A DNA stretch of 64,000 nt, from positions 756,501 through 820,500 of the forward strand of contig JAKVNF010000003.1 in NCBI GenBank assembly GCA_022483465.1, written 5' to 3'. The stretch is from Lachnospiraceae bacterium (GTDB lineage Bacteria; Bacillota; Clostridia; Lachnospirales; Lachnospiraceae). Position numbers and translations under genes: made by a program. Below are positions 1 through 64,000 of this stretch, one piece after another (positions within the stretch are counted from its first letter, which is position 1; every line of letters begins with the position of its first letter). The notes below the pieces were generated by a model that had not been told where the DNA came from, did no database searches, and saw nothing but the letters and a program-made list of their open reading frames with translations.

Positions 1-57
1 CCCGAAAAAGCGTATTCTCTTTGCGGACCAAATCTGAAGAAAGAGAAGGAAAAACAT

Positions 58-774
58 ATGCCGGGGTTGGGAACGATAGTCAATGTGTGTGCGATTGCCG
101 CAGGGGGGATCCTGGGGTGCGGGGCGGGAAAGCTCTTCTCGGACAAGCTCCGGGAGACCCTTTTGTCCGTCTGCGGCCTCATGGTCTGCTTTCTCGGGAT
201 CGGAGGCACCCTCTCCAAGATGCTGGTGATCCAGGACGGGGCCCTCTCCGCCACGGGGACCATGATGATGGTGTTCTCCCTCCTCATCGGCACGATCATC
301 GGGAGCCTTCTCGACATCGACCGGCGGGTGGAGGCGCTCGGCGTATGGCTTCGAAACCGCACCGGTAACGCCAAGGACCCCGCCTTTGTCTCCGCCTTCG
401 TGTCCGCCTCCCTGACGGTCTGCGTCGGCGCGATGGCCGTCATCGGCTCCATCGAGGACGGCGTCTACGCCAACCACGCGGTTCTGTTCATGAAGGCGAT
501 TCTGGACTTCTCGATCATCGTCGCCATGGCGGCCGCCATGGGGCCGGGGACGATCTTCTCCGCGATCCCGGTGGGCGTCGTACAGGGCGCAATCACCGCC
601 CTGGCGCGCCTCGCCGCCCCCTGCCTCACCGATGCCGCCATGGGGAACCTGAGCTACGTCGGCAACATCCTGATCACCTGTGTCGGGATCAACCTCCTCT
701 TTCCCGGCAAGATCCGGGTGGCCAACCTCCTGCCATCCCTCATCATCGCCATCCTCTGGGCCTACCTCTTTTGA
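58..774 (+). CDS. DUF554 family integral membrane protein
   Basis: This 238-residue protein is hydrophobic almost throughout, with about six to seven likely membrane segments separated by short Gly-rich turns. The N-terminus (GTIVNVCAIAAGGILGCGAG) and the block around residues 80-100 (LLIGTIIGSLLDID) match the DUF554 (YdfK/YqgA-like) family, whose biochemical role is unknown; a transport-related job is only a guess. The ATG at 58 follows an AGAAGGA-type ribosome binding site. The gene stands alone: the next gene starts 130 bp downstream behind its own promoter. Nothing upstream of it in the window is coding. Confidence 0.85.
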   Translation: MPGLGTIVNVCAIAAGGILGCGAGKLFSDKLRETLLSVCGLMVCFLGIGGTLSKMLVIQDGALSATGTMMMVFSLLIGTIIGSLLDIDRRVEALGVWLRNRTGNAKDPAFVSAFVSASLTVCVGAMAVIGSIEDGVYANHAVLFMKAILDFSIIVAMAAAMGPGTIFSAIPVGVVQGAITALARLAAPCLTDAAMGNLSYVGNILITCVGINLLFPGKIRVANLLPSLIIAILWAYLF

Positions 775-823
775 TGGTTCGATATACGATTTGTGCAATC
801 TGTACAGATTTGGAAAATGATCG

Positions 824-852
824 TTGTCTTGATAGGGCAAATCTATTATAAT
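824..852 (+). promoter_or_regulatory. Sigma-70-type promoter of the BMP/nucleoside transporter operon
   Basis: TTGTCT (824-829) and a perfect TATAAT (847-852) are separated by 17 bp. This places the transcription start just upstream of the palindromes at 853-878 and about 45 nt upstream of the lipoprotein start codon. Confidence 0.7.
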
Positions 853-878
853 CGACATGTCGGCAGTTATGTCGACAT
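853..878 (+). promoter_or_regulatory. Two adjacent 10-bp palindromes at the transcription start (operator candidate)
   Basis: CGACATGTCG (853-862) and ATGTCGACAT (869-878) are each perfect palindromes sharing the core GACAT/ATGTC, and a further GTGACAT follows. They lie directly downstream of the -10 box, where a bound repressor would block initiation. That they are an operator, perhaps responding to a nucleoside or purine signal, is inference from position and symmetry. Confidence 0.5.
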
Positions 879-904
879 GTGACATCACAAAGGAGGGTAG
901 CTTT

Positions 905-2152
905 ATGAAAAAACTCATTGCCATGGCGCTGACCGCCAGCATGGCCCTTGGCCTTGCCGCCTGCGGCAGCTCGTCATCATCCACCACCGACTCTTCCAGC
1001 GCTGCGACCAGCGCTGCGACCAGCGCGCAGGAGGCCTCCACCGAGGCGCCTGCTGCCGCCGCCACCGAAGCCCCTGCTGCCTCCACGGAAGCCGCCGCTA
1101 CTGGCGATGCCTCCGGCATCAAGGTGGCCATGATCACCGACTACGGCGACATCACCGATATGTCCTTCAACCAGACCACCTATGAGGCCTGTAAGTCCTG
1201 GGCCGCCGACAACGGCACGGACTTTACCTACTACAAGCCCGAGGGCGACTCCGACGCAGAGCGGGAGGCCATGATCGACAAGGCCGTCTCCGACGGCTAC
1301 AACGTCGTCGTCATGCCCGGCTACGCCTTCGCCCAGGCTGTCACAGACGAGGTCGACATGTATCCGGACGTCAAGTTTGTGGCACTGGATGTGTCCCAGT
1401 CGGATCTGGACAGCACCTCCGGTGAGACGGGCTTTGCCCGTGACAATCTCTACTGCGCCATCTACCAGGAGGAGCTTCCCGGCTACATGGCAGGCTACGC
1501 TGCTGTGAAGATGGGATACAAGAAGCTCGGCTTCCTCGGCGGCATGGCCGTTCCCGCCGTCATCCGCTACGGCTTCGGCTACGTGCAGGGCGCCGATGCG
1601 GCGGCCAAGGAACTTGGCATTTCAGACGTCTCCATTGAGTACGCCTACGCCAACCAGTTCTACGGCGATGCGGACATCACGGCTGCCATGGACACCTGGT
1701 ACCAGGGCGGCACGGAAGTCGTCTTTGCCTGCGGCGGCGGTGTCTACACCTCGGCCTGCGAGGCAGCTGCCAAGGTCGACGGCAAGGTCATCGGCGTCGA
1801 TGTGGACCAGAAGGAGACCATCGACGGACAGTACGGCGACGGCATGTGCATCACCTCTGCTGTGAAGGGCCTGCGCGCCACCGTGGTCACGCTCCTGGAT
1901 GCGATCCGGGACGGAAACTGGGATGACTACAAGGGACAGGTGCAGAACCTGGGCATCGTCTCCGACGACCCCGATGAGAACTACGTGGGTCTGCCCGAGG
2001 ACTCCACGGTCTGGACCGACGGCTTTACCGACGACGACTACCGCCAGCTGGTCAAGGACATGCACAGCGGCGCCATCACCGTCTCCAACGACACCTCGGC
2101 GATGCCGGAGGTCTCCAACGTCACGGTGGATGATCAGGGCAATCTGAAGTAA
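905..2152 (+). CDS. BMP-family substrate-binding lipoprotein of an ABC importer
   Basis: A 415-residue secreted lipoprotein. The signal peptide ends in a lipobox (LGLAAC, Cys20), followed by a low-complexity Ser/Thr/Ala/Glu linker to about residue 72 and then a Bmp/Med periplasmic-binding fold starting at KVAMITDYGDITDMSFNQ. BMP proteins in Firmicutes bind nucleosides or related ligands and feed them to a double-ATPase plus two-permease transporter, which is exactly what follows. The start at 905 is preferred over an in-frame ATG at 857 because it has AAAGGAGG seven bases upstream and gives a proper signal peptide. The substrate (nucleosides) is inferred from family and operon, not from a binding residue I can point to. 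Confidence 0.9.
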   Translation: MKKLIAMALTASMALGLAACGSSSSSTTDSSSAATSAATSAQEASTEAPAAAATEAPAASTEAAATGDASGIKVAMITDYGDITDMSFNQTTYEACKSWAADNGTDFTYYKPEGDSDAEREAMIDKAVSDGYNVVVMPGYAFAQAVTDEVDMYPDVKFVALDVSQSDLDSTSGETGFARDNLYCAIYQEELPGYMAGYAAVKMGYKKLGFLGGMAVPAVIRYGFGYVQGADAAAKELGISDVSIEYAYANQFYGDADITAAMDTWYQGGTEVVFACGGGVYTSACEAAAKVDGKVIGVDVDQKETIDGQYGDGMCITSAVKGLRATVVTLLDAIRDGNWDDYKGQVQNLGIVSDDPDENYVGLPEDSTVWTDGFTDDDYRQLVKDMHSGAITVSNDTSAMPEVSNVTVDDQGNLK

Positions 2153-2162
2153 GCAGAACCGA

Positions 2163-2222
2163 ATAGCCGCATCACGATTGTGAAAAATGGCCGCAGGTGG
2201 TTTCCTCCCGCGGCTATTTTTT
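2163..2222 (+). terminator. Hairpin with T-run between lipoprotein and ATPase genes
   Basis: ATAGCCGC (2163-2170) and GCGGCTAT (2210-2217) are perfectly complementary and are followed by TTTTTT. A shorter inner hairpin (GGCCGC with GCGGCT) is an alternative fold. It probably lowers read-through so the binding protein is made in excess of the membrane parts. A TATAAT at 2224-2229 with only a poor -35 could restart transcription. Confidence 0.65.
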
Positions 2223-2268
2223 GTATAATACTTACAAGCATCTTTCCATGGGGAAAGGAGGAGATAAG

Positions 2269-3792
2269 TTGGACGCACCGTATGCAATCGAAATGCTGCA
2301 CATCACAAAGCGCTTCCCGGGGATCGTGGCAAACGATGACATCACGCTCCAGCTGAAAAAGGGGGAGATTCATGCGCTTCTGGGGGAAAACGGCGCAGGC
2401 AAGTCCACGCTGATGAGCGTCCTCTTCGGCCTCTACCAGGCGGAGGAGGGCGTCATCAAGAAGGACGGGAGAGAGGTGAAGATCCACAACCCCAATGATG
2501 CCAATGCCCTGGGCATCGGCATGGTGCACCAGCACTTCAAGCTCGTGCAGTGCTTCTCGGTGCTCGACAACATCATCCTGGGCGTGGAGACCACAAAGGG
2601 CGGTTTCCTGCAGAAGGAGGAGGCCCGCAAAAAGGTGATGGCGCTCTCGGATCGGTACGGCTTAAAGGTCGACCCGGACGCCAAGGTCGAGGACATCACC
2701 GTCGGCATGCAGCAGCGCACCGAGATCCTGAAGATGCTGTACCGGGACAACGAGATCCTGATCTTCGACGAGCCCACCGCCGTGCTGACGCCCCAGGAGA
2801 TCGAGGACCTGATGCAGATCATGAAGGGCCTCGCCCGGGAGGGCAAGTCCATCATGTTCATCTCCCACAAGCTGAACGAGATCATGGAGGTAGCGGACCG
2901 GTGCACGGTTCTTCGAAAGGGAAAGTGCATGGGCACCGTCAACATCAAGGACACAAGCGAGCAGGAGCTCTCACGCATGATGGTGGGAAGAGACGTGCAG
3001 CTCGTGGTGGACAAGGCCCCCGCCTCTCCGAAGGAGACCGTTCTCCACGTGGAGAACCTGGTGGTCCCCTCCCGCATGCACAAGAACAACGCCGTGCGCG
3101 GCGTCTCCTTCGATGTACACGCGGGTGAGATCGTCTGCATCGCCGGCATCGACGGAAACGGCCAGACGGAGCTCGTCTACGGCATCACGGGCCTTGAGCC
3201 CGCCACCGGCGGCAAGATCGAGCTCTGCGGGCGGGACATCACCAAGGAGCCAATCCGGCGCCGCAGCCAGAACATGGCCCACATCCCGGAGGACCGGCAC
3301 AAGCACGGCCTGATTCTCGACTACTCCCTGGAGTACAACATGATCCTGGAGCGGTACTGGGAGCCGGAGTTTGTGCACGCCGGGTTCCTGCGCCGGGGCA
3401 ACATCCGCGCCTACGCAAACCGCCTCATCCAGGAGTACGACGTGCGCTCGAGCGAGGGCGCCGCCACCATCGTGCGCGGCATGTCCGGCGGCAACCAGCA
3501 GAAGGCGATCATCGCGCGGGAGATGGACCTGAACCGAAAGCTCCTCGTCGCGGTGCAGCCGACCCGCGGCCTGGACGTGGGCGCCATCGAGTACATCCAC
3601 CGGCAGCTGATCGCGGCCAGGGACCGGGGCACGGCGGTGCTCCTCGTCTCTCTGGAGCTCGAGGAGGTCATGAACGTGGCCGACCGTATTCTCGTCATGT
3701 ATGAGGGCGAGATCGTCGGCTCCCTCGATCCCAAGAAGACCACCACCGAGGAGCTCGGCCTGTACATGGCAGGCGCAAAGAAGGGAGCGTGA
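2269..3792 (+). CDS. ABC transporter ATP-binding protein, duplicated NBD (nucleoside/BMP type)
   Basis: A 507-residue protein with two ABC domains, as in the YufO/RbsA class. Domain 1 has Walker A GENGAGKST (residues 39-47) and Walker B ILIFDEPTAVLT. Domain 2 has a degenerate Walker A (GIDGNGQTEL), a canonical signature MSGGNQQK and a Walker B region LLVAVQPTRGLD lacking the usual acidic pair, so only one site is likely to hydrolyse ATP fully, a common state in this class. I place the start at TTG 2269, because AAAGGAGG (2254-2261) sits seven bases before it; the ATG at 2248 overlaps that ribosome binding site. It couples ATP hydrolysis to import by the two permeases downstream, with the lipoprotein at 905 delivering substrate. 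Confidence 0.88.
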   Translation: MDAPYAIEMLHITKRFPGIVANDDITLQLKKGEIHALLGENGAGKSTLMSVLFGLYQAEEGVIKKDGREVKIHNPNDANALGIGMVHQHFKLVQCFSVLDNIILGVETTKGGFLQKEEARKKVMALSDRYGLKVDPDAKVEDITVGMQQRTEILKMLYRDNEILIFDEPTAVLTPQEIEDLMQIMKGLAREGKSIMFISHKLNEIMEVADRCTVLRKGKCMGTVNIKDTSEQELSRMMVGRDVQLVVDKAPASPKETVLHVENLVVPSRMHKNNAVRGVSFDVHAGEIVCIAGIDGNGQTELVYGITGLEPATGGKIELCGRDITKEPIRRRSQNMAHIPEDRHKHGLILDYSLEYNMILERYWEPEFVHAGFLRRGNIRAYANRLIQEYDVRSSEGAATIVRGMSGGNQQKAIIAREMDLNRKLLVAVQPTRGLDVGAIEYIHRQLIAARDRGTAVLLVSLELEEVMNVADRILVMYEGEIVGSLDPKKTTTEELGLYMAGAKKGA

Positions 3793-3798
3793 TCCGGT

Positions 3799-4953
3799 AT
3801 GGAAACGGAAAGGAGAACGAAAAACATCTGGAAAAACAGCGCCGTTCAGTCGATCCTCGCTGCTGTCGTCTGCATCCTGCTCGGCCTTTTTGTGGGGTAC
3901 CTGGTGCTCCTGGCGATCCACCCGGAGAACGCCTGGGAGTCAATCGTGACGATCGTCAAGAACTTCCTCAACTACCCGACCCGCCCCGCAAGGCTCAAGT
4001 ACCTGGGCAACACGCTGGTCAAGACGGCGCCGCTTCTCATGTGCGCCCTGTCCATCCAGTTCTGCTATAAGGTGGGCCTGTTCAACATCGGCGCCGCCGG
4101 ACAGTACGTGATCGGCGCCGGGGCAAGTCTTGCCTGCGCACTGTACCTCCACCTTCCCTGGTGGGTGTGCATGCTGGCGGCCTTTTTCGCCGGCGGTCTC
4201 TACGGCTGCATCGTGGGCATCCTCAAGGCCTACCGGAACGTGAACGAGGTCATCTCCGGCATCATGCTCAACTGGATCGCCCTGTATGCGGTGAACATGT
4301 GGCTGACGGGCGTCAAGGAGTCCACAAGCCCCTACACTTACAACCTGTCCCAGAACGCGCCGGAGTCGATGATCCCGGACCTGGGGCTGTCAGGGCTCTT
4401 TGCCAACAACCGGTACGTGACGATCTCGATCCTCTTTGCGGTGATCGCCGCCGTCATCGTCTGGGTCATCCAGAACAAGACGCTCCTGGGGTACGAGCTT
4501 CGAGCGACCGGCTTCAACAAGGACGCCGCAAAGTACGCCGGCATGAAGGAGAACCGCAACATCATCCTCTCCCTCGCCATCGGCGGTGCCTTTGCCGGGA
4601 TCGGCGCGGCCTTCCTGTACCTCTCCGGCTATGAGCAGTGGTCCGTCACCCAGTCCTCGGTTCCCTCCATGGGCTTCAACGGCATCTCCGCCGCCTTCCT
4701 GGGCGGACTGGATCCGATCGGGACGATCTTCGCCTCCTACTTCATCCAGCACATCACCAGCGGCGGCTCCTACCTGGACAAGGGCGTGTACCCGTCCCAG
4801 ATCTCGGATCTGATCTCCGCGATCATCATCTACCTGTGCGGCTTCGTGCTGTTCTTCAAGACGTTTCTGAACGGCCGCATCGCGGCGAGAGAGGAGCGGG
4901 CCATCGAGGCGGCAAAGGCAAAGAAGACAGAAGAGGGAGGTGAGAAGACATGA
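3799..4953 (+). CDS. ABC transporter permease (YufP-like)
   Basis: A 384-residue membrane protein of the BPD_transp_2 permease family used by ribose and nucleoside importers. About eight to ten hydrophobic segments are visible, and the GLFNIGAAGQYVIGAGAS block is typical of the family. It starts six bases after the ATPase stop and its TGA overlaps the next ATG in an ATGA arrangement, so translation of the two permeases is coupled. The C-terminus is a charged Lys/Glu-rich tail. Substrate is inferred from the BMP lipoprotein. Confidence 0.88.
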   Translation: METERRTKNIWKNSAVQSILAAVVCILLGLFVGYLVLLAIHPENAWESIVTIVKNFLNYPTRPARLKYLGNTLVKTAPLLMCALSIQFCYKVGLFNIGAAGQYVIGAGASLACALYLHLPWWVCMLAAFFAGGLYGCIVGILKAYRNVNEVISGIMLNWIALYAVNMWLTGVKESTSPYTYNLSQNAPESMIPDLGLSGLFANNRYVTISILFAVIAAVIVWVIQNKTLLGYELRATGFNKDAAKYAGMKENRNIILSLAIGGAFAGIGAAFLYLSGYEQWSVTQSSVPSMGFNGISAAFLGGLDPIGTIFASYFIQHITSGGSYLDKGVYPSQISDLISAIIIYLCGFVLFFKTFLNGRIAAREERAIEAAKAKKTEEGGEKT

Positions 4954-5888
4954 CCCTGCTGATTCAGTACACGCTGATCTTTGCGTCGGTGCTCTCCCTG
5001 GTCGCCCTGGGCGGCTGCTTTTCCGAGCACTCCGGTGTCATCAACCTGGGCCTTGAGGGCGTCATGGTCATGGGGGCCCTGGGCGGAGCCCTGACCCTGA
5101 AGGCGATGCCGAATGCCTCTGCACCGGCCATCGTCTTTGCGACCCTCGGGATCTCGGCCCTGTGCGGCCTGGTCTACACGCTGCTTCTTGGCTTTGCCTC
5201 CATCAACTGCGGGGCAGACCAGACCCTGGTCGGCACGGCCATGAACATCCTGGCCACCGCGGCGGCCACGGTCATCGTCAAGTCCCTGAACATGGCCGAG
5301 AACCCGGACAACGTCTCCTCGACGGTGCAGTACGTCTCCGCCAAGAAGGCCTTCATCCGCAGGATCGGGAGCTTTGAGTTCAACTGGTTCATGCTGATCG
5401 CCCTGATCGCCATCGTGCTGGCCTGGATCCTTCTGTACAAGACAAGGTTTGGCCTTCGCCTTATGGCCTGCGGCGAGAACCCCCAGGCGGCGGACTCCGT
5501 CGGCATCAACGTGTTCTTCTACCGCTGGTGCGGCGTCCTGATCTCCGGAATCCTGGGCGGCATCGGCGGAATCTGCTACATCACCGCCGGCGTCTCCGAG
5601 TGGAAGTTCGAGACCGGCGTGGCGGGCTTTGGCTTCTTGTCCCTGGCGGTCATGATCTTCGGCGCCTGGAAGCCGGTGAACATCGCCCTGGCGGCCCTGT
5701 TGTTTGGCTTCTTCCGGGCCCTGTCCAACGTGTACAGCGGCTTTGACGCCCTGGCGGCGCTGGGCATCCCCGGTTCCATCTACAACATGCTCCCCTACAT
5801 CATCTCCCTGGTGGTACTGGCACTCACCTCGCAGAACAGCCGGGCACCCAAGGCGGAGGGCATCCCTTACGAGAAGGGGCGGCGCTGA
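4950..5888 (+). CDS. ABC transporter permease (YufQ-like)
   Basis: The second permease subunit, 312 residues, BPD_transp_2 family. It begins with a predicted membrane segment and has the conserved EHSGVINLGLEGVMVMGALG block near residues 27-46. It overlaps the preceding permease by four bases. The 72 bp after its stop contain a small perfect hairpin (CCGCAGG/CCTGCGG) without a T-run, more likely an mRNA processing or stabilising element than a terminator, since the next gene has the same orientation. Confidence 0.88.
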   Translation: MTLLIQYTLIFASVLSLVALGGCFSEHSGVINLGLEGVMVMGALGGALTLKAMPNASAPAIVFATLGISALCGLVYTLLLGFASINCGADQTLVGTAMNILATAAATVIVKSLNMAENPDNVSSTVQYVSAKKAFIRRIGSFEFNWFMLIALIAIVLAWILLYKTRFGLRLMACGENPQAADSVGINVFFYRWCGVLISGILGGIGGICYITAGVSEWKFETGVAGFGFLSLAVMIFGAWKPVNIALAALLFGFFRALSNVYSGFDALAALGIPGSIYNMLPYIISLVVLALTSQNSRAPKAEGIPYEKGRR

Positions 5889-5960
5889 GGCCCCATCACA
5901 ACCAGTTTGCATCCCGCAGGATAAGCCTGCGGACGCTGTGCGCAGAAAAGGAGGTTTACT

Positions 5961-6596
5961 ATGCTGGAATACACAAAGGTTTACTCTAAGCGGCACAAGG
6001 ATGTCTTTCTGAAGGTCATCCCGGGACACTTCGTCACCCCGAACTCCCACATCAACTACTACATCGACATGACCACGATGAAGACCCGTCTGTCAGAGGC
6101 GAGCAATGCAGCCCACGCGCTCTCGGAGGCCATCGCCACCTCCACCATCGTGGACACCATCATCTGCATGGACGGCACCGAGGTCATCGGCGCCTACCTG
6201 GCAGAGGATCTGACCAAGGCCGGCGTCCTCTCCATGAATGCACACAAGACGATCTACGTGGCAAGCCCGGAGCTGGCCGGCTCCCAGATGATCTTCCGGG
6301 AGAACACGATGATGATGGTCAAGAACAAGAACGTGATGATCCTTGTCGCCTCCACGACCACCGGCCGCACGGTGGCACGGGCCATCGAGTCGGTCCGCTA
6401 CTACGGCGGCACCGTGTCCGGCATCAGCGCCATCTTCTCGGCAGCCACCAGGATCTACGGCCTGCCTGTCAACGCCCTGTTCACGAAGACCGATCTGCCG
6501 GACTACCAGGCCTGGAAGGCAGATGACTGCGCCCTCTGCAAGGACGGCGTCCCGATCACGGCCATCGCAAACGGCTACGGCTACTCCCAGCTGTAA
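5961..6596 (+). CDS. Orotate phosphoribosyltransferase-like protein with a degenerate PRPP loop
   Basis: A 211-residue protein that I assign to the type I phosphoribosyltransferase fold, nearest to the PyrE class. The PRPP-binding loop normally reads as two acidic residues followed by xxTTG; here it reads VMILVASTTTGRT (near residue 132), so TTG is kept but both acidic residues are gone. A strong AAAGGAGG lies ahead of the ATG. It sits last in the nucleoside-importer operon, which fits a role in salvage or in sensing a nucleobase or PRPP, but loss of the acidic pair makes ordinary catalysis doubtful. It could be a regulatory or ligand-binding PRTase paralogue. The fold is fairly sure, the activity is not. 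Confidence 0.6.
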   Translation: MLEYTKVYSKRHKDVFLKVIPGHFVTPNSHINYYIDMTTMKTRLSEASNAAHALSEAIATSTIVDTIICMDGTEVIGAYLAEDLTKAGVLSMNAHKTIYVASPELAGSQMIFRENTMMMVKNKNVMILVASTTTGRTVARAIESVRYYGGTVSGISAIFSAATRIYGLPVNALFTKTDLPDYQAWKADDCALCKDGVPITAIANGYGYSQL

Positions 6597-6633
6597 CAGG
6601 CGCTGCGTCAGCACCTGCCAAACAAACATGCGC

Positions 6634-6674
6634 AAAAACGGACCTGTCCCGGAGATTTCCCGGGGCAGGTCCGT
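6634..6674 (-). terminator. Intrinsic terminator between convergent genes
   Basis: A long stem, ACGGACCTG pairing with CAGGTCCGT plus an inner CCCGG/CCGGG, spans 6638-6674. Read on the minus strand it is followed by TTTTT, so it mainly ends the minus-strand gene at 6704; it can also act as a weaker barrier for the operon arriving from the left. Confidence 0.8.
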
Positions 6675-6703
6675 TGCAGTTCAGACAGCGTTTCGATTCC
6701 GGA

Positions 6704-8917
6704 TCAACTGGGATCTTCGCCGTCTTCGTCTTCGTCGTCTTCCTCATCCCAGTCCGGATACTGCTGGAGGGCTCCCTTGGACGCGACAAGGTCCAGCATG
6801 GTGGGATCCGAATCCTCCCCCTCCTGCGGCAGGACACCGAGCAGTCGGTTCACATGGATCTGGAACACCCAGTCATCGCCAAAGTCATAGTGGAAGAGAA
6901 GATTGGCTCCCCTTCCTCCAACGTACTCCCGAAGTTCCGTCGTGGTATCCGGATCCTCTGAATCATAATCCCAGGATCCCTCCTTGGCCTGTGGGCAGGG
7001 AATCGTAAAATTTCCCCGCTGATAGATTCTTTTTCCGAATACAAACTCATAGAGATGACCCCAGTCAAAGCCGAAAAATCCCAGAATCGCATTGGCAAGG
7101 TCATCGAATGTCGCCGTGCAGGCGATCTGCAGCTGGCGATAGACCTGCCGCCCACCGCCCTTGGGGTAGACCTTCATGTCATAGCAGAGAACGAGCTCCC
7201 TGCCAAGGGGCGGCTCCTTCGAAAGCTTTGGTGCCTTTCCCTCCGGGAAGTCACGGTAACAGCGCCCCGCCTTCTTCGCCTGATTTGCCATATCCCGGGC
7301 AAGCTGCTGGGCGGCGTTGTCCAGATCGTAGAAATAGAAGAGCATGCAGGGCACCACGAGCCGCCCCGCAAAGGGCAGGACAATGCCGCAAACCACGGTG
7401 GGAAGATCGCTCTTTTTGCAGGCCGCCAGCTTGTCATTCATCACCTCGAAAACGGTCTCATCCCGGTAGAGCGATCCCCCCTCCTTCGTCTTCTCCACTG
7501 CAACGTAATCAGACTCCGCAAGGTTACTCCAGGAGCGCAGGACTGCCTGCGCATCCGGGGCAAGATCCTTTGCCGACTTCAGATAGGCATTAACGTACTT
7601 TGGCATGTTTTTCCAGAGTTCCTCTGAGATCTTGTCGTACTCCTCTGAAAAGATCGAATCGATGCGGAGGAAAATCTCATCCGGGATGTAATCCCACTTG
7701 CTGTCTCCGTTCTTGACAAACAGAAGGAGCGGATTGTACAGCGCATGAAAGCGATCCCAAAATTCCGGACCAACTGCCTCATTCTCCTTCGGAGAATGTC
7801 TCGACACCTCTTTTTTCTTCTGCACTGCATCCGGTTTTTGGTCCGCCGCTTTGGCGGTCTTGGTCTTGTCTCCGATGGTTCCTTTCGCCTCGCACCCCTT
7901 CCAAAAAAGGTTCTCCTGGCCGGTGAAGCCGTCCGCAAGGCAGATCACGGTCTTTTGAACCCGAATGCGGAAGATCCCGTTCTCGCCATCACCGTAGCGC
8001 AGCCAAAAGGAGGTACCCAGATCCTGCACGGCATCCCGGAGCAGACGGCTGGTCGGCTCATGCACGTATGTGCCCGCCTTCCGCATCGCCTCTGGCGAGA
8101 AGAGATGGATCGCCAGGGAATCCCGAACCGACCTGCCAAGGACGAACTCGTAGGAAGATTCTTCTTCAAGGTCAAACTCCTCCCGAATGACCGCCGCGAG
8201 CTGGTCAAATGCCGCAGTCTGGGAAATCTGAATCACCCGGTAGACGAGCCTTGCCTTTCTGGGAGAAATCCTGCACGCAAAGGTGCGGACGGTCTGTTCG
8301 GGGATGGCAGGCTTCGTGGGATCCTGGGGCGCTCCGTCCGTCGGGATGGTCTGATACCAGTGTCCCGCCTCCCTGGACTGACTGACAAGCTCCCTGACCC
8401 GGTCCTTCAGGGCCGGATCGAGTGTCACATCGGGGTCGATGGAAAATTCCGGACAGAACAGCTTTCCGCCAAAGGGCAGAACTGCCACCTTCGTCATCCC
8501 CGGCAGATATGGCGAAAGCGCCGCATTCTGAACAGAGGAGATGACCTCAAAGACACACCCGTCCCGGTACAGGGCAGCCCCCGTATCCGCGGCCTCGAAA
8601 ACGACGTACTCCATAACCCGGACCTTTTTCCAGGATTGGAAGACTGCCCGGTCCTCTCTGGAGAGATTCTTATGTTTTTTCAGGTAGTTGTCGATGTTCT
8701 GGTCGCGCTTTTGCCAGAACCTCTCCATGACTTCCTGCCGCGCTTTCATCAGCTCCGGGTCCTTCAAGAAGGCATCGTCGTCAATCCCCTTAAACGCCTG
8801 GTCCGCGTTCTTCCAAAACAGCAGAAACGGATCATAGAGCGCGTGGAACGCATTCGAAAGCACATGCTGATCTGCCTGCGGTCTCTCCTGCTGACCGGCA
8901 TTGTTTTCCTTTTCCAT
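6704..8917 (-). CDS. Large protein with two pRiA4b ORF-3-like modules (internal duplication)
   Basis: A 737-residue cytoplasmic protein made of two copies of one module of about 350 residues. Each copy opens with FHALY(D/N)P(F/L)LLF, has a helical region, a segment LYRD..VFEV, and ends in a pRiA4b ORF-3 domain: RLVYRVIQIS... in copy one, and RQVYRQLQIA...LYEFVFGK...FHYDFGDDWVFQIHV in copy two. The second copy keeps the family's YDFGDDW signature; the first has WLRYGDGENGIFRI instead. The C-terminus is very acidic. The ATG at 8917 has AAAGGA five bases ahead and replaces a longer in-frame start at 8989. The pRiA4b ORF-3 family is linked to plasmids and IS1096 passenger genes but has no firm function, so none is claimed here. 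Confidence 0.7.
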   Translation of the reverse strand: MEKENNAGQQERPQADQHVLSNAFHALYDPFLLFWKNADQAFKGIDDDAFLKDPELMKARQEVMERFWQKRDQNIDNYLKKHKNLSREDRAVFQSWKKVRVMEYVVFEAADTGAALYRDGCVFEVISSVQNAALSPYLPGMTKVAVLPFGGKLFCPEFSIDPDVTLDPALKDRVRELVSQSREAGHWYQTIPTDGAPQDPTKPAIPEQTVRTFACRISPRKARLVYRVIQISQTAAFDQLAAVIREEFDLEEESSYEFVLGRSVRDSLAIHLFSPEAMRKAGTYVHEPTSRLLRDAVQDLGTSFWLRYGDGENGIFRIRVQKTVICLADGFTGQENLFWKGCEAKGTIGDKTKTAKAADQKPDAVQKKKEVSRHSPKENEAVGPEFWDRFHALYNPLLLFVKNGDSKWDYIPDEIFLRIDSIFSEEYDKISEELWKNMPKYVNAYLKSAKDLAPDAQAVLRSWSNLAESDYVAVEKTKEGGSLYRDETVFEVMNDKLAACKKSDLPTVVCGIVLPFAGRLVVPCMLFYFYDLDNAAQQLARDMANQAKKAGRCYRDFPEGKAPKLSKEPPLGRELVLCYDMKVYPKGGGRQVYRQLQIACTATFDDLANAILGFFGFDWGHLYEFVFGKRIYQRGNFTIPCPQAKEGSWDYDSEDPDTTTELREYVGGRGANLLFHYDFGDDWVFQIHVNRLLGVLPQEGEDSDPTMLDLVASKGALQQYPDWDEEDDEDEDGEDPS

Positions 8918-9034
8918 GTTTTTCCTTTCCAGGCTGGCTTCGTCTGTCCGCCCAATCCCCATTTTCCTCTGAGCTGCCGTAAAATGCATGTCACAGCTTC
9001 ACCCACATCCAATATAGGCCCTGCCGGCCGCGCG

Positions 9035-9485
9035 TCAAGCGGGTTCCTGTAAAAACTCCTGCACGCAGGCAAGAAAGTGCGCGGCGGCCGGGGAGAGGGG
9101 CTCCTGCCCGCGCCAGGCAAAGAAAAGGCTCGTCTCCACGCCGGAGCGAAGGGACACGATGGCAAAGGGAGGCTTTCGATCCACCGGCGCCTTCGGGGGG
9201 AGCTTTGTGAAGCGCTCCGACACCACCGCGATTCCCATGCCCATCGTGACCATGTACAGGATCGTGTCAAAGCGCGCGCAGTCCAGGACGATCCGCGGAT
9301 CAAAGCCCGCCTCCCGGCAGAGGTCAGTGGTGAGCTGCCACATCTCCGGCTCCTCCTTGAGAAGAAGAAAGTTCTCCCCCCGAAGGTCAGAGACAGAGAG
9401 CGTCTCTCTGCCCGCCAGGGGGTGCCTAGTGGGGAGCAGCACCTCCAGCCTGTCGGTGGTAAAGGGGAGCTTTTCCAGATCCAGA
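9035..9485 (-). pseudogene. LysR-family regulator remnant (ligand-binding domain only)
   Basis: About 150 residues match the C-terminal two-thirds of a LysR substrate-binding domain: LPFTTDRLEVLLPTRHPLAG, an internal MVTMGMGIAVVSERF block, and a normal C-terminus ending in FLQEPA. The winged-helix DNA-binding N-terminus is absent. Upstream of about 9485 the minus-strand reading frame continues but makes no LysR sense, because that DNA is the sense strand of a hydrolase fragment. No longer a regulator; see the neighbouring remnant. Confidence 0.75.
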
Positions 9486-9649
9486 ACCTCGCCGAGCGCC
9501 TCTCCGATGTCATGGGAAGTGACAACGTCTCCTTCTCCCTGATCGGCGGCGCCGCCCACATGGATCCCGCCTTCTACACCGACAAGAACCTGACCGCCGT
9601 GTTCAACTTCCTGCAGGGAACGAGCACTTCCAGCAGTTCCAACTCATGA
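9486..9649 (+). pseudogene. Alpha/beta-hydrolase remnant (C-terminal end with catalytic His)
   Basis: The last 54 codons read NLAERLSDVMGSDNVSF, then LIGGAAHMDPAFYTDKN and VFNFLQ, which resembles the end of bacterial alpha/beta-hydrolase esterases, where the catalytic His lies in GAGHGDPAFF. The rest of the enzyme is missing. It runs away from the LysR remnant, and a proper terminator follows 22 bp after its stop, so this is the true 3' end of a lost gene. The match is by motif memory, not a search. Confidence 0.55.
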
Positions 9650-9670
9650 GCTTTCTGTCATCCTCCCTCC

Positions 9671-9707
9671 TGCCGCCTCGGGCGAACACGCCCCAGGCGG
9701 CATTTTT
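9671..9707 (+). terminator. Intrinsic terminator of the lost hydrolase gene
   Basis: GCCGCCT (9672-9678) pairs with AGGCGGC (9695-9701), with GGGCG/CGCCC inside, followed by ATTTTT. It lies just after the hydrolase remnant and 22 bp before the ISL3 element. Confidence 0.85.
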
Positions 9708-9837
9708 CTGTGGAAACTTGAAAAATTTTGGCCCTTTCACTTTTTTTGTGGGATGAGCCCTTCCTGACCGTCTCCGAGGTCCTCTGCCCCGGTCCTCCAC
9801 AGGTGCCTTCTGCTCTCCGTGCATCTGTACTCCCGGG

Positions 9838-9877
9838 CGGACCGTGGGAGCATCGCCGAGGGGCCCACGGTCTCGGA
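9838..9877. repeat. Subterminal 40-nt hairpin of the ISL3 element
   Basis: GACCGTGGG and CCCACGGTC pair around a 15-nt loop. The whole 40-nt block is repeated without a single difference, in reverse complement, at 13902-13941 in the truncated second copy, although sequence on either side has diverged. No T-run follows, so it is not an obvious terminator. Confidence 0.75.
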
Positions 9878-9890
9878 ACAGCTTTATCCA

Positions 9891-11339
9891 TCAGATCCTC
9901 TTGTACGGATTTCTGGATGCATCCATGATCTTTAGGAAAAAGTACTCATCATCTGGAAGGCCATAGGCTTTCCTGCGAATGACCTTGATGTGTGCGTTGA
10001 TCCCCTCTATCTTCCCGGAGCTGATCGGATAGAGCCCGTATCCCACAATGCCGTCAAAGTGGTTCTCAATGAGCCTGGCAAACCAGAGAAAGTGCTCATT
10101 TTTCGTGCCCCTGCACCAGTCGATGATATCTGTAAACTTCTCGATCATCGTCGCCTGATTGGCTGAGGCATATGCTTCCTGCATGGCCTGCTTGATCAGA
10201 TCACAGGTGAACAGCAGCTTGTTCGAGTTGATGATGTCGTCGTATCGCCGCTCGAAATCGTCATGGGTATGCCTGTAATCGGTCGTACCGAAGATCGCAG
10301 ATCCCTTGCGGCACACCTTGCCCTCACGGGCTTCCTGATCGTGTTTCTGCAGGGACTCCCTGCTGGCACAGAGTATCTTCCTTGACCCCTTCAGAACAGT
10401 AGCTTCCTCGACCAGGCCTTCCTTCTTCAGGCGGATCTGTTCCTCCTTCCGAACCTCGGCAATGACCTTCTCGTTGAAGTTCTTGACGATGTGGAAATGA
10501 TCATAAACGATCTGGATCCAACCGCATTTTGCCTTGAAAGCCTCCTGGAAGTCGCTGTTCATATCCATGGCAACGGCCTCTACATGATGCATCCAGTCGT
10601 CACCCACCAGCTCCATGAATTCTTCTACAACGGCCTTTGTTTTGCCTGCTCGGATGAACAGCACCGCACCGGTTATCAGGTCTATGATGTGCGTCGCATA
10701 TTTGTGTCCGTTATGCAGCTTGAACTCGTCAATGGCAAGATACCTTGCATAGGCGGCAGGCTTTTTGAGCTTGCCATTCTCATCCGCGTAAAGACCCTTC
10801 AGACGCTTAAGATCGATCTTCTTGATCGTATTGATGTTGACGCCAGTAATGATTGCCGTGTCCGTAAGGGTAAATTCATCCATAGAAAGATAGCGGATGA
10901 TCAGCTGCTCAAGCTCCTTTGTAATCATCGAATCATCTGCCTTGAACGCGACATCCGGTGTGATGGTCTTGCCACAGAGATTGCATCTCCACTGGTACTT
11001 GTCGCACTCAATGATGGTTTGGCATGCCTGAAAGGGAATGTGTTTGATCTTCGTGTGGTAGGTCTGATTCTTGTACATCCTGCGCCCGCAGCAAGAGCAT
11101 ACAGGATGGTCCAGCTGGTCCAATTTACCGCGCAGAATATAAGCCCTTTTGAAGGTATTCTCACTCAGTTTGCTCTTCCGCATGGAGTGGAAGGGCCTGA
11201 CGTCTCGAATAGGAACCTCTTCAACGCTCTCCTGATGGAACCCCGTCAGGTGGCTTGGGAACATCAGATAGTCATTTTGAGTCCGGGCAGCAAAAGACAT
11301 TTGCCCATTCGCCTCGGTGTATGTATAATTCTGATTCAT
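9891..11339 (-). CDS. ISL3-family transposase
   Basis: A 482-residue DDE transposase. The N-terminal zinc region has two CxxC pairs (CSCCG and CNLCG); the catalytic acidic residues lie in LAIDEFK, AMDMNSDF and GKIEGINAHIKVIRRKAYG, the last being the ISL3 signature. The start at 11339 is preferred because AAGGAAA precedes it; a further in-frame start lies upstream at 11387. The gene is unbroken and its element has intact ends, so it is probably active or recently so. Confidence 0.93.
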   Translation of the reverse strand: MNQNYTYTEANGQMSFAARTQNDYLMFPSHLTGFHQESVEEVPIRDVRPFHSMRKSKLSENTFKRAYILRGKLDQLDHPVCSCCGRRMYKNQTYHTKIKHIPFQACQTIIECDKYQWRCNLCGKTITPDVAFKADDSMITKELEQLIIRYLSMDEFTLTDTAIITGVNINTIKKIDLKRLKGLYADENGKLKKPAAYARYLAIDEFKLHNGHKYATHIIDLITGAVLFIRAGKTKAVVEEFMELVGDDWMHHVEAVAMDMNSDFQEAFKAKCGWIQIVYDHFHIVKNFNEKVIAEVRKEEQIRLKKEGLVEEATVLKGSRKILCASRESLQKHDQEAREGKVCRKGSAIFGTTDYRHTHDDFERRYDDIINSNKLLFTCDLIKQAMQEAYASANQATMIEKFTDIIDWCRGTKNEHFLWFARLIENHFDGIVGYGLYPISSGKIEGINAHIKVIRRKAYGLPDDEYFFLKIMDASRNPYKRI

Positions 11340-11615
11340 AAGAGGTTTCCTTTTTATCCCGTATTGCATATCTTGGGCGACGTGCAATCGAGATGATATC
11401 AGGAAATCTCTTTTTGTAAATAGATGATATTCTCTATAGGCTGCCTTCTTTTAGTGCATCACACAAGAAAAATGAAAGACCCAAAATTTTGAAATGTGCC
11501 GGTTTTGTCCTGGGAAGTCCGGGTGGCACTTATGATATAGTAGAATCAGCAAGATAGGATGAAGGAAGCCTCGAAGAGAAAACCTCCGGGGCTTTTGTTA
11601 TGGGAAGCGAAGGTG

Positions 11616-11905
11616 ATGGACATGCCATACAAACCGATGGTCCCCTGCAGGCATCCGGGGTGTCCAAACCTCGTGCCAGAAGGACAAAAATACTGTGAGG
11701 AGCACAAGAGCCTGCATTCGGAGGAAAACCGGTCGGCAGCGGCAAGAGGATACAATGCGAGGTGGAGACGGGAGAGCAAGAAATTCCTGCAGCTCCATCC
11801 GCTGTGTCAGGATTGCCTGTGTCATAGCATCGCTGCTCCGGCAACGGTCGTGGACCACATCGTTCCGCACCGAGGAGACCCGAAGCTCTTCTGGGACAAA
11901 CTTGC
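11616..11905 (+). pseudogene. Phage-type HNH endonuclease, 3' part displaced
   Basis: From MPYKPMVPC the reading frame shows a zinc-ribbon start (CRHPGCPNL...KYCEEH), then HPLCQDC and VVDHIVPHRGDPKLFWD, the core of HNH nucleases found next to terminase genes in Firmicute phages. The next expected stretch (N..LC..CH) never comes: after about 11905 an unrelated 26-residue tail and a terminator-like hairpin follow. The 3' part of such a gene may continue after 12026, where a PPGGG-like segment is seen. GAAGG precedes the ATGs at 11616/11622. Confidence 0.7.
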
Positions 11906-11989
11906 CGTTTACGTTACTGATGTGATTTATACTGGCAGCGATCAGCCAAAACGGCTTGAACAGATGCCGGTGAAATAATAGAGTACAAA

Positions 11990-12025
11990 AAGCATTTACC
12001 ATCACGTGGCAAGTGCTTATTTTTT
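11990..12025 (+). terminator. Terminator-like hairpin inside the HNH remnant
   Basis: AAGCATTTACC (11990-12000) pairs with GGCAAGTGCTT (12008-12018), using two G-U pairs, and is followed by ATTTTTT. It belongs to the foreign segment of about 120 bp (11905-12025) that interrupts the HNH gene, perhaps the tail of a deleted insertion element that I cannot name. Confidence 0.6.
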
Positions 12026-12325
12026 ACCCGCCGGGCGGGGGAGGTCACGATCTCTAAAGCCAGAGGCACAGGAGACCGCCGCCCCCTCTTGCGTTGATTT
12101 CCGCGAAATTGATACCCCGGGGTCAGCGGGCAGGCCGCCCGATCCCGAAAAATTACATAACCCTTTTCAAACCGCAGTTAAAGCAAGCAAACAAGCGCTT
12201 TTGCTGCGGCTTTTTCGTGCGCGGAACAGGGGCGTTTCGGCTTGGAATTCCGCTGCGGAACATCCAGCCTGAGCGCCGCAGACTTTCGAGTACGTTTGGA
12301 CTTTCGAGTACGCGAGGAGGATGCG
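12026..12325. other. Non-coding or degraded phage DNA
   Basis: The first 90 bp resemble the end of a phage HNH gene and the start of a small-terminase region, but no intact frame is present. A CCGCAG/CTGCGG hairpin followed by CTTTTTC lies near 12170-12220. The 14-bp sequence GACTTTCGAGTACG occurs twice in a row (12285-12298 and 12300-12313), just before the next gene's ribosome binding site. Confidence 0.4.
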
Positions 12326-12598
12326 ATGGATGAGGATTTTGAAACACCTGACCTCTCGGAATTCCTCGACGCCTGCGCGAAGCAGTTCTGCCCGTGGTGC
12401 GGCAGGCCGATGGGACGAAATCCGATGGGCAGGCCACGGGTGTTCTGCTCAGATAAATGCCGCTGGGCTTACAACAGCTGGCGGCACAGAAAACGAATGA
12501 AGGAGAAAGAGAATGGAAACACCAATTCTGAAGAAAATACCGGTGACGGAACTGAAGCCGGCAGCATACAACCCGAGAAAGAAACTGAAGCCGGGTGA
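12326..12598 (+). CDS. Small zinc-binding phage-associated protein
   Basis: A 90-residue protein with CPWCG and, 20 residues on, FCSDKCRWAYNSWRHRKR, a treble-clef type zinc site followed by a basic helix; the rest of the C-terminus is acidic and Glu/Asn/Thr-rich. GAGGAGG lies five bases before the ATG. It overlaps the following ParB-methyltransferase gene by 86 bp in another frame, as compact phage genes do. Similar small proteins sit between phage regulatory and terminase genes; no precise function is known to me. Confidence 0.6.
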   Translation: MDEDFETPDLSEFLDACAKQFCPWCGRPMGRNPMGRPRVFCSDKCRWAYNSWRHRKRMKEKENGNTNSEENTGDGTEAGSIQPEKETEAG

Positions 12599-13394
12599 CA
12601 AGGAATACGAGAAGATCAAGAACTCGATCAAGGAGTTCGGCTTTGCGGATCCGCTTGTTGTGAATTCGGACATGACAATCATCGGAGGACATCAGCGACT
12701 GACCGTTGCAATGGACCTTGGCTACACCGAAGTTCCGTGCGCCGTCGTCGATATTGATAAGACCCGGGAGAAAGCTCTGAACATCGCGCTCAATAAGATC
12801 ACAGGGGAGTGGGATGGGAACATGCTCGCCGACCTCCTGAAAGATCTTGAGGCATCCGACTTCAACACAGCGCTGACTGGTTTCGAGACTCCGGAGATGG
12901 AGCAGCTCTTCAATAAGGTCTGCGACAAAGATGTGACGGAGGACAGCTTTGATGTGGATGAGGAACTGAAGAAGCCGACGATGAGTAAGCTCGGTGATAT
13001 GTGGTTCCTTGGAAAGCACAAAGTCTTCTGTGGAGATTCCACCAATGAAGAGAACTATGTTGCCCTGATGGATGGACAAAAGGCAAATCTGGTATTGACC
13101 GATCCTCCATAATAACGTAGATGTGGAAGAAACTGCAGGCAAGATCATGAACGACAACATGGCCGACGAGGATTTCTACAAATTCCTTCTGGCTGCCTAT
13201 CAGGCGATGTATGCGAACCTTGCAGATGATGGGTCGATCTACATGTGGCATGCGGATACGGAAGGACTGAACTTCCGTAAGGCATTCAAGGATGCTGGGT
13301 TTTACCTTTCCGGCTGTTGTATCTGGAAGAAGAACAGTCTGGTACTTGGACGCAGTCCGTATCAGTGGATCCATGAACCGTGTCTCTATGGCTG
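12513..13394 (+). pseudogene. ParB-domain DNA methyltransferase, frameshifted at the catalytic motif and 3'-truncated
   Basis: The first 199 codons encode a ParB/Srx-like nuclease domain (IPVTELKPAAYNPRK, IIGGHQRL) followed by the start of an N6-adenine methyltransferase (GDMWFLGKHKVFCGDS, NLVLTDPP). The frame then stops at TAATAA exactly in the catalytic DPPY motif. One added base in the Tyr codon would give DPPYNNVDVEETAGK and join the second frame (13123-13394), which carries the expected HADTEGLNFRKAFKDAGFYL and IHEPCLYGWK. At about 13394 the sequence changes to an ISL3 fragment, so the C-terminus is also lost. Such ParB-methyltransferases are common in Firmicute phages. Non-functional unless the single-base deletion is a sequencing error, and even then truncated. 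Confidence 0.85.
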
Positions 13395-14052
13395 GAAGCA
13401 GAAAGATCCTCTGCGCCAACAGAGAGTCCCTGCAGAAGCATGACCAGGAGGCTCGTGAGGGCAAGATATGCCGCAGGGGCTCCACAATCTTCCACACGAC
13501 CGACTACAAGCATACCCATGACGATTTTGAGCAGCGCTACGACGGCATCATCAAGTCAAACAAGCTCCTGTTCACCTGCGATCTCATCAAGCAGGCGATA
13601 AAGGAGGCATATGCTTCGGGAAACCAGGCGACGATGATCGAAAAGTTTACTGACGTCATTGACTGGTGCCGGGGTACAGGAAGCGAGCACTTTCTCAGGT
13701 TCGCCAGGCCCATAGAGAATCACTTTGACGGCATTGTTGGATATGGGATCTATCCCATCAGCTCTGGGAAGATAGAGGGCATCAATGCCCATATCAAGGT
13801 CATCCGCAGGAAAGCTTATGGCCTGCCGGATGATGAATACTTCTTCCTGAAGATCATGGACCTATCCAGAAATCCGTACAAGAGGGTCTGACAGAGACAG
13901 CTCCGAGACCGTGGGCCCCTCGGCGATGCTCCCACGGTCCGGCCAAGGTTACAGTAACCCAGGAGGCTTATAGGGCGCCAGAGGAGAAGCCGGATCCAGG
14001 GCTCTGAGCGGAGGTCAGGAGGGGGTCATCCCACAAAAAAAGTGAAAGGGCC
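13395..14052 (+). mobile_element. Truncated ISL3-like element (3' part of transposase plus right end)
   Basis: From about 13395 to the stop at 13891 the frame encodes the last 165 residues of an ISL3 transposase, related to but clearly distinct from the one at 9891-11339; it includes the catalytic GKIEGINAH block. The distance from the stop codon to the element end is 161 bp in both copies. The end (TCATCCCACAAAAAAAGTGA, then AAGGGCC, to 14052) is identical to the corresponding end of the intact copy. The 5' half is missing. Orientation is opposite to the intact element. Confidence 0.88.
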
Positions 14053-14094
14053 GGAAATTCCCCCGGTTCCCGGGGGAAAACCGGGTGCGGCGCG

Positions 14095-14122
14095 TTGCAT
14101 TCACCGGAGAGTGTGTTAAAAT
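14095..14122 (+). promoter_or_regulatory. Promoter of ptb-buk
   Basis: TTGCAT (14095-14100) and TAAAAT (14117-14122) are 16 bp apart. They lie 85 bp upstream of the ptb start codon, right after the ISL3 fragment ends. Confidence 0.65.
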
Positions 14123-14206
14123 ATTAACAGTTTGCGGGGAAGATCCGCTTCCCTGCCAAGTCATCGTCCGATATCTTTGGTGTAAGCATAAGGAGGAAGG
14201 ATACGT

Positions 14207-15127
14207 ATGAGTGAGTCATTTGAAGACATCCTGAAACAGGTCAACGAGATTCCCACGAAGAAGCTCTCCGTGGCGAATGCCCAGGACCTGCCGGTCATGG
14301 AGGCCGTTGCCGAGGCAAAGGCCAAGAAGATCGCAGACCCGATCCTGGTCGGCGATGAGGAGAAGATCCGCGAGATCGCAAAGCAGATCAACTTCGATCT
14401 CTCCGATGTCCGCGTCATCAATGAGCCCGATATGCAGCAGGCTGCTCTGACCGCAGTCAAGCTCGTCCACGACGGCGAGGCTGATATGTACATGAAGGGC
14501 GCCCTGGATTCCAAGACCTTCCTCCGCTCCGTGCTGAACAAGGACGTGGGCCTTCGCACCGGCAAGACCCTGTCCCATGTCTGCGTGTTTGAGATCAAGG
14601 GCATCAAGCGTCTGCTCTTCCTGACCGATGTGGCCTTCCTTCCCTATCCGACCCTCGAGGACAAGGAGCAGATCATCAACTACACCGTCGACGTCTGCAA
14701 TGCCTGCGGCATCCAGAACCCGAAGGTTGCACCCCTTGCCGCAGTTGAGGTCGTCAACCCCAAGATGCCCGTCACCGTCGAGGCAGCCCAGCTGACCAAG
14801 TGGAACGAAGAGGGCAGAATCAAGAACTGCATCGTCGATGGACCGCTGTCCATGGATCTTGCCATCGATCCCGAGGCCGCAAAGCACAAGGCCGGCGCTG
14901 AGAACAGAAAGATCGTCGGTGACGCCGATGTCCTCCTGTTCCCCGACATCCACGCCGGAAACCTGGTCTACAAGACCATCGTCCATCTCTGCGAGTTCAA
15001 GAACGGCTGCATCCTGATGGGCACCAAGGCACCGGTCATCCTGACCTCCCGCTCCGACAGCAAGGAGACCAAGATCAACTCCATCGCCCTGGCTGCCGTA
15101 GTGGCACACCATCAGCACAAGATCTGA
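14207..15127 (+). CDS. ptb: Phosphate butyryltransferase
   Basis: A 306-residue cytoplasmic enzyme of the phosphate acetyl/butyryltransferase family that turns butyryl-CoA and phosphate into butyryl phosphate. The family block KGALDSKTFLRSVLNKD..LRTGKTLSHV and the C-terminal GDADVLLFPDIHAGNLVYK segment are present. Length is normal for Ptb. AAGGAGGAAGG precedes the ATG. Twelve bases separate it from the butyrate kinase gene, so the pair forms the classical ATP-yielding end of butyrate fermentation. A relaxed acyl range is possible in this family. Confidence 0.93.
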   Translation: MSESFEDILKQVNEIPTKKLSVANAQDLPVMEAVAEAKAKKIADPILVGDEEKIREIAKQINFDLSDVRVINEPDMQQAALTAVKLVHDGEADMYMKGALDSKTFLRSVLNKDVGLRTGKTLSHVCVFEIKGIKRLLFLTDVAFLPYPTLEDKEQIINYTVDVCNACGIQNPKVAPLAAVEVVNPKMPVTVEAAQLTKWNEEGRIKNCIVDGPLSMDLAIDPEAAKHKAGAENRKIVGDADVLLFPDIHAGNLVYKTIVHLCEFKNGCILMGTKAPVILTSRSDSKETKINSIALAAVVAHHQHKI

Positions 15128-15139
15128 GGAGGAGAAATC

Positions 15140-16207
15140 ATGGCAATCAGAAGTCTCATCATCAACCCCGGCTCCACCTCCACCAAGATCGGCGTCTTCG
15201 ACGACGAGACCCAGATCCTGGACAAGACCCTGCGCCACTCCACCGAGGAGATCAGTCAGTTCGCTGACATCTATGCGCAGAAGGACTTCCGCAAGCAGCT
15301 GATCCTGGACGCCCTGAAGGAGGAGAACATCCCGCTCGAGTCCATCAACGTCTGCGTTGGCCGCGGCGGCCTGCTCCGTCCGATCCCGGGCGGCACCTAT
15401 GCGGTGACCGATGCCCTGCTGCACGATCTCTACCATGCACCCCAGGGAAATCACGCCTCGAACCTCGGCGGTATCCTTGCAAGAGAGATCGGCGACTCCA
15501 TCAAGGTTCCCTCCTACATCGTCGACCCCGTGGTCGTCGATGAGATTCAGCCCGTGGCACGGCTCTCCGGTGTTCCGGAGGTTCCGCGTGTCTCCATCGA
15601 CCATCCGCTGAACCAGAAGGCCATGGCGCGCCGCTGGGCCAAGGAGAACGGAAAGAAGTACAGTGACATCACCGTGATCGTGGTCCACATGGGCGGCGGC
15701 ACCTCCACCGGTCTGCACTGCCACGGCAAGATGATCGATGTCTACGCCGCCTTCAACGGCGACGGCGGCTTCTCCCCGGAGCGCGCAAACGGCGTCCCGG
15801 CCCTGGGCCTCGTGAAGCTGTGCTTCTCCGGCAAGTACACCCAGAAGGAGATGGAAAAGAAGATCATCGGAGGCGGCGGCTTCAATGCCTACCTCGGCAC
15901 CAACGACATGCGCGAGGTCGAGAAGATGATCTCCGAGGGCAACGAGCAGGCAAAGCTCGTCAAGGATGCCTTCATCTACCAGATCTGCAAGAACATCGGC
16001 GCACTGGCTACGGTGGTCAAGGGCAAGGTCGATCAGATCATCCTGACCGGCGGCATCGCCTACGACAAGAGCGTGACCGACGCCATCGCGGACAGCGTCT
16101 CGTTCCTGGCTCCCGTCACCGTCTATGCCGGTGAGGCAGAGCTTCTGGCCCTGGCCCAGGGCGCACTGCGCGTCATGAACGGCGAGGAGCAGGTGCAGAC
16201 CTACTGA
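15140..16207 (+). CDS. buk: Butyrate kinase
   Basis: A 355-residue acetokinase-family enzyme that transfers phosphate from butyryl phosphate to ADP, giving butyrate and ATP. It begins with the ASKHA-type phosphate loop INPGSTSTKIGVFDDE, carries VVHMGGGTSTGLH in the middle and ILTGGIAYDK near the C-terminus. Length fits Buk rather than the longer acetate kinase. Ribosome binding site GGAGGAG. Co-transcribed with ptb. About 210 bp separate it from secA, holding AT-rich sequence with TATAAT boxes at 16286 and 16329 that probably serve secA, although no good -35 is seen. Confidence 0.95.
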   Translation: MAIRSLIINPGSTSTKIGVFDDETQILDKTLRHSTEEISQFADIYAQKDFRKQLILDALKEENIPLESINVCVGRGGLLRPIPGGTYAVTDALLHDLYHAPQGNHASNLGGILAREIGDSIKVPSYIVDPVVVDEIQPVARLSGVPEVPRVSIDHPLNQKAMARRWAKENGKKYSDITVIVVHMGGGTSTGLHCHGKMIDVYAAFNGDGGFSPERANGVPALGLVKLCFSGKYTQKEMEKKIIGGGGFNAYLGTNDMREVEKMISEGNEQAKLVKDAFIYQICKNIGALATVVKGKVDQIILTGGIAYDKSVTDAIADSVSFLAPVTVYAGEAELLALAQGALRVMNGEEQVQTY

Positions 16208-16417
16208 AGACCCGACAATGTCGTAAAATTTTGGTAAAAAAGTCTTAAATCGAGAGGAAAAGGCCCAAAAGTCAGCAGGATGGGGTATAATTCTGCGGAT
16301 TGAGGTGTTTTTTCCTCTTTGTTTTTGCTATAATAATGCGATGGTCTGCAGACAGGCCGGGCCGAACCGCGGTGTTTTGACGGTTCGGACTTTCATGATG
16401 GATAGGACAAGGATACA

Positions 16418-18988
16418 ATGTCAAAAATTTCCGATAAGATTTTTGGTACCCATTCACAGAGGGAATTGAAGCGCATCATGCCCCTCGTCGACAAGATCGA
16501 AGCTTTACGGCCCACGATGCAGGCCCTCTCGGATGAGGAACTCGCCGGAAAGACCAAGGAGTTTCGGGAACGGCTCGCCAAGGGCGAGACCCTGGATGAC
16601 CTCCTGGTGGAGGCCTTCGCTGTGGTCCGCGAGGCGGACAAGCGTGCCATCGGCCTGGAGCCCTTCCGGGTGCAGCTGATCGGCGGCATCATCCTCCACC
16701 AGGGCCGTATCGCAGAGATGAAGACCGGTGAAGGAAAAACCCTGGTGGCCACCCTTCCCACCTATCTGAATGCCCTGGAGGGCAAGGGCGCCATGGTGGT
16801 CACGGTCAACGACTATCTGGCAAAGCGTGACGCGGACCAGATGGGTCAGGTGTACCGGTTCCTGGGCATGACCTGCGGCTGCGTGTTAAACCCCATGTCC
16901 TCTCAAGAGCGGCAGGCGGCCTACGCCTGCGACGTGACCTATGTCACCAACAACGAGCTGGGCTTTGACTACCTGCGTGACAACATGGCCATCTACAAGA
17001 ACCAGCTGGTTCTGCGTGGCCTGCACTACTGCATCATCGATGAGGTCGATTCCATCCTGATCGATGAGGCCAGAACCCCGCTCATCATCTCCGGTCAGGG
17101 CGACAAGTCCACCAAGATCTACGATGCCTGCGACATCCTGGCAAAGCAGATGACAAGAGGCAAGGATCAGGACAACGTCTCCCAGATCGACGCCATCATG
17201 GGCATCGAGCAGGAGGAGGACGGCGACTTCATCGTCAACGAGAAGGACAAGATCGTCAACCTGACCCAGCAGGGCGTTGCCAAGACCGAGAAATTCTTCC
17301 ACATCAAGAACCTGGCGGATCCCGAGAACCTGGAGATCCAGCACTGCATCATCCTGGCCCTGCGCGCCAACAACCTGATGCAGAAGGATCACGACTACAT
17401 CGTCAAGGACGATGAGGTCCTGATCGTCGATGAGTTCACCGGCCGTGTGATGCCGGGCCGCCGCTACAGCGACGGCCTGCACCAGGCCATCGAGGCGAAG
17501 GAGCACGTGAAGGTCAAGCAGGAGTCCAAGACCCTGGCCACCATCACCTTCCAGAACTTCTTCAACAAGTTTGACAAGAAGTGCGGTATGACCGGTACCG
17601 CCCTGACCGAGGAGCACGAGTTCCGCGAGATCTACGGCATGGACGTCATCGAGATCCCGACCAACAAGCCGGTCATCCGTGTGGACCACCAAGACGCGGT
17701 CTACAAGACCCGGAAGGAGAAGCTCAACGCCGTGATCGCCGCGATCCAGGCCTGCCACGCAAAGGGACAGCCCGTCCTCGTCGGCACCATCACCATCGAG
17801 GCCTCCGAGGAGCTCTCCCGGATGCTCAAGAAGGTCGGCATTCCCCACAACGTCTTGAACGCCAAGTACCACGAGATCGAGGCAGAGATCATCTCCCACG
17901 CCGGTGAGCACGGGAGCGTGACCATCGCCACCAACATGGCCGGCCGTGGTACCGATATTAAGCTCGACGACGAGGCCAGAAAGGCCGGCGGCCTCTACGT
18001 CATCGGCACCGAGCGCCACGAGTCCCGCCGTATCGACAACCAGCTGCGCGGCCGTTCCGGCCGTCAGGGCGATCCGGGTGAGTCCCGCTTCTACATCTCC
18101 CTCGAGGACGATCTGATGCGGCTGTTCGGCTCCGAGCGCATGATCAACATGTTCAACGCGATCGGCATCCCGGAGGGACAGGAGATCACCCACAAGTCCC
18201 TCTCCAAGGCCATCGAGAACGCCCAGAAGAAGATCGAGCTCAACAACTTCGCCATCCGCAAGAACCTGCTTGACTACGATGAGGTCATGAACGAGCAGCG
18301 CGATGTGATCTACAAGGAGCGGAGAATGGTGCTGGACGGCCTGTCCATGCGCGACTCCATCTTCAAGATGATCACCGACATCGTGGACAACAAGGTGGAC
18401 GCCGCAGTCGGCGACACCGATGCCACCCCCGAGAACCTGCACGAGCTCAACGAGCTCCTGCTGCCCATCATCCCGCTGGAGCCCATCACCACGAAGCGGC
18501 TCACCAGCACCGCCAAGGATGCGATCAAGCAGCAGCTCAAGGAAGAGGCCATCAAGCTCTACGAGCAGAAGGAGGCCGACTTCCCGGCACCGGAGGCCAT
18601 GCGTGAGGTGGAGCGCGTGATCCTGCTCCGTGTCATCGACATGAAGTGGATGAACCACATCGATGACATGCAGCAGCTCCAGCAGACGATCCGCATGCAG
18701 GCATACGGACAGAAGGATCCGCTGGTCGAGTACAAGATCGCCGGCTACGACATGTTCAACGAGATGAGCGACGGCATCCAGGAGGATACCGTCCGCACCC
18801 TGTTCCGCATCCGCGTGGAGCAGAAGGTGGAGCGAGAGCAGGTCGCAAAGCCGATTTCCACCAACCGGGACGATGAAGCGCCCGCAAAGCCGGTGGTCCG
18901 CATGGAGAAGAAGGTCTATCCCAACGATCCCTGCCCCTGCGGCTCCGGAAAGAAGTACAAAAACTGCCACGGGAGGAACCTGGTCTGA
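16418..18988 (+). CDS. secA: Preprotein translocase ATPase SecA
   Basis: The 856-residue motor of the Sec pathway. Walker A MKTGEGKT lies near residue 104, the DEAD-type site [17 protein letters not shown] near 207, FMAGRGTDI-like [11 protein letters not shown] near 505, and the C-terminus ends with the zinc/SecB-type motif [13 protein letters not shown]. It drives export of the signal-peptide proteins encoded here, such as the lipoprotein at 905 and the TRAP binding protein. It is followed after 51 bp by prfB, an order common in Firmicutes. Confidence 0.97.
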
Positions 18989-19039
18989 CGCCGTTCCCTT
19001 CTGCTGGCATCTGCAACAAAGAAACAGAAAGGAACTGTC

Positions 19040-20170
19040 ATGGTAGAACTGGACCAGATGAAAATTGAGCTGCAGGGTAAGGAGGAGGACCTGAAGCAGG
19101 CCCGCGCCTCCCTGAACCTGGACTTCAAGAAGCAGCGCATTGAGGAGCTGCAGCGCGAGATGGAGGCCCCGGACTTCTGGGACGACCCGGACCGCGCCAA
19201 CGGAAAGATGAAAAACCTCAAGGACCTGCAGCGCACCGTGGAGGAGGCCGACGGCCTCTCCCAGCAGTATCAGGATATCCTGGACCTCATCGAGATGGGG
19301 AACGAGGACAGCGACCCGGACGCCCCCGAGGCGGTCCGCTCCGAGCTGGACGACTTTGAGGAAAAGCTGGAGGACCTGCGCCTCTCCACGCTCCTCACCG
19401 GGGAGTACGACGAGAACAACGCGATCATCTCGCTGAACGCCGGTGCCGGCGGCACCGAGTCCTGTGACTGGTGCTCGATGCTGTTCCGCATGTACACGAG
19501 ATGGGCCGCCAGAAAGGGCTTTGAGGTCGAGGTTTTAAACCAGGTGCCCGGCGATGAGGCGGGCATCAAGTCCGTGGACTTCCAGGTCAACGGGACGAAC
19601 GCTTACGGCTTTTTGAAGAGTGAGCACGGCGTGCACCGTCTGGTGCGCATCAGCCCCTTCAACGCCCAGGGCAAGCGCCAGACCTCCTTTGTCTCCTGCG
19701 AGGTCATGCCGGAGCTTCCCCAGGACAACAACATCGAGATCAACCCGGAGGACATCCGGATCGACACCTACCGCTCCTCCGGTGCCGGCGGTCAGCACAT
19801 CAACAAGACCAGTTCCGCCATCCGCATCACCCACTTCCCGACGGGCATTGTGGTCACCTGCCAGAACGAGCGGTCCCAGTTCCAGAACAAGGACAAGGCC
19901 TTCGAGATGCTGCGGGCAAAGCTCTTCCTGCTGCAGCAGGAGATGGATGCGGAGAAGCTCGACGGCATCCGCGGAGATGTGAAGGAGATCGCCTGGGGCT
20001 CCCAGATCCGCTCCTACTTCCTGCAGCCCTACACGCTGGTCAAGGACACCAGAACCCAGGCCGAGACCTCGGACGCCCAGTCCGTGCTGGACGGCAATAT
20101 CGACCTGTTCATCAATGCCTACCTGAAGATGCAGGCAGACAAGAAGCTCGCCGCTTCCCAGGAGGTCTGA
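19040..20170 (+). CDS. prfB: Peptide chain release factor 2, without programmed frameshift
   Basis: A 376-residue class I release factor reading UGA and UAA. The anticodon-like SPF motif is at residues 205-207 and the peptidyl-hydrolysis GGQ at 250-252. In many bacteria prfB has an in-frame UGA near codon 26 that forces a +1 frameshift; here the equivalent region (SLNLDFKKQRIEEL) is a single uninterrupted frame with no UGA, so this self-regulation is absent. A strong terminator follows. Confidence 0.96.
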   Translation: MVELDQMKIELQGKEEDLKQARASLNLDFKKQRIEELQREMEAPDFWDDPDRANGKMKNLKDLQRTVEEADGLSQQYQDILDLIEMGNEDSDPDAPEAVRSELDDFEEKLEDLRLSTLLTGEYDENNAIISLNAGAGGTESCDWCSMLFRMYTRWAARKGFEVEVLNQVPGDEAGIKSVDFQVNGTNAYGFLKSEHGVHRLVRISPFNAQGKRQTSFVSCEVMPELPQDNNIEINPEDIRIDTYRSSGAGGQHINKTSSAIRITHFPTGIVVTCQNERSQFQNKDKAFEMLRAKLFLLQQEMDAEKLDGIRGDVKEIAWGSQIRSYFLQPYTLVKDTRTQAETSDAQSVLDGNIDLFINAYLKMQADKKLAASQEV

Positions 20171-20189
20171 GATCAGAGGGTAAAAGAGA

Positions 20190-20224
20190 CCCCCTGCTGC
20201 TTTGGAGCAGCAGGGGGTTTGTTC
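20190..20224 (+). terminator. Intrinsic terminator after prfB
   Basis: CCCCCTGCTGCT (20190-20201) and AGCAGCAGGGGG (20206-20217) form a perfect 12-bp stem with a TTGG loop, followed by TTTGTT. Confidence 0.92.
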
Positions 20225-20463
20225 TGCCCGGAACCGGCAGTGACCTGACGCTGTGCAGGGCGCGGCAGGTCTCCAGGAAACGGCAATCGTCTTAGCGAAG
20301 ATAGGTGGTTTGGGGACAGGAGAGGCCGAAGGCTTTCCGACTGCAGAGGTTCTCAGCAGCCCAAGAAATGCGCGCGCCAGTGCTGCGCACCCGCCCTCAA
20401 AATGCGGCGAGTCCCCCTCTGCAGTGGGTACGCTCTTGCCATGTCTGTTCCCTGTTTCCCTTT
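20225..20463. other. Intergenic stretch with no recognisable feature
   Basis: About 240 bp between the prfB terminator and the Fic promoter region. Short open frames exist on the plus strand but have no ribosome binding site and no family resemblance. I see nothing functional. Confidence 0.4.
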
Positions 20464-20536
20464 GCTTTACATTTTGGGTATATGGGAGTTCAAAAGCTTT
20501 ACTATTTTGTAGATTTGCAGCATAATATGTAAAGCT
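20464..20536 (+). promoter_or_regulatory. Fic promoter with three GCTTTAC boxes (operator array)
   Basis: A promoter can be read as TTTACT (20498-20503), 17 bp, CATAAT (20521-20526). Around it lie GCTTTACAT (20464-20472), GCTTTAC (20496-20502) overlapping the -35, and ATGTAAAGC (20527-20535) just after the -10. The first and third are exact inverted copies of nine bases; the first two are 32 bp apart, three helical turns. The gene they precede encodes its own N-terminal helix-turn-helix, so autoregulation is a natural inference. Confidence 0.6.
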
Positions 20537-20557
20537 CTCGCAAAGGATGGTAACAGG

Positions 20558-21481
20558 ATGATCGATTATTCCGGTCTGACCCGAAAACTGAAAGAACAGA
20601 AAATCACCCGAACAGATCTGTGCTCCCTGATCGGACTCTCCTCCCGGACCATTGCAAAGATCGGGAAAGGAGAAGCACTTTCCGGCAATACCATTCGCCG
20701 AATTGCGGATTATCTCGGGTGTGATCCGGCACAGCTCTACAGGGAAGTATCGGATAATCCGATCCTGCAAACCCTTCGTGACGAGAAGGAGGGAGGAATT
20801 TCAGGCGGCCTGTACCATGAGCTCCAGGTGCGGATGACATACAATTCGAATCATATGGAAGGCAGCAGATTAACGGAAGAACAGACAAGGCTGATCTTCG
20901 AGACCAATACAGCCCCTGCGGGAGATAGCGTTCCGGTGGATGATATCCTGGAAACGGTGCACCACTTCCGTGCAATTGATTTTATAATTGACCATGCGGA
21001 GGACGATCTGTCAGAAGAAATCATCAAGCACCTGCATTACCTTCTTAAGCATGACACAAAGGATTCCACACTCTCGTGGTTTGCAGTGGGGGACTACAAG
21101 AAGCGCCCCAACATGGTCGGTGGTCACGAAACGGCAAGACCAGAGGAGGTCCCCGAACGGATGAAAGGGCTTCTTGCGCACTATCATAAGATCGGGAGGG
21201 AAAGGCCGGTAACGCTGAACGACATCATCGCCTTCCATGCAGAGCTGGAATACATACATCCCTTTCAGGACGGAAATGGCAGGGTCGGAAGGCTTGTGGC
21301 GCTCAAGGAATGCCTTCGCTACAGGATTGTTCCTTTTCTCATCGAGAACGACAAAAAAATGTATTATTATCGTGGCCTCGCAAACTGGCACCAAGAAAAG
21401 GGGTGGCTGATAGATACCTGCCTTGACGGGCAGGATACCTTCCGAGCTCTGATGGACGCGCTGGGTGTTCCAGATTCCTAA
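20558..21481 (+). CDS. HTH-Fic protein with N-terminal inhibitory motif
   Basis: A 307-residue protein: an XRE-type helix-turn-helix (residues 1-65, LCSLIGLSSRTIAKIGKG), then a Fic domain with the canonical active site HPFQDGNGRVGR (234-245). Fic enzymes usually transfer AMP from ATP to a hydroxyl of a target protein. An SNHMEG sequence at residues 97-102 fits the (S/T)xxxE(G/N) inhibitory motif, placing it among Fic proteins that carry their inhibitor in cis ahead of the active site. No separate antitoxin gene is present. The predicted operators upstream suggest the HTH controls its own promoter. Target protein unknown. Confidence 0.88.
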   Translation: MIDYSGLTRKLKEQKITRTDLCSLIGLSSRTIAKIGKGEALSGNTIRRIADYLGCDPAQLYREVSDNPILQTLRDEKEGGISGGLYHELQVRMTYNSNHMEGSRLTEEQTRLIFETNTAPAGDSVPVDDILETVHHFRAIDFIIDHAEDDLSEEIIKHLHYLLKHDTKDSTLSWFAVGDYKKRPNMVGGHETARPEEVPERMKGLLAHYHKIGRERPVTLNDIIAFHAELEYIHPFQDGNGRVGRLVALKECLRYRIVPFLIENDKKMYYYRGLANWHQEKGWLIDTCLDGQDTFRALMDALGVPDS

Positions 21482-21515
21482 TCTCACCATGCAGGCGGAT
21501 GCAGCAGCCAAAAAC

Positions 21516-21551
21516 GGCAGGAGACGGAGCACTGTGCTCCGCCTCCTGCCC
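21516..21551 (+). terminator. Stem-loop after fic, T-run displaced by an IS
   Basis: GGCAGGAGACGGAGCAC (21516-21532) pairs with GTGCTCCGCCTCCTGCC (21535-21551) as a nearly perfect stem of 16 to 17 bp. No T-run follows because the insertion element starts at 21552, at the very base of the stem. Confidence 0.6.
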
Positions 21552-21727
21552 AATGGCGTCAACCACTTTTATTAAAGCCAGTTAGCCATTAGCAGATTAA
21601 ACTGTTAGTGGCTATTTTTATTGCTTTAAATGTAGTATAGGATATCATTATAAATATAGTGTAATAACGCTGATAATACTCTATAATGTAGTATAGGATG
21701 TGCACTCTACACGGAAAGGAGGCTCTC

Positions 21728-21940
21728 ATGTTTATTAAGGTTGTTCCAAACCAAAAAGGCAGGCCCGGCACCTATTTTTGCTACTTGGTCGAGTCATACA
21801 GGGAGGAAGGCAAGCCGAAGCATCGCGTCATCAAGAACTTCGGCCTTCTGGAGGACGATCAGGTTCCTTACCTCAAGGCTATGTACGCAAAAAAGAAGCC
21901 CCGTCTCGTTTATGATGATGACAAGCACGGGGAGACGTAG
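21728..21940 (+). CDS. Small protein resembling the N-terminus of IS1634-type transposases
   Basis: A 70-residue frame starting MFIKVVPNQKGRPGTYF and including LVESYREEGKPKHRVIKNFG, the pattern seen at the start of IS1634-family transposases. AAAGGAGG precedes the ATG by seven bases, so it is meant to be translated. It ends 21 bp before the main transposase frame. Either the transposase is naturally split into two proteins or an ancestral frame was broken here; I cannot tell which. Confidence 0.6.
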   Translation: MFIKVVPNQKGRPGTYFCYLVESYREEGKPKHRVIKNFGLLEDDQVPYLKAMYAKKKPRLVYDDDKHGET

Positions 21941-21961
21941 GCTAGAACAACGACGGCAATT

Positions 21962-23395
21962 GTGACACGCAATGACCTGCTGGAAATCCTGGACAGCCCC
22001 GAGGCAATTCAGATGGCGAGAACCACCTCGCGCGGCTTCAGCCTTGTCCAAAAGATAACCCTGCGCGACGTCGTGCTGTTCTATATGCAAAGGATGGGCT
22101 GTACGATCAATCAGGATATCGCTGCCTATTTTTCAAAGGTCGGCAAACCCCGCGTGACAAAACAGGGGATGTTCAAAGCACTGGACAAGCTGAATCCTGA
22201 GTTCTTTCCATATGTGATCAGAGAGCTCGCGAATAAGTATTACGAGCGCGGTGACTATCAGACTCTGAACGGGTATATTGTTCTTGCCTGTGACGGAACG
22301 AAGCGGGATCTCCCAAATACCCCGGAACTGGCGGAAAAGTTCGGCGGGGCAAAGAATCAGACCGTCACCGATACCAGCAAGATCAAGACACCGCAGGCAA
22401 ACTGCTCCGTCCTGGTTGACGTACTGAACCATGTGGTACTGAATGCATCGATGTGCTCTTATGACACCTCTGAACTTCCAATGTTGTTTGAGCATCTGGA
22501 GAAGTGCAGAGACCTGCTGAAGGGAAAGAAGGTTTTGCTTCTCTGTGACCGCTACTATGTTTCAGCTGAATTGTTTCTGTACTGTACCTTCCATGAGATT
22601 GACTTCATTGTCAGAAACAAATCCTACTGCTACAAGGAACAGATAGCGAAGGTAAAGACTGAAGGATTAATCCTCCTCGACTTTGACAAAGCATGGATAA
22701 ACAGAATGAAGCGCGAAGACTGTAAGGCCATAGCGAAACTGATGGATAATTGTCTTGCCCTGCGGGTTGTGAAGAATACCTACTCCTACAAACCGACGGA
22801 TAAGAAACGTGCTGAGGAGGTACAGGTCGATTCCGCTTACCTCACAAGTGTGTCAGTACCGCTTCTGAGCAAAGGGGAAGTTGTGAGTGCTTACCACGTA
22901 CTCCGATGGGATAACGAAACAGTCTTCTACGATATAAAAGATCATCTGGAGGCGGAAAGGTTCAACTCAGGAAAGGTCAACATCGTCATAAACTCTTACC
23001 TGGCAAAGGTCCTGAACTACGTGATTGGCGGACAGTTCTTCAATGATGCGGACGAGTTGAACATGTCCCGGAAGGATGAAGAAGGGCAGACAACGAAGTA
23101 CGACTATATCCCAAACATGAAGAACATCCTTGACACGCTAAGAATCGATCCGATATTTCCAAAGATCCTTCACTGCCAGGAAATCCTGATAACCGTTCCG
23201 GATATCCAGAAGTACGTTGAAGATCTCGTGGAGGATTTCTCAAGAGTCCTTGTCCCGGTACGCCCAGGACGACATTACCAACGATGGGGGAAATGGATGG
23301 CAAGCATTCCGTTAAGGAAGTCCCGTTTGGATGGGAGGCGGGACCCACCGATAAAGAAATGTCCTTTTAATAGAGGATATATAACTTCCAGGTAG
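21962..23395 (+). CDS. IS4-type DDE transposase
   Basis: A 477-residue transposase. First acidic residue in VLACDGTKRDL, second in KVLLLCDRYYV, third in the IS4 signature RWDNETVFYDIK, which fits R(3)E(6)K. The start (ATG or GTG near 21962) lies just after the small frame and has no strong ribosome binding site, consistent with translational coupling. Inverted repeats bracket the gene, so it may be active. Confidence 0.85.
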   Translation: MTRNDLLEILDSPEAIQMARTTSRGFSLVQKITLRDVVLFYMQRMGCTINQDIAAYFSKVGKPRVTKQGMFKALDKLNPEFFPYVIRELANKYYERGDYQTLNGYIVLACDGTKRDLPNTPELAEKFGGAKNQTVTDTSKIKTPQANCSVLVDVLNHVVLNASMCSYDTSELPMLFEHLEKCRDLLKGKKVLLLCDRYYVSAELFLYCTFHEIDFIVRNKSYCYKEQIAKVKTEGLILLDFDKAWINRMKREDCKAIAKLMDNCLALRVVKNTYSYKPTDKKRAEEVQVDSAYLTSVSVPLLSKGEVVSAYHVLRWDNETVFYDIKDHLEAERFNSGKVNIVINSYLAKVLNYVIGGQFFNDADELNMSRKDEEGQTTKYDYIPNMKNILDTLRIDPIFPKILHCQEILITVPDIQKYVEDLVEDFSRVLVPVRPGRHYQRWGKWMASIPLRKSRLDGRRDPPIKKCPFNRGYITSR

Positions 23396-23526
23396 AGCTA
23401 ATGTAGTGTAGAGTCACAGATGTTTATATTTTGATAAAAGCATAAAATGTGATAGGGGGATTTTTGCGCTCTAATAGAATTCAAAATAGCGCCAACCACA
23501 CGTCTGAAAGTAGTTGACGCCATTGC

Positions 23527-23563
23527 CCTGTTCCAGATTTTGATCTGGAACAGGTGTTTTTAT
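23527..23563 (+). terminator. Intrinsic terminator immediately right of the IS
   Basis: CCTGTTCCAGAT (23527-23538) and ATCTGGAACAGG (23543-23554) form a perfect 12-bp stem with a TTTG loop, followed by TGTTTTTAT. Two bases separate it from the element end. Confidence 0.9.
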
Positions 23564-23693
23564 TCTGCGTTTTCTTTCCCGGCAGGTGCCATGGCAGGAC
23601 ACCCTGCCATCTGCCGAAGGATTCGGCTCCCTCCCCGTCTTCCGGGGGAACGCCTCTTTGAGAATTCAGGCAGAGGAGTCGAAATACACCCGT

Positions 23694-23741
23694 CCCCCTC
23701 TTTTGTCGGATGTAACCACCGATACAGGAGGGGGCCTTTTT
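23694..23741 (+). terminator. Second terminator-like hairpin upstream of dctP
   Basis: CCCCCTC (23694-23700) pairs with GAGGGGG (23728-23734), with an inner TGTCGG/CCGATA stem, then CCTTTTT. It lies 120 bp ahead of the TRAP genes and may end an older upstream transcript or act as an attenuator. Confidence 0.65.
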
Positions 23742-23863
23742 CATTCCGCGGGGGAGTGCAATAAAGTTTTGATTTTCCCCGATCAGTGCAAGAAACAGAA
23801 ATTATTTGATCCGGGCGGATGATAGGATGATCCCAGATCAATTCCACAGCAGGAGGGAAACAA

Positions 23864-24883
23864 ATGGGGATCCAAAAAGTCATAGGACTGACCGCAGGCG
23901 CAGCAGGCATTGCTGCCGTCTGCTGTGTATTCGCCAGTGTCGCATCCACCAACCACGCCAATGGGCGGCTGATCCGTCTGGCACACAACCAGCAGGATGG
24001 TACCGAGATCGCGGATTCCATCGCAGAATTCGAGACCTTCGTGGAGACGGACGATCCGTCCGAAAATCTCTCGGTCAAGATCTATCCGAGCGGCATCCTC
24101 GGCTCAGAAAACGAGGAGATCGAGATGGTGAAAGCCGGAATCCTGGACATGGCAAAGGTCAGCTCCAACACACTGGGGCAGTTCGACGACCGGTACAGCA
24201 TCTTTGCCATTCCGTATCTGTTTCAGAGCCAGGAGCACTACTACGATGCCATGGAGAACAGCAAGGCAATCCAGGGGCTGTTCAACTCCACTGCCGATCA
24301 GGGCTTTATCGCCATCGGGTACTATGCGAACGGTGCCCGGAACTTTTATCTCAAGGAGAACATCTGCGTCGATGACCCTTCAGATCTTGCCGGTAAGAAG
24401 ATCCGCTCCATGCCCAGCTCCACATCCATGGAGATGATCCGCCTGATGGGCGGCTCCCCGGTGCCCATGTCCTCCAGCGAGACCTATACCGCTTTGCAGC
24501 AGGGCGTCGTGGACGGCGCCGAGAACACCGAGCTCGCCCTGACTGTCAACGGGCATGAGGATCTGGTTTCATCTTACACCTACACCGAGCACCAGTACTC
24601 CCCGGACATCTACATCATCAGCACTGATACCTGGAATACCCTCACCAGAAAGCAGCAGTACCTCAAGGACTGCCTTACCAAGACCAACGACGACTTCAAG
24701 GCCATGTACAACGGGATGATGGAAGACGCCATTGAGGAAGCGCAGGAGCACGGCGTCACCGTCTATCGGGACATCGACAAGAGCGCCTTCATCGAGGCAG
24801 TCCAGCCCATGCACGAGGCATTTGCAGCAAAGGGAGCAGACTATCAGGCGCTTCTGGACGACATCGAGAGCTACGCGCAGTAA
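23864..24883 (+). CDS. dctP: TRAP transporter substrate-binding protein DctP
   Basis: A 339-residue exported solute-binding protein. The N-terminal hydrophobic segment (residues 5-27) is a signal or anchor; its AAVCC is not a standard lipobox. The DctP fold follows (IRLAHNQQDGTEIADSIAEF, IYPSGILGSENEEIEMVKAG, LAGKKIRSMPSSTSMEMIRL with the Arg that salt-bridges carboxylate ligands). It captures an acidic sugar or other carboxylate and hands it to DctQM. Given the GH105 and rhamnose genes downstream, an unsaturated pectin oligosaccharide or uronate is a reasonable guess. AGGAGGGA precedes the ATG. Confidence 0.9.
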   Translation: MGIQKVIGLTAGAAGIAAVCCVFASVASTNHANGRLIRLAHNQQDGTEIADSIAEFETFVETDDPSENLSVKIYPSGILGSENEEIEMVKAGILDMAKVSSNTLGQFDDRYSIFAIPYLFQSQEHYYDAMENSKAIQGLFNSTADQGFIAIGYYANGARNFYLKENICVDDPSDLAGKKIRSMPSSTSMEMIRLMGGSPVPMSSSETYTALQQGVVDGAENTELALTVNGHEDLVSSYTYTEHQYSPDIYIISTDTWNTLTRKQQYLKDCLTKTNDDFKAMYNGMMEDAIEEAQEHGVTVYRDIDKSAFIEAVQPMHEAFAAKGADYQALLDDIESYAQ

Positions 24884-24896
24884 AGGGGAGGACATC

Positions 24897-25707
24897 ATGG
24901 AAAAGAAAGGCGTTAGTTAAGAAACGGGTTGATAAGCGATCGCCTAGCATGAGACCACTAATACCTCACTTTGAGCTCGAGCTGGGTACACTCCTATCCG
25001 TGCTGTGTTGCATCATGTAACAAAGCATCACCTAGATTGCCTAAACACATACACTCACTTGCCGAGTATGTGACTATAAATAACAAGATAGGCATTATGC
25101 GGAGAAGAAAAGAGCTCCAAATGGGGATTCTATATCTTCATCGGACATTATCGCGTCGAGAGTTCACCATGGAGGTTGTGGTATGGAACCCATCAACCCG
25201 GTTCTTTACTAACGCCAAAAGAAACTGTTTTTGATCCTGAACAGGATCATCGAAGTGCTGATGGCGGTTCTGATCATCACCATGGTCGCGGCCAATTTCT
25301 GGCAGATCTTCACAAGATTCGTGCTGAACCACGCGGCGGACTGGACAGAAGAGTACATGCGCTACTCGCTGATCTGGCTCACCATGATCGGCGTGCCCTA
25401 CGCGTACGGAAAGGACAAGCACATCGCCCTGGAGTTCATCGCAGACAAATTTTCAACCAAGGGGAAGGCCCTGGACAACCTCTTTGTGGAGATCGTTGTT
25501 CTGTTTCTCTCGGTCTTTGTCATGATCCTGGGCGGCTTCCTCGTCACGAGAAATGCCATCGGGCAGGTCTCCCCGGCACTGAACATCCCGATGCAGTTCT
25601 ACTACATCGGCGTTCCGATCTGCGGCATCCTGATGGTGCTGTACAGCATCCCGAAGATCGCGGGAAGCATCCGCTCCCTGCGCGGGACCAACAAGAAAGA
25701 GAGGTAA
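24897..25707 (+). pseudogene. dctQ: TRAP small permease DctQ, split at codon 5 by a MITE
   Basis: The natural start is ATG 24897, behind GGGGAGGAC. Codons 1-4 (MEKK) run into a 308-bp insertion and stop at 24920. The rest of the gene resumes at 25217. Deleting the insertion and one target copy gives MEKKLFLILNRIIEVLMAVL in one frame to the stop at 25707, a normal DctQ with four membrane segments. As it stands, residues from 25225 on have only CTG or TTG codons, or a GTG at 25255 and an ATG at 25261 deeper in, and no good ribosome binding site, so expression of the membrane subunit should be poor or absent. Four lost residues alone would be harmless; the lost initiation signal is the damage. 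Confidence 0.85.
24909..25216. mobile_element. MITE with 25-bp inverted repeats and 8-bp target duplication
   Basis: A 308-bp non-coding element. The left end GGCGTTAGTTAAGAAACG... and the reverse complement of the right end GGCGTTAGTAAAGAACCG... agree at 23 of 25 positions. AAAAGAAA flanks it on both sides (24901-24908 and 25217-25224). It encodes no transposase and so must have been moved in trans by an IS with the same ends; no such IS is in this window. Its AT content is higher than the neighbouring genes. Confidence 0.9.
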
Positions 25708-25713
25708 GATCCC

Positions 25714-27021
25714 ATGGAACTGCAGGCAGGCATTGTCCTTCTCATCGTATTCTTCCTGATGCTGGCGCTGAAGGTCCCGATCTCCTTCGGCATCATCGCC
25801 TCCGCGCTGGTCACCATCGTCATGTTCCTGAGCCCGTCCTTCGGCATGTTCATCTCCGCCCAGAAACTGGTCACGGGAATTGACTCCTTCTCACTCCTTG
25901 CGGTCCCGTTCTTCATTCTGGCGGGCACCCTGATGTCCAACGGCGGCATCGCCAAACGGATCATCAACCTGGCCATGCTGGTGATGGGAAAGGTTCCCGG
26001 ATCCCTGGCCCTGACCAACATCGCGGGCAACGCGCTGTTCGGCTCCCTCTCCGGATCCGGTATCGCCGCGGCAACCGCCATCGGCGGTGTGCTTGGACCC
26101 CTGGAAGAGGAGAATGGCTATGACAAGAGTTTCTCCGCTGCCACCAACATCGCCACCGCACCGGTGGGACAGCTCATCCCGCCCACCAATGCCTTCATCA
26201 TCTACTCGGCAGCCGCCGGCGGCACCAGCGTCGCAGCGCTCCTCATGGCAGGCTGGATTCCGGGCCTTCTCTGGGCTGCCTGCTGCATGGTTGTTGCGCT
26301 GCTCTATGCAAAGAAGCACGGCTATGTCGTGGAGCGCACGGAGAAGCTGACCGCCAGAGAGGCCATCCACACCGTGCTCGACTCGATTCCCTCGCTTCTG
26401 CTGATTGTCATCATCATCGGCGGCATCCTCTCCGGATACTTCACCCCGACGGAGGCCTCCGGCGTTGCCGTGATCTACGCCTTCATTCTCGCCTTTTTTG
26501 TCTACCGCAGCATCTCCCTGAAGGATCTCACAAAGGTTCTGGCGGAATCCGGTGTCATGACCACCATCGTTATGCTGATCATCGGCGCCTCCTCCGTGCT
26601 CTCCTTTGTGCTCTCCTTCACCGGACTCCCGCAGGCCATCAGCTCCCTGATCCTGAACCTGTCCGACAACCGGATCGTGATTCTGCTCATCATCAACCTG
26701 ATTCTTCTGGTGGTCGGCACCTTCATGGACATGGCACCCGCCCTGATGATCTTCACCCCGATCTTTCTCCCGGTGGTGACCAGCGTTGGCATGGATCCCA
26801 TCCACTTCGGCGTCATGATGGTCATGAACCTTGCCATCGGAACCATCACGCCTCCGGTCGGCTCGGTGCTGTTTGTGGGCTGCTCCCTTGCGGATCTGAA
26901 AGTCGAAAAGGTGATGAAACAGCTCGTTCCCTACTTTGTCGCGATCCTCATCGCCCTACTGTTTGTCACCTTTGTCCCGGCTCTCTCCGAGTGGCTTCCC
27001 ACTGTTGTCGGTCTGATGTGA
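25714..27021 (+). CDS. dctM: TRAP transporter large permease DctM
   Basis: A 435-residue membrane protein with about twelve segments, the transport channel of the TRAP system driven by a sodium or proton gradient. Family blocks seen: PFFILAGTLMSNGGIAKRII, GNALFGSLSGSGIAAATAIG and a repeat of the PPTNAFIIYS type. It begins six bases after dctQ. Its 3' end overlaps the convergent AraC regulator gene by 66 bp. Confidence 0.93.
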   Translation: MELQAGIVLLIVFFLMLALKVPISFGIIASALVTIVMFLSPSFGMFISAQKLVTGIDSFSLLAVPFFILAGTLMSNGGIAKRIINLAMLVMGKVPGSLALTNIAGNALFGSLSGSGIAAATAIGGVLGPLEEENGYDKSFSAATNIATAPVGQLIPPTNAFIIYSAAAGGTSVAALLMAGWIPGLLWAACCMVVALLYAKKHGYVVERTEKLTAREAIHTVLDSIPSLLLIVIIIGGILSGYFTPTEASGVAVIYAFILAFFVYRSISLKDLTKVLAESGVMTTIVMLIIGASSVLSFVLSFTGLPQAISSLILNLSDNRIVILLIINLILLVVGTFMDMAPALMIFTPIFLPVVTSVGMDPIHFGVMMVMNLAIGTITPPVGSVLFVGCSLADLKVEKVMKQLVPYFVAILIALLFVTFVPALSEWLPTVVGLM

Positions 27022-28008
27022 TATGAAGTCTCCCTCGCTGGTCTCCACTGCACGCCGCACCTCACCGACCTGCTCCCGCAGGTAGTTCTGCAGCGGCAGT
27101 GCGGTATCCACATATCGGTCCGGATGCTTCCGGTACTGAAGCGGAGACAGACCCATGTATTTCTTGAAGATCTTCCCGAAGTAGACCGCCGAGTGATACC
27201 CCACGCGGGAAGCGACCTCATCCACCGGGAGTCCGGTTTCCTCCAGCAGCTGTTTGGCAGCGCGGACGCGGTAGAGGTTCTGGTACTCGCGGAGGGTGTA
27301 TCCTGTCACCTCCCGGAAGGTGCGGCTGATGTAATACTTGCTGAAGGAGAACCTCTCCGCGATCTGATCGAGGGAGAGGTCCTCCCCATAGTGTGCATAC
27401 AGGTAATCCGCGATCCTGTAGGCATTGGCTTGGACCGGGTCCTTCGCCTCAGCAAAGCTGATCTGGTTCTCCCTTCGGAGATCCCGGGTCATGTGTGCAA
27501 GGAGAAAGACCGTCTGCAGGTCCACCATCAGCTTGTAGTGCGGGCCGCACGTCCTGGTCTCCTCCTTGAAGAAGTAATAGAAATCCATGAACCGGCTCTG
27601 CTGCTCCGGCGTCAGATGATAGATGCCGTAGTTCTGGTGAAAATACCGGACCAGGTTCAGCTCCGGATACTGCCGGTCGAAGCGCTGCATCTTGTCCGAG
27701 GTGACATAGAGGATGATCCGGTTGTGCCCGAGATCTCCCTCAGAGACAGAGCGCGTGGTGTGGATCAGGTTCGAATCGATCAGAATCAGATCCCCCTCCG
27801 AAGCGGTCATACTCCGGTTATCAAAGAAGAAATTCCGTTGTCCCTGCAGAATGTAGAAGATCTCATATTCCGGATGGAAATGTTTGACCTTCATGTCAAA
27901 GTGCCCTCTGCGGACCATGTGTTCCAGCGCAATGTCCCCGGTGGAAGCATAGAAGGTGACGGTTTCCACCAGATCTTTCGCATCGTGCTGCCTTTGCTGC
28001 TCAGCCAT
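26956..28008 (-). CDS. AraC-family regulator with cupin sensor
   Basis: A 350-residue regulator: an N-terminal cupin-type ligand domain (HFHPEYEIFYILQGQRNFF) and a C-terminal pair of helix-turn-helix motifs (LSLDQIAERFSFSKYYISRTFREVTGY; VDEVASRVGYHSAVYFGKIFKKYMG). The ATG at 28008 is chosen because GGAGG lies five bases upstream; in-frame ATG 28020 and TTG 28038 are alternatives. It lies between the TRAP and GH105 genes and diverges from the latter, so it most likely activates the pectin-use genes on sensing a sugar. The tail overlaps dctM on the opposite strand. Confidence 0.88.
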   Translation of the reverse strand: MAEQQRQHDAKDLVETVTFYASTGDIALEHMVRRGHFDMKVKHFHPEYEIFYILQGQRNFFFDNRSMTASEGDLILIDSNLIHTTRSVSEGDLGHNRIILYVTSDKMQRFDRQYPELNLVRYFHQNYGIYHLTPEQQSRFMDFYYFFKEETRTCGPHYKLMVDLQTVFLLAHMTRDLRRENQISFAEAKDPVQANAYRIADYLYAHYGEDLSLDQIAERFSFSKYYISRTFREVTGYTLREYQNLYRVRAAKQLLEETGLPVDEVASRVGYHSAVYFGKIFKKYMGLSPLQYRKHPDRYVDTALPLQNYLREQVGEVRRAVETSEGDFISHQTDNSGKPLGESRDKGDKQ

Positions 28009-28082
28009 AAAAGCCTCCATGCCGGTGCCTGCTGTCAAAGCGGTGTCCGGACTACCGTACCATAAAATAAGGAGTATTGAAC

Positions 28083-29204
28083 ATGAAACTCAACGAACAG
28101 GAAATCAATGCCAAACTCGATCTCGTCATCGACCGGCTCCTCCACCTCGACGGCCCCGCCAATGAAGCAGAGCTCAAGAAGGAAGGAGAGAAGGTCGGCT
28201 ACTTCAAGCGCGACTTCGGCATCCGGGAGTGGGACTGGCCGCAGGGTGTGGGGCTCTATGGACTTCTGCGGGTCATGCAGGCCCAGAACAGCACCAAATA
28301 CGTGGAATTCCTGAAGAACTGGTATGACACCAACCTCAAAGAGGGACTTCCCTCCCGCAATATCAACACCACAACGCCTCTTTTGACGCTGGCACAGCTC
28401 AATGAAACCCTGCACAACAAGAAATACGAGGAGCTGTGTCTTGACTGGGCAGACTGGCTGATGAACTGTCTTCCCAGAACCCGGGAAGGCGGGTTCCAGC
28501 ACGTCACCAGCGCAAACGGCGACCGCAAGGGTGTGCGGCTGAACGAAAATGAGATGTGGATCGACACAATCTTCATGGCCGTTCTGTTTCTCAACTGGAT
28601 GGGACAGCGCTATGAGCGGCAGGACTGGATCGATGAGGGCATCCACCAGATCCTGATGCACATCAAGTACCTCTACAGCACCAGGACCGGATTGTTCTAC
28701 CACGGATGGACCTTCAATGGGAACAACAACTTTGGCGGCATCTTTTGGTGCCGCGGAAACAGCTGGTTCACCCTTGGCATCCTGGACTACCTGGAGATGT
28801 TCCACAACACATTGAATGCGGGTGTCAAGCAGATCATTGTGGACACCTACCGCGCCCAGGTACATGCCCTCAAGCAGCTCCAGGCACCCAGCGGTCTCTG
28901 GCACACCGTTCTCGATGATCCTTCCAGCTATGAGGAGGTCTCTGGTTCCGCCGCCATCACCGCCGGAATCCTGAAGGGAATCCGTATGGGCATTCTCGAT
29001 GACGGCTGCTGCAGGAGCGCAGAACGGGCAATCGGCGGAATCCTTGCCAACATCGACAAGGACGGCACGGTTCTCAACGTCTCCGGCGGGACCGGAATCG
29101 GCATGAACCGGGAATTCTACAAGGGCATTCTCAAGGCGCCCATGGCATACGGCCAGTCCCTGACCATCCTGGCGCTGGCAGAGGCACTGCGGCACAGCCG
29201 CTGA
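28083..29204 (+). CDS. GH105 unsaturated rhamnogalacturonyl/glucuronyl hydrolase
   Basis: A 373-residue cytoplasmic (alpha/alpha)6-barrel enzyme of the YteR/YesR type with no signal peptide. It removes the unsaturated uronic acid end made by pectate or rhamnogalacturonan lyases. Typical blocks are WDWPQGVGLYGLLR, MWIDTIFMAVLFL (holding the catalytic Asp), FYHGWTFNG and FWCRGNSWFTLG. The ATG at 28083 follows AAGGAG. It starts an operon with rhaM and a TIM-barrel isomerase, which points to rhamnogalacturonan side: its product would be rhamnose plus an unsaturated uronate. Confidence 0.92.
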   Translation: MKLNEQEINAKLDLVIDRLLHLDGPANEAELKKEGEKVGYFKRDFGIREWDWPQGVGLYGLLRVMQAQNSTKYVEFLKNWYDTNLKEGLPSRNINTTTPLLTLAQLNETLHNKKYEELCLDWADWLMNCLPRTREGGFQHVTSANGDRKGVRLNENEMWIDTIFMAVLFLNWMGQRYERQDWIDEGIHQILMHIKYLYSTRTGLFYHGWTFNGNNNFGGIFWCRGNSWFTLGILDYLEMFHNTLNAGVKQIIVDTYRAQVHALKQLQAPSGLWHTVLDDPSSYEEVSGSAAITAGILKGIRMGILDDGCCRSAERAIGGILANIDKDGTVLNVSGGTGIGMNREFYKGILKAPMAYGQSLTILALAEALRHSR

Positions 29205-29219
29205 AAAGAGGAGGCAGTG

Positions 29220-29531
29220 ATGAAGAAGGCATTTGTCATGAAACTCTATCCCGGGATGGAAGAGGAATACGAGCAGCGGCACCGGGCACTCTGGCCCAGG
29301 ATGAAGGAGAGCATCCATCGCTTCGGAGGTTCCAACTATACGATCTGGCTGGACAAAAAGACGCACCTTCTGTTCGGGACCATCGAAATCGAAGATGAAG
29401 CGCGCTGGGCAGCACAGGCTGACGATCCCGTGAACCGGGAGTGGTGGGACTACATGGCGCCCCTGATGGAGACCAACCCGGACAACAGCCCGGTCTCCAG
29501 AGATCTGCACGAAGTCTTTCATCTTGACTGA
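29220..29531 (+). CDS. rhaM: L-rhamnose mutarotase
   Basis: A 103-residue dimeric enzyme that interconverts alpha and beta L-rhamnose. Family features: KLYPGMEEEYEQRHRALWP at the start, the active-site His in that block, and MKESIHRFGGSNYTIWLD followed by LFGTIE. GAGGAGG precedes ATG 29220 (a GTG lies just ahead). Its presence supports rhamnose as an actual product of this operon. Confidence 0.92.
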   Translation: MKKAFVMKLYPGMEEEYEQRHRALWPRMKESIHRFGGSNYTIWLDKKTHLLFGTIEIEDEARWAAQADDPVNREWWDYMAPLMETNPDNSPVSRDLHEVFHLD

Positions 29532-29543
29532 GAGGAAAAAAGC

Positions 29544-30404
29544 ATGTTGAAGTACGGAATGCGGGGGCACGACATCGCCGTCCATCAGCCCATGGAGACG
29601 GCCTTTTCAAAAATGGAAACCCTGGGCATCACAAGGATCCAGCTCGCCATGGACAAGACCATCTCGGATCTTGATTTCTCCGTGGGAAGTTACACGCCTA
29701 GGAAGGCACAGCAGATCCGGGAGAGCCTGCTTCGCCATCACATCGAACTGCCGGTTCTTTCCTGCTACATCAATCCGGCCGATCCGGATGAGTGGCAGAG
29801 AAAGCAGGCAGTCGCCCGTTTTATCGAAACGATGCGCTATGCAAAGGTGCTGGGGGCAGGCCTTGTCGGTACGGAGACCGGCAGGGCATCCTCTGACATG
29901 TCCATCACGCCCCTCACGGAATCTGAGGACTGCTACCAGCGTGTGCTCAAAAGTTTCTCCGAGATCGCCGAAGAAGCAGAATCCCTGAACGTGCAGGTCG
30001 GTGTGGAGGGCGTCTTCAGCCACACACTGTCCACACCGGAGAAGATGGACCGTTTCCTTCGTGAGATCGGTTCCAGCAAATTTTCCGTCATCCTGGATGC
30101 CGCCAACCTGATCCGCCCCTCCCTTGCCGGGGACAGCGCTGCCATCAGCCGGGTCATCGGAGAAGCTTTTGACCGTTACGGGGACCGCATCCAGGTGCTG
30201 CACATCAAGGACTGCATCTACACCGATGCCTGGACCCAGAAGTGCACCCCGCCCGGAGAAGGCATCATGGACTTCTCCATGCTGATGCAGCTGGTCAGAA
30301 AAAGCGGGAGAGACTTTCCTGCCATTCTTGAGGAGTCAACTCCCGCACGATTTTCCAAAGACGCCCGGTTCTTTGAGAGAGCGTACGAGATGGCCGGCAT
30401 CTGA
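29544..30404 (+). CDS. Sugar phosphate isomerase/epimerase family TIM-barrel protein
   Basis: A 286-residue AP-endonuclease-2/xylose-isomerase-like barrel. Metal-ligand carboxylates are expected at VGVEGVF, VILDAANLI, VLHIKDC and AILEES, which are all visible in the usual order. These proteins isomerise or epimerise keto- and aldoses; the exact substrate cannot be read from sequence, but an uronate or rhamnose derivative is likely from the operon. It is twelve bases from rhaM and is followed by a terminator. Confidence 0.8.
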   Translation: MLKYGMRGHDIAVHQPMETAFSKMETLGITRIQLAMDKTISDLDFSVGSYTPRKAQQIRESLLRHHIELPVLSCYINPADPDEWQRKQAVARFIETMRYAKVLGAGLVGTETGRASSDMSITPLTESEDCYQRVLKSFSEIAEEAESLNVQVGVEGVFSHTLSTPEKMDRFLREIGSSKFSVILDAANLIRPSLAGDSAAISRVIGEAFDRYGDRIQVLHIKDCIYTDAWTQKCTPPGEGIMDFSMLMQLVRKSGRDFPAILEESTPARFSKDARFFERAYEMAGI

Positions 30405-30456
30405 AACAGAGTGTATCCGCGCACAGCATATCCCGACCCTGACAGGATCAGATCTC

Positions 30457-30487
30457 CGGAACAGGCCAAAAACCTGTTCCGTTTTTG
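30457..30487 (+). terminator. Intrinsic terminator of the GH105 operon
   Basis: GGAACAGG (30458-30465) and CCTGTTCC (30473-30480), loop CCAAAAA, then GTTTTTG. Confidence 0.9.
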
Positions 30488-30680
30488 TATGGGAAAATGA
30501 AATGAAGAGCTGCATCATGCGCGTATCCATTCCTTCGTGTTTGAAAAAAAGGATCTCGAAGACTCCGGCAAAAAGCCTGGCTGTCTGCGTAAAGACATGC
30601 TGCGCTGCCGCACCTTGCCGGGAATCCGCTTTTTGGGGGGATGGGAGAGTGGTTTTGATATTGTCTTTCTGCGCACAAAG

Positions 30681-30729
30681 GCGGCAGGAAACGGGGGAAA
30701 GTTTCCCGCCTCCTGCCGCATCTTTTTTC
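30681..30729. terminator. Hairpin at the end of the GH2 operon, possibly bidirectional
   Basis: GCGGCAGGA (30681-30689) pairs with TCCTGCCGC (30711-30719), with a GGGAAA/TTTCCC inner stem. The T-run (TCTTTTTT) is on the plus strand; on the minus strand, where the GH2 gene ends at 30738, only CCTTTG follows. The 190 bp between this and the previous terminator contain nothing I recognise. Confidence 0.65.
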
Positions 30730-30737
30730 GTCTTTGT

Positions 30738-32969
30738 CTATGCCCTGGGGATCCGGTTCAGCTTTTCATTCAGGGCAAGGAGTTCCTCCTTTGTGGGCTT
30801 CTTTCCAAGGCTACCAAGGAGATTCATCAGCCGCAGCACCGTGAATCCGCCCATCATCTTCATCATGCCGTCGGGGGAAGAGGCGCCGTCCCCCATTCCC
30901 TTCATCTTATCGGCAAAGATGCCCGCAAAGAGCTGCTGCCCCTCCCTTGAGCGCAGGACGTCCTCCGCCTTGTCATTTAAGGAGTAATATCCCTCCCGCT
31001 CGGTGATGTCAAACCAGTTGAGGACCGCGCCCTGCTCCTTCATCCGGTAGTCCGGGTTGGGAGAGGAGACCCTGCGGATCGTCGCAGTGTCCGTGCATTC
31101 ACCGGCACTTGCAAGAAGGAGGGTTCCCTCCGCCTTTTTGTTGGGAACCTGGAAGGTGTAAAACGGCGAGCCGTTCTCGGAACGGGTCTTTGTTGCGACG
31201 GGGACCCCGTCCGCAGAGAGACAAACCTCCTTCCCGTTCGTGACCACCGTGACTGCTGTCACGTTCTTCGTCCGGTCCACCATGCGCTTGCCGCAGATGT
31301 GCACAAAGGGGACATCCGAGAGCCAGGCCTTGTAGACGTAGAAGCTGTCCTTTTTGTAGCTCCTGTCAAAGGTGACAAGGCCCTTGTGGTTCTGGCCGTT
31401 CTCACCGCCTTCATTTCTTCCGTCGGCGCCGAAGTCAAACATGTTCCAGACATGGGTGGCCCAGAGGTAGGGGCGTGCTGCGATCTGCCGGATCAGCGCC
31501 TCGTGGTACTGCTCCTGGTACTCCTCGGTGTAGTCCCCCATGGCGGGGTTCTCGCTGTGCCAGTTCAGCGCCTCGCACCCGTACTCGCTCAGGCCGATGG
31601 GAAGGTTCGGGTGCTTTGCGTGGAACGCATCCAGCCAGGGCCCATACATGGACGGATCGCCGCCGTACCAGCCGAAGTAGTGGTTGTAGCTCACCACATC
31701 CGGGATGTCCAGGATCGGGTCGTCTGCAGGCAGCATGGACACGCAGGCAATGGCGGTCTTTCTCGTGGGGTCGAGCCGGTGGGCCAGGTCATTTAAGATC
31801 CGGTGGTTCTCCAAAAGGTCCTCGCTGGATCCGTTCATCGTGATCTCGTTCGAGAGCCCCCACACCACGATGGAGGGGTGGTTGTAGTTCTGCTTGATGA
31901 GCTCCGTGAGCTGGGAAATCGTGTTCTCCCTCCCCGCCGGCATGTGCTTTGAAATGTAGGGGATCTCCGCCCAGACCACCATCCCCCGCTCATCGCAGAG
32001 GTCGTAGAAGACCTGGCTGTGCTGGTAGTGGGCAAGGCGGATCGTGGTGGCACCGGTCTCGCAGATGAGGTCCATGTCCTGCCGGTGGTGCTCCGCAAGA
32101 AGCGCATTCCCGATGCCCTTCCGGTCCTGGTGGCGGGAGACGCCCCGCAGGGGATAGGGCACTCCGTTGAGCAGGAAGCCCCGATTGGGATCAATCTCAT
32201 AGGTCCTTGCGCCGAAGCGGGTCCGGATCTCATCTTGCCCGTCCGGAAGAGAAGCCACCGCGGTGTAGAGGTAGGGGTCCTTCCTGCCGTTCCAGAGGTG
32301 GACCTTCGGAAGGTGCAGCACGCAGCTTGCGGATCCGTCTGTCACCGCTGCCGTGGCCCGGGCAACCTCCTTACCCTCGGCATCCAGGATCCGATAGGTC
32401 ACGGTGTCCGCCTCCCCAGTGATCCAGGTGGTGATCTCGATGTCCGCCGCATCCCCGGTGATCTTCGGGGTCACCCGGATCCCCGGCGCCCCACAGTCGT
32501 CCAGATCGAAGCGGTTCTTTCCCACGGCGATCAGGGACACATCCCGATAGATGCCGCCGTAAAACGTGAAATCCGCCATCTGGGGGTAGACCCGGTCGTT
32601 GGGGCTGTTGTCGACGGCTACGCAGATCAGGTTCTCGTCCTGCAGAAAGTCCGTGATCCGCACCCGCCAGGTGGAGTAGCCGCCGTCGTGGCGGCCCGCT
32701 TCCTTTCCGTTGACGTAGCAGACGGCGGAGGAGTTGGTGCCGTCAAACTGCAGGTAGTAGTCGTCCGCCGCGGGGAGATCACTCCGAAGGAGCGTCTTGG
32801 CATACCAGCAGGTTCCCCGGTAGTAGTCATTCCCGCCGTCCTGCCCGTCGATCGCATTCCAGGTGTGGGGGAGGTTCACATAGATCCAGTTCTCCGGCAT
32901 CTTCTCCGGGAGGACCTTGGTCTCCTTCGAGAATGCCCACTTTTCGTTCCAGTTCATCACCGTTCTCAT
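30738..32969 (-). CDS. Glycoside hydrolase family 2 enzyme (beta-galactosidase or beta-glucuronidase type)
   Basis: A 743-residue cytoplasmic enzyme with no signal peptide. Order: jelly-roll sugar-binding domain (NLPHTWNAIDGQDGGNDYYRG), immunoglobulin-like domain, then a TIM barrel with acid/base NE in VVWGLSNEITMNG and nucleophile Glu in LPIGLSEYGCEAL. The last 90 residues or so (from about LNDKAEDVLRSREG) are helical and Met/Gly-rich, not part of the standard fold. The start at 32969 has GAAGGAGAC upstream; a longer frame reaches 33053. It overlaps the sugar symporter by four bases (ATGA), so it probably acts on the sugar that transporter brings in. The exact glycosidic bond cannot be told from sequence. 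Confidence 0.9.
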   Translation of the reverse strand: MRTVMNWNEKWAFSKETKVLPEKMPENWIYVNLPHTWNAIDGQDGGNDYYRGTCWYAKTLLRSDLPAADDYYLQFDGTNSSAVCYVNGKEAGRHDGGYSTWRVRITDFLQDENLICVAVDNSPNDRVYPQMADFTFYGGIYRDVSLIAVGKNRFDLDDCGAPGIRVTPKITGDAADIEITTWITGEADTVTYRILDAEGKEVARATAAVTDGSASCVLHLPKVHLWNGRKDPYLYTAVASLPDGQDEIRTRFGARTYEIDPNRGFLLNGVPYPLRGVSRHQDRKGIGNALLAEHHRQDMDLICETGATTIRLAHYQHSQVFYDLCDERGMVVWAEIPYISKHMPAGRENTISQLTELIKQNYNHPSIVVWGLSNEITMNGSSEDLLENHRILNDLAHRLDPTRKTAIACVSMLPADDPILDIPDVVSYNHYFGWYGGDPSMYGPWLDAFHAKHPNLPIGLSEYGCEALNWHSENPAMGDYTEEYQEQYHEALIRQIAARPYLWATHVWNMFDFGADGRNEGGENGQNHKGLVTFDRSYKKDSFYVYKAWLSDVPFVHICGKRMVDRTKNVTAVTVVTNGKEVCLSADGVPVATKTRSENGSPFYTFQVPNKKAEGTLLLASAGECTDTATIRRVSSPNPDYRMKEQGAVLNWFDITEREGYYSLNDKAEDVLRSREGQQLFAGIFADKMKGMGDGASSPDGMMKMMGGFTVLRLMNLLGSLGKKPTKEELLALNEKLNRIPRA

Positions 32970-34384
32970 TCGTTTGTCTCCTTCTCGTGCTTTTCCTTCA
33001 GCGCTTCCACATTTGCATCCACCTGCTTTTTGTGCAGCGGATACCAGAACCACAGGATGGCCGCAAGGGCCAGGAACCCGATCGCGGGGATCAGGTTGGA
33101 AATCGTAAAGATGCTGTTCACCACGCCCGCATCAAAGGCAGTTGCCTGGGTGTAGCCGATGGCGGAGAGCAGAGCCCCGGAGAGGCCCGCCGAGGCCGCC
33201 TGGCCGAGCTTTCTCGCAAAGCTGTACAGCGCATAGACTGTGCCGTCCTCCCGAATGCCGTTTCGAAGCTCCGAATAGTCGATGACGTCCGTGATGAGCG
33301 CCCAGGAGACCATCGAGAAGATCCCGAGGCCGAACCAGCACAGTCCCTGCATGGCCACATAGACCCAGACATTGGCGGGCCGGATCACCAGCAGGGCGAT
33401 ACAGATAAGGCCTGCCAGGAGATTGGAGATCACAGAGACCTCCGCCTTGCCAATCTTTGTGGCAAGCGGTTTCGCGATGACGGCTGCCACCAGCATGGCG
33501 GCCATCATGACGATCGTGGTGGCGGACTGGGCAGCGGTGTTGCGGTAGAAGTTGGGGTACACGTAGTTGGCCATGGACTGCATGGTCAGCTGGGAGAGAA
33601 GCATGACGATGGAGGCGGCGATGATGGAGAGGAGTGCCCGGTTGGTGAAGGCGTTCTTCAGCATTCTTCCGACGCTGTTCTCCTGTTTTGTCTTCTCATC
33701 GACCTCGGGGTGCACCCGCTCTGTGGTCAGGTGGTAGCACAGAAGATAGCAGCACACCGCGCAGACGGAGAAGATCCCGGCGATCAGGGTCATGCGGCCC
33801 CCGTTCAGGACCTGCATGCCGCCCACGTTGTCATAGGCAAAGAGCGGGACCCCTGCCCCGATCACCACGCCGGCGAGCGTGCCGCCCATCGTGCGGAAGG
33901 TGGAGAGGGACTGCCGGTCGGAGGGCTCTGCGGAGATTGCGGAGGCCATGGAGCCGTAGGGGATGTTGATCGAGGTGTAGAAGATCGAGCCCCAGAGGAG
34001 GTAGGTGATAAAGAGGTAGATGACCTTGAAGGTCAGCGGCTGGTTTGCCAGCGAGCTCTGGTAGAGCAGGAAGGAGGCGATCGCCACCGGCCCGCACATC
34101 CTGCGGATCCAGGGCCGGAACTTGCCGTTTGCTGTCAACGGGCTCCGGTCGCAGATCCGCCCCATCGTCACGTCCGTGACCGCGTCCACAAACCGCGCGA
34201 TCATCATGATCATGCCCACGATCCCCGCAGGCACCCCCATCACGTCGGTGTAGAATTTCAGCAGAAAGCTCGAGGAGAGGATAAAGGTGAAGTCATTTCC
34301 GAAGTCACCAAAGAGATACCCTACCTTGTCCCTGAGCCCGAACGGCCGCTGCTTTCCTGTTTCCTGTGTCTTTCCCCTTTGCAT
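32966..34384 (-). CDS. GPH-family (MelB-type) sugar:cation symporter
   Basis: A 472-residue membrane protein of about twelve segments, glycoside-pentoside-hexuronide family in the MFS superfamily. LRDKVGYLFGDFGNDFTF at the N-terminus and MMIARFVDAVTDVTMGRICDRS are family hallmarks, with the two Asp residues of the cation site. The ATG at 34384 follows AAGGAGG; a longer frame to 34447 lacks a site. First gene of a two-gene operon with GH2. Confidence 0.93.
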   Translation of the reverse strand: MQRGKTQETGKQRPFGLRDKVGYLFGDFGNDFTFILSSSFLLKFYTDVMGVPAGIVGMIMMIARFVDAVTDVTMGRICDRSPLTANGKFRPWIRRMCGPVAIASFLLYQSSLANQPLTFKVIYLFITYLLWGSIFYTSINIPYGSMASAISAEPSDRQSLSTFRTMGGTLAGVVIGAGVPLFAYDNVGGMQVLNGGRMTLIAGIFSVCAVCCYLLCYHLTTERVHPEVDEKTKQENSVGRMLKNAFTNRALLSIIAASIVMLLSQLTMQSMANYVYPNFYRNTAAQSATTIVMMAAMLVAAVIAKPLATKIGKAEVSVISNLLAGLICIALLVIRPANVWVYVAMQGLCWFGLGIFSMVSWALITDVIDYSELRNGIREDGTVYALYSFARKLGQAASAGLSGALLSAIGYTQATAFDAGVVNSIFTISNLIPAIGFLALAAILWFWYPLHKKQVDANVEALKEKHEKETNE

Positions 34385-34429
34385 CGCACCCTCCTTATTG
34401 AAATCAAAATGTTTGGAATTGTTGGATGA

Positions 34430-34458
34430 TTGACATCTTTCTGACACTTTGCATTATA
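34430..34458. promoter_or_regulatory. Divergent promoter region between symporter and AraC genes
   Basis: On the minus strand TATAAT occupies 34453-34458, 68 bp before the symporter start. On the plus strand TTGACA is at 34430-34435 with an imperfect ATTATA at the same 34453-34458. The two promoters would overlap, so only one could be used at a time, with the AraC protein probably the switch. Confidence 0.5.
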
Positions 34459-34517
34459 GACAGGCCAGGCAAAAGCAAGTAGGATAGAATTAATCCAAAT
34501 AAGGAGGATTTTCATCT

Positions 34518-35636
34518 GTGAGCGATCTGACCTTTTTCCGCCATATCTTCCGGGAGCTGGGCATCGGCTGGCACCGGATCGGGGTCTGCCCGGTGCCGGC
34601 AAAGAGCCTGGTGCGCTACACGGACCCCTGCCGCTGCGTCTACTACCTGGTGCGCCATGACAGCGGGATCTTCTGCGCAGGTCCCTACTGCAACGCCCCG
34701 GTGACGATGTCCCAGATCCATGCCCTGTGCGCCGCCTTCTCGCTCCCAAAGCAGGCGGCGGAGGACCTGGTTTCCTACTTCGATGCCCTGCCGATTCTCG
34801 GGGAAGACGATGCGCTGGAGGCGGTGCTCGCCGCGGTCTGCGACGAGCTCTACGGGGAGGAGGGGTGGGAGTCCATCACCCTGAATGACTCCGAGAGGGA
34901 GACCTTTCCCATCTCGTCCTCCTCCTACGAGCGGGAGGTCTCCCGGGCGGAGCTGGCGCGGATCGAGAAGCGCTACGAGGAGGAGAACCGGATGCTCACC
35001 CTGGTTGCCGCCGGGGACCTGGAGGGGATCCGGACGCTCCTGCAGGAGCTTGGCGCGAACCCCTCCGCTTCCATGGAGATGCGCAGCGCCGACTCCCTGC
35101 GAAACCGAAAGAACTACCTCGTCATCGCCAACACCCTCCTTCGAAAGGCGGCGGAGGAGGGCAGTGTCCATCCCTACTACCTGGACCGGCTCTCCTCTGG
35201 CTTTGCGCGGCAGATCGAGGGGGCAAGATCTGCCGCCGCCTGTGAGGCGCTGCTGCCGGAGATGATCCGCCGCTACACCCAGCTCGTGAGAAGAAAGAAG
35301 GATGCGGGGCACAGCCCCCTGGTGCGGAGGGTCCTTTTGGAGGTGGACCGGGACCTCGCCCAGGACCTCTCCCTGAAGGCCCTGGCGGGTGCCCTGTACG
35401 TGACCCCGCAATACCTCTCGGGGCTCTTTCGGCGGGAGACGGGGCAGACCCTGACAGAATACGTCACCGGGCAGAGAATCCGCCACGCGCTCCTTCTTAT
35501 TACCACCACAAGGATGCCGGTGCAGAAGATCGCGGCCTACTGCGGCTTTCCCGATGCCGGGTACTTCACCCGGATCTTCAAGAGCCGCATCGGCCTTCCG
35601 CCGGAGAAGTACCGGAAAAAGCTCCGGGGCGAGTAG
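34518..35636 (+). CDS. AraC-family transcriptional regulator, GTG start
   Basis: A 372-residue regulator. The first 260 residues form a mixed helical domain that I do not recognise, with Cys-containing stretches (DPCRCVYYLVRHDSG); the C-terminal 100 residues are the AraC DNA-binding domain (LSLKALAGALYVTPQYLSGLFRRETGQTLTEYV; MPVQKIAAYCGFPDAGYFTRIFKSRIGL). AAGGAGG lies ten bases before the GTG. It diverges from the GPH-GH2 operon and most likely controls it. Confidence 0.87.
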   Translation: MSDLTFFRHIFRELGIGWHRIGVCPVPAKSLVRYTDPCRCVYYLVRHDSGIFCAGPYCNAPVTMSQIHALCAAFSLPKQAAEDLVSYFDALPILGEDDALEAVLAAVCDELYGEEGWESITLNDSERETFPISSSSYEREVSRAELARIEKRYEEENRMLTLVAAGDLEGIRTLLQELGANPSASMEMRSADSLRNRKNYLVIANTLLRKAAEEGSVHPYYLDRLSSGFARQIEGARSAAACEALLPEMIRRYTQLVRRKKDAGHSPLVRRVLLEVDRDLAQDLSLKALAGALYVTPQYLSGLFRRETGQTLTEYVTGQRIRHALLLITTTRMPVQKIAAYCGFPDAGYFTRIFKSRIGLPPEKYRKKLRGE

Positions 35637-35721
35637 GAGAGGGAGAGAGTAGGAGAACGGAACTGGAGAGAAGGGGAGAGCGGTCCGGCATCGGAGGATA
35701 AAAGGAAGATCCGGTATCCGG

Positions 35722-35755
35722 AAAAAAAGAGACCCGGCACCGAAGTGCCGAATCT
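35722..35755 (-). terminator. Intrinsic terminator of the radical SAM gene
   Basis: On the minus strand AGATTCGGCAC and GTGCCGGGTCT pair around a TTCG tetraloop and are followed by CTTTTTTTCC. On the plus strand there is no T-run. Confidence 0.9.
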
Positions 35756-35784
35756 CCTGAAGAGTCTTACATTCTGATTGCTGC

Positions 35785-37269
35785 TTATACGTCAATGCGG
35801 ACAGATCCGTCAGCATGCTCGAAAGCTGCCAGCTCGGGGTGCTCGCGCTTCTCCTCGGTGTAGTTCTCGTAGGATGCCTTCTTGTGCTTCTCGGAGGCCC
35901 AGATCTCGTCTGCGACAGGCGCCCACGCCTTGGCGTAGTCGTCGCACTTTGCACAGAGGTGATCGACACTCTCGGGGCTCTCGACGTTGGTCTGATGGGC
36001 GCCGGTCGCCTTGACCATCTCGCGCAGAAGCTGCGGGTTCTCCAGCATCGGGCAGGGGCGCAGGTGGTTGCGGTTGAAGGGCTGTCCCTCGTGGTAGGCC
36101 TGAAACAGCGGGCTCTGCAGCATCTCCAGAACGGTGTTGTCGTGGATGTTGGTGTTCGAGAAGTGAATGAACACGCAGGGCTCCGCGTCGCCGTTGGAGT
36201 TGATGTGGAAGTAGTTCCGGCCTCCGGCGATGCAGCCGCCGACATACTCGCCGTCGTTCTGGAAGTCCATCGGATAGAAGCAGATCGGGCACTCCTGGGA
36301 GCGGATGTACCGGATCCTGTCGATCATGTACTTTCTCTGCTCCACGGTGGGCATGAGCTCGGGAGCGGCGTTGTTGCCGACCGGCATCAGGTGGAAGTAG
36401 AAGCCGAAGCGGGCACCCTTCTCCTCGAGCAGATGGAAGAAGTCATCGGAGGTGACGGCCTCGATGTTGGCTCTGGTGTAGCAGATGGAGGTGCCGAAGA
36501 TGATGCCGTACTTCTTGAGAAGGTCCATGGCATGCATGACCTTCGCATAGTGGCCCTCGCCGCGGCGGGCGTCGTTGGTCTCCGGGGTTCCCTCGATGGA
36601 GAGCATGAAGGTGATGTTGCCGTCCTTCTGGACTCTCTCACACATCTCCTCGTTGATCAGGGTGGAGTTGGAGTACAGAGCAAAGAAGCAGTCTCTGTGC
36701 TTCTCGGCCAGCTTGAAGATGTCGTTCATGCGGACCGTCGGCTCACCGCCGGTCATCATGTACAGGTGCACGCCGAGTTCCTTGCCCTCGGTGACGATCT
36801 TGTCCATGTCCTCATAGGAGAGGTTGGACTTGTGGCCGTAGGTGCCGGACCAGCAGCCGACGCAGTGCATGTTGCAGGCCATGGTGGGATCGAAGAGGAT
36901 CAGCCACGGGATATTACAGTGGTACTTCTCCCGGTTCTCGCGGATCTTCTTGGTGCCGCACAGGAATGCCTCGTAGCCGAGGGTCATGATGAAGTTCTTC
37001 GCATACCCGGGATCCGTGTCATCGATGATGCGGTTGATATACTTGATCCACTTGGAGGTGTTGTCACGCACCCCTACCCGGACCTTGTCGAAGGTTGCCT
37101 TGTTCTTGTCGTTGCCGATGAACTTCTGGGTCAGATCGATGATCTTGAGATAGGAGTCCACCCGGTCCTCATAGCTCTGTCCCTTGATGTGCTTGAACAG
37201 GCCGTCGACCGCCACAGACACCGCCTGGCGCTCTGCAGCGTGCTTCATGTTTTCGATTGCATTTGCCAT
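35785..37269 (-). CDS. Radical SAM/SPASM-like protein
   Basis: A 494-residue iron-sulfur protein. The SAM-cluster motif CNMHCVGC puts cysteines at 132, 136 and 139, preceded by a 130-residue helical N-terminal region unusual for the family. A YMMTGGEPTVR block is the SAM-binding GGE. The C-terminal part is Cys-rich (CPICFYPMD, GGCIAGGRNYFHINSNGD, EPCVFIHFSNTNI, LRPCPM, CAKC), as in SPASM-type auxiliary clusters. SPASM proteins often mature peptides or modify proteins; no small precursor peptide gene is visible beside it. The divergent unknown gene at 37591 is a possible partner. Substrate unknown. Confidence 0.85.
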   Translation of the reverse strand: MANAIENMKHAAERQAVSVAVDGLFKHIKGQSYEDRVDSYLKIIDLTQKFIGNDKNKATFDKVRVGVRDNTSKWIKYINRIIDDTDPGYAKNFIMTLGYEAFLCGTKKIRENREKYHCNIPWLILFDPTMACNMHCVGCWSGTYGHKSNLSYEDMDKIVTEGKELGVHLYMMTGGEPTVRMNDIFKLAEKHRDCFFALYSNSTLINEEMCERVQKDGNITFMLSIEGTPETNDARRGEGHYAKVMHAMDLLKKYGIIFGTSICYTRANIEAVTSDDFFHLLEEKGARFGFYFHLMPVGNNAAPELMPTVEQRKYMIDRIRYIRSQECPICFYPMDFQNDGEYVGGCIAGGRNYFHINSNGDAEPCVFIHFSNTNIHDNTVLEMLQSPLFQAYHEGQPFNRNHLRPCPMLENPQLLREMVKATGAHQTNVESPESVDHLCAKCDDYAKAWAPVADEIWASEKHKKASYENYTEEKREHPELAAFEHADGSVRIDV

Positions 37270-37354
37270 TGAAAAATCTCCTCACACTTCAGGAAACCAC
37301 TTGCCGAAATGACAGAAATTGACCGATTTCCCAGATAACGAGTGTATTCTATCC

Positions 37355-37402
37355 CCCGACCTGTCCTTTTGCATCGGACAAAAATCCCGATCTGTCCCTT
37401 CG
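37355..37402. repeat. Direct repeats in the intergenic region upstream of the radical SAM gene
   Basis: CCCGACCTGTCCTTTTG (37355-37371) and CCCGATCTGTCCCTTCG (37386-37402) match at 14 of 17 positions and are 31 bp apart, three helical turns. They lie 85-135 bp upstream of the radical SAM start and upstream of the divergent promoter. A regulator binding both is plausible. The rest of 37270-37590 is AT-rich promoter DNA. Confidence 0.4.
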
Positions 37403-37470
37403 AGTCACCCATATAAGGGGCAGCGTGGCGGCAAGCTTCTGAATTGTCTGATAAATATATGTCATTTCTT

Positions 37471-37499
37471 TTGCCAAACTGCGGGGCAGCCGCTATAAT
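37471..37499 (+). promoter_or_regulatory. Strong promoter of the 377-residue unknown protein
   Basis: TTGCCA (37471-37476), 17 bp, TATAAT (37494-37499): 10 of 12 consensus positions and ideal spacing. The start codon is 92 bp downstream. Confidence 0.8.
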
Positions 37500-37590
37500 A
37501 GAGAAAAGGGGAAATTTCCCCACATCTGTTTTTGTTTCCGATGCGAACCTGCCTGACTCGTCATCCATTTCCATTTAGGAGGCTTTTCTC

Positions 37591-38724
37591 ATGAATACCG
37601 ACCGGCTCAAAGTGCTTGTGAATATCTACCTGGAGAGAAAGGAAGATCTGCTCTCGAGCGAGGAGGATGTCCGCAAAAAGTGGGAAGCGGTTGCAGTCTG
37701 CGCAGCAAACTGGAACGTGAACGCGCCGGACTTCGGTGACATGTTCGCGAAGGCCATGGCCGCCGCCTCCCCGGTGCTGGATGAGCACGAGGCCCACCCG
37801 ATCGAGGGCATCCAGGCACTGTGCGGGGCTGGCAAGACAGAAGAGGTCCGCAGCGCCTTCCAGGATCTGATCTCCCCGGACGGCGGAGACCTGGTCGCCC
37901 GCCAGCAGCGGCTGACCCGCTTTGTCAAGACCGTCAACGAACTGCTCGAGGAGACTGCCCCGGACCGCTGGGACTACCGCCAGCGCATCCGCACGGCGAT
38001 CCGCTACCTGTTCGTGATCCGGCCGGCGGACAACTACAGCTTCCACGCCTCCGAGGCAGCTGCCTTCCAGGGCTACTGCGACGTAGAGGAGGAGATCGGA
38101 TACGACAGGACGCTGAATCTTCCCAACTACTACCACATGTGCGATGATGTGGCGGACTACCTGGACACCAGGAAGGACCTGCTGACCTATGTCAGCTCCC
38201 TCCTGCCGGAGACGTCCTCCCAGAGTCCGGATGTGCTGGATCCGAACCACCACCTGCTGGTCTGCGACCTCATGGGTGCCGCCTACCGGCTGGACTTCTA
38301 CAGCGACAAGCTCGCGACCCGCAAGTCTAAGATCAGCTCGGTGCAGCAGAAGAAGATCGAGCGCACCAAGCAGCGTGCGGAGCTTTTGGACCGGCGGGAG
38401 GAGATCGTGGATCGGCTTGATGCCCTGAGGGTAACCGAGAAAAAGGCCCAGGTTCCGGACATCACCGGCAAGACCGTGGTCCATCAGGTCTTCGGCGATG
38501 GGTCTGTGGACAGCCAGGACGGCCGCTACTTCATGGTGACCTTCACCGACGGGACGAAGAAGAAGTTCGCCCTGCCCGGCGCCATCGTGAACGGCTACCT
38601 CTCCTTTGACGGCTCCAAGGACTACGTGGACGCCCTGCAGCAGCTGGAGACCGCCGCCCAGAACAGCCGGAGCGTCGGCAAGGAGCTGGACTCCATCGAC
38701 GTGCAGCTGCAGATGCTGGAGTAA
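37591..38724 (+). CDS. Conserved-looking protein of unknown function with a C-terminal SH3/tudor-like barrel
   Basis: A 377-residue soluble protein that I do not recognise. The N-terminal 260 residues are mostly helical with many Asp/Glu. A coiled-coil-like Lys/Glu/Arg stretch (KISSVQQKKIERTKQRAELLDRR split over residues 245-270) precedes a small beta domain at about 288-345 (VVHQVFGDGSV, GRYFMVTFTDGTKKKF), resembling the SH3/tudor-like end of some UvrD-type helicases. The C-terminus is helical. A good promoter and a clean terminator show it is a single-gene unit expressed on its own. It diverges from the radical SAM gene. Confidence 0.6.
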   Translation: MNTDRLKVLVNIYLERKEDLLSSEEDVRKKWEAVAVCAANWNVNAPDFGDMFAKAMAAASPVLDEHEAHPIEGIQALCGAGKTEEVRSAFQDLISPDGGDLVARQQRLTRFVKTVNELLEETAPDRWDYRQRIRTAIRYLFVIRPADNYSFHASEAAAFQGYCDVEEEIGYDRTLNLPNYYHMCDDVADYLDTRKDLLTYVSSLLPETSSQSPDVLDPNHHLLVCDLMGAAYRLDFYSDKLATRKSKISSVQQKKIERTKQRAELLDRREEIVDRLDALRVTEKKAQVPDITGKTVVHQVFGDGSVDSQDGRYFMVTFTDGTKKKFALPGAIVNGYLSFDGSKDYVDALQQLETAAQNSRSVGKELDSIDVQLQMLE

Positions 38725-38762
38725 GCACCATCCCTTTTCAATATGATACAGATCAAACGGCA

Positions 38763-38796
38763 GAGCGGACGGGCAGGTCCCGGTCCGCTCTTTTTG
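38763..38796 (+). terminator. Intrinsic terminator
   Basis: GAGCGGAC (38763-38770) and GTCCGCTC (38783-38790), then TTTTTG. Confidence 0.92.
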
Positions 38797-38825
38797 TCCG
38801 CGAGCATCCAAGGAGTGTCACAAGA

Positions 38826-40199
38826 ATGGAAAAGCAACCCACAACGCAGCGCGAACAGCTGGGCTCCCGGCTCGGCTTCATCCTGCTCTCCGCAGGCTGT
38901 GCCATCGGCATCGGAAACGTATGGAAGTTTCCCTGGCTGGTGGGCCAGAACGGGGGCGGGGCCTTCGTTCTGATCTACCTGTTCTTCCTGCTGATCATGG
39001 GCGTCCCCGTGATGACCATGGAGTTTGCCATGGGCCGGGCCGCCAAGACCAGCCCAATCTACATGTACCAGAAGCTCGAGCCCAAGGGCACCTTCTGGCA
39101 CTTCCACGGGGTGGTGTCCCTCATCGGCAACTACTGCCTGATGATGTTCTACACGACGGTCTGCGGCTGGATGTTCCAGTACTTCGTCCGAGAGCTTCGG
39201 GGCGACTTCACCGGCATGGACGTGAGAGCCGTCTCCAATGTCTTCAGTGAGATGCTCACGAGCCCCGCCCTCCAGGTGGGCTACATGGCCGCGGTGGTGG
39301 CCCTGGGCTTTCTGATCCTGGCAAGGGGCCTGCAGAGTGGCCTGGAGCGGGTGACCAAGGTCATGATGAGCGTTCTGCTTGTCATCCTGGTGATCCTGGC
39401 CATCCACTCGGTCCTTTTGCCCGGCGGGGGCGAGGGCCTTGCGTTCTACCTGCTCCCGAACCTGGACACCGTGCGCCGCGTGGGGATCCTGAACATCATC
39501 ACCGCCGCCATGACCCAGTCCTTCTTCACGCTTTCCATCGGCATCGGCGCGATGGCGATCTTCGGCAGCTACATCGGCAAAGACCGGGCACTGAACGGAG
39601 AGGCCGTGCGGGTCTCCCTCCTCGACACCTTCGTGGCCGTGATGTCGGGCCTTGTGATCTTCCCCGCCTGCTCCGCCTACGGGGTGGAGTCGGGGAGCGG
39701 TCCTTCCCTGATCTTCATCACCCTGCCCAACGTCTTCAACCACATGCCCCTGGGGCGGTTGTTCGGCGCCCTGTTCTTCGTGTTCATGAGCTTTGCCGCC
39801 TTCTCCACGGTGCTGGCGGTCTTTGAGAACATCATCGCCATGGAGCGGGATCTGCACGGCTGGAGCCGGAAGAAAGCCTGCGGCATCTGCTTTGTGCTGG
39901 TCTTTCTCCTCTCGCTCCCCTGCGCCCTGGGATTCAACGTGCTCTCCTTCCTCCAGCCTTTGGGAGAGGGCACCACGTTCCTGGACCTGGAGGACTTCGT
40001 GGTCTCGAACCTGCTGCTCCCCTTCGGCGCCCTGCTGTACGTGTTCTTCTGCACCCGCAAAAACGGCTGGGGATTTGACAACTTCCTGGCGGAGGCAAAC
40101 ACCGGAAAGGGCATGAAGTTCCCGGCCGCCTTCCGCTGGTACATCTCCTACATCCTTCCCGTCCTGATCCTCATTGTGATGATCCTGGGCCTTGTCTGA
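38826..40199 (+). CDS. Sodium:neurotransmitter symporter (NSS/SNF) family transporter
   Basis: A 457-residue LeuT-fold membrane transporter. The first segment carries the family signature LGFILLSAGCAIGIGNVWKF followed by P, with sodium-site residues, and GGGAFVLIYLFFLLIMGVP. The length gives about eleven segments, as in bacterial NSS proteins, which take up amino acids with sodium. The particular amino acid is not readable. It begins 30 bp after the terminator of the previous gene; the following HAD gene starts ten bases later and is probably co-transcribed. Confidence 0.93.
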   Translation: MEKQPTTQREQLGSRLGFILLSAGCAIGIGNVWKFPWLVGQNGGGAFVLIYLFFLLIMGVPVMTMEFAMGRAAKTSPIYMYQKLEPKGTFWHFHGVVSLIGNYCLMMFYTTVCGWMFQYFVRELRGDFTGMDVRAVSNVFSEMLTSPALQVGYMAAVVALGFLILARGLQSGLERVTKVMMSVLLVILVILAIHSVLLPGGGEGLAFYLLPNLDTVRRVGILNIITAAMTQSFFTLSIGIGAMAIFGSYIGKDRALNGEAVRVSLLDTFVAVMSGLVIFPACSAYGVESGSGPSLIFITLPNVFNHMPLGRLFGALFFVFMSFAAFSTVLAVFENIIAMERDLHGWSRKKACGICFVLVFLLSLPCALGFNVLSFLQPLGEGTTFLDLEDFVVSNLLLPFGALLYVFFCTRKNGWGFDNFLAEANTGKGMKFPAAFRWYISYILPVLILIVMILGLV

Positions 40200-40209
40200 A
40201 AGGAGTTTC

Positions 40210-40893
40210 ATGTCAGAGTTTCTCTATTGTCTCTATGACCTGGACGGCACCCTCACCGAGTCCGCCCCCGGCATCACAAGGTGCGTCCAGTACGCCCTGG
40301 AGGGTCTTGGCATCCACGAGCCGGACCTTGCAAAGCTCGAGACCTTTGTGGGCCCGCCCTTGGGGGACGAATTCCGCAGGCGCTATCACCTGAGCGATGC
40401 GCAGTGCCTCTTTGCGATCGACCGGTACCGGGAGCGGTATCGGGAAACCGGCATCTTTGAGTGCACCCTGTACCCGGGGATCCGGGAGCTCTTATCCGCC
40501 CAGGCCGCGGCGGGGCAGCACCTGGCCGTCGCCTCCTCCAAGCCGGAGGCCTTTGTGCGGCAGATCTGCGAGCACTTCTCGATCGCGCAGTATTTTTCCG
40601 AAATCTGCGGCGCCCCGATGGACGAGGAGAAGCAGGGAACCGGCGGAAAGACCAGCAAGGAGCTCGTGGTGGAGCGGGCCCTGCAGGGGCTCGGCGTCCT
40701 ATCCGATCCCGAAAGAAAAGCCCGCACCGCGATGGTGGGGGACCGCTGTTTTGACGTGCAGGGGGCCCTCTCCAACGGCGTGATCCCGGTGGGGGTCACC
40801 TATGGCTACGGCACAAGGAAGGAATTGGAGCAGGCGGGGTGCACCCGGATCGCAGAGGATGCGGGCGCCCTCGGGAGGATACTGCTCTTTTGA
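40210..40893 (+). CDS. HAD-superfamily phosphatase (phosphoglycolate phosphatase-like)
   Basis: A 227-residue HAD hydrolase with motif I DLDGTLTES, motif II Ser in AVASSKPEA, a Lys in TSKELV, and motif IV MVGDRCFDV. A helical cap of the Gph/PGMB type lies between motifs I and II. Members hydrolyse small phosphomonoesters; substrate unknown. ATG 40210 is preferred to 40192 because AAGGAG lies just ahead of it. Confidence 0.87.
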   Translation: MSEFLYCLYDLDGTLTESAPGITRCVQYALEGLGIHEPDLAKLETFVGPPLGDEFRRRYHLSDAQCLFAIDRYRERYRETGIFECTLYPGIRELLSAQAAAGQHLAVASSKPEAFVRQICEHFSIAQYFSEICGAPMDEEKQGTGGKTSKELVVERALQGLGVLSDPERKARTAMVGDRCFDVQGALSNGVIPVGVTYGYGTRKELEQAGCTRIAEDAGALGRILLF

Positions 40894-40913
40894 CGGAGGG
40901 CAAGGAGGATGCC

Positions 40914-41840
40914 ATGGGAAACACCCCGGATCGCAGAAGAAGAGAACAGGTCCTGCACGCACTGGTGCCGGCCTTTGCCTTCACGCTCCTGTTTGAGATC
41001 CTGGGGACGCTGTTTTCGGTTCTTCTTGGCTTCCTCTCGGGCTCGCAGAACACCAACCTCTTTGTGTTTGCCACCCGCCATGCCCAGTCCCTGCAGGCGG
41101 TCGGAGGCGCGGTCTCCTGCGCAGTTTCCTGCGCGGTCTTTCTGCCGGCCGCAAGGCGGGAGATCCGGGACTTTGCGGCTTCCCGGAGGACCCCGAAGAT
41201 GGAAGGCGCCTGGGAGACCGCGGTGCACCATGTCCCCGGGGGCGCACAGGGGGCCCTGCTTTTTCTCCTCGCCTCCGCATTGTTTTTGTCCGCCGGGATC
41301 AACATCCTCCTCTCCCTGACGGGGGTAACGGCGCTGGCGGGCGCCGCCTCGGACATGACGCAAAACACCCTGTCCGATCCCACCTACCCGGTCCTCGCGG
41401 TCCTGCTCTACGGCTTACTCACCCCCGCCGCAGAGGAGCTGATCTTCCGGGGCCTTGCCTTTCTGCGCCTGCGCGCGGCCTTTGCCAGAAAGGAGGAGCC
41501 AAGAAGAACCCTCTTTGCCTCCCTCCTTCGCGCCTTTGGCACCGTCCCCGCGGCCCTCTTCTCCGCGGCGCTCTTTGCCCTCTACCACGGCAACCTCCCC
41601 CAGGGGATCTATGCCTTTGTCCTCGGCACCCTCTTTGCCCTCTCCGTGGAGATCACCGGCCGCTTTTCCACGGCGGTCTTTCTCCACAGCGCGTCCAACC
41701 TCCTGATCTTGCTCTTCTCCCTGACGGGGCTGTATAATGACCTGGTCACACCGATCTGGTGTGCCTGCTTTCTGCTGCCAGGGCTCCTCTTTTTCGCCCT
41801 CCTTGTCTTTTTCCTGCAGGGCGGCGTCCGCAGCAGATAA
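40914..41840 (+). CDS. CPBP-family intramembrane metalloprotease
   Basis: A 308-residue membrane protein with about seven to eight hydrophobic segments. It has the EExxxR motif in PAAEELIFRG and the second-motif His in ALFALYHGNLPQG, diagnostic for CPBP (Abi/CAAX-like) intramembrane proteases. AAGGAGG precedes ATG 40914. Roles in this family range from bacteriocin self-immunity to protein maturation; no bacteriocin gene is nearby. Confidence 0.88.
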   Translation: MGNTPDRRRREQVLHALVPAFAFTLLFEILGTLFSVLLGFLSGSQNTNLFVFATRHAQSLQAVGGAVSCAVSCAVFLPAARREIRDFAASRRTPKMEGAWETAVHHVPGGAQGALLFLLASALFLSAGINILLSLTGVTALAGAASDMTQNTLSDPTYPVLAVLLYGLLTPAAEELIFRGLAFLRLRAAFARKEEPRRTLFASLLRAFGTVPAALFSAALFALYHGNLPQGIYAFVLGTLFALSVEITGRFSTAVFLHSASNLLILLFSLTGLYNDLVTPIWCACFLLPGLLFFALLVFFLQGGVRSR

Positions 41841-41954
41841 GCCAGATCAAAGTCATCTCTTCTAATATACTTCTATCTAATTCTATCCTTCTTCCGGCCG
41901 GGAGAGCCTGTCCCTTTGCCGTCCCCATCCGCATTCCCATCGAAAGGTCCCGCC

Positions 41955-42851
41955 ATGCACAACAAAACCGCGCCGCTCTTTGCCGTCTTTGCGCTCTGCT
42001 TTTTCACAGGGCTCCTGTTTCTGCTCTGCCTTCTTCTCTTTGCGACCCCCGCCCACCAGAAAAAGCGGGCAGGAGAGGAGTACGCAGCCCTTGCCTCCTC
42101 CCTCCGGGAGGAAGCGCCGCAGGATGTAAGAAAGCCTGCCGCAAAAGAGGAGGCTGCCGAAGCGGCAGCGGAAGTGGAAACCACCTCCCAGACAGGGGAG
42201 GACCTTCCCGGCCTCTCCGCGGATGCCTGGGAGACCCTGGTCTCCACCAACGAAAGCGCCGTCGGGATCCTGCGCTTCCCGGTGCTCCACTTTTCCTACC
42301 CGATCGCCCAGGGAAAGGACAACACCACCTACCTTGACACCACCTTTGCCGGCACCCCCTCCCCCGCGGGATCGGTCTTTCTCGACGCCGGGGCGTCCCC
42401 GGATCTGACAGACCGCAACAGCTTTCTCTTTGCCCACAACATGGCCGACGGCTCGATGTTCGGGAGCCTGAAGAAGCTGGGGGAGAACCGGGCCCTGACC
42501 GACAGCGCCCCCAGCGGGATCTACTTCCGGATCGCGGGCAAAGAGCGCACCCTTGCCTACCGGGTCATCGGCTTTCGCCCGGTGGGGACCGGGGATGAGT
42601 CCTTCTACTGCCGGATCTCTTCCGACGCGGATTACGACGCATGGCTGGCAAGCGCTCTGGAAGGCAGCTGGTACGACCCCGGGGAAGGGGCCCTTGCAAA
42701 GACCAAAGGGGAGCGGCCGGATCTCGTCATCCTCTCCACCTGCTACGGCACCGGCCACACGGAAAATTTCGCGGTCATCGGTGCCAGGTGGGAGAGGGCG
42801 TGCTACAATGAACCGGATATTGCAACCACAGAAACCATTCCCACTCCCTGA
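41955..42851 (+). CDS. Class B sortase
   Basis: A 298-residue membrane-anchored transpeptidase: N-terminal transmembrane segment (residues 8-31), an Ala/Glu-rich linker, and a sortase domain with catalytic His161 (FLFAHNM), Cys263 (ILSTCYGTG) and Arg278 (VIGARW). Spacing and the extra helical insert before the Cys match class B. Sortases join proteins with a sorting signal to the cell wall or into pili. No LPxTG- or NPxTN-type protein is encoded in this window. The ATG at 41955 follows AAAGG at nine bases. The gene ends eleven bases before rpe. Confidence 0.88.
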   Translation: MHNKTAPLFAVFALCFFTGLLFLLCLLLFATPAHQKKRAGEEYAALASSLREEAPQDVRKPAAKEEAAEAAAEVETTSQTGEDLPGLSADAWETLVSTNESAVGILRFPVLHFSYPIAQGKDNTTYLDTTFAGTPSPAGSVFLDAGASPDLTDRNSFLFAHNMADGSMFGSLKKLGENRALTDSAPSGIYFRIAGKERTLAYRVIGFRPVGTGDESFYCRISSDADYDAWLASALEGSWYDPGEGALAKTKGERPDLVILSTCYGTGHTENFAVIGARWERACYNEPDIATTETIPTP

Positions 42852-42862
42852 AAGGCAGACCT

Positions 42863-43546
42863 ATGAGCATTCTCCTGGCACCGTCGATTCTGGCGGCGGA
42901 CTTCTACAACCTGCAGCCCCAGTTTGAGAGCGTGGAGGCCGCCGGCGCGACCCACATGCATCTGGATGTGATGGACGGCGTCTTTGTCCCGCAAATCACC
43001 TTCGGCATGCCGGTCATCAAGTCGATCCGCAATCACACCTCCCTGAACCTGGACTGCCACCTGATGGTGCAGGACCCGGACCGCTACGTCCACGACTTTG
43101 TGCAGGCAGGCGCGGACATCCTCTCCATCCACCTGGAGGCCGCCAAGGACCCGGGCCATGTGATCACAAAGATCCACGAGGAGGGCTGCCGGGCAGGCCT
43201 TGCCCTGAACCCCGGCACCCCCATCGAGGCGGCGGAGCCCTATCTGAAGGATCTGGATCTGCTGGTGGTCATGAGCGTCAACCCCGGCTTTGGCGGACAG
43301 CGCTTCATCCCCAGCACGATCACAAAGCTTCGGGAGGCGCGTCGCATCGTCTCGAACATCAATCCAAAGGTCCGGATTGAAGTGGACGGCGGCATCAAGC
43401 CCGACAACGTGGCCACCGTGATGCAGGCCGGCGCCGATGTGATCGTCGCCGGATCCGCGATTTTTGCGGGGGACGTGCGGGCCAATACCGAGAAGATGCT
43501 CGGCCGCATCCGGGAGTTCGAGGAAAAGCAGGAAACAGCCTCCTGA
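42863..43546 (+). CDS. rpe: Ribulose-phosphate 3-epimerase
   Basis: A 227-residue TIM-barrel enzyme of the pentose phosphate pathway that interconverts ribulose 5-phosphate and xylulose 5-phosphate. Signature blocks: APSILAADF, HMHLDVMDGVFVPQITFG, VMSVNPGFGGQRF, IEVDGGI. Full length and intact. Its last 24 codons and the following 250 bp are present a second time at 50041. Confidence 0.97.
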   Translation: MSILLAPSILAADFYNLQPQFESVEAAGATHMHLDVMDGVFVPQITFGMPVIKSIRNHTSLNLDCHLMVQDPDRYVHDFVQAGADILSIHLEAAKDPGHVITKIHEEGCRAGLALNPGTPIEAAEPYLKDLDLLVVMSVNPGFGGQRFIPSTITKLREARRIVSNINPKVRIEVDGGIKPDNVATVMQAGADVIVAGSAIFAGDVRANTEKMLGRIREFEEKQETAS

Positions 43547-43790
43547 CCGGCAGGGCGGCAGACCATCGCGAACGATCAGAGAAATGAGCAGGAGCGCACA
43601 TATGTGCCCCTGCTCTTTTGCTATGGTCTTTGGGAGAAAGATGCGGACCGGGCCAGGTGTTTCGGATCGGGTGCTGCCTGGCAGCTTTCAAAACCTCCCC
43701 GAAGCAGCGCTGCAGAGGGCGGTTCGGAAAGCGGGCAGGAGGCGATGGCAGGCAAAGCGAAGATACAAAATGTTGATTTCAGGTACATTT
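43475..43790. repeat. Copy A of the rpe-3' repeat
   Basis: From GTGCGGGCCAA within rpe through its terminator to the AAAATGTTGATTTCAGGTAC region, this segment matches 50041-50345 at most positions with small indels. The matching frames read RANTEKMLGRIREFEEKQ here and RANTGKMPGRIREFEEKQ there. It is the left boundary of an apparent tandem duplication. Confidence 0.85.
43586..43619 (+). terminator. Intrinsic terminator of rpe
   Basis: GAGCAGG (43586-43592) pairs with CCTGCTC (43609-43615), with the palindrome GCACATATGTGC forming the top, followed by TTTT. A second copy with slight changes lies at 50153-50186. Confidence 0.85.
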
Positions 43791-43920
43791 TGTTGCTTCA
43801 TAATGTTGATTTTAAGTATATTTTTGAACCAAATCGCGCGAGCGCGATGCTCCATCAAAGTTATCCCTAAAGCTCACAGCTTTCTCTGTTGGGGATACCA
43901 TGACAAACTTCAGCATAGAC

Positions 43921-43959
43921 AAAAGAGGAAGAAATGATCTTGTCATCTCTTCCTCTTTT
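43921..43959. terminator. Hairpin upstream of the integrase gene
   Basis: AAAAGAGGAAGA (43921-43932) and TCTTCCTCTTTT (43948-43959) are fully complementary. It could end transcription in either direction, and it lies near the left end of the IS91-like unit. A smaller palindrome, ATCGCGCGAGCGCGAT, is at 43832-43847. The remaining DNA from 43791 to 44136 holds no gene. Confidence 0.6.
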
Positions 43960-44136
43960 CTGTATTCTACAAAAAAAATAACCCACAGATGACCTTGATT
44001 GGCGTCGAGCGTTCATCCATGGGGCTCTCATAAGCAAGGTGAGTTTATCAAGTCCCTTGCAAATCTGCAAGCCCCATCTTTGTCGGCCGGCCAATCATGA
44101 GTTTCATCCCCATACCATCATTGCCGGAACGATTTC

Positions 44137-45057
44137 ATGAGATACCTTGATTCCCCGAAATTCAAAACCGAACTGTCCAGGCTGGAAGTATTTCTGTCCC
44201 TGATCGACTACCGCGAGTCTACCATTCAGGGCTATCTGCAGACCGTCTTCGAGTGCTGTGAATGGCTTGAGAGAACCTATCATGTTTCCCTCGATGATGC
44301 TGATCTTGAACAGCTTCAGAGTTTTCTCGTTTATCTCCATAAGCCCATAAGCAAAGGCGGGAGAGAGCTCAAGCCCAGATCTGTCAACGTCTACAACGTC
44401 AGCATCCGGCGTTATCGTGCTTCCGTTGCGCATGCTCCCATCCCTCTGGAAAACCTTCCGCTGATGAAGGTGGATCATACCCTCCCGAAGGTACCGACGC
44501 GTCAGGAAGTGCAGAAGCTGATTATGGGGACGAAAGATCCGAGAAACCGCCTGATTCTCGCCCTCGGCTTTGGCTGTGCGCTCCGTCTGAATGAAGTCCT
44601 GTCTCTGCGCTTCGGTGATATCTCCATCAAAAGAATGCAGATCACAATTCGTGCGGAAGTCAGCAAGAACCGAAATGAAGGGAAGGTCGAACTTCCAAAA
44701 GATCTCGCGCGGATGCTCTACTTCTACTTCAAAAGATTCCGTCGGGATGCCGGAGAGGGGGACTACCTTTTTCCCGGCAGAGATGCCGCACATCATCTGT
44801 CTGACGGAGCAGTGCAGCGCTTCTTTCAGAAGCGCCTGAAAGAACTCGGATGGGAAAACCGCGGATATCATTTCCATTCCCTCCGACACGCCCATGCGCT
44901 TTTCTACTATCAGGGCGGCGCTGATCTCTTTCAGGTACAGGTCAGACTTCGGCACCGCTCCATTGCTTCCACGATGATCTACGTACAGCTGGATGGTCAG
45001 CTTCAGGAGAGAAAAAACGTTGCAAACCCCTTCGACGGAAACGGCTTCGCGCTCTGA
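44137..45057 (+). CDS. Tyrosine recombinase/integrase paired with an IS91-type transposase
   Basis: A 306-residue phage-integrase family protein with an N-terminal SAM-like DNA-binding domain and a catalytic domain holding Arg150 (ALRLNEVLSL), His247-x-x-Arg250-His251 (HSLRHAH) and the nucleophile Tyr282 (STMIYVQL). The gene overlaps the following transposase frame by up to 65 bp. Pairing of a tyrosine recombinase with an IS91-family transposase is a recurrent arrangement in databases, so I read them as one mobile unit, not as a prophage integrase; no tRNA gene or att core was found. Confidence 0.88.
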   Translation: MRYLDSPKFKTELSRLEVFLSLIDYRESTIQGYLQTVFECCEWLERTYHVSLDDADLEQLQSFLVYLHKPISKGGRELKPRSVNVYNVSIRRYRASVAHAPIPLENLPLMKVDHTLPKVPTRQEVQKLIMGTKDPRNRLILALGFGCALRLNEVLSLRFGDISIKRMQITIRAEVSKNRNEGKVELPKDLARMLYFYFKRFRRDAGEGDYLFPGRDAAHHLSDGAVQRFFQKRLKELGWENRGYHFHSLRHAHALFYYQGGADLFQVQVRLRHRSIASTMIYVQLDGQLQERKNVANPFDGNGFAL

Positions 45058-46477
45058 AAAAACAAAAAAGATGGTACCCTCGAGCCGGCCAGGCAGAACC
45101 TTCCGCCTTCCTGACAGTCAGACTGCGATCAGAGTCCGCAGATGCATTACCGGCTTCAGACAGGAAAAAGAGCCTTCAAGATATCGAATCCGCCAGATCT
45201 TCCGGAGATTTCTCCCAGACTATCTGGCAAAGCACGGAAAGGAAATGCCGCCCGAAAAGGTGAAGATTCTCCGTCTCATGGCACAATGCGGCACGGGAGA
45301 TCTGGGTTATATTGTCTCCATCTGCCCTGACTGCGGAGAAATTTCGTTTACACCGAGATCCTGCGGCAACTCGAACTGCCCCTGCTGTGGCTTTTTTCGC
45401 CGTGAAAAGTGGATCGCTGAGCGCAGGTCCGAAGTCATTCACGGGATGTCCTACCATCATCTTGTGTTCACGGTTCCCCACGATCTGAATGAGTTGATCT
45501 ACAACAATCAGAAGGCTCTGCTGGATCTTCTGTTTCATTCCGCGCAGGATGCCCTTCTGGAGCTCTGCCTTGAAAGGCACAACATTAAGCCCGGAATCAT
45601 CATGGTGCTCCACACTTTTGGGAGCAGTATGACGCTCCACTACCACCTGCACGTGCTGATCTCCGCAGGCGGACTGACACCGGATGACGCCTCCTTTAAG
45701 AAGATCAGGGGCTTCTTCCTCCCTGTCCAGAAGATATCCGGACGATACCGGAAGCACTTCATGAGAGGACTCAAGCGGCTCTACAGAAAGGGAAAACTTT
45801 CCTTCAATGGCTCTGCCGCACCCTATGAGAGTGAGGAGTCATTCCAGAACTTGTGCGACGAGTGCTACAAGTGCCTCTGGAATGTCAACCTCAAGAGGTA
45901 TGGCTCTTACTCTGAAGAAGACAGGGAGCGGGATCCGTCACTTCCGGATGTGGAGGATGTCATAGGTTATTTCGGGCGGTACGCCGATAGAACGGCAATC
46001 ACTTCCTCCCGGATCAGGGACGTCTCGGACAGCGGTATCACGTTTGAGTACAAGGACTATCATACCGATGGTTCGTACGACAAGAAGGACATGGTACTCA
46101 CGCCGGAAGAATTCATCCGACGGTTTTCACTTCACATCCTTCCAAAGGGAGTACGCAAGATCCGGATGGCAGGGTATCTTGCCGGGAATGTCCGTAAAAA
46201 GAAGCTTGCAAGGATCCACGAAATTCTGGGTGACGAATATGTACCGAGTCTGATTCGCGGAATGAAAAGCTGCGAGGTCATGAAGGCCCTTTTTGATAAG
46301 GATCCGGCCCGCTGCTCCAACTGTGGGGCACAGATGCATGCCTTTCTCTTCAGCATGGATAAGACAGCGATCTATCTCAGAGCAATGGGGAAGGTTGAAG
46401 GAAGCAGCTATATCGAAATACCCCGGTATTGCCGGGGACCGGATGGAATGTTGGATGTCTCCCATCCGCGCTTTTAA
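44993..46477 (+). CDS. IS91-family HUH (Y1) transposase
   Basis: About 494 residues if started at 44993; an ATG at 45071 is an alternative and neither has a clear ribosome binding site. A zinc region (CPDCGEISFTPRSCGNSNCPCC), the HUH motif H218-L-H220 in LHYHLHVLIS, and the catalytic Tyr330 in YADRTAITSSRI are present, as in IS91/ISCR rolling-circle transposases. These nick one strand and move by replication without target duplication. All motifs are intact. Confidence 0.9.
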   Translation: MVSFRREKTLQTPSTETASRSEKTKKMVPSSRPGRTFRLPDSQTAIRVRRCITGFRQEKEPSRYRIRQIFRRFLPDYLAKHGKEMPPEKVKILRLMAQCGTGDLGYIVSICPDCGEISFTPRSCGNSNCPCCGFFRREKWIAERRSEVIHGMSYHHLVFTVPHDLNELIYNNQKALLDLLFHSAQDALLELCLERHNIKPGIIMVLHTFGSSMTLHYHLHVLISAGGLTPDDASFKKIRGFFLPVQKISGRYRKHFMRGLKRLYRKGKLSFNGSAAPYESEESFQNLCDECYKCLWNVNLKRYGSYSEEDRERDPSLPDVEDVIGYFGRYADRTAITSSRIRDVSDSGITFEYKDYHTDGSYDKKDMVLTPEEFIRRFSLHILPKGVRKIRMAGYLAGNVRKKKLARIHEILGDEYVPSLIRGMKSCEVMKALFDKDPARCSNCGAQMHAFLFSMDKTAIYLRAMGKVEGSSYIEIPRYCRGPDGMLDVSHPRF

Positions 46478-46796
46478 TAAAGATTCTTTTCAGGTCATCT
46501 GCCCGGATGGCCTATTTCTCATGTCACAACGTCTGTAAATCCCACCCGGTCAACGGTTCAGAAGAAGAAAGATGGGTTTCTGAGCCAGGGTATTCAAGCC
46601 AAGTCGGATGCTAAAAATTCCTAACTATTCCCATAGTCTACGCTGAGAGCGATTCGGTTCAAAACAAAGGATAGTTGCCGGCCCCCTACGGGAACCGGCA
46701 ACTATCCTTCACAATTTGTATTTAAAAATGTTGATGCTGGTACAGGATCAGCAATACAATAGGATAAGGAAAGCCCGGTTTGTTTGGAGGCGTGTG
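46478..46796. other. Right end of the IS91-like unit and leader of the ATPase gene
   Basis: No gene. Contains the perfect hairpin at 46669-46707 and, from about 46720, sequence resembling the spacer of the duplicated unit (AATGTTGATG..., GCAATACAAT) that also occurs at 50321-50395. The IS91-like insertion therefore probably ended between 46707 and 46720. Confidence 0.5.
46669..46707. repeat. Perfect 13-bp hairpin at the IS91-like right end
   Basis: GGATAGTTGCCGG (46669-46681) and CCGGCAACTATCC (46695-46707) around a 13-nt loop. Rolling-circle elements carry such hairpins near ori or ter ends; no T-run follows, so a terminator is less likely. Confidence 0.6.
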
Positions 46797-47477
46797 ATGC
46801 TGCAAAGAAAAGTGATTCGGCAATTGAGGGTATGGAAACAGCACAAGAAAAAGAAGTGTCTGATTGTGCAGGGCGCAAGGCAGGTCGGAAAAACTTTTGC
46901 CGTTGAGCAGTTTGCTGCAGAGGAATATGAGGAGCTGCTGGAGATCAACTTTAAGGAGACACCTTCTGCGATGGAGATCTTCTCGGGCGATCTCTCTGTA
47001 GAGGCGATGTGTACCGCAATTCAGTTCCGATACCCAAAATTGATGATGAAGCCGGGGAAAACACTGATCTTTCTGGATGAAATCCAGGAATGTCCGGAAG
47101 CTGTCACCTCGCTGAAGTTCTGGGCGATCGACGACCGGTTTGACGTCATCGCCTCTGGGTCACTTCTCGGAATCGATTTTCGCAGATCATCCTCTTACCC
47201 GGTGGGCTATGTCGATTACATCCGGATGACAGGGCTGGATTTCGAGGAGTTCCTTTGGGGAATGGGGGTTGCGCCAACAGCGGTCGAAAGTCTGCGGGAG
47301 TATTTCGACAGAGAGAAACCGGTTCCGGCCGCCGTTCATCACCAGATGATGGCGTACTTTCGAAAGTACATCGCGATCGGGGGCATGCCGGAAATCGTGT
47401 GGGCGTATGTCTGCAATCACGACTTTCGGGAGACGGATCGATTGCAGAAGGACCTGCTGCAGGGATATCTTTCTCAC
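46797..47477 (+). pseudogene. DUF4143 AAA ATPase, N-terminal part (interrupted by the IscB element)
   Basis: The first 227 codons of an ATPase of the DUF4143 family: Walker A GARQVGKT (residues 26-33), Walker B LIFLDEIQECPEA, and a family ATPase core to LLQGYLSH. GGAGG precedes the ATG. The frame then meets TAA at the very first codon of the inserted element. The remainder lies at 49348-49980. Joined, the two parts give a 437-residue protein of normal length. The family is widespread and its function is poorly known. Confidence 0.88.
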
Positions 47478-47917
47478 TAACCCCACGGCAAGCCGTGGGG
47501 GTTGTGTGACAACACAGCCCCCATCGGCCTAACGTGAGGACTGCAGCACCATCGCAGTCCTGAGTGAGTAGCCTCACGCCTGTCCAAAAACCTTCTGATT
47601 GCGGATGGGCTACGTTATCAGCAAATTCGGCAGATCAGTTCCGGCTTGTCTGCTCGTGAACACAGGCACCAGTGGATGCTCTCACAAGTCCACTGCTCTG
47701 CGGTGTGTCACTAAACATTTCTGAGGGTAGGAGGAGTGTGATACACAACAAACTGCTGACAACATTGGCGATGTGGACCCGCCGAACGGGGCTTCTTCCT
47801 CCGGGAAGGAGCCTCCTGTAGGCAGAACCCCGTGTATGCCTTCCCTGAGGAGACACAGCACGGGAAGCCGTAAGGCACCGTAACGATTGTATGATTTTCA
47901 GAAAGGAGGCATCAGTT
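47478..47917 (+). ncRNA. Candidate omega RNA upstream of iscB
   Basis: About 400 nt of non-coding, strongly structured sequence precede iscB, the place where IscB guide scaffolds (omega RNA) are encoded. Visible stems include CCCCACGGC/GCCGTGGGG, GACTGCAG...CGCAGTC, and a GGCTTCTTCC/GGAAGGAGCC pair near 47795-47815. By analogy, the guide would come from DNA left of the element, so the last bases of the ATPase N-part (ending CTTTCTCAC) would be its 3' end. Boundaries and fold are inferred. Confidence 0.6.
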
Positions 47918-49288
47918 ATGCTGACCTATGTACTGGCTGCAGACGGCTCACCGCTGATGCCGACCTACAACATCAAAAAGGTGAGACAGATGCTCAAAGG
48001 CGGCAGAGCAGTCATTGCAGGCCACAAGCCGGGATTTACAATCCGGCTGACCTACGCTCTGCCGGATCAGAAAACGCCGCATACGCAGAAGGTCGAACTC
48101 TGCGAGGATACCGGCTATCAGCACATCGGGGTCTCCATAAAGAGCACAAAGCATGAGTTTGTCCATCTGCAGGTCGATACACTTGCAGATGAGAAGCAGC
48201 ATCACGATGCACAGAGACGGTACCGCCGCACAAGACGAAACCGTCTCCGGTATCGTGAAGCGAGGTTTGACAATCGCACGCACTCCAAGAAGCCCGGATG
48301 GCTTGCACCCTCACTTCAGCATAAAGCGGATATCCATGTGCGTCTTGTATCCACGTTCCAAAAGGTGCTGCCGATTCGTGATGTATACCTTGAAGTAGGG
48401 ACATTCGATACACAGATACTTGAGGCAAAGGAAAAGGACCTGCCAATTCCGGAAGGATCAGACTATCAGCATGGAGCCCGTTACAGCATTGCTACGCTTC
48501 GTGAAGCGGTATTTTATCGTGACGGCTACAAATGCCAGTGCTGCGGCAAGGGGATCGAAGATGGACGGATTCTGCGTGTGCACCATATCGGTTATTGGAA
48601 AACACCGTCTGATCACACAGACCGGATGAGCAACCTGATTACGGTCTGCACAAAATGTCATACGGCAGCAAATCACCAAAAAAAAGGAAAATTATATGGC
48701 TGGAAGCCAAAGATGAAGCCTCTGACCGGTGCGGCATTTATGAACACCGTGCGGTGGAAAATTGTGCAGACTGTCAAAGACTTGGATTCCAGTCTGACTG
48801 TGCATACCACGTATGGAGCATATACAAAGCTGTCACGTCGGGATCACTCCCTTGCCAAGACGCATGCAAATGATGCCTATTGTATGGGAGCGTTTCAGCC
48901 GGTGCACAGAGCGACGGAACAGCTTCTGAAAAAGAAACGCCGCAATAATCGCGTTTTATCGAAGTTTTATGACGCAAAGTATATTGATATCGGGGATGGT
49001 GTCAAAAAGTCCGGATCAGATCTGTCCTGTGGCAGAACAAACCGTTCAGAGCCTCGAAATGGGAAAAAGAACTTTCGGATCTTTCGTGGCAAAAAGGTAA
49101 GCAAAGGACGTATCGCCGTTCGAAAGCAGCGATATCCGATTCAGCCGGGAACACAGGTAATGTATAAAAAGCATACCTATGTTGCAGTTGGAACACACAA
49201 CAACGGCACAGCGGTTGTACTGAATTCAGGCAAAAGCGTATCTGTCAGTAAGCTGCGGATACTGCATCATGCCGGAGCTTTTGTTTGA
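47918..49288 (+). CDS. iscB: IscB RNA-guided endonuclease (PLMP - split RuvC - RRxRR - HNH)
   Basis: A 456-residue protein with the IscB plan: PLMP motif at residues 12-15, RuvC-I Asp64 (EDTGYQHIGVSI), arginine-rich bridge RRYRR at 100-104, RuvC-II Glu159 (LEVGTFDTQ), an HNH domain with CQCCG, His222-His223 (RVHHIG) and NLITVCTKCH, and RuvC-III His316-x-x-Asp319 (HANDAYCMG). IscB is the ancestor-like relative of Cas9 that cuts DNA guided by an omega RNA and helps retain its IS. All catalytic residues seem intact. AAAGGAGG is ten bases before ATG 47918. The C-terminal 120 residues (basic, ending in a beta-rich domain) would bind the RNA or the target-adjacent motif. Confidence 0.9.
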   Translation: MLTYVLAADGSPLMPTYNIKKVRQMLKGGRAVIAGHKPGFTIRLTYALPDQKTPHTQKVELCEDTGYQHIGVSIKSTKHEFVHLQVDTLADEKQHHDAQRRYRRTRRNRLRYREARFDNRTHSKKPGWLAPSLQHKADIHVRLVSTFQKVLPIRDVYLEVGTFDTQILEAKEKDLPIPEGSDYQHGARYSIATLREAVFYRDGYKCQCCGKGIEDGRILRVHHIGYWKTPSDHTDRMSNLITVCTKCHTAANHQKKGKLYGWKPKMKPLTGAAFMNTVRWKIVQTVKDLDSSLTVHTTYGAYTKLSRRDHSLAKTHANDAYCMGAFQPVHRATEQLLKKKRRNNRVLSKFYDAKYIDIGDGVKKSGSDLSCGRTNRSEPRNGKKNFRIFRGKKVSKGRIAVRKQRYPIQPGTQVMYKKHTYVAVGTHNNGTAVVLNSGKSVSVSKLRILHHAGAFV

Positions 49289-49347
49289 GAAAGGGGGACG
49301 GCGCTCCTCCCCGCTGCAAGCGGCGGGGTTTCCGCGCCTGTATTCAT

Positions 49348-49980
49348 TATGACATCGCACATTATGCACCGCCCGTGGAAAAGGTAAAGGCAGAAAAATG
49401 CTATCTGAGTCTTGCCAGACAGCTATTGGATAAAGAGAATCACAAATTTCAGTACAAGGAGATTGAAGCCGGGGCGCGTGCCCAGAAATATTATTCCAGC
49501 ATCGAGTGGCTGCTCCGGGCAGATCTGATTCAGCTCTGCCGAAGAGTAACCGATATCAGATATGATCTGGAGGATTATGCGCAGGATGATTTCTTTCTGG
49601 CATATCCGACTGATTTGTCACTCCTGATCGGGATGAGAGATTTAGAGCTGAAGCAGCGAATTGTAGAAAACACTTTGGCAGGTAATACCAAGGGCGGAAT
49701 TTACGAATGCGCGATTGCGGATGTTCTGCAGAAAAAAGGGTATCCGCTGTATTTCTACAAGAATGAGACGACAAGAAAAGAACTTGATTTTCTTGTGCAG
49801 ATCAAAGGCGAGGTGGTCCCGATTGAGGTCAAGGGAGGCAGTGCGAAAGCGGCGTCCCTGACGGCCCTGCAGGGCAATTGGCCGGAAATCAGCAAAGCGT
49901 TCAAATTCATGGATGGGAACGTCGGCACAGGAGAGAACGGAATTACCTCGCTGCCGCTCTATTTGTCGATGTTTCTTTGA
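49348..49980 (+). pseudogene. DUF4143 AAA ATPase, C-terminal part
   Basis: Codons 228-437 of the interrupted ATPase, beginning YDIAHYAPPVEKVKAEK and including the DUF4143 region with a PD-(D/E)xK-like end (RKELDFLVQIKGEVVPIEVKGG), normal C-terminus. In frame with the N-part once the IscB element is removed. An in-frame ATG within the element's right end (49285) could start translation of an isolated C-terminal fragment but has no clear ribosome binding site. Confidence 0.85.
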
Positions 49981-50040
49981 CGCGAAGGCGGAGCCTGCTG
50001 TTGTCTCTGATTTGTCAGCGCCCGTATTCTCACGTTTCAT

Positions 50041-50345
50041 GTGCGGGCCAACACCGGGAAGATGCCCGGCCGCATCCGGGAGTTCGAGGAGAAGCAGGCA
50101 GCATCCTCCTGACAGGCAGGGCGGCAGACCAATCGCTAATGATCAGAGAAAAGAGCAGGAGCACACATATGTGCCCTGCTTTTTACTTTGGCCTTTGTGA
50201 GAAAGATGCTGACCGGACCCGGTATTTCGGATCGGATGCTGCCTGGCAGCTTCCAAAACCTCCCCGAAGCAGTGCTGCAGAAAGCAGTTCCGGAAGCAGG
50301 CAGAAGACAGAACGGGTAAACAAAATGCTGATTTCATGTACATTC
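50041..50345. repeat. Copy B of the rpe-3' repeat (rpe tail, terminator and spacer)
   Basis: It begins at GTGCGGGCCAA, codes for a copy of the last 23 codons of rpe (RANTGKMPGRIREFEEKQAASS, stop), and continues through a copy of the rpe terminator (50153-50186) to the AAAATGCTGATTTCATGTAC spacer. Preceded by the end of the ATPase unit (CGCGAAGGCGGAGCCTGCTG), a version of which recurs at 50696-50735. Confidence 0.85.
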
Positions 50346-50426
50346 TGCGACTACAATATGTTGAATTCTGTGCAAGATGCGCAATACAATGGGGTATGGG
50401 GAACTCGATTTTTCCGGAGGCGGACA

Positions 50427-50700
50427 ATGCTGCAGCGATACGTGATTTGCGCGATGGAATGGAGCCAGCACAGGATACGGCAGGAAAAGAGCCTGACTTT
50501 CTTGTGCAGGTCATAGGCGAGTCAGTCCCGATGGAAGTCATTGCAGTCAATAGACAGCGCAGAGGAGGCATACCTGACAGCTCTGCAGGACAAATGGCCA
50601 GAGGCAGCAGCGCGCACAATTCATGGATGAGAATGTCGGTACAAGGGGCAAGCGGAAGGTCCCGACTGCCGCTCTGTTTGCCTCTGTTTCATCTACGCGA
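50427..50700 (+). pseudogene. Second copy of the DUF4143 ATPase, internally deleted
   Basis: The first codons (MLQRYVI...WSQH) match the start of the intact-looking ATPase (MLQRKVI...WKQH). About 50 bp later the sequence jumps to its C-terminus (EPDFLVQVIGESVPMEVI compared with ELDFLVQIKGEVVPIEVK), in another frame. So about 1 kb is deleted and the rest is frameshifted. Not a gene any more. From 50700 to the promoter at 50801 there is only AT-rich sequence. Confidence 0.75.
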
Positions 50701-50800
50701 AGGCAGAGGCTGCGGCTGCTTCCGATTTGTCAGTGCTATTTTTTATAAATATTTTATTTTAGCCGTTGCTCTGATTGGCTATCACATATTTCACATTTTA

Positions 50801-50830
50801 TCGACATATCTCAGCATATTTTGATATAAT
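50801..50830 (+). promoter_or_regulatory. Promoter of the GGDEF/EAL gene
   Basis: TCGACA (50801-50806), 18 bp, TATAAT (50825-50830). It leaves a leader of about 155 nt; I looked for a cyclic-di-GMP riboswitch in it and did not recognise one. Confidence 0.65.
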
Positions 50831-50993
50831 GTCCACTGATTTGGGATTACACTGGTTTGCGCGTTCCACCGCTGCGGGACTGTAAAACACGCCAAAGTAC
50901 TGACACCCTGCGCCGCATGCGGATTTTGTCTCTGCAACGCAGCTGCGGATCAGCCCTGGTTGCCCCGGGAAGACAAAGAAGGAGGCCGCTGTC

Positions 50994-53900
50994 ATGGAAA
51001 AGAGCTGGAACCGTCCGGAGCTCTCGAATGAGAACTTATGGGAGATGCTGGATGCGCTCCCGGGTTCCGTCTATGTTCTTCTGCCGGAGGAAAACGATTC
51101 CTTTCCCGTCTACATGAACGAGGGCTGCCTGCACATGCTGGAGGCGGACACCTATGCCACAGCCTACTCCTTCTGCGACGGCAACTTCTGGAAGTTCGTC
51201 GATCCTGCGGACCAGAAGACGGTGCGGGAGGTCTACGAGCGCCTGAAGCGGGCGGTGGGCACGAGTGAGGCCTTTGACTGCAGCATCATCACCCGCATGG
51301 GAAATCGCCGGCTCCTCCGCGTTGTCGCCAAGTCCCAGAGAACTGCCAAGGGACAGACCCTGATTTTGGACTATACCATGGATCTATATGCCGCCCCGGA
51401 GGGGGAACATGTCCTGGGGATCGACCGGCAGACGGGTCTTCTCAACATGCACGCGTTCCTGCGCCTGCTGCAGCAGCGGACCGAGAGCGCTTCCGAAACT
51501 TCTCAGCACATCCTCTTGTACCTCGACCTGGTCAACTTCCAGCGCTACAACCGAACACGCGGCATTGCCCGCGGGGATCAGTTCCTGCGCGCCGTGGGGG
51601 CGTGCATTCACCACTGCTTTCCGGGGAGCCCCGCTGCCCACTTTGATGCGGATCACTTTGCCTTCCTGGCAGAGGAGAAGGGCCTTCTGCAGCAGGCGCA
51701 GCGCCTTCGGGAGATGATCCGGAAGATGGCCCCGGAAGTCATCGACTGCAGCATCGGCGCCTGCCGGCTCGGCGGGCCGGACCTTGCGCCGGACACCGTC
51801 TGCGCGCGGGCAAAGATCGCCCGCGATGACAACCGCAAGCACCCCAACACCTATTTTTCCTACTATACGGACCGCATGGGAGAGGCCCTGGAGACAGCAG
51901 AGTACGTGACGACGAATCTCGACGAGGCGATCCGGCAGGGCTGGATCCGCGTCTTTTACCAGCCGATTCTCCGGGCGGTCTCTGGGCAGCTCTGCAGCAT
52001 GGAGGCGCTCGCAAGGTGGGACGATCCCAAGCGAGGTCTCCTTCCTCCTGCCTCCTTCATCGGCCCACTGGAGGAAGCACAGCTTGTCTGGAAGCTGGAT
52101 CTTTGCGTCATCCGGCAGGTGGTGCAGGACATCTCGGACCGGTGCCGGCAGGGTCTCCCCGAAATCCCGGTCTCGGTCAACCTCTCCCGGATGGATTTTC
52201 TGTCCTGCGACCTGGTGAAGGAGATCGAGGACCTCGTCCGGCGCTATGATGTGCCCCGCAGGATGCTCCATCTCGAGGTGACCGAGAGCGCCCTGGCCTC
52301 TCAGGAGGATCGGGTCCGCAAGGCCCTGGACCAGTTTCGGCGTGCCGGATATGAGATCTGGATGGACGACTTCGGGAGCGGCTACTCCACCTTAAACCTC
52401 CTGAAGGACTACAACTTCGATGTGCTCAAGCTGGACATGGAGTTTCTGCGCAATGACAGTATGCGCTCCCGGGAGATCATCACCTCGGTGATCGCGATGG
52501 ACAACAAGATCGGAATCCGGACCCTGGCGGAGGGCGTGGAGACGAAGGACCAGCTGGAATTTCTCAAAAAGTGCGGCTGCGAGAAGCTCCAGGGCTACTA
52601 CATCGGAAAGCCGATGCCCTTGGAAGAGGCCCTTGCCCACTGCGCCAAACAGGGATATCAGATCGAGAGCGAAGCAAAGAAGCGATACTACGGCGCGGTG
52701 GAAAAGAGCAACTTTCTGACCGAGACGCCGCTGTTTCTCGTGGACTGCGGGGACACGGCAAAGATTCTCGCCATGAACGCCCCCGCCCAGGACCTCTCGG
52801 AGGCGGACGGCCTTAACGGCATGGGGGAGGTGCAGCGCTATCTTGACGCGTGGCTTGTGACCGAGGGGGAGAAGCTCTTCTCGGCAGAGCGCTACGCGGC
52901 GGCCGCAAAGCGGGAGGGGGAGATTCTCGTGAGGATGCACGGAAAGGAGCGGCTGCTCCGCTTCCGGCACCTCTCCGACCTGGGAAACCACCGCCTCCTG
53001 GAGGTGCGGGTCGAGGATCACACCGGCTACCTGGAGGAGCTCTCCCGCAAGGCGCGGACCATGATGAACCTCCTCGGCTTCTACCGCAGCATCTATACGA
53101 TCGATGCGAAGACGCTGACCATCCGGAACCTGCGCTATGCTGATGCGCAGGACAAAAAGGAAGGTGGGGACTTTCTGCTCACCGAAAACGGCCCACTGCA
53201 GTCCGCCATCTTCCCCGCGGATCGGGCCCGGTATCTCTCCTTCCTGGATCCTAAGACCCTGACAGAGCGCCTCGCAAAAACCCCCGGAGGAATCCTCGCC
53301 GGTGTCTTCCGCACCAAAGATGCGAGCGGGACCTACCGCTGGATGTCCCACCGGCTGCTCTTTGCGGCGGACTCCGGAAGGCAGGAGATCCTCTACCTGA
53401 TCCGGGCCATGGATGTCGCCACCGCAAGGGAGGAGCTGAACCTGCAGAAGAGTGATCCCTACTGGACGCTGACGATGGAGCAGCCGCAGGACGGGAACGC
53501 CCTGTGGGATGACATGATGATGAACATCCCGATCCCGATGTTCTGGAAGGACAAGAACCGGAGATTTCTCGGCGCAAGCCGCTCCTTCCTCACCTTCTTC
53601 GGCTACGAGGACGTCTCTGCGATCCTCGGAAAGACCGACGAGGAGATCGGCTGGCACCCGAACGGAGAGGCGTACCGGGAGGACGAGCTCGAGATCTTAC
53701 GGAGCGGCCAGATGTGCGTCCAGGCCCCCGGCCGGTGCATCGCAAAGGGGAAAACCCGCACGATCTATGCCACCAAGTGGCCAACCTATCAGGGCGGCCG
53801 AATCAGCGGCCTGATGGGATTTTTCCTGGACGAGAAGACCAAAACCCACGAAGCGCAGGACCTCCCGGCAAAGTCAAGCGGCCTGCACAGTGTTGCGGAG

Positions 53901-55274
53901 TTTCTGGAGGACTTCTCAGACTATACCTGCGGCTACCATCTGAACGGCCAGACCTTCGGCGTCATCAGTCTCTCCGTGCCGGCACTGCGGCGCATCGCGG
54001 GCATCCAGGGACATGATGCGATGAAGGCGGTCCTTGGGGCCTGTGAGGCGGTGATCCGGGACGATGTCGGAAACAACGCCGTTGCGGCCCGCTTTGACGT
54101 GGGGAAGTTCGGGATCCTCTGTGCCGCGGAAAATGAGAAGGAGCTGCAGGAGCGCGCCGAAAAGATCCGCAGGCAGATCGAGGACATCCACAAAGTGGAT
54201 TCCACGACCTGCACCCTCTTTGTCGAGGTCCGCACGGCATTCGGCAATCAGGTGACAGCGCTATGGGATTCGATTCTCTCCGCCTTTTTTGCCGATGCCA
54301 GCGGGGAGGCAAAGGAAGAGAAGGAAAAGAACCGGAAACTGCCGGCGCCATCCCGGGGCAGATGGACAGACCTGATGCGCGCCCTCGATGACATCCCGTT
54401 CGGAAGCTATCTCCTTCGCCCGGACCACACCGTGCTGTACTGGAACCGGGAGGCGGAAACGCTCCTTGGCTATACCAGAGAGGAAGTCCTTGGCAGGCGG
54501 TGCGTGGATCTCTCCATTGGCTGCTCCTTTGTGACCGGGGGCTTCATCCAGCGCGGAAACTGCCCTGCGGTGATCGCCTATACCACGGGACGGCCGCAGA
54601 CGATGCAGATGTTCATGCGCTGCAGGGACGGAAAGAACCTCCTGATCCGAAACACCCTGATTCCGCTTCGCGGGGAGAGCGGGGAGATCACGGAGCTGCT
54701 CTCCCTGTTTCTGCCGGCTGTGGACGGCCCCTGTGACCAGACCCTGGTGCGGGACATCTACGAGGTGGCAACGAGGGACCCCCTGACCTGCCTTCCCGGC
54801 CGCAGGTACATGGAATCCTGCATCGAGGAGGAGCTCGAGCGGTTCAAAAGAACCGGCCACCCCTTCGCAGTGCTGTTTGCCGACGCGAACAACTTCCACG
54901 ACGTCAACAATACCTACGGCCACACCGCCGGGGATGCCCTGCTTCGAATCATCGGCCTGGACCTTCGCAAGTACGGAAGGCGCGCGGACCGGTTCTGCCG
55001 CTGGGGTGGGGACGAGTTTGTCGGCCTCTTGCAGCTGCGGGATCCGAGCGAGATCGAGCAGGCAGCAAAGCGCTTCCAGAGGCTCTCGCGCCGCGAGGAG
55101 ATCGATGTGGACGGCGTGCAGATCTCGTGCCAGGCGGCAATCGGCATCACGGTGGCAAGAAAGAACGACGACGTGAAGTCGCTCATCACCCGGGCAGACC
55201 GGTACATGTACCTGGCAAAGCAGAACGAGGAAAGCCTCATCGTGACCGATGCCTCTGCCGAGGGCAAGACGTGA
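50994..55274 (+). CDS. Multidomain PAS/GGDEF/EAL cyclic-di-GMP signalling protein
   Basis: A 1,426-residue cytoplasmic protein without membrane segments. Order: PAS-like (1-110); degenerate GGDEF (about 148-290, active site replaced by HFDADHFA); EAL phosphodiesterase (about 310-560) with EALA at 337-340, LEVTES, MDDFGSGYSTL, and AEGVET; two PAS-like regions (about 570-830 and 839-946); a second degenerate GGDEF (about 972-1090); PAS (1126-1210); and a complete GGDEF (about 1260-1410) with GGDEF at 1338-1342 and an RRAD inhibitory site at 1329-1332, exactly five residues upstream. So it can in principle both make and break c-di-GMP, with product inhibition of synthesis. AAGGAGG precedes the ATG. 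No neighbour reveals its signal. Confidence 0.88.
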   Translation: MEKSWNRPELSNENLWEMLDALPGSVYVLLPEENDSFPVYMNEGCLHMLEADTYATAYSFCDGNFWKFVDPADQKTVREVYERLKRAVGTSEAFDCSIITRMGNRRLLRVVAKSQRTAKGQTLILDYTMDLYAAPEGEHVLGIDRQTGLLNMHAFLRLLQQRTESASETSQHILLYLDLVNFQRYNRTRGIARGDQFLRAVGACIHHCFPGSPAAHFDADHFAFLAEEKGLLQQAQRLREMIRKMAPEVIDCSIGACRLGGPDLAPDTVCARAKIARDDNRKHPNTYFSYYTDRMGEALETAEYVTTNLDEAIRQGWIRVFYQPILRAVSGQLCSMEALARWDDPKRGLLPPASFIGPLEEAQLVWKLDLCVIRQVVQDISDRCRQGLPEIPVSVNLSRMDFLSCDLVKEIEDLVRRYDVPRRMLHLEVTESALASQEDRVRKALDQFRRAGYEIWMDDFGSGYSTLNLLKDYNFDVLKLDMEFLRNDSMRSREIITSVIAMDNKIGIRTLAEGVETKDQLEFLKKCGCEKLQGYYIGKPMPLEEALAHCAKQGYQIESEAKKRYYGAVEKSNFLTETPLFLVDCGDTAKILAMNAPAQDLSEADGLNGMGEVQRYLDAWLVTEGEKLFSAERYAAAAKREGEILVRMHGKERLLRFRHLSDLGNHRLLEVRVEDHTGYLEELSRKARTMMNLLGFYRSIYTIDAKTLTIRNLRYADAQDKKEGGDFLLTENGPLQSAIFPADRARYLSFLDPKTLTERLAKTPGGILAGVFRTKDASGTYRWMSHRLLFAADSGRQEILYLIRAMDVATAREELNLQKSDPYWTLTMEQPQDGNALWDDMMMNIPIPMFWKDKNRRFLGASRSFLTFFGYEDVSAILGKTDEEIGWHPNGEAYREDELEILRSGQMCVQAPGRCIAKGKTRTIYATKWPTYQGGRISGLMGFFLDEKTKTHEAQDLPAKSSGLHSVAEFLEDFSDYTCGYHLNGQTFGVISLSVPALRRIAGIQGHDAMKAVLGACEAVIRDDVGNNAVAARFDVGKFGILCAAENEKELQERAEKIRRQIEDIHKVDSTTCTLFVEVRTAFGNQVTALWDSILSAFFADASGEAKEEKEKNRKLPAPSRGRWTDLMRALDDIPFGSYLLRPDHTVLYWNREAETLLGYTREEVLGRRCVDLSIGCSFVTGGFIQRGNCPAVIAYTTGRPQTMQMFMRCRDGKNLLIRNTLIPLRGESGEITELLSLFLPAVDGPCDQTLVRDIYEVATRDPLTCLPGRRYMESCIEEELERFKRTGHPFAVLFADANNFHDVNNTYGHTAGDALLRIIGLDLRKYGRRADRFCRWGGDEFVGLLQLRDPSEIEQAAKRFQRLSRREEIDVDGVQISCQAAIGITVARKNDDVKSLITRADRYMYLAKQNEESLIVTDASAEGKT

Positions 55275-55326
55275 CCGGCGCCTGCCCTTCCGCAGGATTT
55301 CATTTCATTCCACGCGGTTTTATCCC

Positions 55327-55355
55327 TTGCGGGACTGGCGGCAGGGTGCTATAAT
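55327..55355 (+). promoter_or_regulatory. Promoter of rpmE
   Basis: TTGCGG (55327-55332), 17 bp, TATAAT (55350-55355). Transcription would start near 55362, 125 nt upstream of the rpmE start codon. Confidence 0.75.
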
Positions 55356-55361
55356 CATCAA

Positions 55362-55478
55362 GCTGTCCTGAAATGGGGACAGTATTGTTTGTGCCATCCG
55401 CTTCGGATACTGCTGGAAGGCGGTCCATGTGGATGAGTGAATGATAGATCATTCACGCCTGCATCTACACGAAGGAGG
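55362..55478 (+). promoter_or_regulatory. Structured leader of rpmE
   Basis: The leader has an early stem-loop (CTGTCC...GGGACAG, near 55363-55382) and a two-tier hairpin directly ahead of the ribosome binding site: TGTGGATG (55428-55435) with CATCTACA (55462-55469), capping GTGAATGA/TCATTCAC (55437-55456). The Shine-Dalgarno GAAGGAGG starts two bases later. Ribosomal protein leaders often bind the protein product; that this one does so is inference. Confidence 0.5.
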
Positions 55479-55486
55479 AAAACGTC

Positions 55487-55687
55487 ATGAGAACAGAGAT
55501 TCAGCCGAAGTATTACGAGTGCAAGGTGACCTGCAACTGCGGCAATACTTTCATCACGGGCTCCACGAAGCCTGAGATCCACGTCGAGGTCTGCTCCAAG
55601 TGCCATCCGTTCTACACGGGTCAGCAGAGAGCCACTGCCGCGAAGGGCCGCATCGACAAGTTCAACAAGAAGTACGGCCTGCAGTAA
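55487..55687 (+). CDS. rpmE: 50S ribosomal protein L31 (zinc form)
   Basis: A 66-residue ribosomal protein. CNCG and CSKCH supply the zinc-binding cysteines of the C+ type, so a zinc-free paralogue may exist elsewhere. The family block HVEVCSKCHPFYTG is intact. It is followed by a terminator. Confidence 0.97.
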   Translation: MRTEIQPKYYECKVTCNCGNTFITGSTKPEIHVEVCSKCHPFYTGQQRATAAKGRIDKFNKKYGLQ

Positions 55688-55720
55688 GCCGCTTCATGCA
55701 ACAGAGCGAAAATCGGAGGA

Positions 55721-55754
55721 AGAGCACACAGTCACGGACTGCGTGCTCTTTTTC
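55721..55754 (+). terminator. Intrinsic terminator of rpmE
   Basis: AGAGCACACAGTC pairs with GACTGCGTGCTCT (one mismatch) around a short ACG loop, then TTTTTC. Confidence 0.88.
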
Positions 55755-55832
55755 GTATCTTCCCGTGCTATAATGACTTAAATTCCAGGGCTGCCAGGCG
55801 CCCCGGGAAAAGGAGACAAAAGGAGACCTTGT

Positions 55833-56789
55833 ATGGCAAATAAACAGCACTACTCCGGCATCGGCGGACAGGCGGTCCTCGAGGGCGTCATGATGCGCCG
55901 CGAGAACATGGTCGCCGTCGCGGTGCGCAAGAAGAGCCGCGACATCGAAGTCGAGGTGGAGGAGCACCATGCCCCGCTCGAGGGGACCATCTGGCAGAGG
56001 CTCCCCTTTGTGCGGGGCATCCTCGTCTTCGCCGACTCACTGGCCATCGGCATCAAGACCCTGAACTTCTCCACAAGGATGTACGACGAGGAGGAGACGC
56101 CCCCGAAGGACATGCGGGCGGCGGAGCAGGAGGAGAAGAAGGAGAATGTTCTCCTTTGCCTCACCACGGCGATCTCCTTTGCCTTTGCCCTGTTCTTGTT
56201 TGTCTTTCTTCCGGTCCTTCTGACCGACATCATCCGGGGCGCAATCCGCTCCGACTGGTTTCTCGCCCTGGTGGAGGGCCTGATCCGGATTGCGATCTTT
56301 CTCGTCTACCTCATCGCGATCTCCTCGATGAAGGACATCCACCGGCTCTACCAGTACCACGGGGCAGAACACAAGTGCATCAACTGCATCGAGCGGGGAA
56401 AGCCCCTGACCAAGCGCTACGTCCTGCAGAGCTCCCGGTTTCACAAGCGCTGCGGCACCAGCTTCCTGTTTCTGGTCATGCTGGTCTCGGTGGTGCTGTT
56501 TGTCTTCATCCGGGTGGATTCCACAGCGCTGCGGCTCCTCACGAGAATCGTCCTGATCCCGGTGGTCGCCGGGATCTCCTATGAGATCCTGCGGGCCGCG
56601 GGCCGCAGGGACACCCCTCTCATCCGGGTCCTCTCGGCGCCGGGGCTCTGGCTCCAGCGCTTTACGACGCGGGAGCCCGACGGCGACATGGTGGAGGTCG
56701 CCATCGCCTCCGTGGAGGCGGTGTTTGACTGGAAGAGCTATCTCATCCGCGAGTTCGGCTACACGGAGCGTGACTTCGATGGGCTCTGA
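55833..56789 (+). CDS. DUF1385 family membrane protein (YqhQ-like)
   Basis: A 318-residue protein. GGQAVLEGVMMRREN and the central YQYHGAEHKCINCIE are the DUF1385 hallmarks, with four membrane segments. It belongs to a cluster conserved across Clostridia between rpmE and prmC-prfA; the function is not settled. Its last eleven bases overlap the prmC start. Confidence 0.9.
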   Translation: MANKQHYSGIGGQAVLEGVMMRRENMVAVAVRKKSRDIEVEVEEHHAPLEGTIWQRLPFVRGILVFADSLAIGIKTLNFSTRMYDEEETPPKDMRAAEQEEKKENVLLCLTTAISFAFALFLFVFLPVLLTDIIRGAIRSDWFLALVEGLIRIAIFLVYLIAISSMKDIHRLYQYHGAEHKCINCIERGKPLTKRYVLQSSRFHKRCGTSFLFLVMLVSVVLFVFIRVDSTALRLLTRIVLIPVVAGISYEILRAAGRRDTPLIRVLSAPGLWLQRFTTREPDGDMVEVAIASVEAVFDWKSYLIREFGYTERDFDGL

Positions 56790-57657
56790 ACTGCGCGCCC
56801 TCTATGAGGAGGGGCGGGCGTATTTGAAGGGGTTCCCAGACGGGGACCTGGATGCAAAGATCCTCCTCTTTTCGGTGACAGGCGCCTCGGACGCCGACCT
56901 TCTCGCCGACCCGCACCGGGCCGTGGAGAGTGCAAAGGCTTCCCGGTACCGGGCCCTCTTGCAGAGGCGAAAGGAGCATGTCCCCACCGCCTACCTCACC
57001 GGCCACGCGGGCTTTATGGGCCTTGACTTTCTCGTCACCCCAGACGTATTGATCCCGGAGCAGGACACGGAGACCCTGGTGGAGGCGGCGCTCTTTCTTG
57101 TGAATGCGTCCCATCCAAAGACCCTGCGGGTACTGGATCTTTGCACGGGCTCCGGCTGCATTCTGCTCTCGGTCCTCCACTACCTGCGGCAGGCGGGCAT
57201 TCGCGCCACCGGCATCGGCACCGACCTCTCCGAGGCGGCCCTTGCCGTCGCAGAAAAAAACCGGGCGTGCCTTGACCTTGCAAAGGAGGCGTCCTTTTCA
57301 CAGGGAGATCTCTTCGCAGCCCTTGCGGACAGGGCGGATGCGGGGCCCTTTGACCTTGTCCTGTCCAATCCCCCCTACATCCGGGAGGACGTGATCGGAA
57401 CCCTCGCCCCGGAGGTGCGGGCCGCAGAGCCCCACATGGCACTCTCCGGCGGGGCGGACGGCCTTGCCTTTTACCGCCGCATCGCGGCGGGCCTTGGGCC
57501 CATCTGCCGGGACGGGGCGGCGGTCTTTCTCGAGATCGGCTATGATCAGGGAGGAGCTGTCTCTCGCATTCTGCAGGAGGCTGGCTTTTCCGGCATCCGG
57601 GTCCAAAAGGACCTAGGCGGGAACGACCGGGTGGTCTCCTGCAAAAAGACTCCATGA
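56779..57657 (+). CDS. prmC: Release factor glutamine methyltransferase
   Basis: A 292-residue SAM-dependent methyltransferase that methylates the Gln of the GGQ motif of RF1 and RF2, both of which are encoded in this window. An N-terminal helical domain precedes the Rossmann domain with [14 protein letters not shown] (SAM site) and the catalytic NPPY at residues 197-200. The ATG at 56779 is internal to a longer frame and lies inside the end of the DUF1385 gene with GGAG upstream. Confidence 0.95.
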
Positions 57658-57703
57658 TAAAGGAACAGCCTGCGGCAGCGCCGCAGGGGAAAGGTATTGT
57701 GAT

Positions 57704-58783
<1,080 letters not shown>

Positions 58784-58844
58784 GTCCCGAGGAGCATTTT
58801 ACAAAAACATAACAATGGGACAGGAAGAAAGAGGATACCATAAC

Positions 58845-59987
58845 GTGAGCGATAAGCCGACAGAATTAGAGGAGTCCAGAAAAAAGCTCGATGCGATCGA
58901 CGAAAAGATCGTCTCCCTCTTCGAGCAGCGCATGGAGATCTCCGAGGAGGTCGCCAGGTGGAAGATCGCAAACGGGATGCAGGTGCTGGACCGCAAGCGG
59001 GAAAGGCAGAAGCTCCAGAGCCTGGGTGCCCTTGCCACCAGCGACTTCAACCGCCGGGGCATCACCGAGCTCTATGAGCAGATCATGGCGATCTCCAGGA
59101 AGCGCCAGTACCAGATGATGGACGAGGCGAAGGCCCTCCACAACCTGCCCTTCATCAAGGTGGACCACCTGGTCACGGAGAAGACCAAGGTCGTCTACCA
59201 GGGCGCGGCGGGGTCCTACTCGGAGGCCGCGATGAAGCAGTTCTTCGGCCGGGACATCAAGAACTTCTGCGTCGACTCCTTCCGGGACGCCATGACCGCC
59301 ATCGAGGAGGGCGCGGCAGACTACGCGGTGCTCCCCATCGAGAACTCCACGGCGGGCATCGTCTCCGAGAACTACGACCTGTTGAACGAGTTCGAGAACT
59401 ACATCGTGGGAGAGCAGATCATCCCGATCCGGCACTGCCTGATGGGCGTGCCGGGCACCACGGAGCAGACGATCCGGACGGTCTACTCCCACGCCCAGAG
59501 CCTGATGCAGAGCGACAAGTTTCTGGAGGAGCACCCCTCCTGGCAGGCGGTGTCGATGGCAAACAACGCCTTCGCGGCGCGGAAGGTGGCAGAGGATCAC
59601 GACATCACCGAGGCCGCGATCGCAAGCCGCTATGCCGCCGAGGCCTACGGGCTGAACATCATCCGGGAAGGGGTCAACCAGGCGGCGTCCAACTCCACCC
59701 GGTTCATCATCTGCACCAACCAGAAGATCTTTCTCGAGGGGGCCAAAAAGATCAGCCTGATCCTGGAGATCGAGCACGAATCCGGCTCTCTCTACCGGAT
59801 CCTGTCGCACTTTATCTACAACAACCTGAACATGACCAAGATCGAATCCCGTCCGATCGAGGACCGCAACTTCGAGTACCGGTTCTTCATCGACTTCGAG
59901 GGGAGCCTGGAGGACTCGGCGGTCCGGAACGCCCTGCGGGGCCTTCGGGACGAGACCAAGTATCTGAAGATTTTGGGGAATTACTAA
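58845..59987 (+). CDS. pheA: Bifunctional chorismate mutase/prephenate dehydratase (P-protein)
   Basis: About 380 residues from a GTG at 58845 (AGAGGA is nine bases ahead); ATG 58815 is the alternative but has no ribosome binding site. Domains: AroQ chorismate mutase (about 5-90, LDAIDEKIVSLFEQRMEISEEVARWK), prephenate dehydratase (about 110-290, YQGAAGSYSEAA, NSTRF), and an ACT domain with the ESRP phenylalanine-binding sequence, so feedback inhibition by phenylalanine is expected. It makes phenylpyruvate for phenylalanine. Confidence 0.95.
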   Translation: MSDKPTELEESRKKLDAIDEKIVSLFEQRMEISEEVARWKIANGMQVLDRKRERQKLQSLGALATSDFNRRGITELYEQIMAISRKRQYQMMDEAKALHNLPFIKVDHLVTEKTKVVYQGAAGSYSEAAMKQFFGRDIKNFCVDSFRDAMTAIEEGAADYAVLPIENSTAGIVSENYDLLNEFENYIVGEQIIPIRHCLMGVPGTTEQTIRTVYSHAQSLMQSDKFLEEHPSWQAVSMANNAFAARKVAEDHDITEAAIASRYAAEAYGLNIIREGVNQAASNSTRFIICTNQKIFLEGAKKISLILEIEHESGSLYRILSHFIYNNLNMTKIESRPIEDRNFEYRFFIDFEGSLEDSAVRNALRGLRDETKYLKILGNY

Positions 59988-60029
59988 GCAGAAGGCAGCC
60001 TCCGCCGGCAGGGGGAGAAAAGGAGCGCT

Positions 60030-61556
60030 ATGGCAGTGCACATGTTTGGGGCCATCGATGTGGGAAGCTACGAGATCGGCCTGAAGATCTATCAGATCTC
60101 CCGGGGAAAGGGGATCAAGGTCATCGATCACCTGGAGCGAAGAATCGATCTGGGGAGCGACACCTACAACACGGGAAAGCTCTCCTATGAGCGGGTGCAG
60201 CAGGTGGGGCACATCCTGGCGGAGTACGCAAAAATCATGCGCACCTACCAGGTGGAGGCCTACCAGGCCTATGGCACCTCGGCAATCCGGGAGATGAACA
60301 ACCGGAGCCTGGTGCTTCCCCAGTGGGAGAGCGCCAGTGGCATCCACGTGGATGTGATCTCCAACTCGGAGCAGCGGTTCCTGGACTACAAGTCCGTGGC
60401 CTTCCGCGGCTCCCAGTTTGACGACTTCATCCGCGACTCCTGCGCCATCGTGGACATCGGCGGCGGCAGCATCCAGATCTCGCTGTTCAACGAGAACGTG
60501 CTGGTGGCCACCCAAAACATGCCCCTGGGGATCCTCCGGCTCTATGACAGCGTGGCTGCCCTGGACGCCCGCTCCACCCAGAAGGAGATGCTGATCGAGG
60601 AGATCGTGGACGCCCAGATTCGGACCTTCCAGAAGCTCTACCTGGGGGACCGCAAGATTCACAACATCATCGTGGTGGACGACTACATCTCCTCGTTCCT
60701 GCAGTCCCGCCACACGGAGTATGTCGATACGGCAAACGTGGACAAGATCTCGCAGATCGCAAGGGAGTCCTCGCTGAACGGTCTCTCCCGGTCTCTGGGA
60801 ATGACCACCGACGCCTTGCACCTTCTGTTCGTCTCGGCGGTCATGCTCCGGGTCATCGCCTACGCCTTCGGCGCGGACACGATCTGGGCACCCGGTGTCA
60901 CGCTCTGCGACGGCATCGCCTACGAGTACGCCGAGAAGAAGCGCATCCTTCCGCCCTCCCACAACTTTGAGGAGGACATCCTGGCCTGCGCCCGCAACAT
61001 CTCCAACCGCTACCAGGGCTCCATGGCCAGGTCCCAGACGCTGGAGACCATCGCGGTGAAGATCTTTGAGGCGACCAAGAAGATCCACGGCCTGGGCAAG
61101 AGAGAGCTTCTGCTCCTTCGCATCGCCACCACGCTTCACGACTGCGGCAAGTACATCTCCATGTCCGACATCGGAGAGTGCGGCTACCAGATCATCATGT
61201 CCACCGAGATCATCGGCCTCTCCCACAAGGAGCGGGAGATTGTGGCAAACGTGGTCCGGTTCAACCACTGCGACTTCATCTACTTTGAGGAGCAGCAGAA
61301 CGCCTCCGACCTGGATGAGGCGACCTACCAGACGATCGCAAAGCTCACCGCGATCCTGCGCATCGCCAACGGCCTGGACCGCTCCCACAAGCAGAAGTTC
61401 GGCGACATCCGGGTGCACATCCAAGGCGACCGCATGATCCTGACCGTGCAGGCAGGCATCGACATCACACTGGAGAAGGGCATGATCAGCCACCGGGCGG
61501 ACTTCTTCGAGGAGGTCTTTGGACTGACGCCCGTCATCAAGCAGGCAAAGAACTGA
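60030..61556 (+). CDS. ppx: Ppx/GppA family exopolyphosphatase with HD domain
   Basis: A 508-residue enzyme: an ASKHA fold (AIDVGSYEIGLKIY; IVDIGGGSIQISLF) that removes phosphate from polyphosphate or pppGpp, and a C-terminal HD domain (ATTLHDCGKYISMSD). AAGGAG precedes the ATG. It directly precedes ppk1, so this is the polyphosphate synthesis and breakdown pair. Confidence 0.92.
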   Translation: MAVHMFGAIDVGSYEIGLKIYQISRGKGIKVIDHLERRIDLGSDTYNTGKLSYERVQQVGHILAEYAKIMRTYQVEAYQAYGTSAIREMNNRSLVLPQWESASGIHVDVISNSEQRFLDYKSVAFRGSQFDDFIRDSCAIVDIGGGSIQISLFNENVLVATQNMPLGILRLYDSVAALDARSTQKEMLIEEIVDAQIRTFQKLYLGDRKIHNIIVVDDYISSFLQSRHTEYVDTANVDKISQIARESSLNGLSRSLGMTTDALHLLFVSAVMLRVIAYAFGADTIWAPGVTLCDGIAYEYAEKKRILPPSHNFEEDILACARNISNRYQGSMARSQTLETIAVKIFEATKKIHGLGKRELLLLRIATTLHDCGKYISMSDIGECGYQIIMSTEIIGLSHKEREIVANVVRFNHCDFIYFEEQQNASDLDEATYQTIAKLTAILRIANGLDRSHKQKFGDIRVHIQGDRMILTVQAGIDITLEKGMISHRADFFEEVFGLTPVIKQAKN

Positions 61557-61623
61557 AAACCCATTGACCGGAACAAGACAACCAAGCAAGTCAAACCGAT
61601 AGGGGTAGGAGATCGAGATCAAT

Positions 61624-63855
61624 ATGGCACAAGCGGAAAAGGAAAAGAAAGAGAAGAAGGACGGAATCAACTTTCGCGATCCCGCCTTTTACACGAACCG
61701 GGAGCTCTCCTGGCTCGAGTTCAACAGAAGATGCCTGGGGGAGGCCAGATCCAAGGAAAATCCCCTGATGGAGCGGCTGAACTTCCTCTCCATCACTGCC
61801 TCCAACCTGGATGAGTTCTTCATGGTCCGTGTGGCCTCCCTCCAGGACATGGTGAAGGCGGACTACAAGAAGACCGACATCGCCGGCATGACCGCCGGCG
61901 AGCAGCTGGAAGCGGTGCTGACAGCCGCCAAGGCCTTCATCGAGGATCAGTACAAGACCCTGAACCGGCAGATCCTGCCCGCCCTCTCCCAGGAGGGGAT
62001 CGTTCTGGTGGACAGCTACAAGAAGTGCACGGCGGATGAGAAGGTCTATCTGGACACCTACTTCGCCTCCGAGGTCTATCCGGTCCTGACCCCGATGGCA
62101 GTGGACTCCTCCCGGCCCTTCCCGCTCATCCTGAACAAGAGCCTGAACCTGGGCGCGCTCTTAACCCGCAAGGAGAACGCGGGCCCCGGAATCTTAAGCC
62201 ACACGAAGAAGGCAAGAAAGGCCTTAGACTCCGAGTCCGAGAACCTCGAGTTTGCCTGCGTGCAGGTGCCCGGCGTCCTGCCCCGGGTCATCACGCTCCC
62301 CAAGGCTCCCGGTGCCACCGGCACAAGGATCCTGCTTTTGGAGACCCTGATCCGCGAAAACATGGACAAGCTCTTCCTGAACTACGACATCGTCTGTGCC
62401 TTCCCGTTCCGCATCATGCGCAACGCCGACATGGACATCGATGAGGATGGAGCAGAGGACCTGCTTCGGGAGATCGAGAAACAGCTCAAGAAGAGAAAGC
62501 GGGGCGACGCCATCCGCCTGGAGGTGGAGGAGGGCACGGACCCGCGCCTTGTCTCCATCCTGGAGGAGGAGCTGTCCCTGAACAAGAACGAGATCTTCTC
62601 CATCGACGGCCCGCTGGATCTGACCTTTCTCTCCAAGGTGAGAAAACTCCCGGGATACGATGCCCTCCACGAGCACCGGTATCTGCCGCCGCAGGAGGTC
62701 CCGGAGCTCCCCGCAGGGTGCGACATCTTTGCCCAAATCCGCAAGGGCGACATCTTCCTGCACCACCCCTACGAGACCTTCCAGCCGGTGGTGGACTTCA
62801 TCGCCAATGCCGCGGTGGATCCGGACGTGCTCGCCATCAAGCAGACCCTGTACCGGGTCTCCGGCAACTCCCCGATCGTCGCCGCCCTCGCGAAGGCTGC
62901 CGACAACGGCAAACAGGTGACCGTGCTCGTCGAGCTCAAGGCCCGGTTTGATGAGGAGAACAACATCGTCTGGGCCAGAATGCTGGAAAAGGCCGGCGCC
63001 CATGTCATCTACGGCCTGGTGGGCCTCAAGACCCACTCCAAGATCACCCTGGTGGTGCGCCGCGAAGAGGATGGAATCCGCCGCTATGTCCACCTGGCCA
63101 CCGGCAACTACAACGACATCACCGCAAAGCTCTACACCGACTGCGGCCTGATGACCTGCAAGGAGGCCTTCGGCGAGGACGCCACCGCCGTCTTCAACAT
63201 GCTCTCCGGCTACTCTGAGCCCCGCAGCTGGAACCGCCTGATCCTGGCACCCCTGTGGATGAAGGAGCGCTTCAAGGCCCTGATCGCCCGGGAGGCGGAG
63301 AATGCAAGGCAGGGAGAGCCCGCCCTCATTAAGGCGAAGATGAACTCCCTGTGCGATCCCGACATCATCGAGGCCCTGTACAAGGCCTCCGCTGCCGGCG
63401 TGAAGATCCAGCTCATCATCCGCGGCATCTGCTGCCTGAAGGTGGGGATCCCCGGGGTCTCCGAGAACATCACGGTGCGCTCCATCGTCGGAAACTTCCT
63501 CGAGCACTCCCGGATCTTCTACTTCGAGAACGCAGGAAAGCCTGAGATCTATGCGGGCTCTGCAGACTGGATGCCCAGAAACCTCGACCGCCGCGTGGAG
63601 ATCGTCTTCCCGCTGGAGGATGCCGAGGTCAAGAAGAAGGCGGAGCACATCTTGGACTTAGAGCTCGCCGATACCATGCAGGCCTCGATCCTGCAGCCCG
63701 ACGGAACCTACGAGAAGGTGGACCGCCGCGGCAAGGAAAAGATCAACTCCCAGCTCATCTTCTGCCAGGAGGCCGCCGAGGCCGCAAGGAAGGCCCGCCA
63801 GAGCACCCAGGACACGAGGCTCTTCGTCCCCGAGGAGCACGCCGAGGAGGAGTAA
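61624..63855 (+). CDS. ppk1: Polyphosphate kinase 1
   Basis: A 743-residue enzyme that builds polyphosphate from ATP. PPK1 landmarks: SWLEFNRRCLGEA near the N-terminus, ALAKAADNGKQVTVLVELKARFDE, and the autophosphorylated His in GLKTHSKITLV with the second conserved HSRIFYFENAG. The C-terminus is charged. A terminator follows at 63921. Confidence 0.96.
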   Translation: MAQAEKEKKEKKDGINFRDPAFYTNRELSWLEFNRRCLGEARSKENPLMERLNFLSITASNLDEFFMVRVASLQDMVKADYKKTDIAGMTAGEQLEAVLTAAKAFIEDQYKTLNRQILPALSQEGIVLVDSYKKCTADEKVYLDTYFASEVYPVLTPMAVDSSRPFPLILNKSLNLGALLTRKENAGPGILSHTKKARKALDSESENLEFACVQVPGVLPRVITLPKAPGATGTRILLLETLIRENMDKLFLNYDIVCAFPFRIMRNADMDIDEDGAEDLLREIEKQLKKRKRGDAIRLEVEEGTDPRLVSILEEELSLNKNEIFSIDGPLDLTFLSKVRKLPGYDALHEHRYLPPQEVPELPAGCDIFAQIRKGDIFLHHPYETFQPVVDFIANAAVDPDVLAIKQTLYRVSGNSPIVAALAKAADNGKQVTVLVELKARFDEENNIVWARMLEKAGAHVIYGLVGLKTHSKITLVVRREEDGIRRYVHLATGNYNDITAKLYTDCGLMTCKEAFGEDATAVFNMLSGYSEPRSWNRLILAPLWMKERFKALIAREAENARQGEPALIKAKMNSLCDPDIIEALYKASAAGVKIQLIIRGICCLKVGIPGVSENITVRSIVGNFLEHSRIFYFENAGKPEIYAGSADWMPRNLDRRVEIVFPLEDAEVKKKAEHILDLELADTMQASILQPDGTYEKVDRRGKEKINSQLIFCQEAAEAARKARQSTQDTRLFVPEEHAEEE

Positions 63856-63920
63856 CCGGTAAGGGAAGCAACAGGCAGAGGCGGACAGAAAAAGTCCTCA
63901 CAACAGAACATCCAACAAAA

Positions 63921-63968
63921 AGAAGCGGTGGGAAGCTGCAAGCGCAGTGCTCCCACCGCTTCTTTTTG
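63921..63968 (+). terminator. Intrinsic terminator of ppx-ppk1
   Basis: AGAAGCGGTGGGA (63921-63933) and TCCCACCGCTTCT (63951-63963) form a perfect 13-bp stem, followed by TTTTG. Confidence 0.92.
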
Positions 63969-64000
63969 CGTGGAAGAAGACAGGGCAAGACCAAACGCTG

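Follow-up and report, generated by a model that had tools for sequence, protein, structure and literature searches.

OgeuIscB is reported to carry its guide 5' of the omegaRNA scaffold (PMC9640706), and TnpA is reported only seldom near IscB/HEARO elements (PMC9640706, PMC9755519). The adjacent motifs reported are NNRR for OgeuIscB and NTAAA for OrufIscB. For DtIsrB the motif is given as NTGA/TTGA; the protein cuts targets beside ATGA and not beside ATGG, and its Q326R mutant cuts both (PMC9581776).

The window analysed here is a stretch of 64,000 nucleotides from a Lachnospiraceae genome, and it contains an element that belongs to this known IscB/HEARO kind. As proposed in the initial annotation, the element splits an AAA_14/DUF4143 ATPase gene. 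Within the element lies an iscB gene with an upstream omegaRNA (Rfam HEARO). The element occupies positions 47473-49348 of the window. Host DNA runs directly up to the omegaRNA scaffold on the left; on the right it begins with ATGA, usually ATGAC. The features of the locus are as follows.

46797..47472, + strand: 5' half of the host AAA_14/DUF4143 ATPase gene (PF13173, 84.6 bits; homologues)
47457..47472, + strand: putative omegaRNA guide, the last 16 nt of the host flank, CTGCAGGGATATCTTT, abutting the first HEARO base
47473..49348, + strand: whole IscB element, 1876 bp, CTCACTAACCCC...CCTGTATTCATT (ends of copies, protein gap, nucleotide empty sites)
47473..47783, + strand: omegaRNA scaffold, Rfam HEARO RF02033 (88.9 bits, gathering score 83, model positions 1-211)
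47918..49288, + strand: iscB gene, 456 aa, ATG at 47918 after AGAAAGGAGG (NF040563; PF14239 and PF01844; IscB chains in the PDB); this start was picked by eye, and the ORF used in the tests began at 47891
49289..49348, + strand: right end of the element, with an imperfect hairpin at 49300-49338 (sequence and fold)
49290-49297, + strand: Shine-Dalgarno-like AAAGGGGG before the right-end hairpin (sequence)
49349..49353, + strand: target-adjacent motif ATGAC, host DNA (right flanks of copies)
49349..49980, + strand: 3' half of the ATPase gene, DUF4143 (PF13635, 84.9 bits)

Removal of 47478-49347, the excision first proposed, does restore an open frame of 437 residues, but the accompanying claim that no bases are gained or lost is wrong: the join leaves GYLSHYDIAHYAPP, of which two surplus residues are absent from all 29 aligned intact homologues (L033, for example, reads DYRNDIAHYAPP across the ATPase junction). 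Those boundaries are six bases off. Removal of 47473-49348 gives GYLYDIAHYAPP, which aligns to the homologues without a gap. Both cuts preserve the frame because they lie 6 nt apart, and the frame alone is therefore indecisive. That relatives lack bases at the junction as it was first joined is the very outcome that the initial annotation had named as speaking against its boundaries.

The homologues comprise 29 of the 30 matches outside this genome at E <= 1e-30 in 62 genomes, one having been left out; at 30–46% identity they represent homologues rather than the same ATPase allele. The suggested search for the intact gene in relatives succeeded at the level of protein; in DNA, the uninterrupted ATPase gave short matches only, in 7 of the 61 other genomes of the genus, and as these were too short the protein homologues were used for the junction. 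Within the same genome, the single match to an uninterrupted copy of the window target with up to 3 mismatches was the left flank of the element itself.

Five further insertions of this element were also checked for relatives that read through the site. At a LigB/AMMECR1 site (L005), 16 alignments span the junction: 12 are gapless, three are gapped only beyond the stretch shown, and in the last, L170, four balanced gap positions lie immediately to the left of the junction. At a GGDEF site (L009/L014), all seven spanning alignments are gapless in the stretch shown, and the sequence of the empty sites is A|ATGA or A|ACGA, which assigns the T at 49348 to the element; at the window copy alone that T is ambiguous. 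At the start-codon sites the relatives show a Shine-Dalgarno-like sequence and ATG, separated by a spacer that varies a little in length: at the L003 site L190 is shorter by one base and L169 carries an extra base at the junction, and at the L010 site L189 is three bases shorter beside the junction, with more gaps upstream. No alignment was found across the junction of the L007 site. The precision of the insertion was correctly recognized from the outset: host bases are neither added nor lost at the coding sites that were tested, and no target is duplicated. Correct, too, was the principle that an empty site discloses both the target and the adjacent motif.

The reading that it disclosed here has to be revised. 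A target ending in CTTTCTCAC is not supported, CTCAC being element sequence that forms a strand of the P1 stem and has no counterpart in uninterrupted homologues; nor is TATGAC as the adjacent sequence, the T at 49348 being element and the motif ATGAC. The corrected specificity is a guide ending in GGATATCTTT / GATATCTTT with the adjacent motif ATGAC. The original boundary would make CTCAC a host target, with insertion between CTCAC and TATGAC in the manner of IS608-type elements, which keep their target tetranucleotide on the left flank. The preserved frame agrees with such an arrangement, as does the occurrence of CTCAC beside 23 of 25 left ends, which is what a transposase target would be expected to show. 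We nevertheless judge it very improbable: the two corresponding residues are missing from 29 of 29 aligned homologues, the empty sites of two other copies (LigB and GGDEF) are without CTCAC, CTCAC is base-paired within P1 in the HEARO alignment, and a prior unique 6-nt insertion would be required in the ATPase allele and in the LigB and GGDEF genes alike. The case carries a lesson for the reading of empty sites, namely that a strand of the omegaRNA P1 stem is easily taken for target.

The protein encoded by the element matches profile NF040563 with 272.4 bits (cut-off 175) and contains RRXRR and HNH domains. Its best match among solved structures is HfmIscB (PDB code: 9k2z), and OgeuIscB (7xht) is also among the 10 matches. 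Alignment to the 9k2z and 11hr chains indicates that the RuvC and HNH catalytic residues are conserved; we take ED-TG, YLEV and KTHANDAYC to be the RuvC motifs and HHI, N and CH those of HNH. Directly upstream of iscB, the HEARO match exceeds the gathering score (88.9 versus 83 bits), and the omegaRNA has a minimum free energy z-score of -4.3 against 100 shuffled sequences.

The first strand of the P1 stem in the Rfam HEARO alignment is CTCAC, and the HEARO match at L003 (89.3 bits) likewise starts at CTCAC. A whole-genome search with stricter filters found HEARO in five other copies, the L003 site included, at 68.9–82.7 bits, below the cut-off; these matches begin 40–49 nt inside the element, so that in those copies the start of the Rfam match does not coincide with the element end, and the HEARO start is the weakest of the three boundary tests. 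In other genera, the copies L203 and L207 share homology from HEARO model position 1 onwards, and L201 and L202 from one base earlier. The same two starting points recur among further close pairs, except for four whose homology extends 2 to 21 bases further left. By these sequences the element begins where the scaffold starts, so that the flank could supply a 5' guide. The right-end hairpin is no more stable in folding than shuffled sequences (z = -0.59), which leaves the idea of a hairpin shunt without folding support.

Seven full-length copies, including that of the window, are present in the genome with 95–100% identity, together with several interrupted or partial ones. The alignment of copies called for by the initial annotation gave common ends and ATGA on the right flank in 19 of 19 cases, and since the copies share the same ends, small variants aside, the boundary is not a matter of chance. 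Among the 25 left ends, 23 carry CTCAC and one (L091) CTCAT, while one (L088) matches only in the inner hairpin. Right ends with a flank number 27, with L009 and L095 also listed but flankless. The 19 that belong to the window element are followed by ATGAC (15), ATGAA (3) or ATGAT (1); six in the relative G034 define a sister subfamily that ends in GTAATTT and is followed by ATGGC; the remaining two are a relic, L018 (ATGA), and the unrelated L064. A constant adjacent motif beside variable targets thus holds for the window element, and two closely related IscB elements together provide 25 natural readings of the adjacent motif. Small variants of the right end are seen in L003 and L015, which end in TATTATT in place of TATTCATT, in L013, which ends in CATC, and in L063, where a 7-nt repeat of the element end precedes ATGAC. 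In the subfamily-B-like protein of L064 the C-terminus departs from the window IscB just before the common HAGAFV end. With their nearly identical right ends, the ATGA and ATGG subfamilies would constitute a natural experiment on the choice of motif by the C-terminal domain. The nearest named contigs with parts of the element come from the uncultured rumen Lachnospiraceae genomes RUG285 and RUG433, in a comparison from which the window's own genome was possibly excluded. One match was returned from plasmids, covering 6% of the element, and none from phages.

No TnpA is encoded in the element: none of the 38 Y1_Tnp matches in the genome falls within its place at G000:C3:803973-805848. Nor were its exact end motifs found at the 30 loci that hold 35 of the 38 Y1_Tnp matches, in a scan that diverged ends would escape. 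Two copies at different targets (L008/L015 and L009/L014) carry an insertion in iscB that agrees in its ends, in its place (element position 1588/1589) and nearly in length (1214 and 1215 bp), the features on which the two inserts were compared. The agreement suggests mobilization in trans of a copy whose iscB was interrupted, and gene conversion is a possible source of an insertion common to both. Read on the bottom strand, the sequence is TCAT|AATGAATACAG-hairpin ... hairpin-GTTAGTGAG|, ends that would fit a Y1 transposase targeting TCAT, the complement of ATGA.

The placement of the copies relative to genes was scored for the 10 with both ends in this genome, a set that excludes L012, L013/L017, L016 and the relic L018. 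A copy counted as a start-codon insertion when AGGA, GGAG or GAGG stood between -18 and -5 relative to the junction and the ATG opened an ORF of 80 codons or more. Five of the 10 (L003, L004, L007, L008/L015 and L010/L011) qualify, the ORFs at L004 and L008/L015 being without a Pfam domain; the other five (L001, L002, L005, L006 and L009) are intragenic or mixed, and the window's own copy is intragenic. The background is 252 of 4226 ATGA sites in 464 kb, made up of the window and 20 stretches that are a non-random sample, 13 having been picked around copies or the relic. The enrichment has a binomial p of 1.5e-4 under a rule framed after the pattern had been seen. In G034, at two loci viewed from the right side, an AIRC-domain ORF (L094) and an ABC1-kinase ORF (L107) likewise open at the junction ATG.

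A wider-family set was assembled from 20 above-cut-off HEARO matches outside this genome, five own and four weak matches having been dropped from 29 rows. In 8 of these 20 a Shine-Dalgarno-like sequence precedes the HEARO start at that same spacing, against a background of 10.8% of positions across the left flanks of these loci (p = 7e-4); all eight loci come from three genomes (G138, G153 and G164). Where the right side was inspected, a gene opens at an ATG 57–72 nt past the iscB stop in 4 of 11 loci; these genes encode His_biosynth, FMN_red, LysM and metallo-beta-lactamase-fold proteins. The right end is agreed by two copies each at the His_biosynth and FMN_red loci, and because the LysM and metallo-beta-lactamase-fold loci are single-copy it is deduced there. 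The other seven inspected loci are without start-codon placement, the iscB frame being short in several. Start-codon placement is frequent in some IscB lineages and absent in others, as in the AT-rich flanks of G129. Among the titles and abstract openings of the literature surveyed there is no report of IscB insertion between a Shine-Dalgarno sequence and a start codon, although the founding papers may contain one.

Purifying selection alone could account for the pattern if the element inserts after any ATGA and the copies between a Shine-Dalgarno sequence and ATG survive because the coding sequence stays intact. We give this possibility slightly less than an even chance. Half of the paired copies lie away from start codons, as it would predict, and insertion is evidently not restricted to such sites; selection alone does not, however, explain co-orientation at the intragenic sites. 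Enrichment at start codons can also be obtained by selection against intragenic insertion.

ORFs that are open at the junction and carry an above-cut-off Pfam domain run in the same direction as iscB at 13 of 13 sites across both subfamilies (L001, L002 on its right side, L003, L005, L007, L009/L014, L010/L011, L094, L099, L101, L102, L105 and L107). Two sites with below-cut-off domains (L091 and L103) agree, and the remaining sense ORFs scanned at junctions have no domain. Antisense ORFs, of which fewer were scanned, gave no domain at 11 sites. The motif ATGAC within ORFs shows no strand bias (444 sense, 450 antisense). Transposases of the IS200/IS605 family are described as inserting into the lagging-strand template, and such insertion at replication forks, combined with the gene-strand bias of the genome, might produce the same orientation. 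At 12 of 14 places most of the local coding sequence lies on the strand of the element, with the element's own ORFs counted in. Against this, the local coding share of that strand ranges from 37 to 100% with a median of about 63%, and the sign of the GC skew matches it at only 7 of 14 places, with skews too small to trust. We regard this explanation of the orientation by replication as somewhat less likely than not; selection for an outside promoter and a replication-strand bias of the transposase are both compatible with the orientation data.

The best explanation overall, held with considerable confidence, is a multi-copy, transposase-less IS200/IS605-like (OMEGA) IscB/omegaRNA element with the following mode of action. 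The left host flank would serve as the omegaRNA guide. A transposase acting in trans would excise the element and insert it on the bottom strand at TCAT; IscB, with its flank-derived guide, would then cut the restored empty site beside ATGAC, and repair from an element-bearing copy would reinstate the element there. Since ATGA can supply a start codon, many copies come to sit between such a codon and its Shine-Dalgarno sequence, co-directional with the gene. A host promoter would then stand upstream of the guide, whose transcription has to begin outside the element. A broader proposal, which we advance tentatively and think rather unlikely, is that several IscB lineages have adopted start-codon motifs (ATGA, ATGAA, ATGGC) and so come to lie ahead of the start codon, after the ribosome-binding site and in gene orientation, that guide and omegaRNA are transcribed from the promoter of the host gene, and that the right end may re-supply the ribosome-binding site and thereby preserve expression of that gene. 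The latter may be achieved by the Shine-Dalgarno-like run and hairpin, or by GAGGT or AAGGTG just before the ATG. If the placement is a strategy, it would answer how a 5'-guide RNA that depends on an outside promoter comes to be transcribed whenever the element has moved. What merits following is above all this recurrent insertion, co-directional with the gene, after a ribosome-binding site and before the start codon.

The window element resembles OgeuIscB and OrufIscB in its RuvC-HNH protein, its upstream HEARO RNA, its probable 5'-side guide, its 3' adjacent motif and the scarcity of TnpA nearby. It differs from both in that motif, which is ATGA(C) rather than the NNRR and NTAAA reported for those systems, and in lying often at Shine-Dalgarno/ATG junctions. 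With the IS200/IS605 TnpA elements of the same genome it shares subterminal hairpins, and its bottom-strand right end (AATGAATACAG and a hairpin) resembles the left end of one IS200-like group (AATGAAACAG and a hairpin) over the first ten bases; it is unlike them in its target flank and right end and in encoding no TnpA. IsrB proteins are not known to carry an HNH domain, which the window IscB possesses. DtIsrB is reported to accept ATGA as well, and the pair of ATGA and ATGG subfamilies resembles the single-residue difference in that protein, which places both motifs within the known range of the wider family.

Several copies of the IscB element in the window's genome (numbered as L loci) differ from the one that splits the ATPase gene. 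In one of these, L002, the left flank ends with a Shine-Dalgarno-like sequence and the element is followed on its right by the interior of a hexapeptide-transferase gene. The flanks seem to form a mismatched pair, and this suggests that recombination between element copies took place. Other copies are truncated. The copy at L012 is cut at element position 1489, with a hairpin end adjoining the cut that resembles one in the window, and the L013/L017 copy is cut at approximately the same position. The relevant features of the window are:

44137-46715, tyrosine recombinase and IS91-type Y2 transposase (domain matches)
near 46667-46715, terminal hairpin of this recombinase/transposase region (sequence)

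Also in this neighbourhood, at 50430-50620, the sequence read by eye suggests that a second ATPase gene copy has decayed to a remnant, comprising the start region and a piece from near the end, out of frame.

Insertions are found within iscB itself. An insertion of roughly 1.2 kb, which reads as a putative IS1595/ISXO2-like element, occupies the identical place inside iscB in L008/L015 and L009/L014, which are copies at two different genomic targets. In L010/L011, iscB is interrupted by a non-autonomous insertion that measures about 260 bp and has the ends GGCCCTTTCA...TGAAAGACCC.

The right end of the element also occurs by itself:

G000:C2:611728-611781, L018, solo right-end relic upstream of a TPP-enzyme (acetolactate-synthase-like) gene

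The relic, composed of AAAGGAGGA, a hairpin and about 10 nt, constitutes the leader of the TPP-enzyme gene. No hairpin of this type precedes the conserved ATG of the gene in the 12 relatives inspected, and 9 of them have a Shine-Dalgarno-like sequence there (by eye). The right end may have been domesticated as a ribosome-binding site.

A sister IscB subfamily is represented in a relative's genome, G034, by L102, L103 and L105-L108, with a right end 92-96% identical to that of the window element. Read by eye, a single GNAT gene seems to be divided into two halves between the left flank of L084 and the right flank of L103. The sister subfamily has the motif ATGGC, versus ATGAC for the window element; the difference between the two subfamilies is a natural motif switch.
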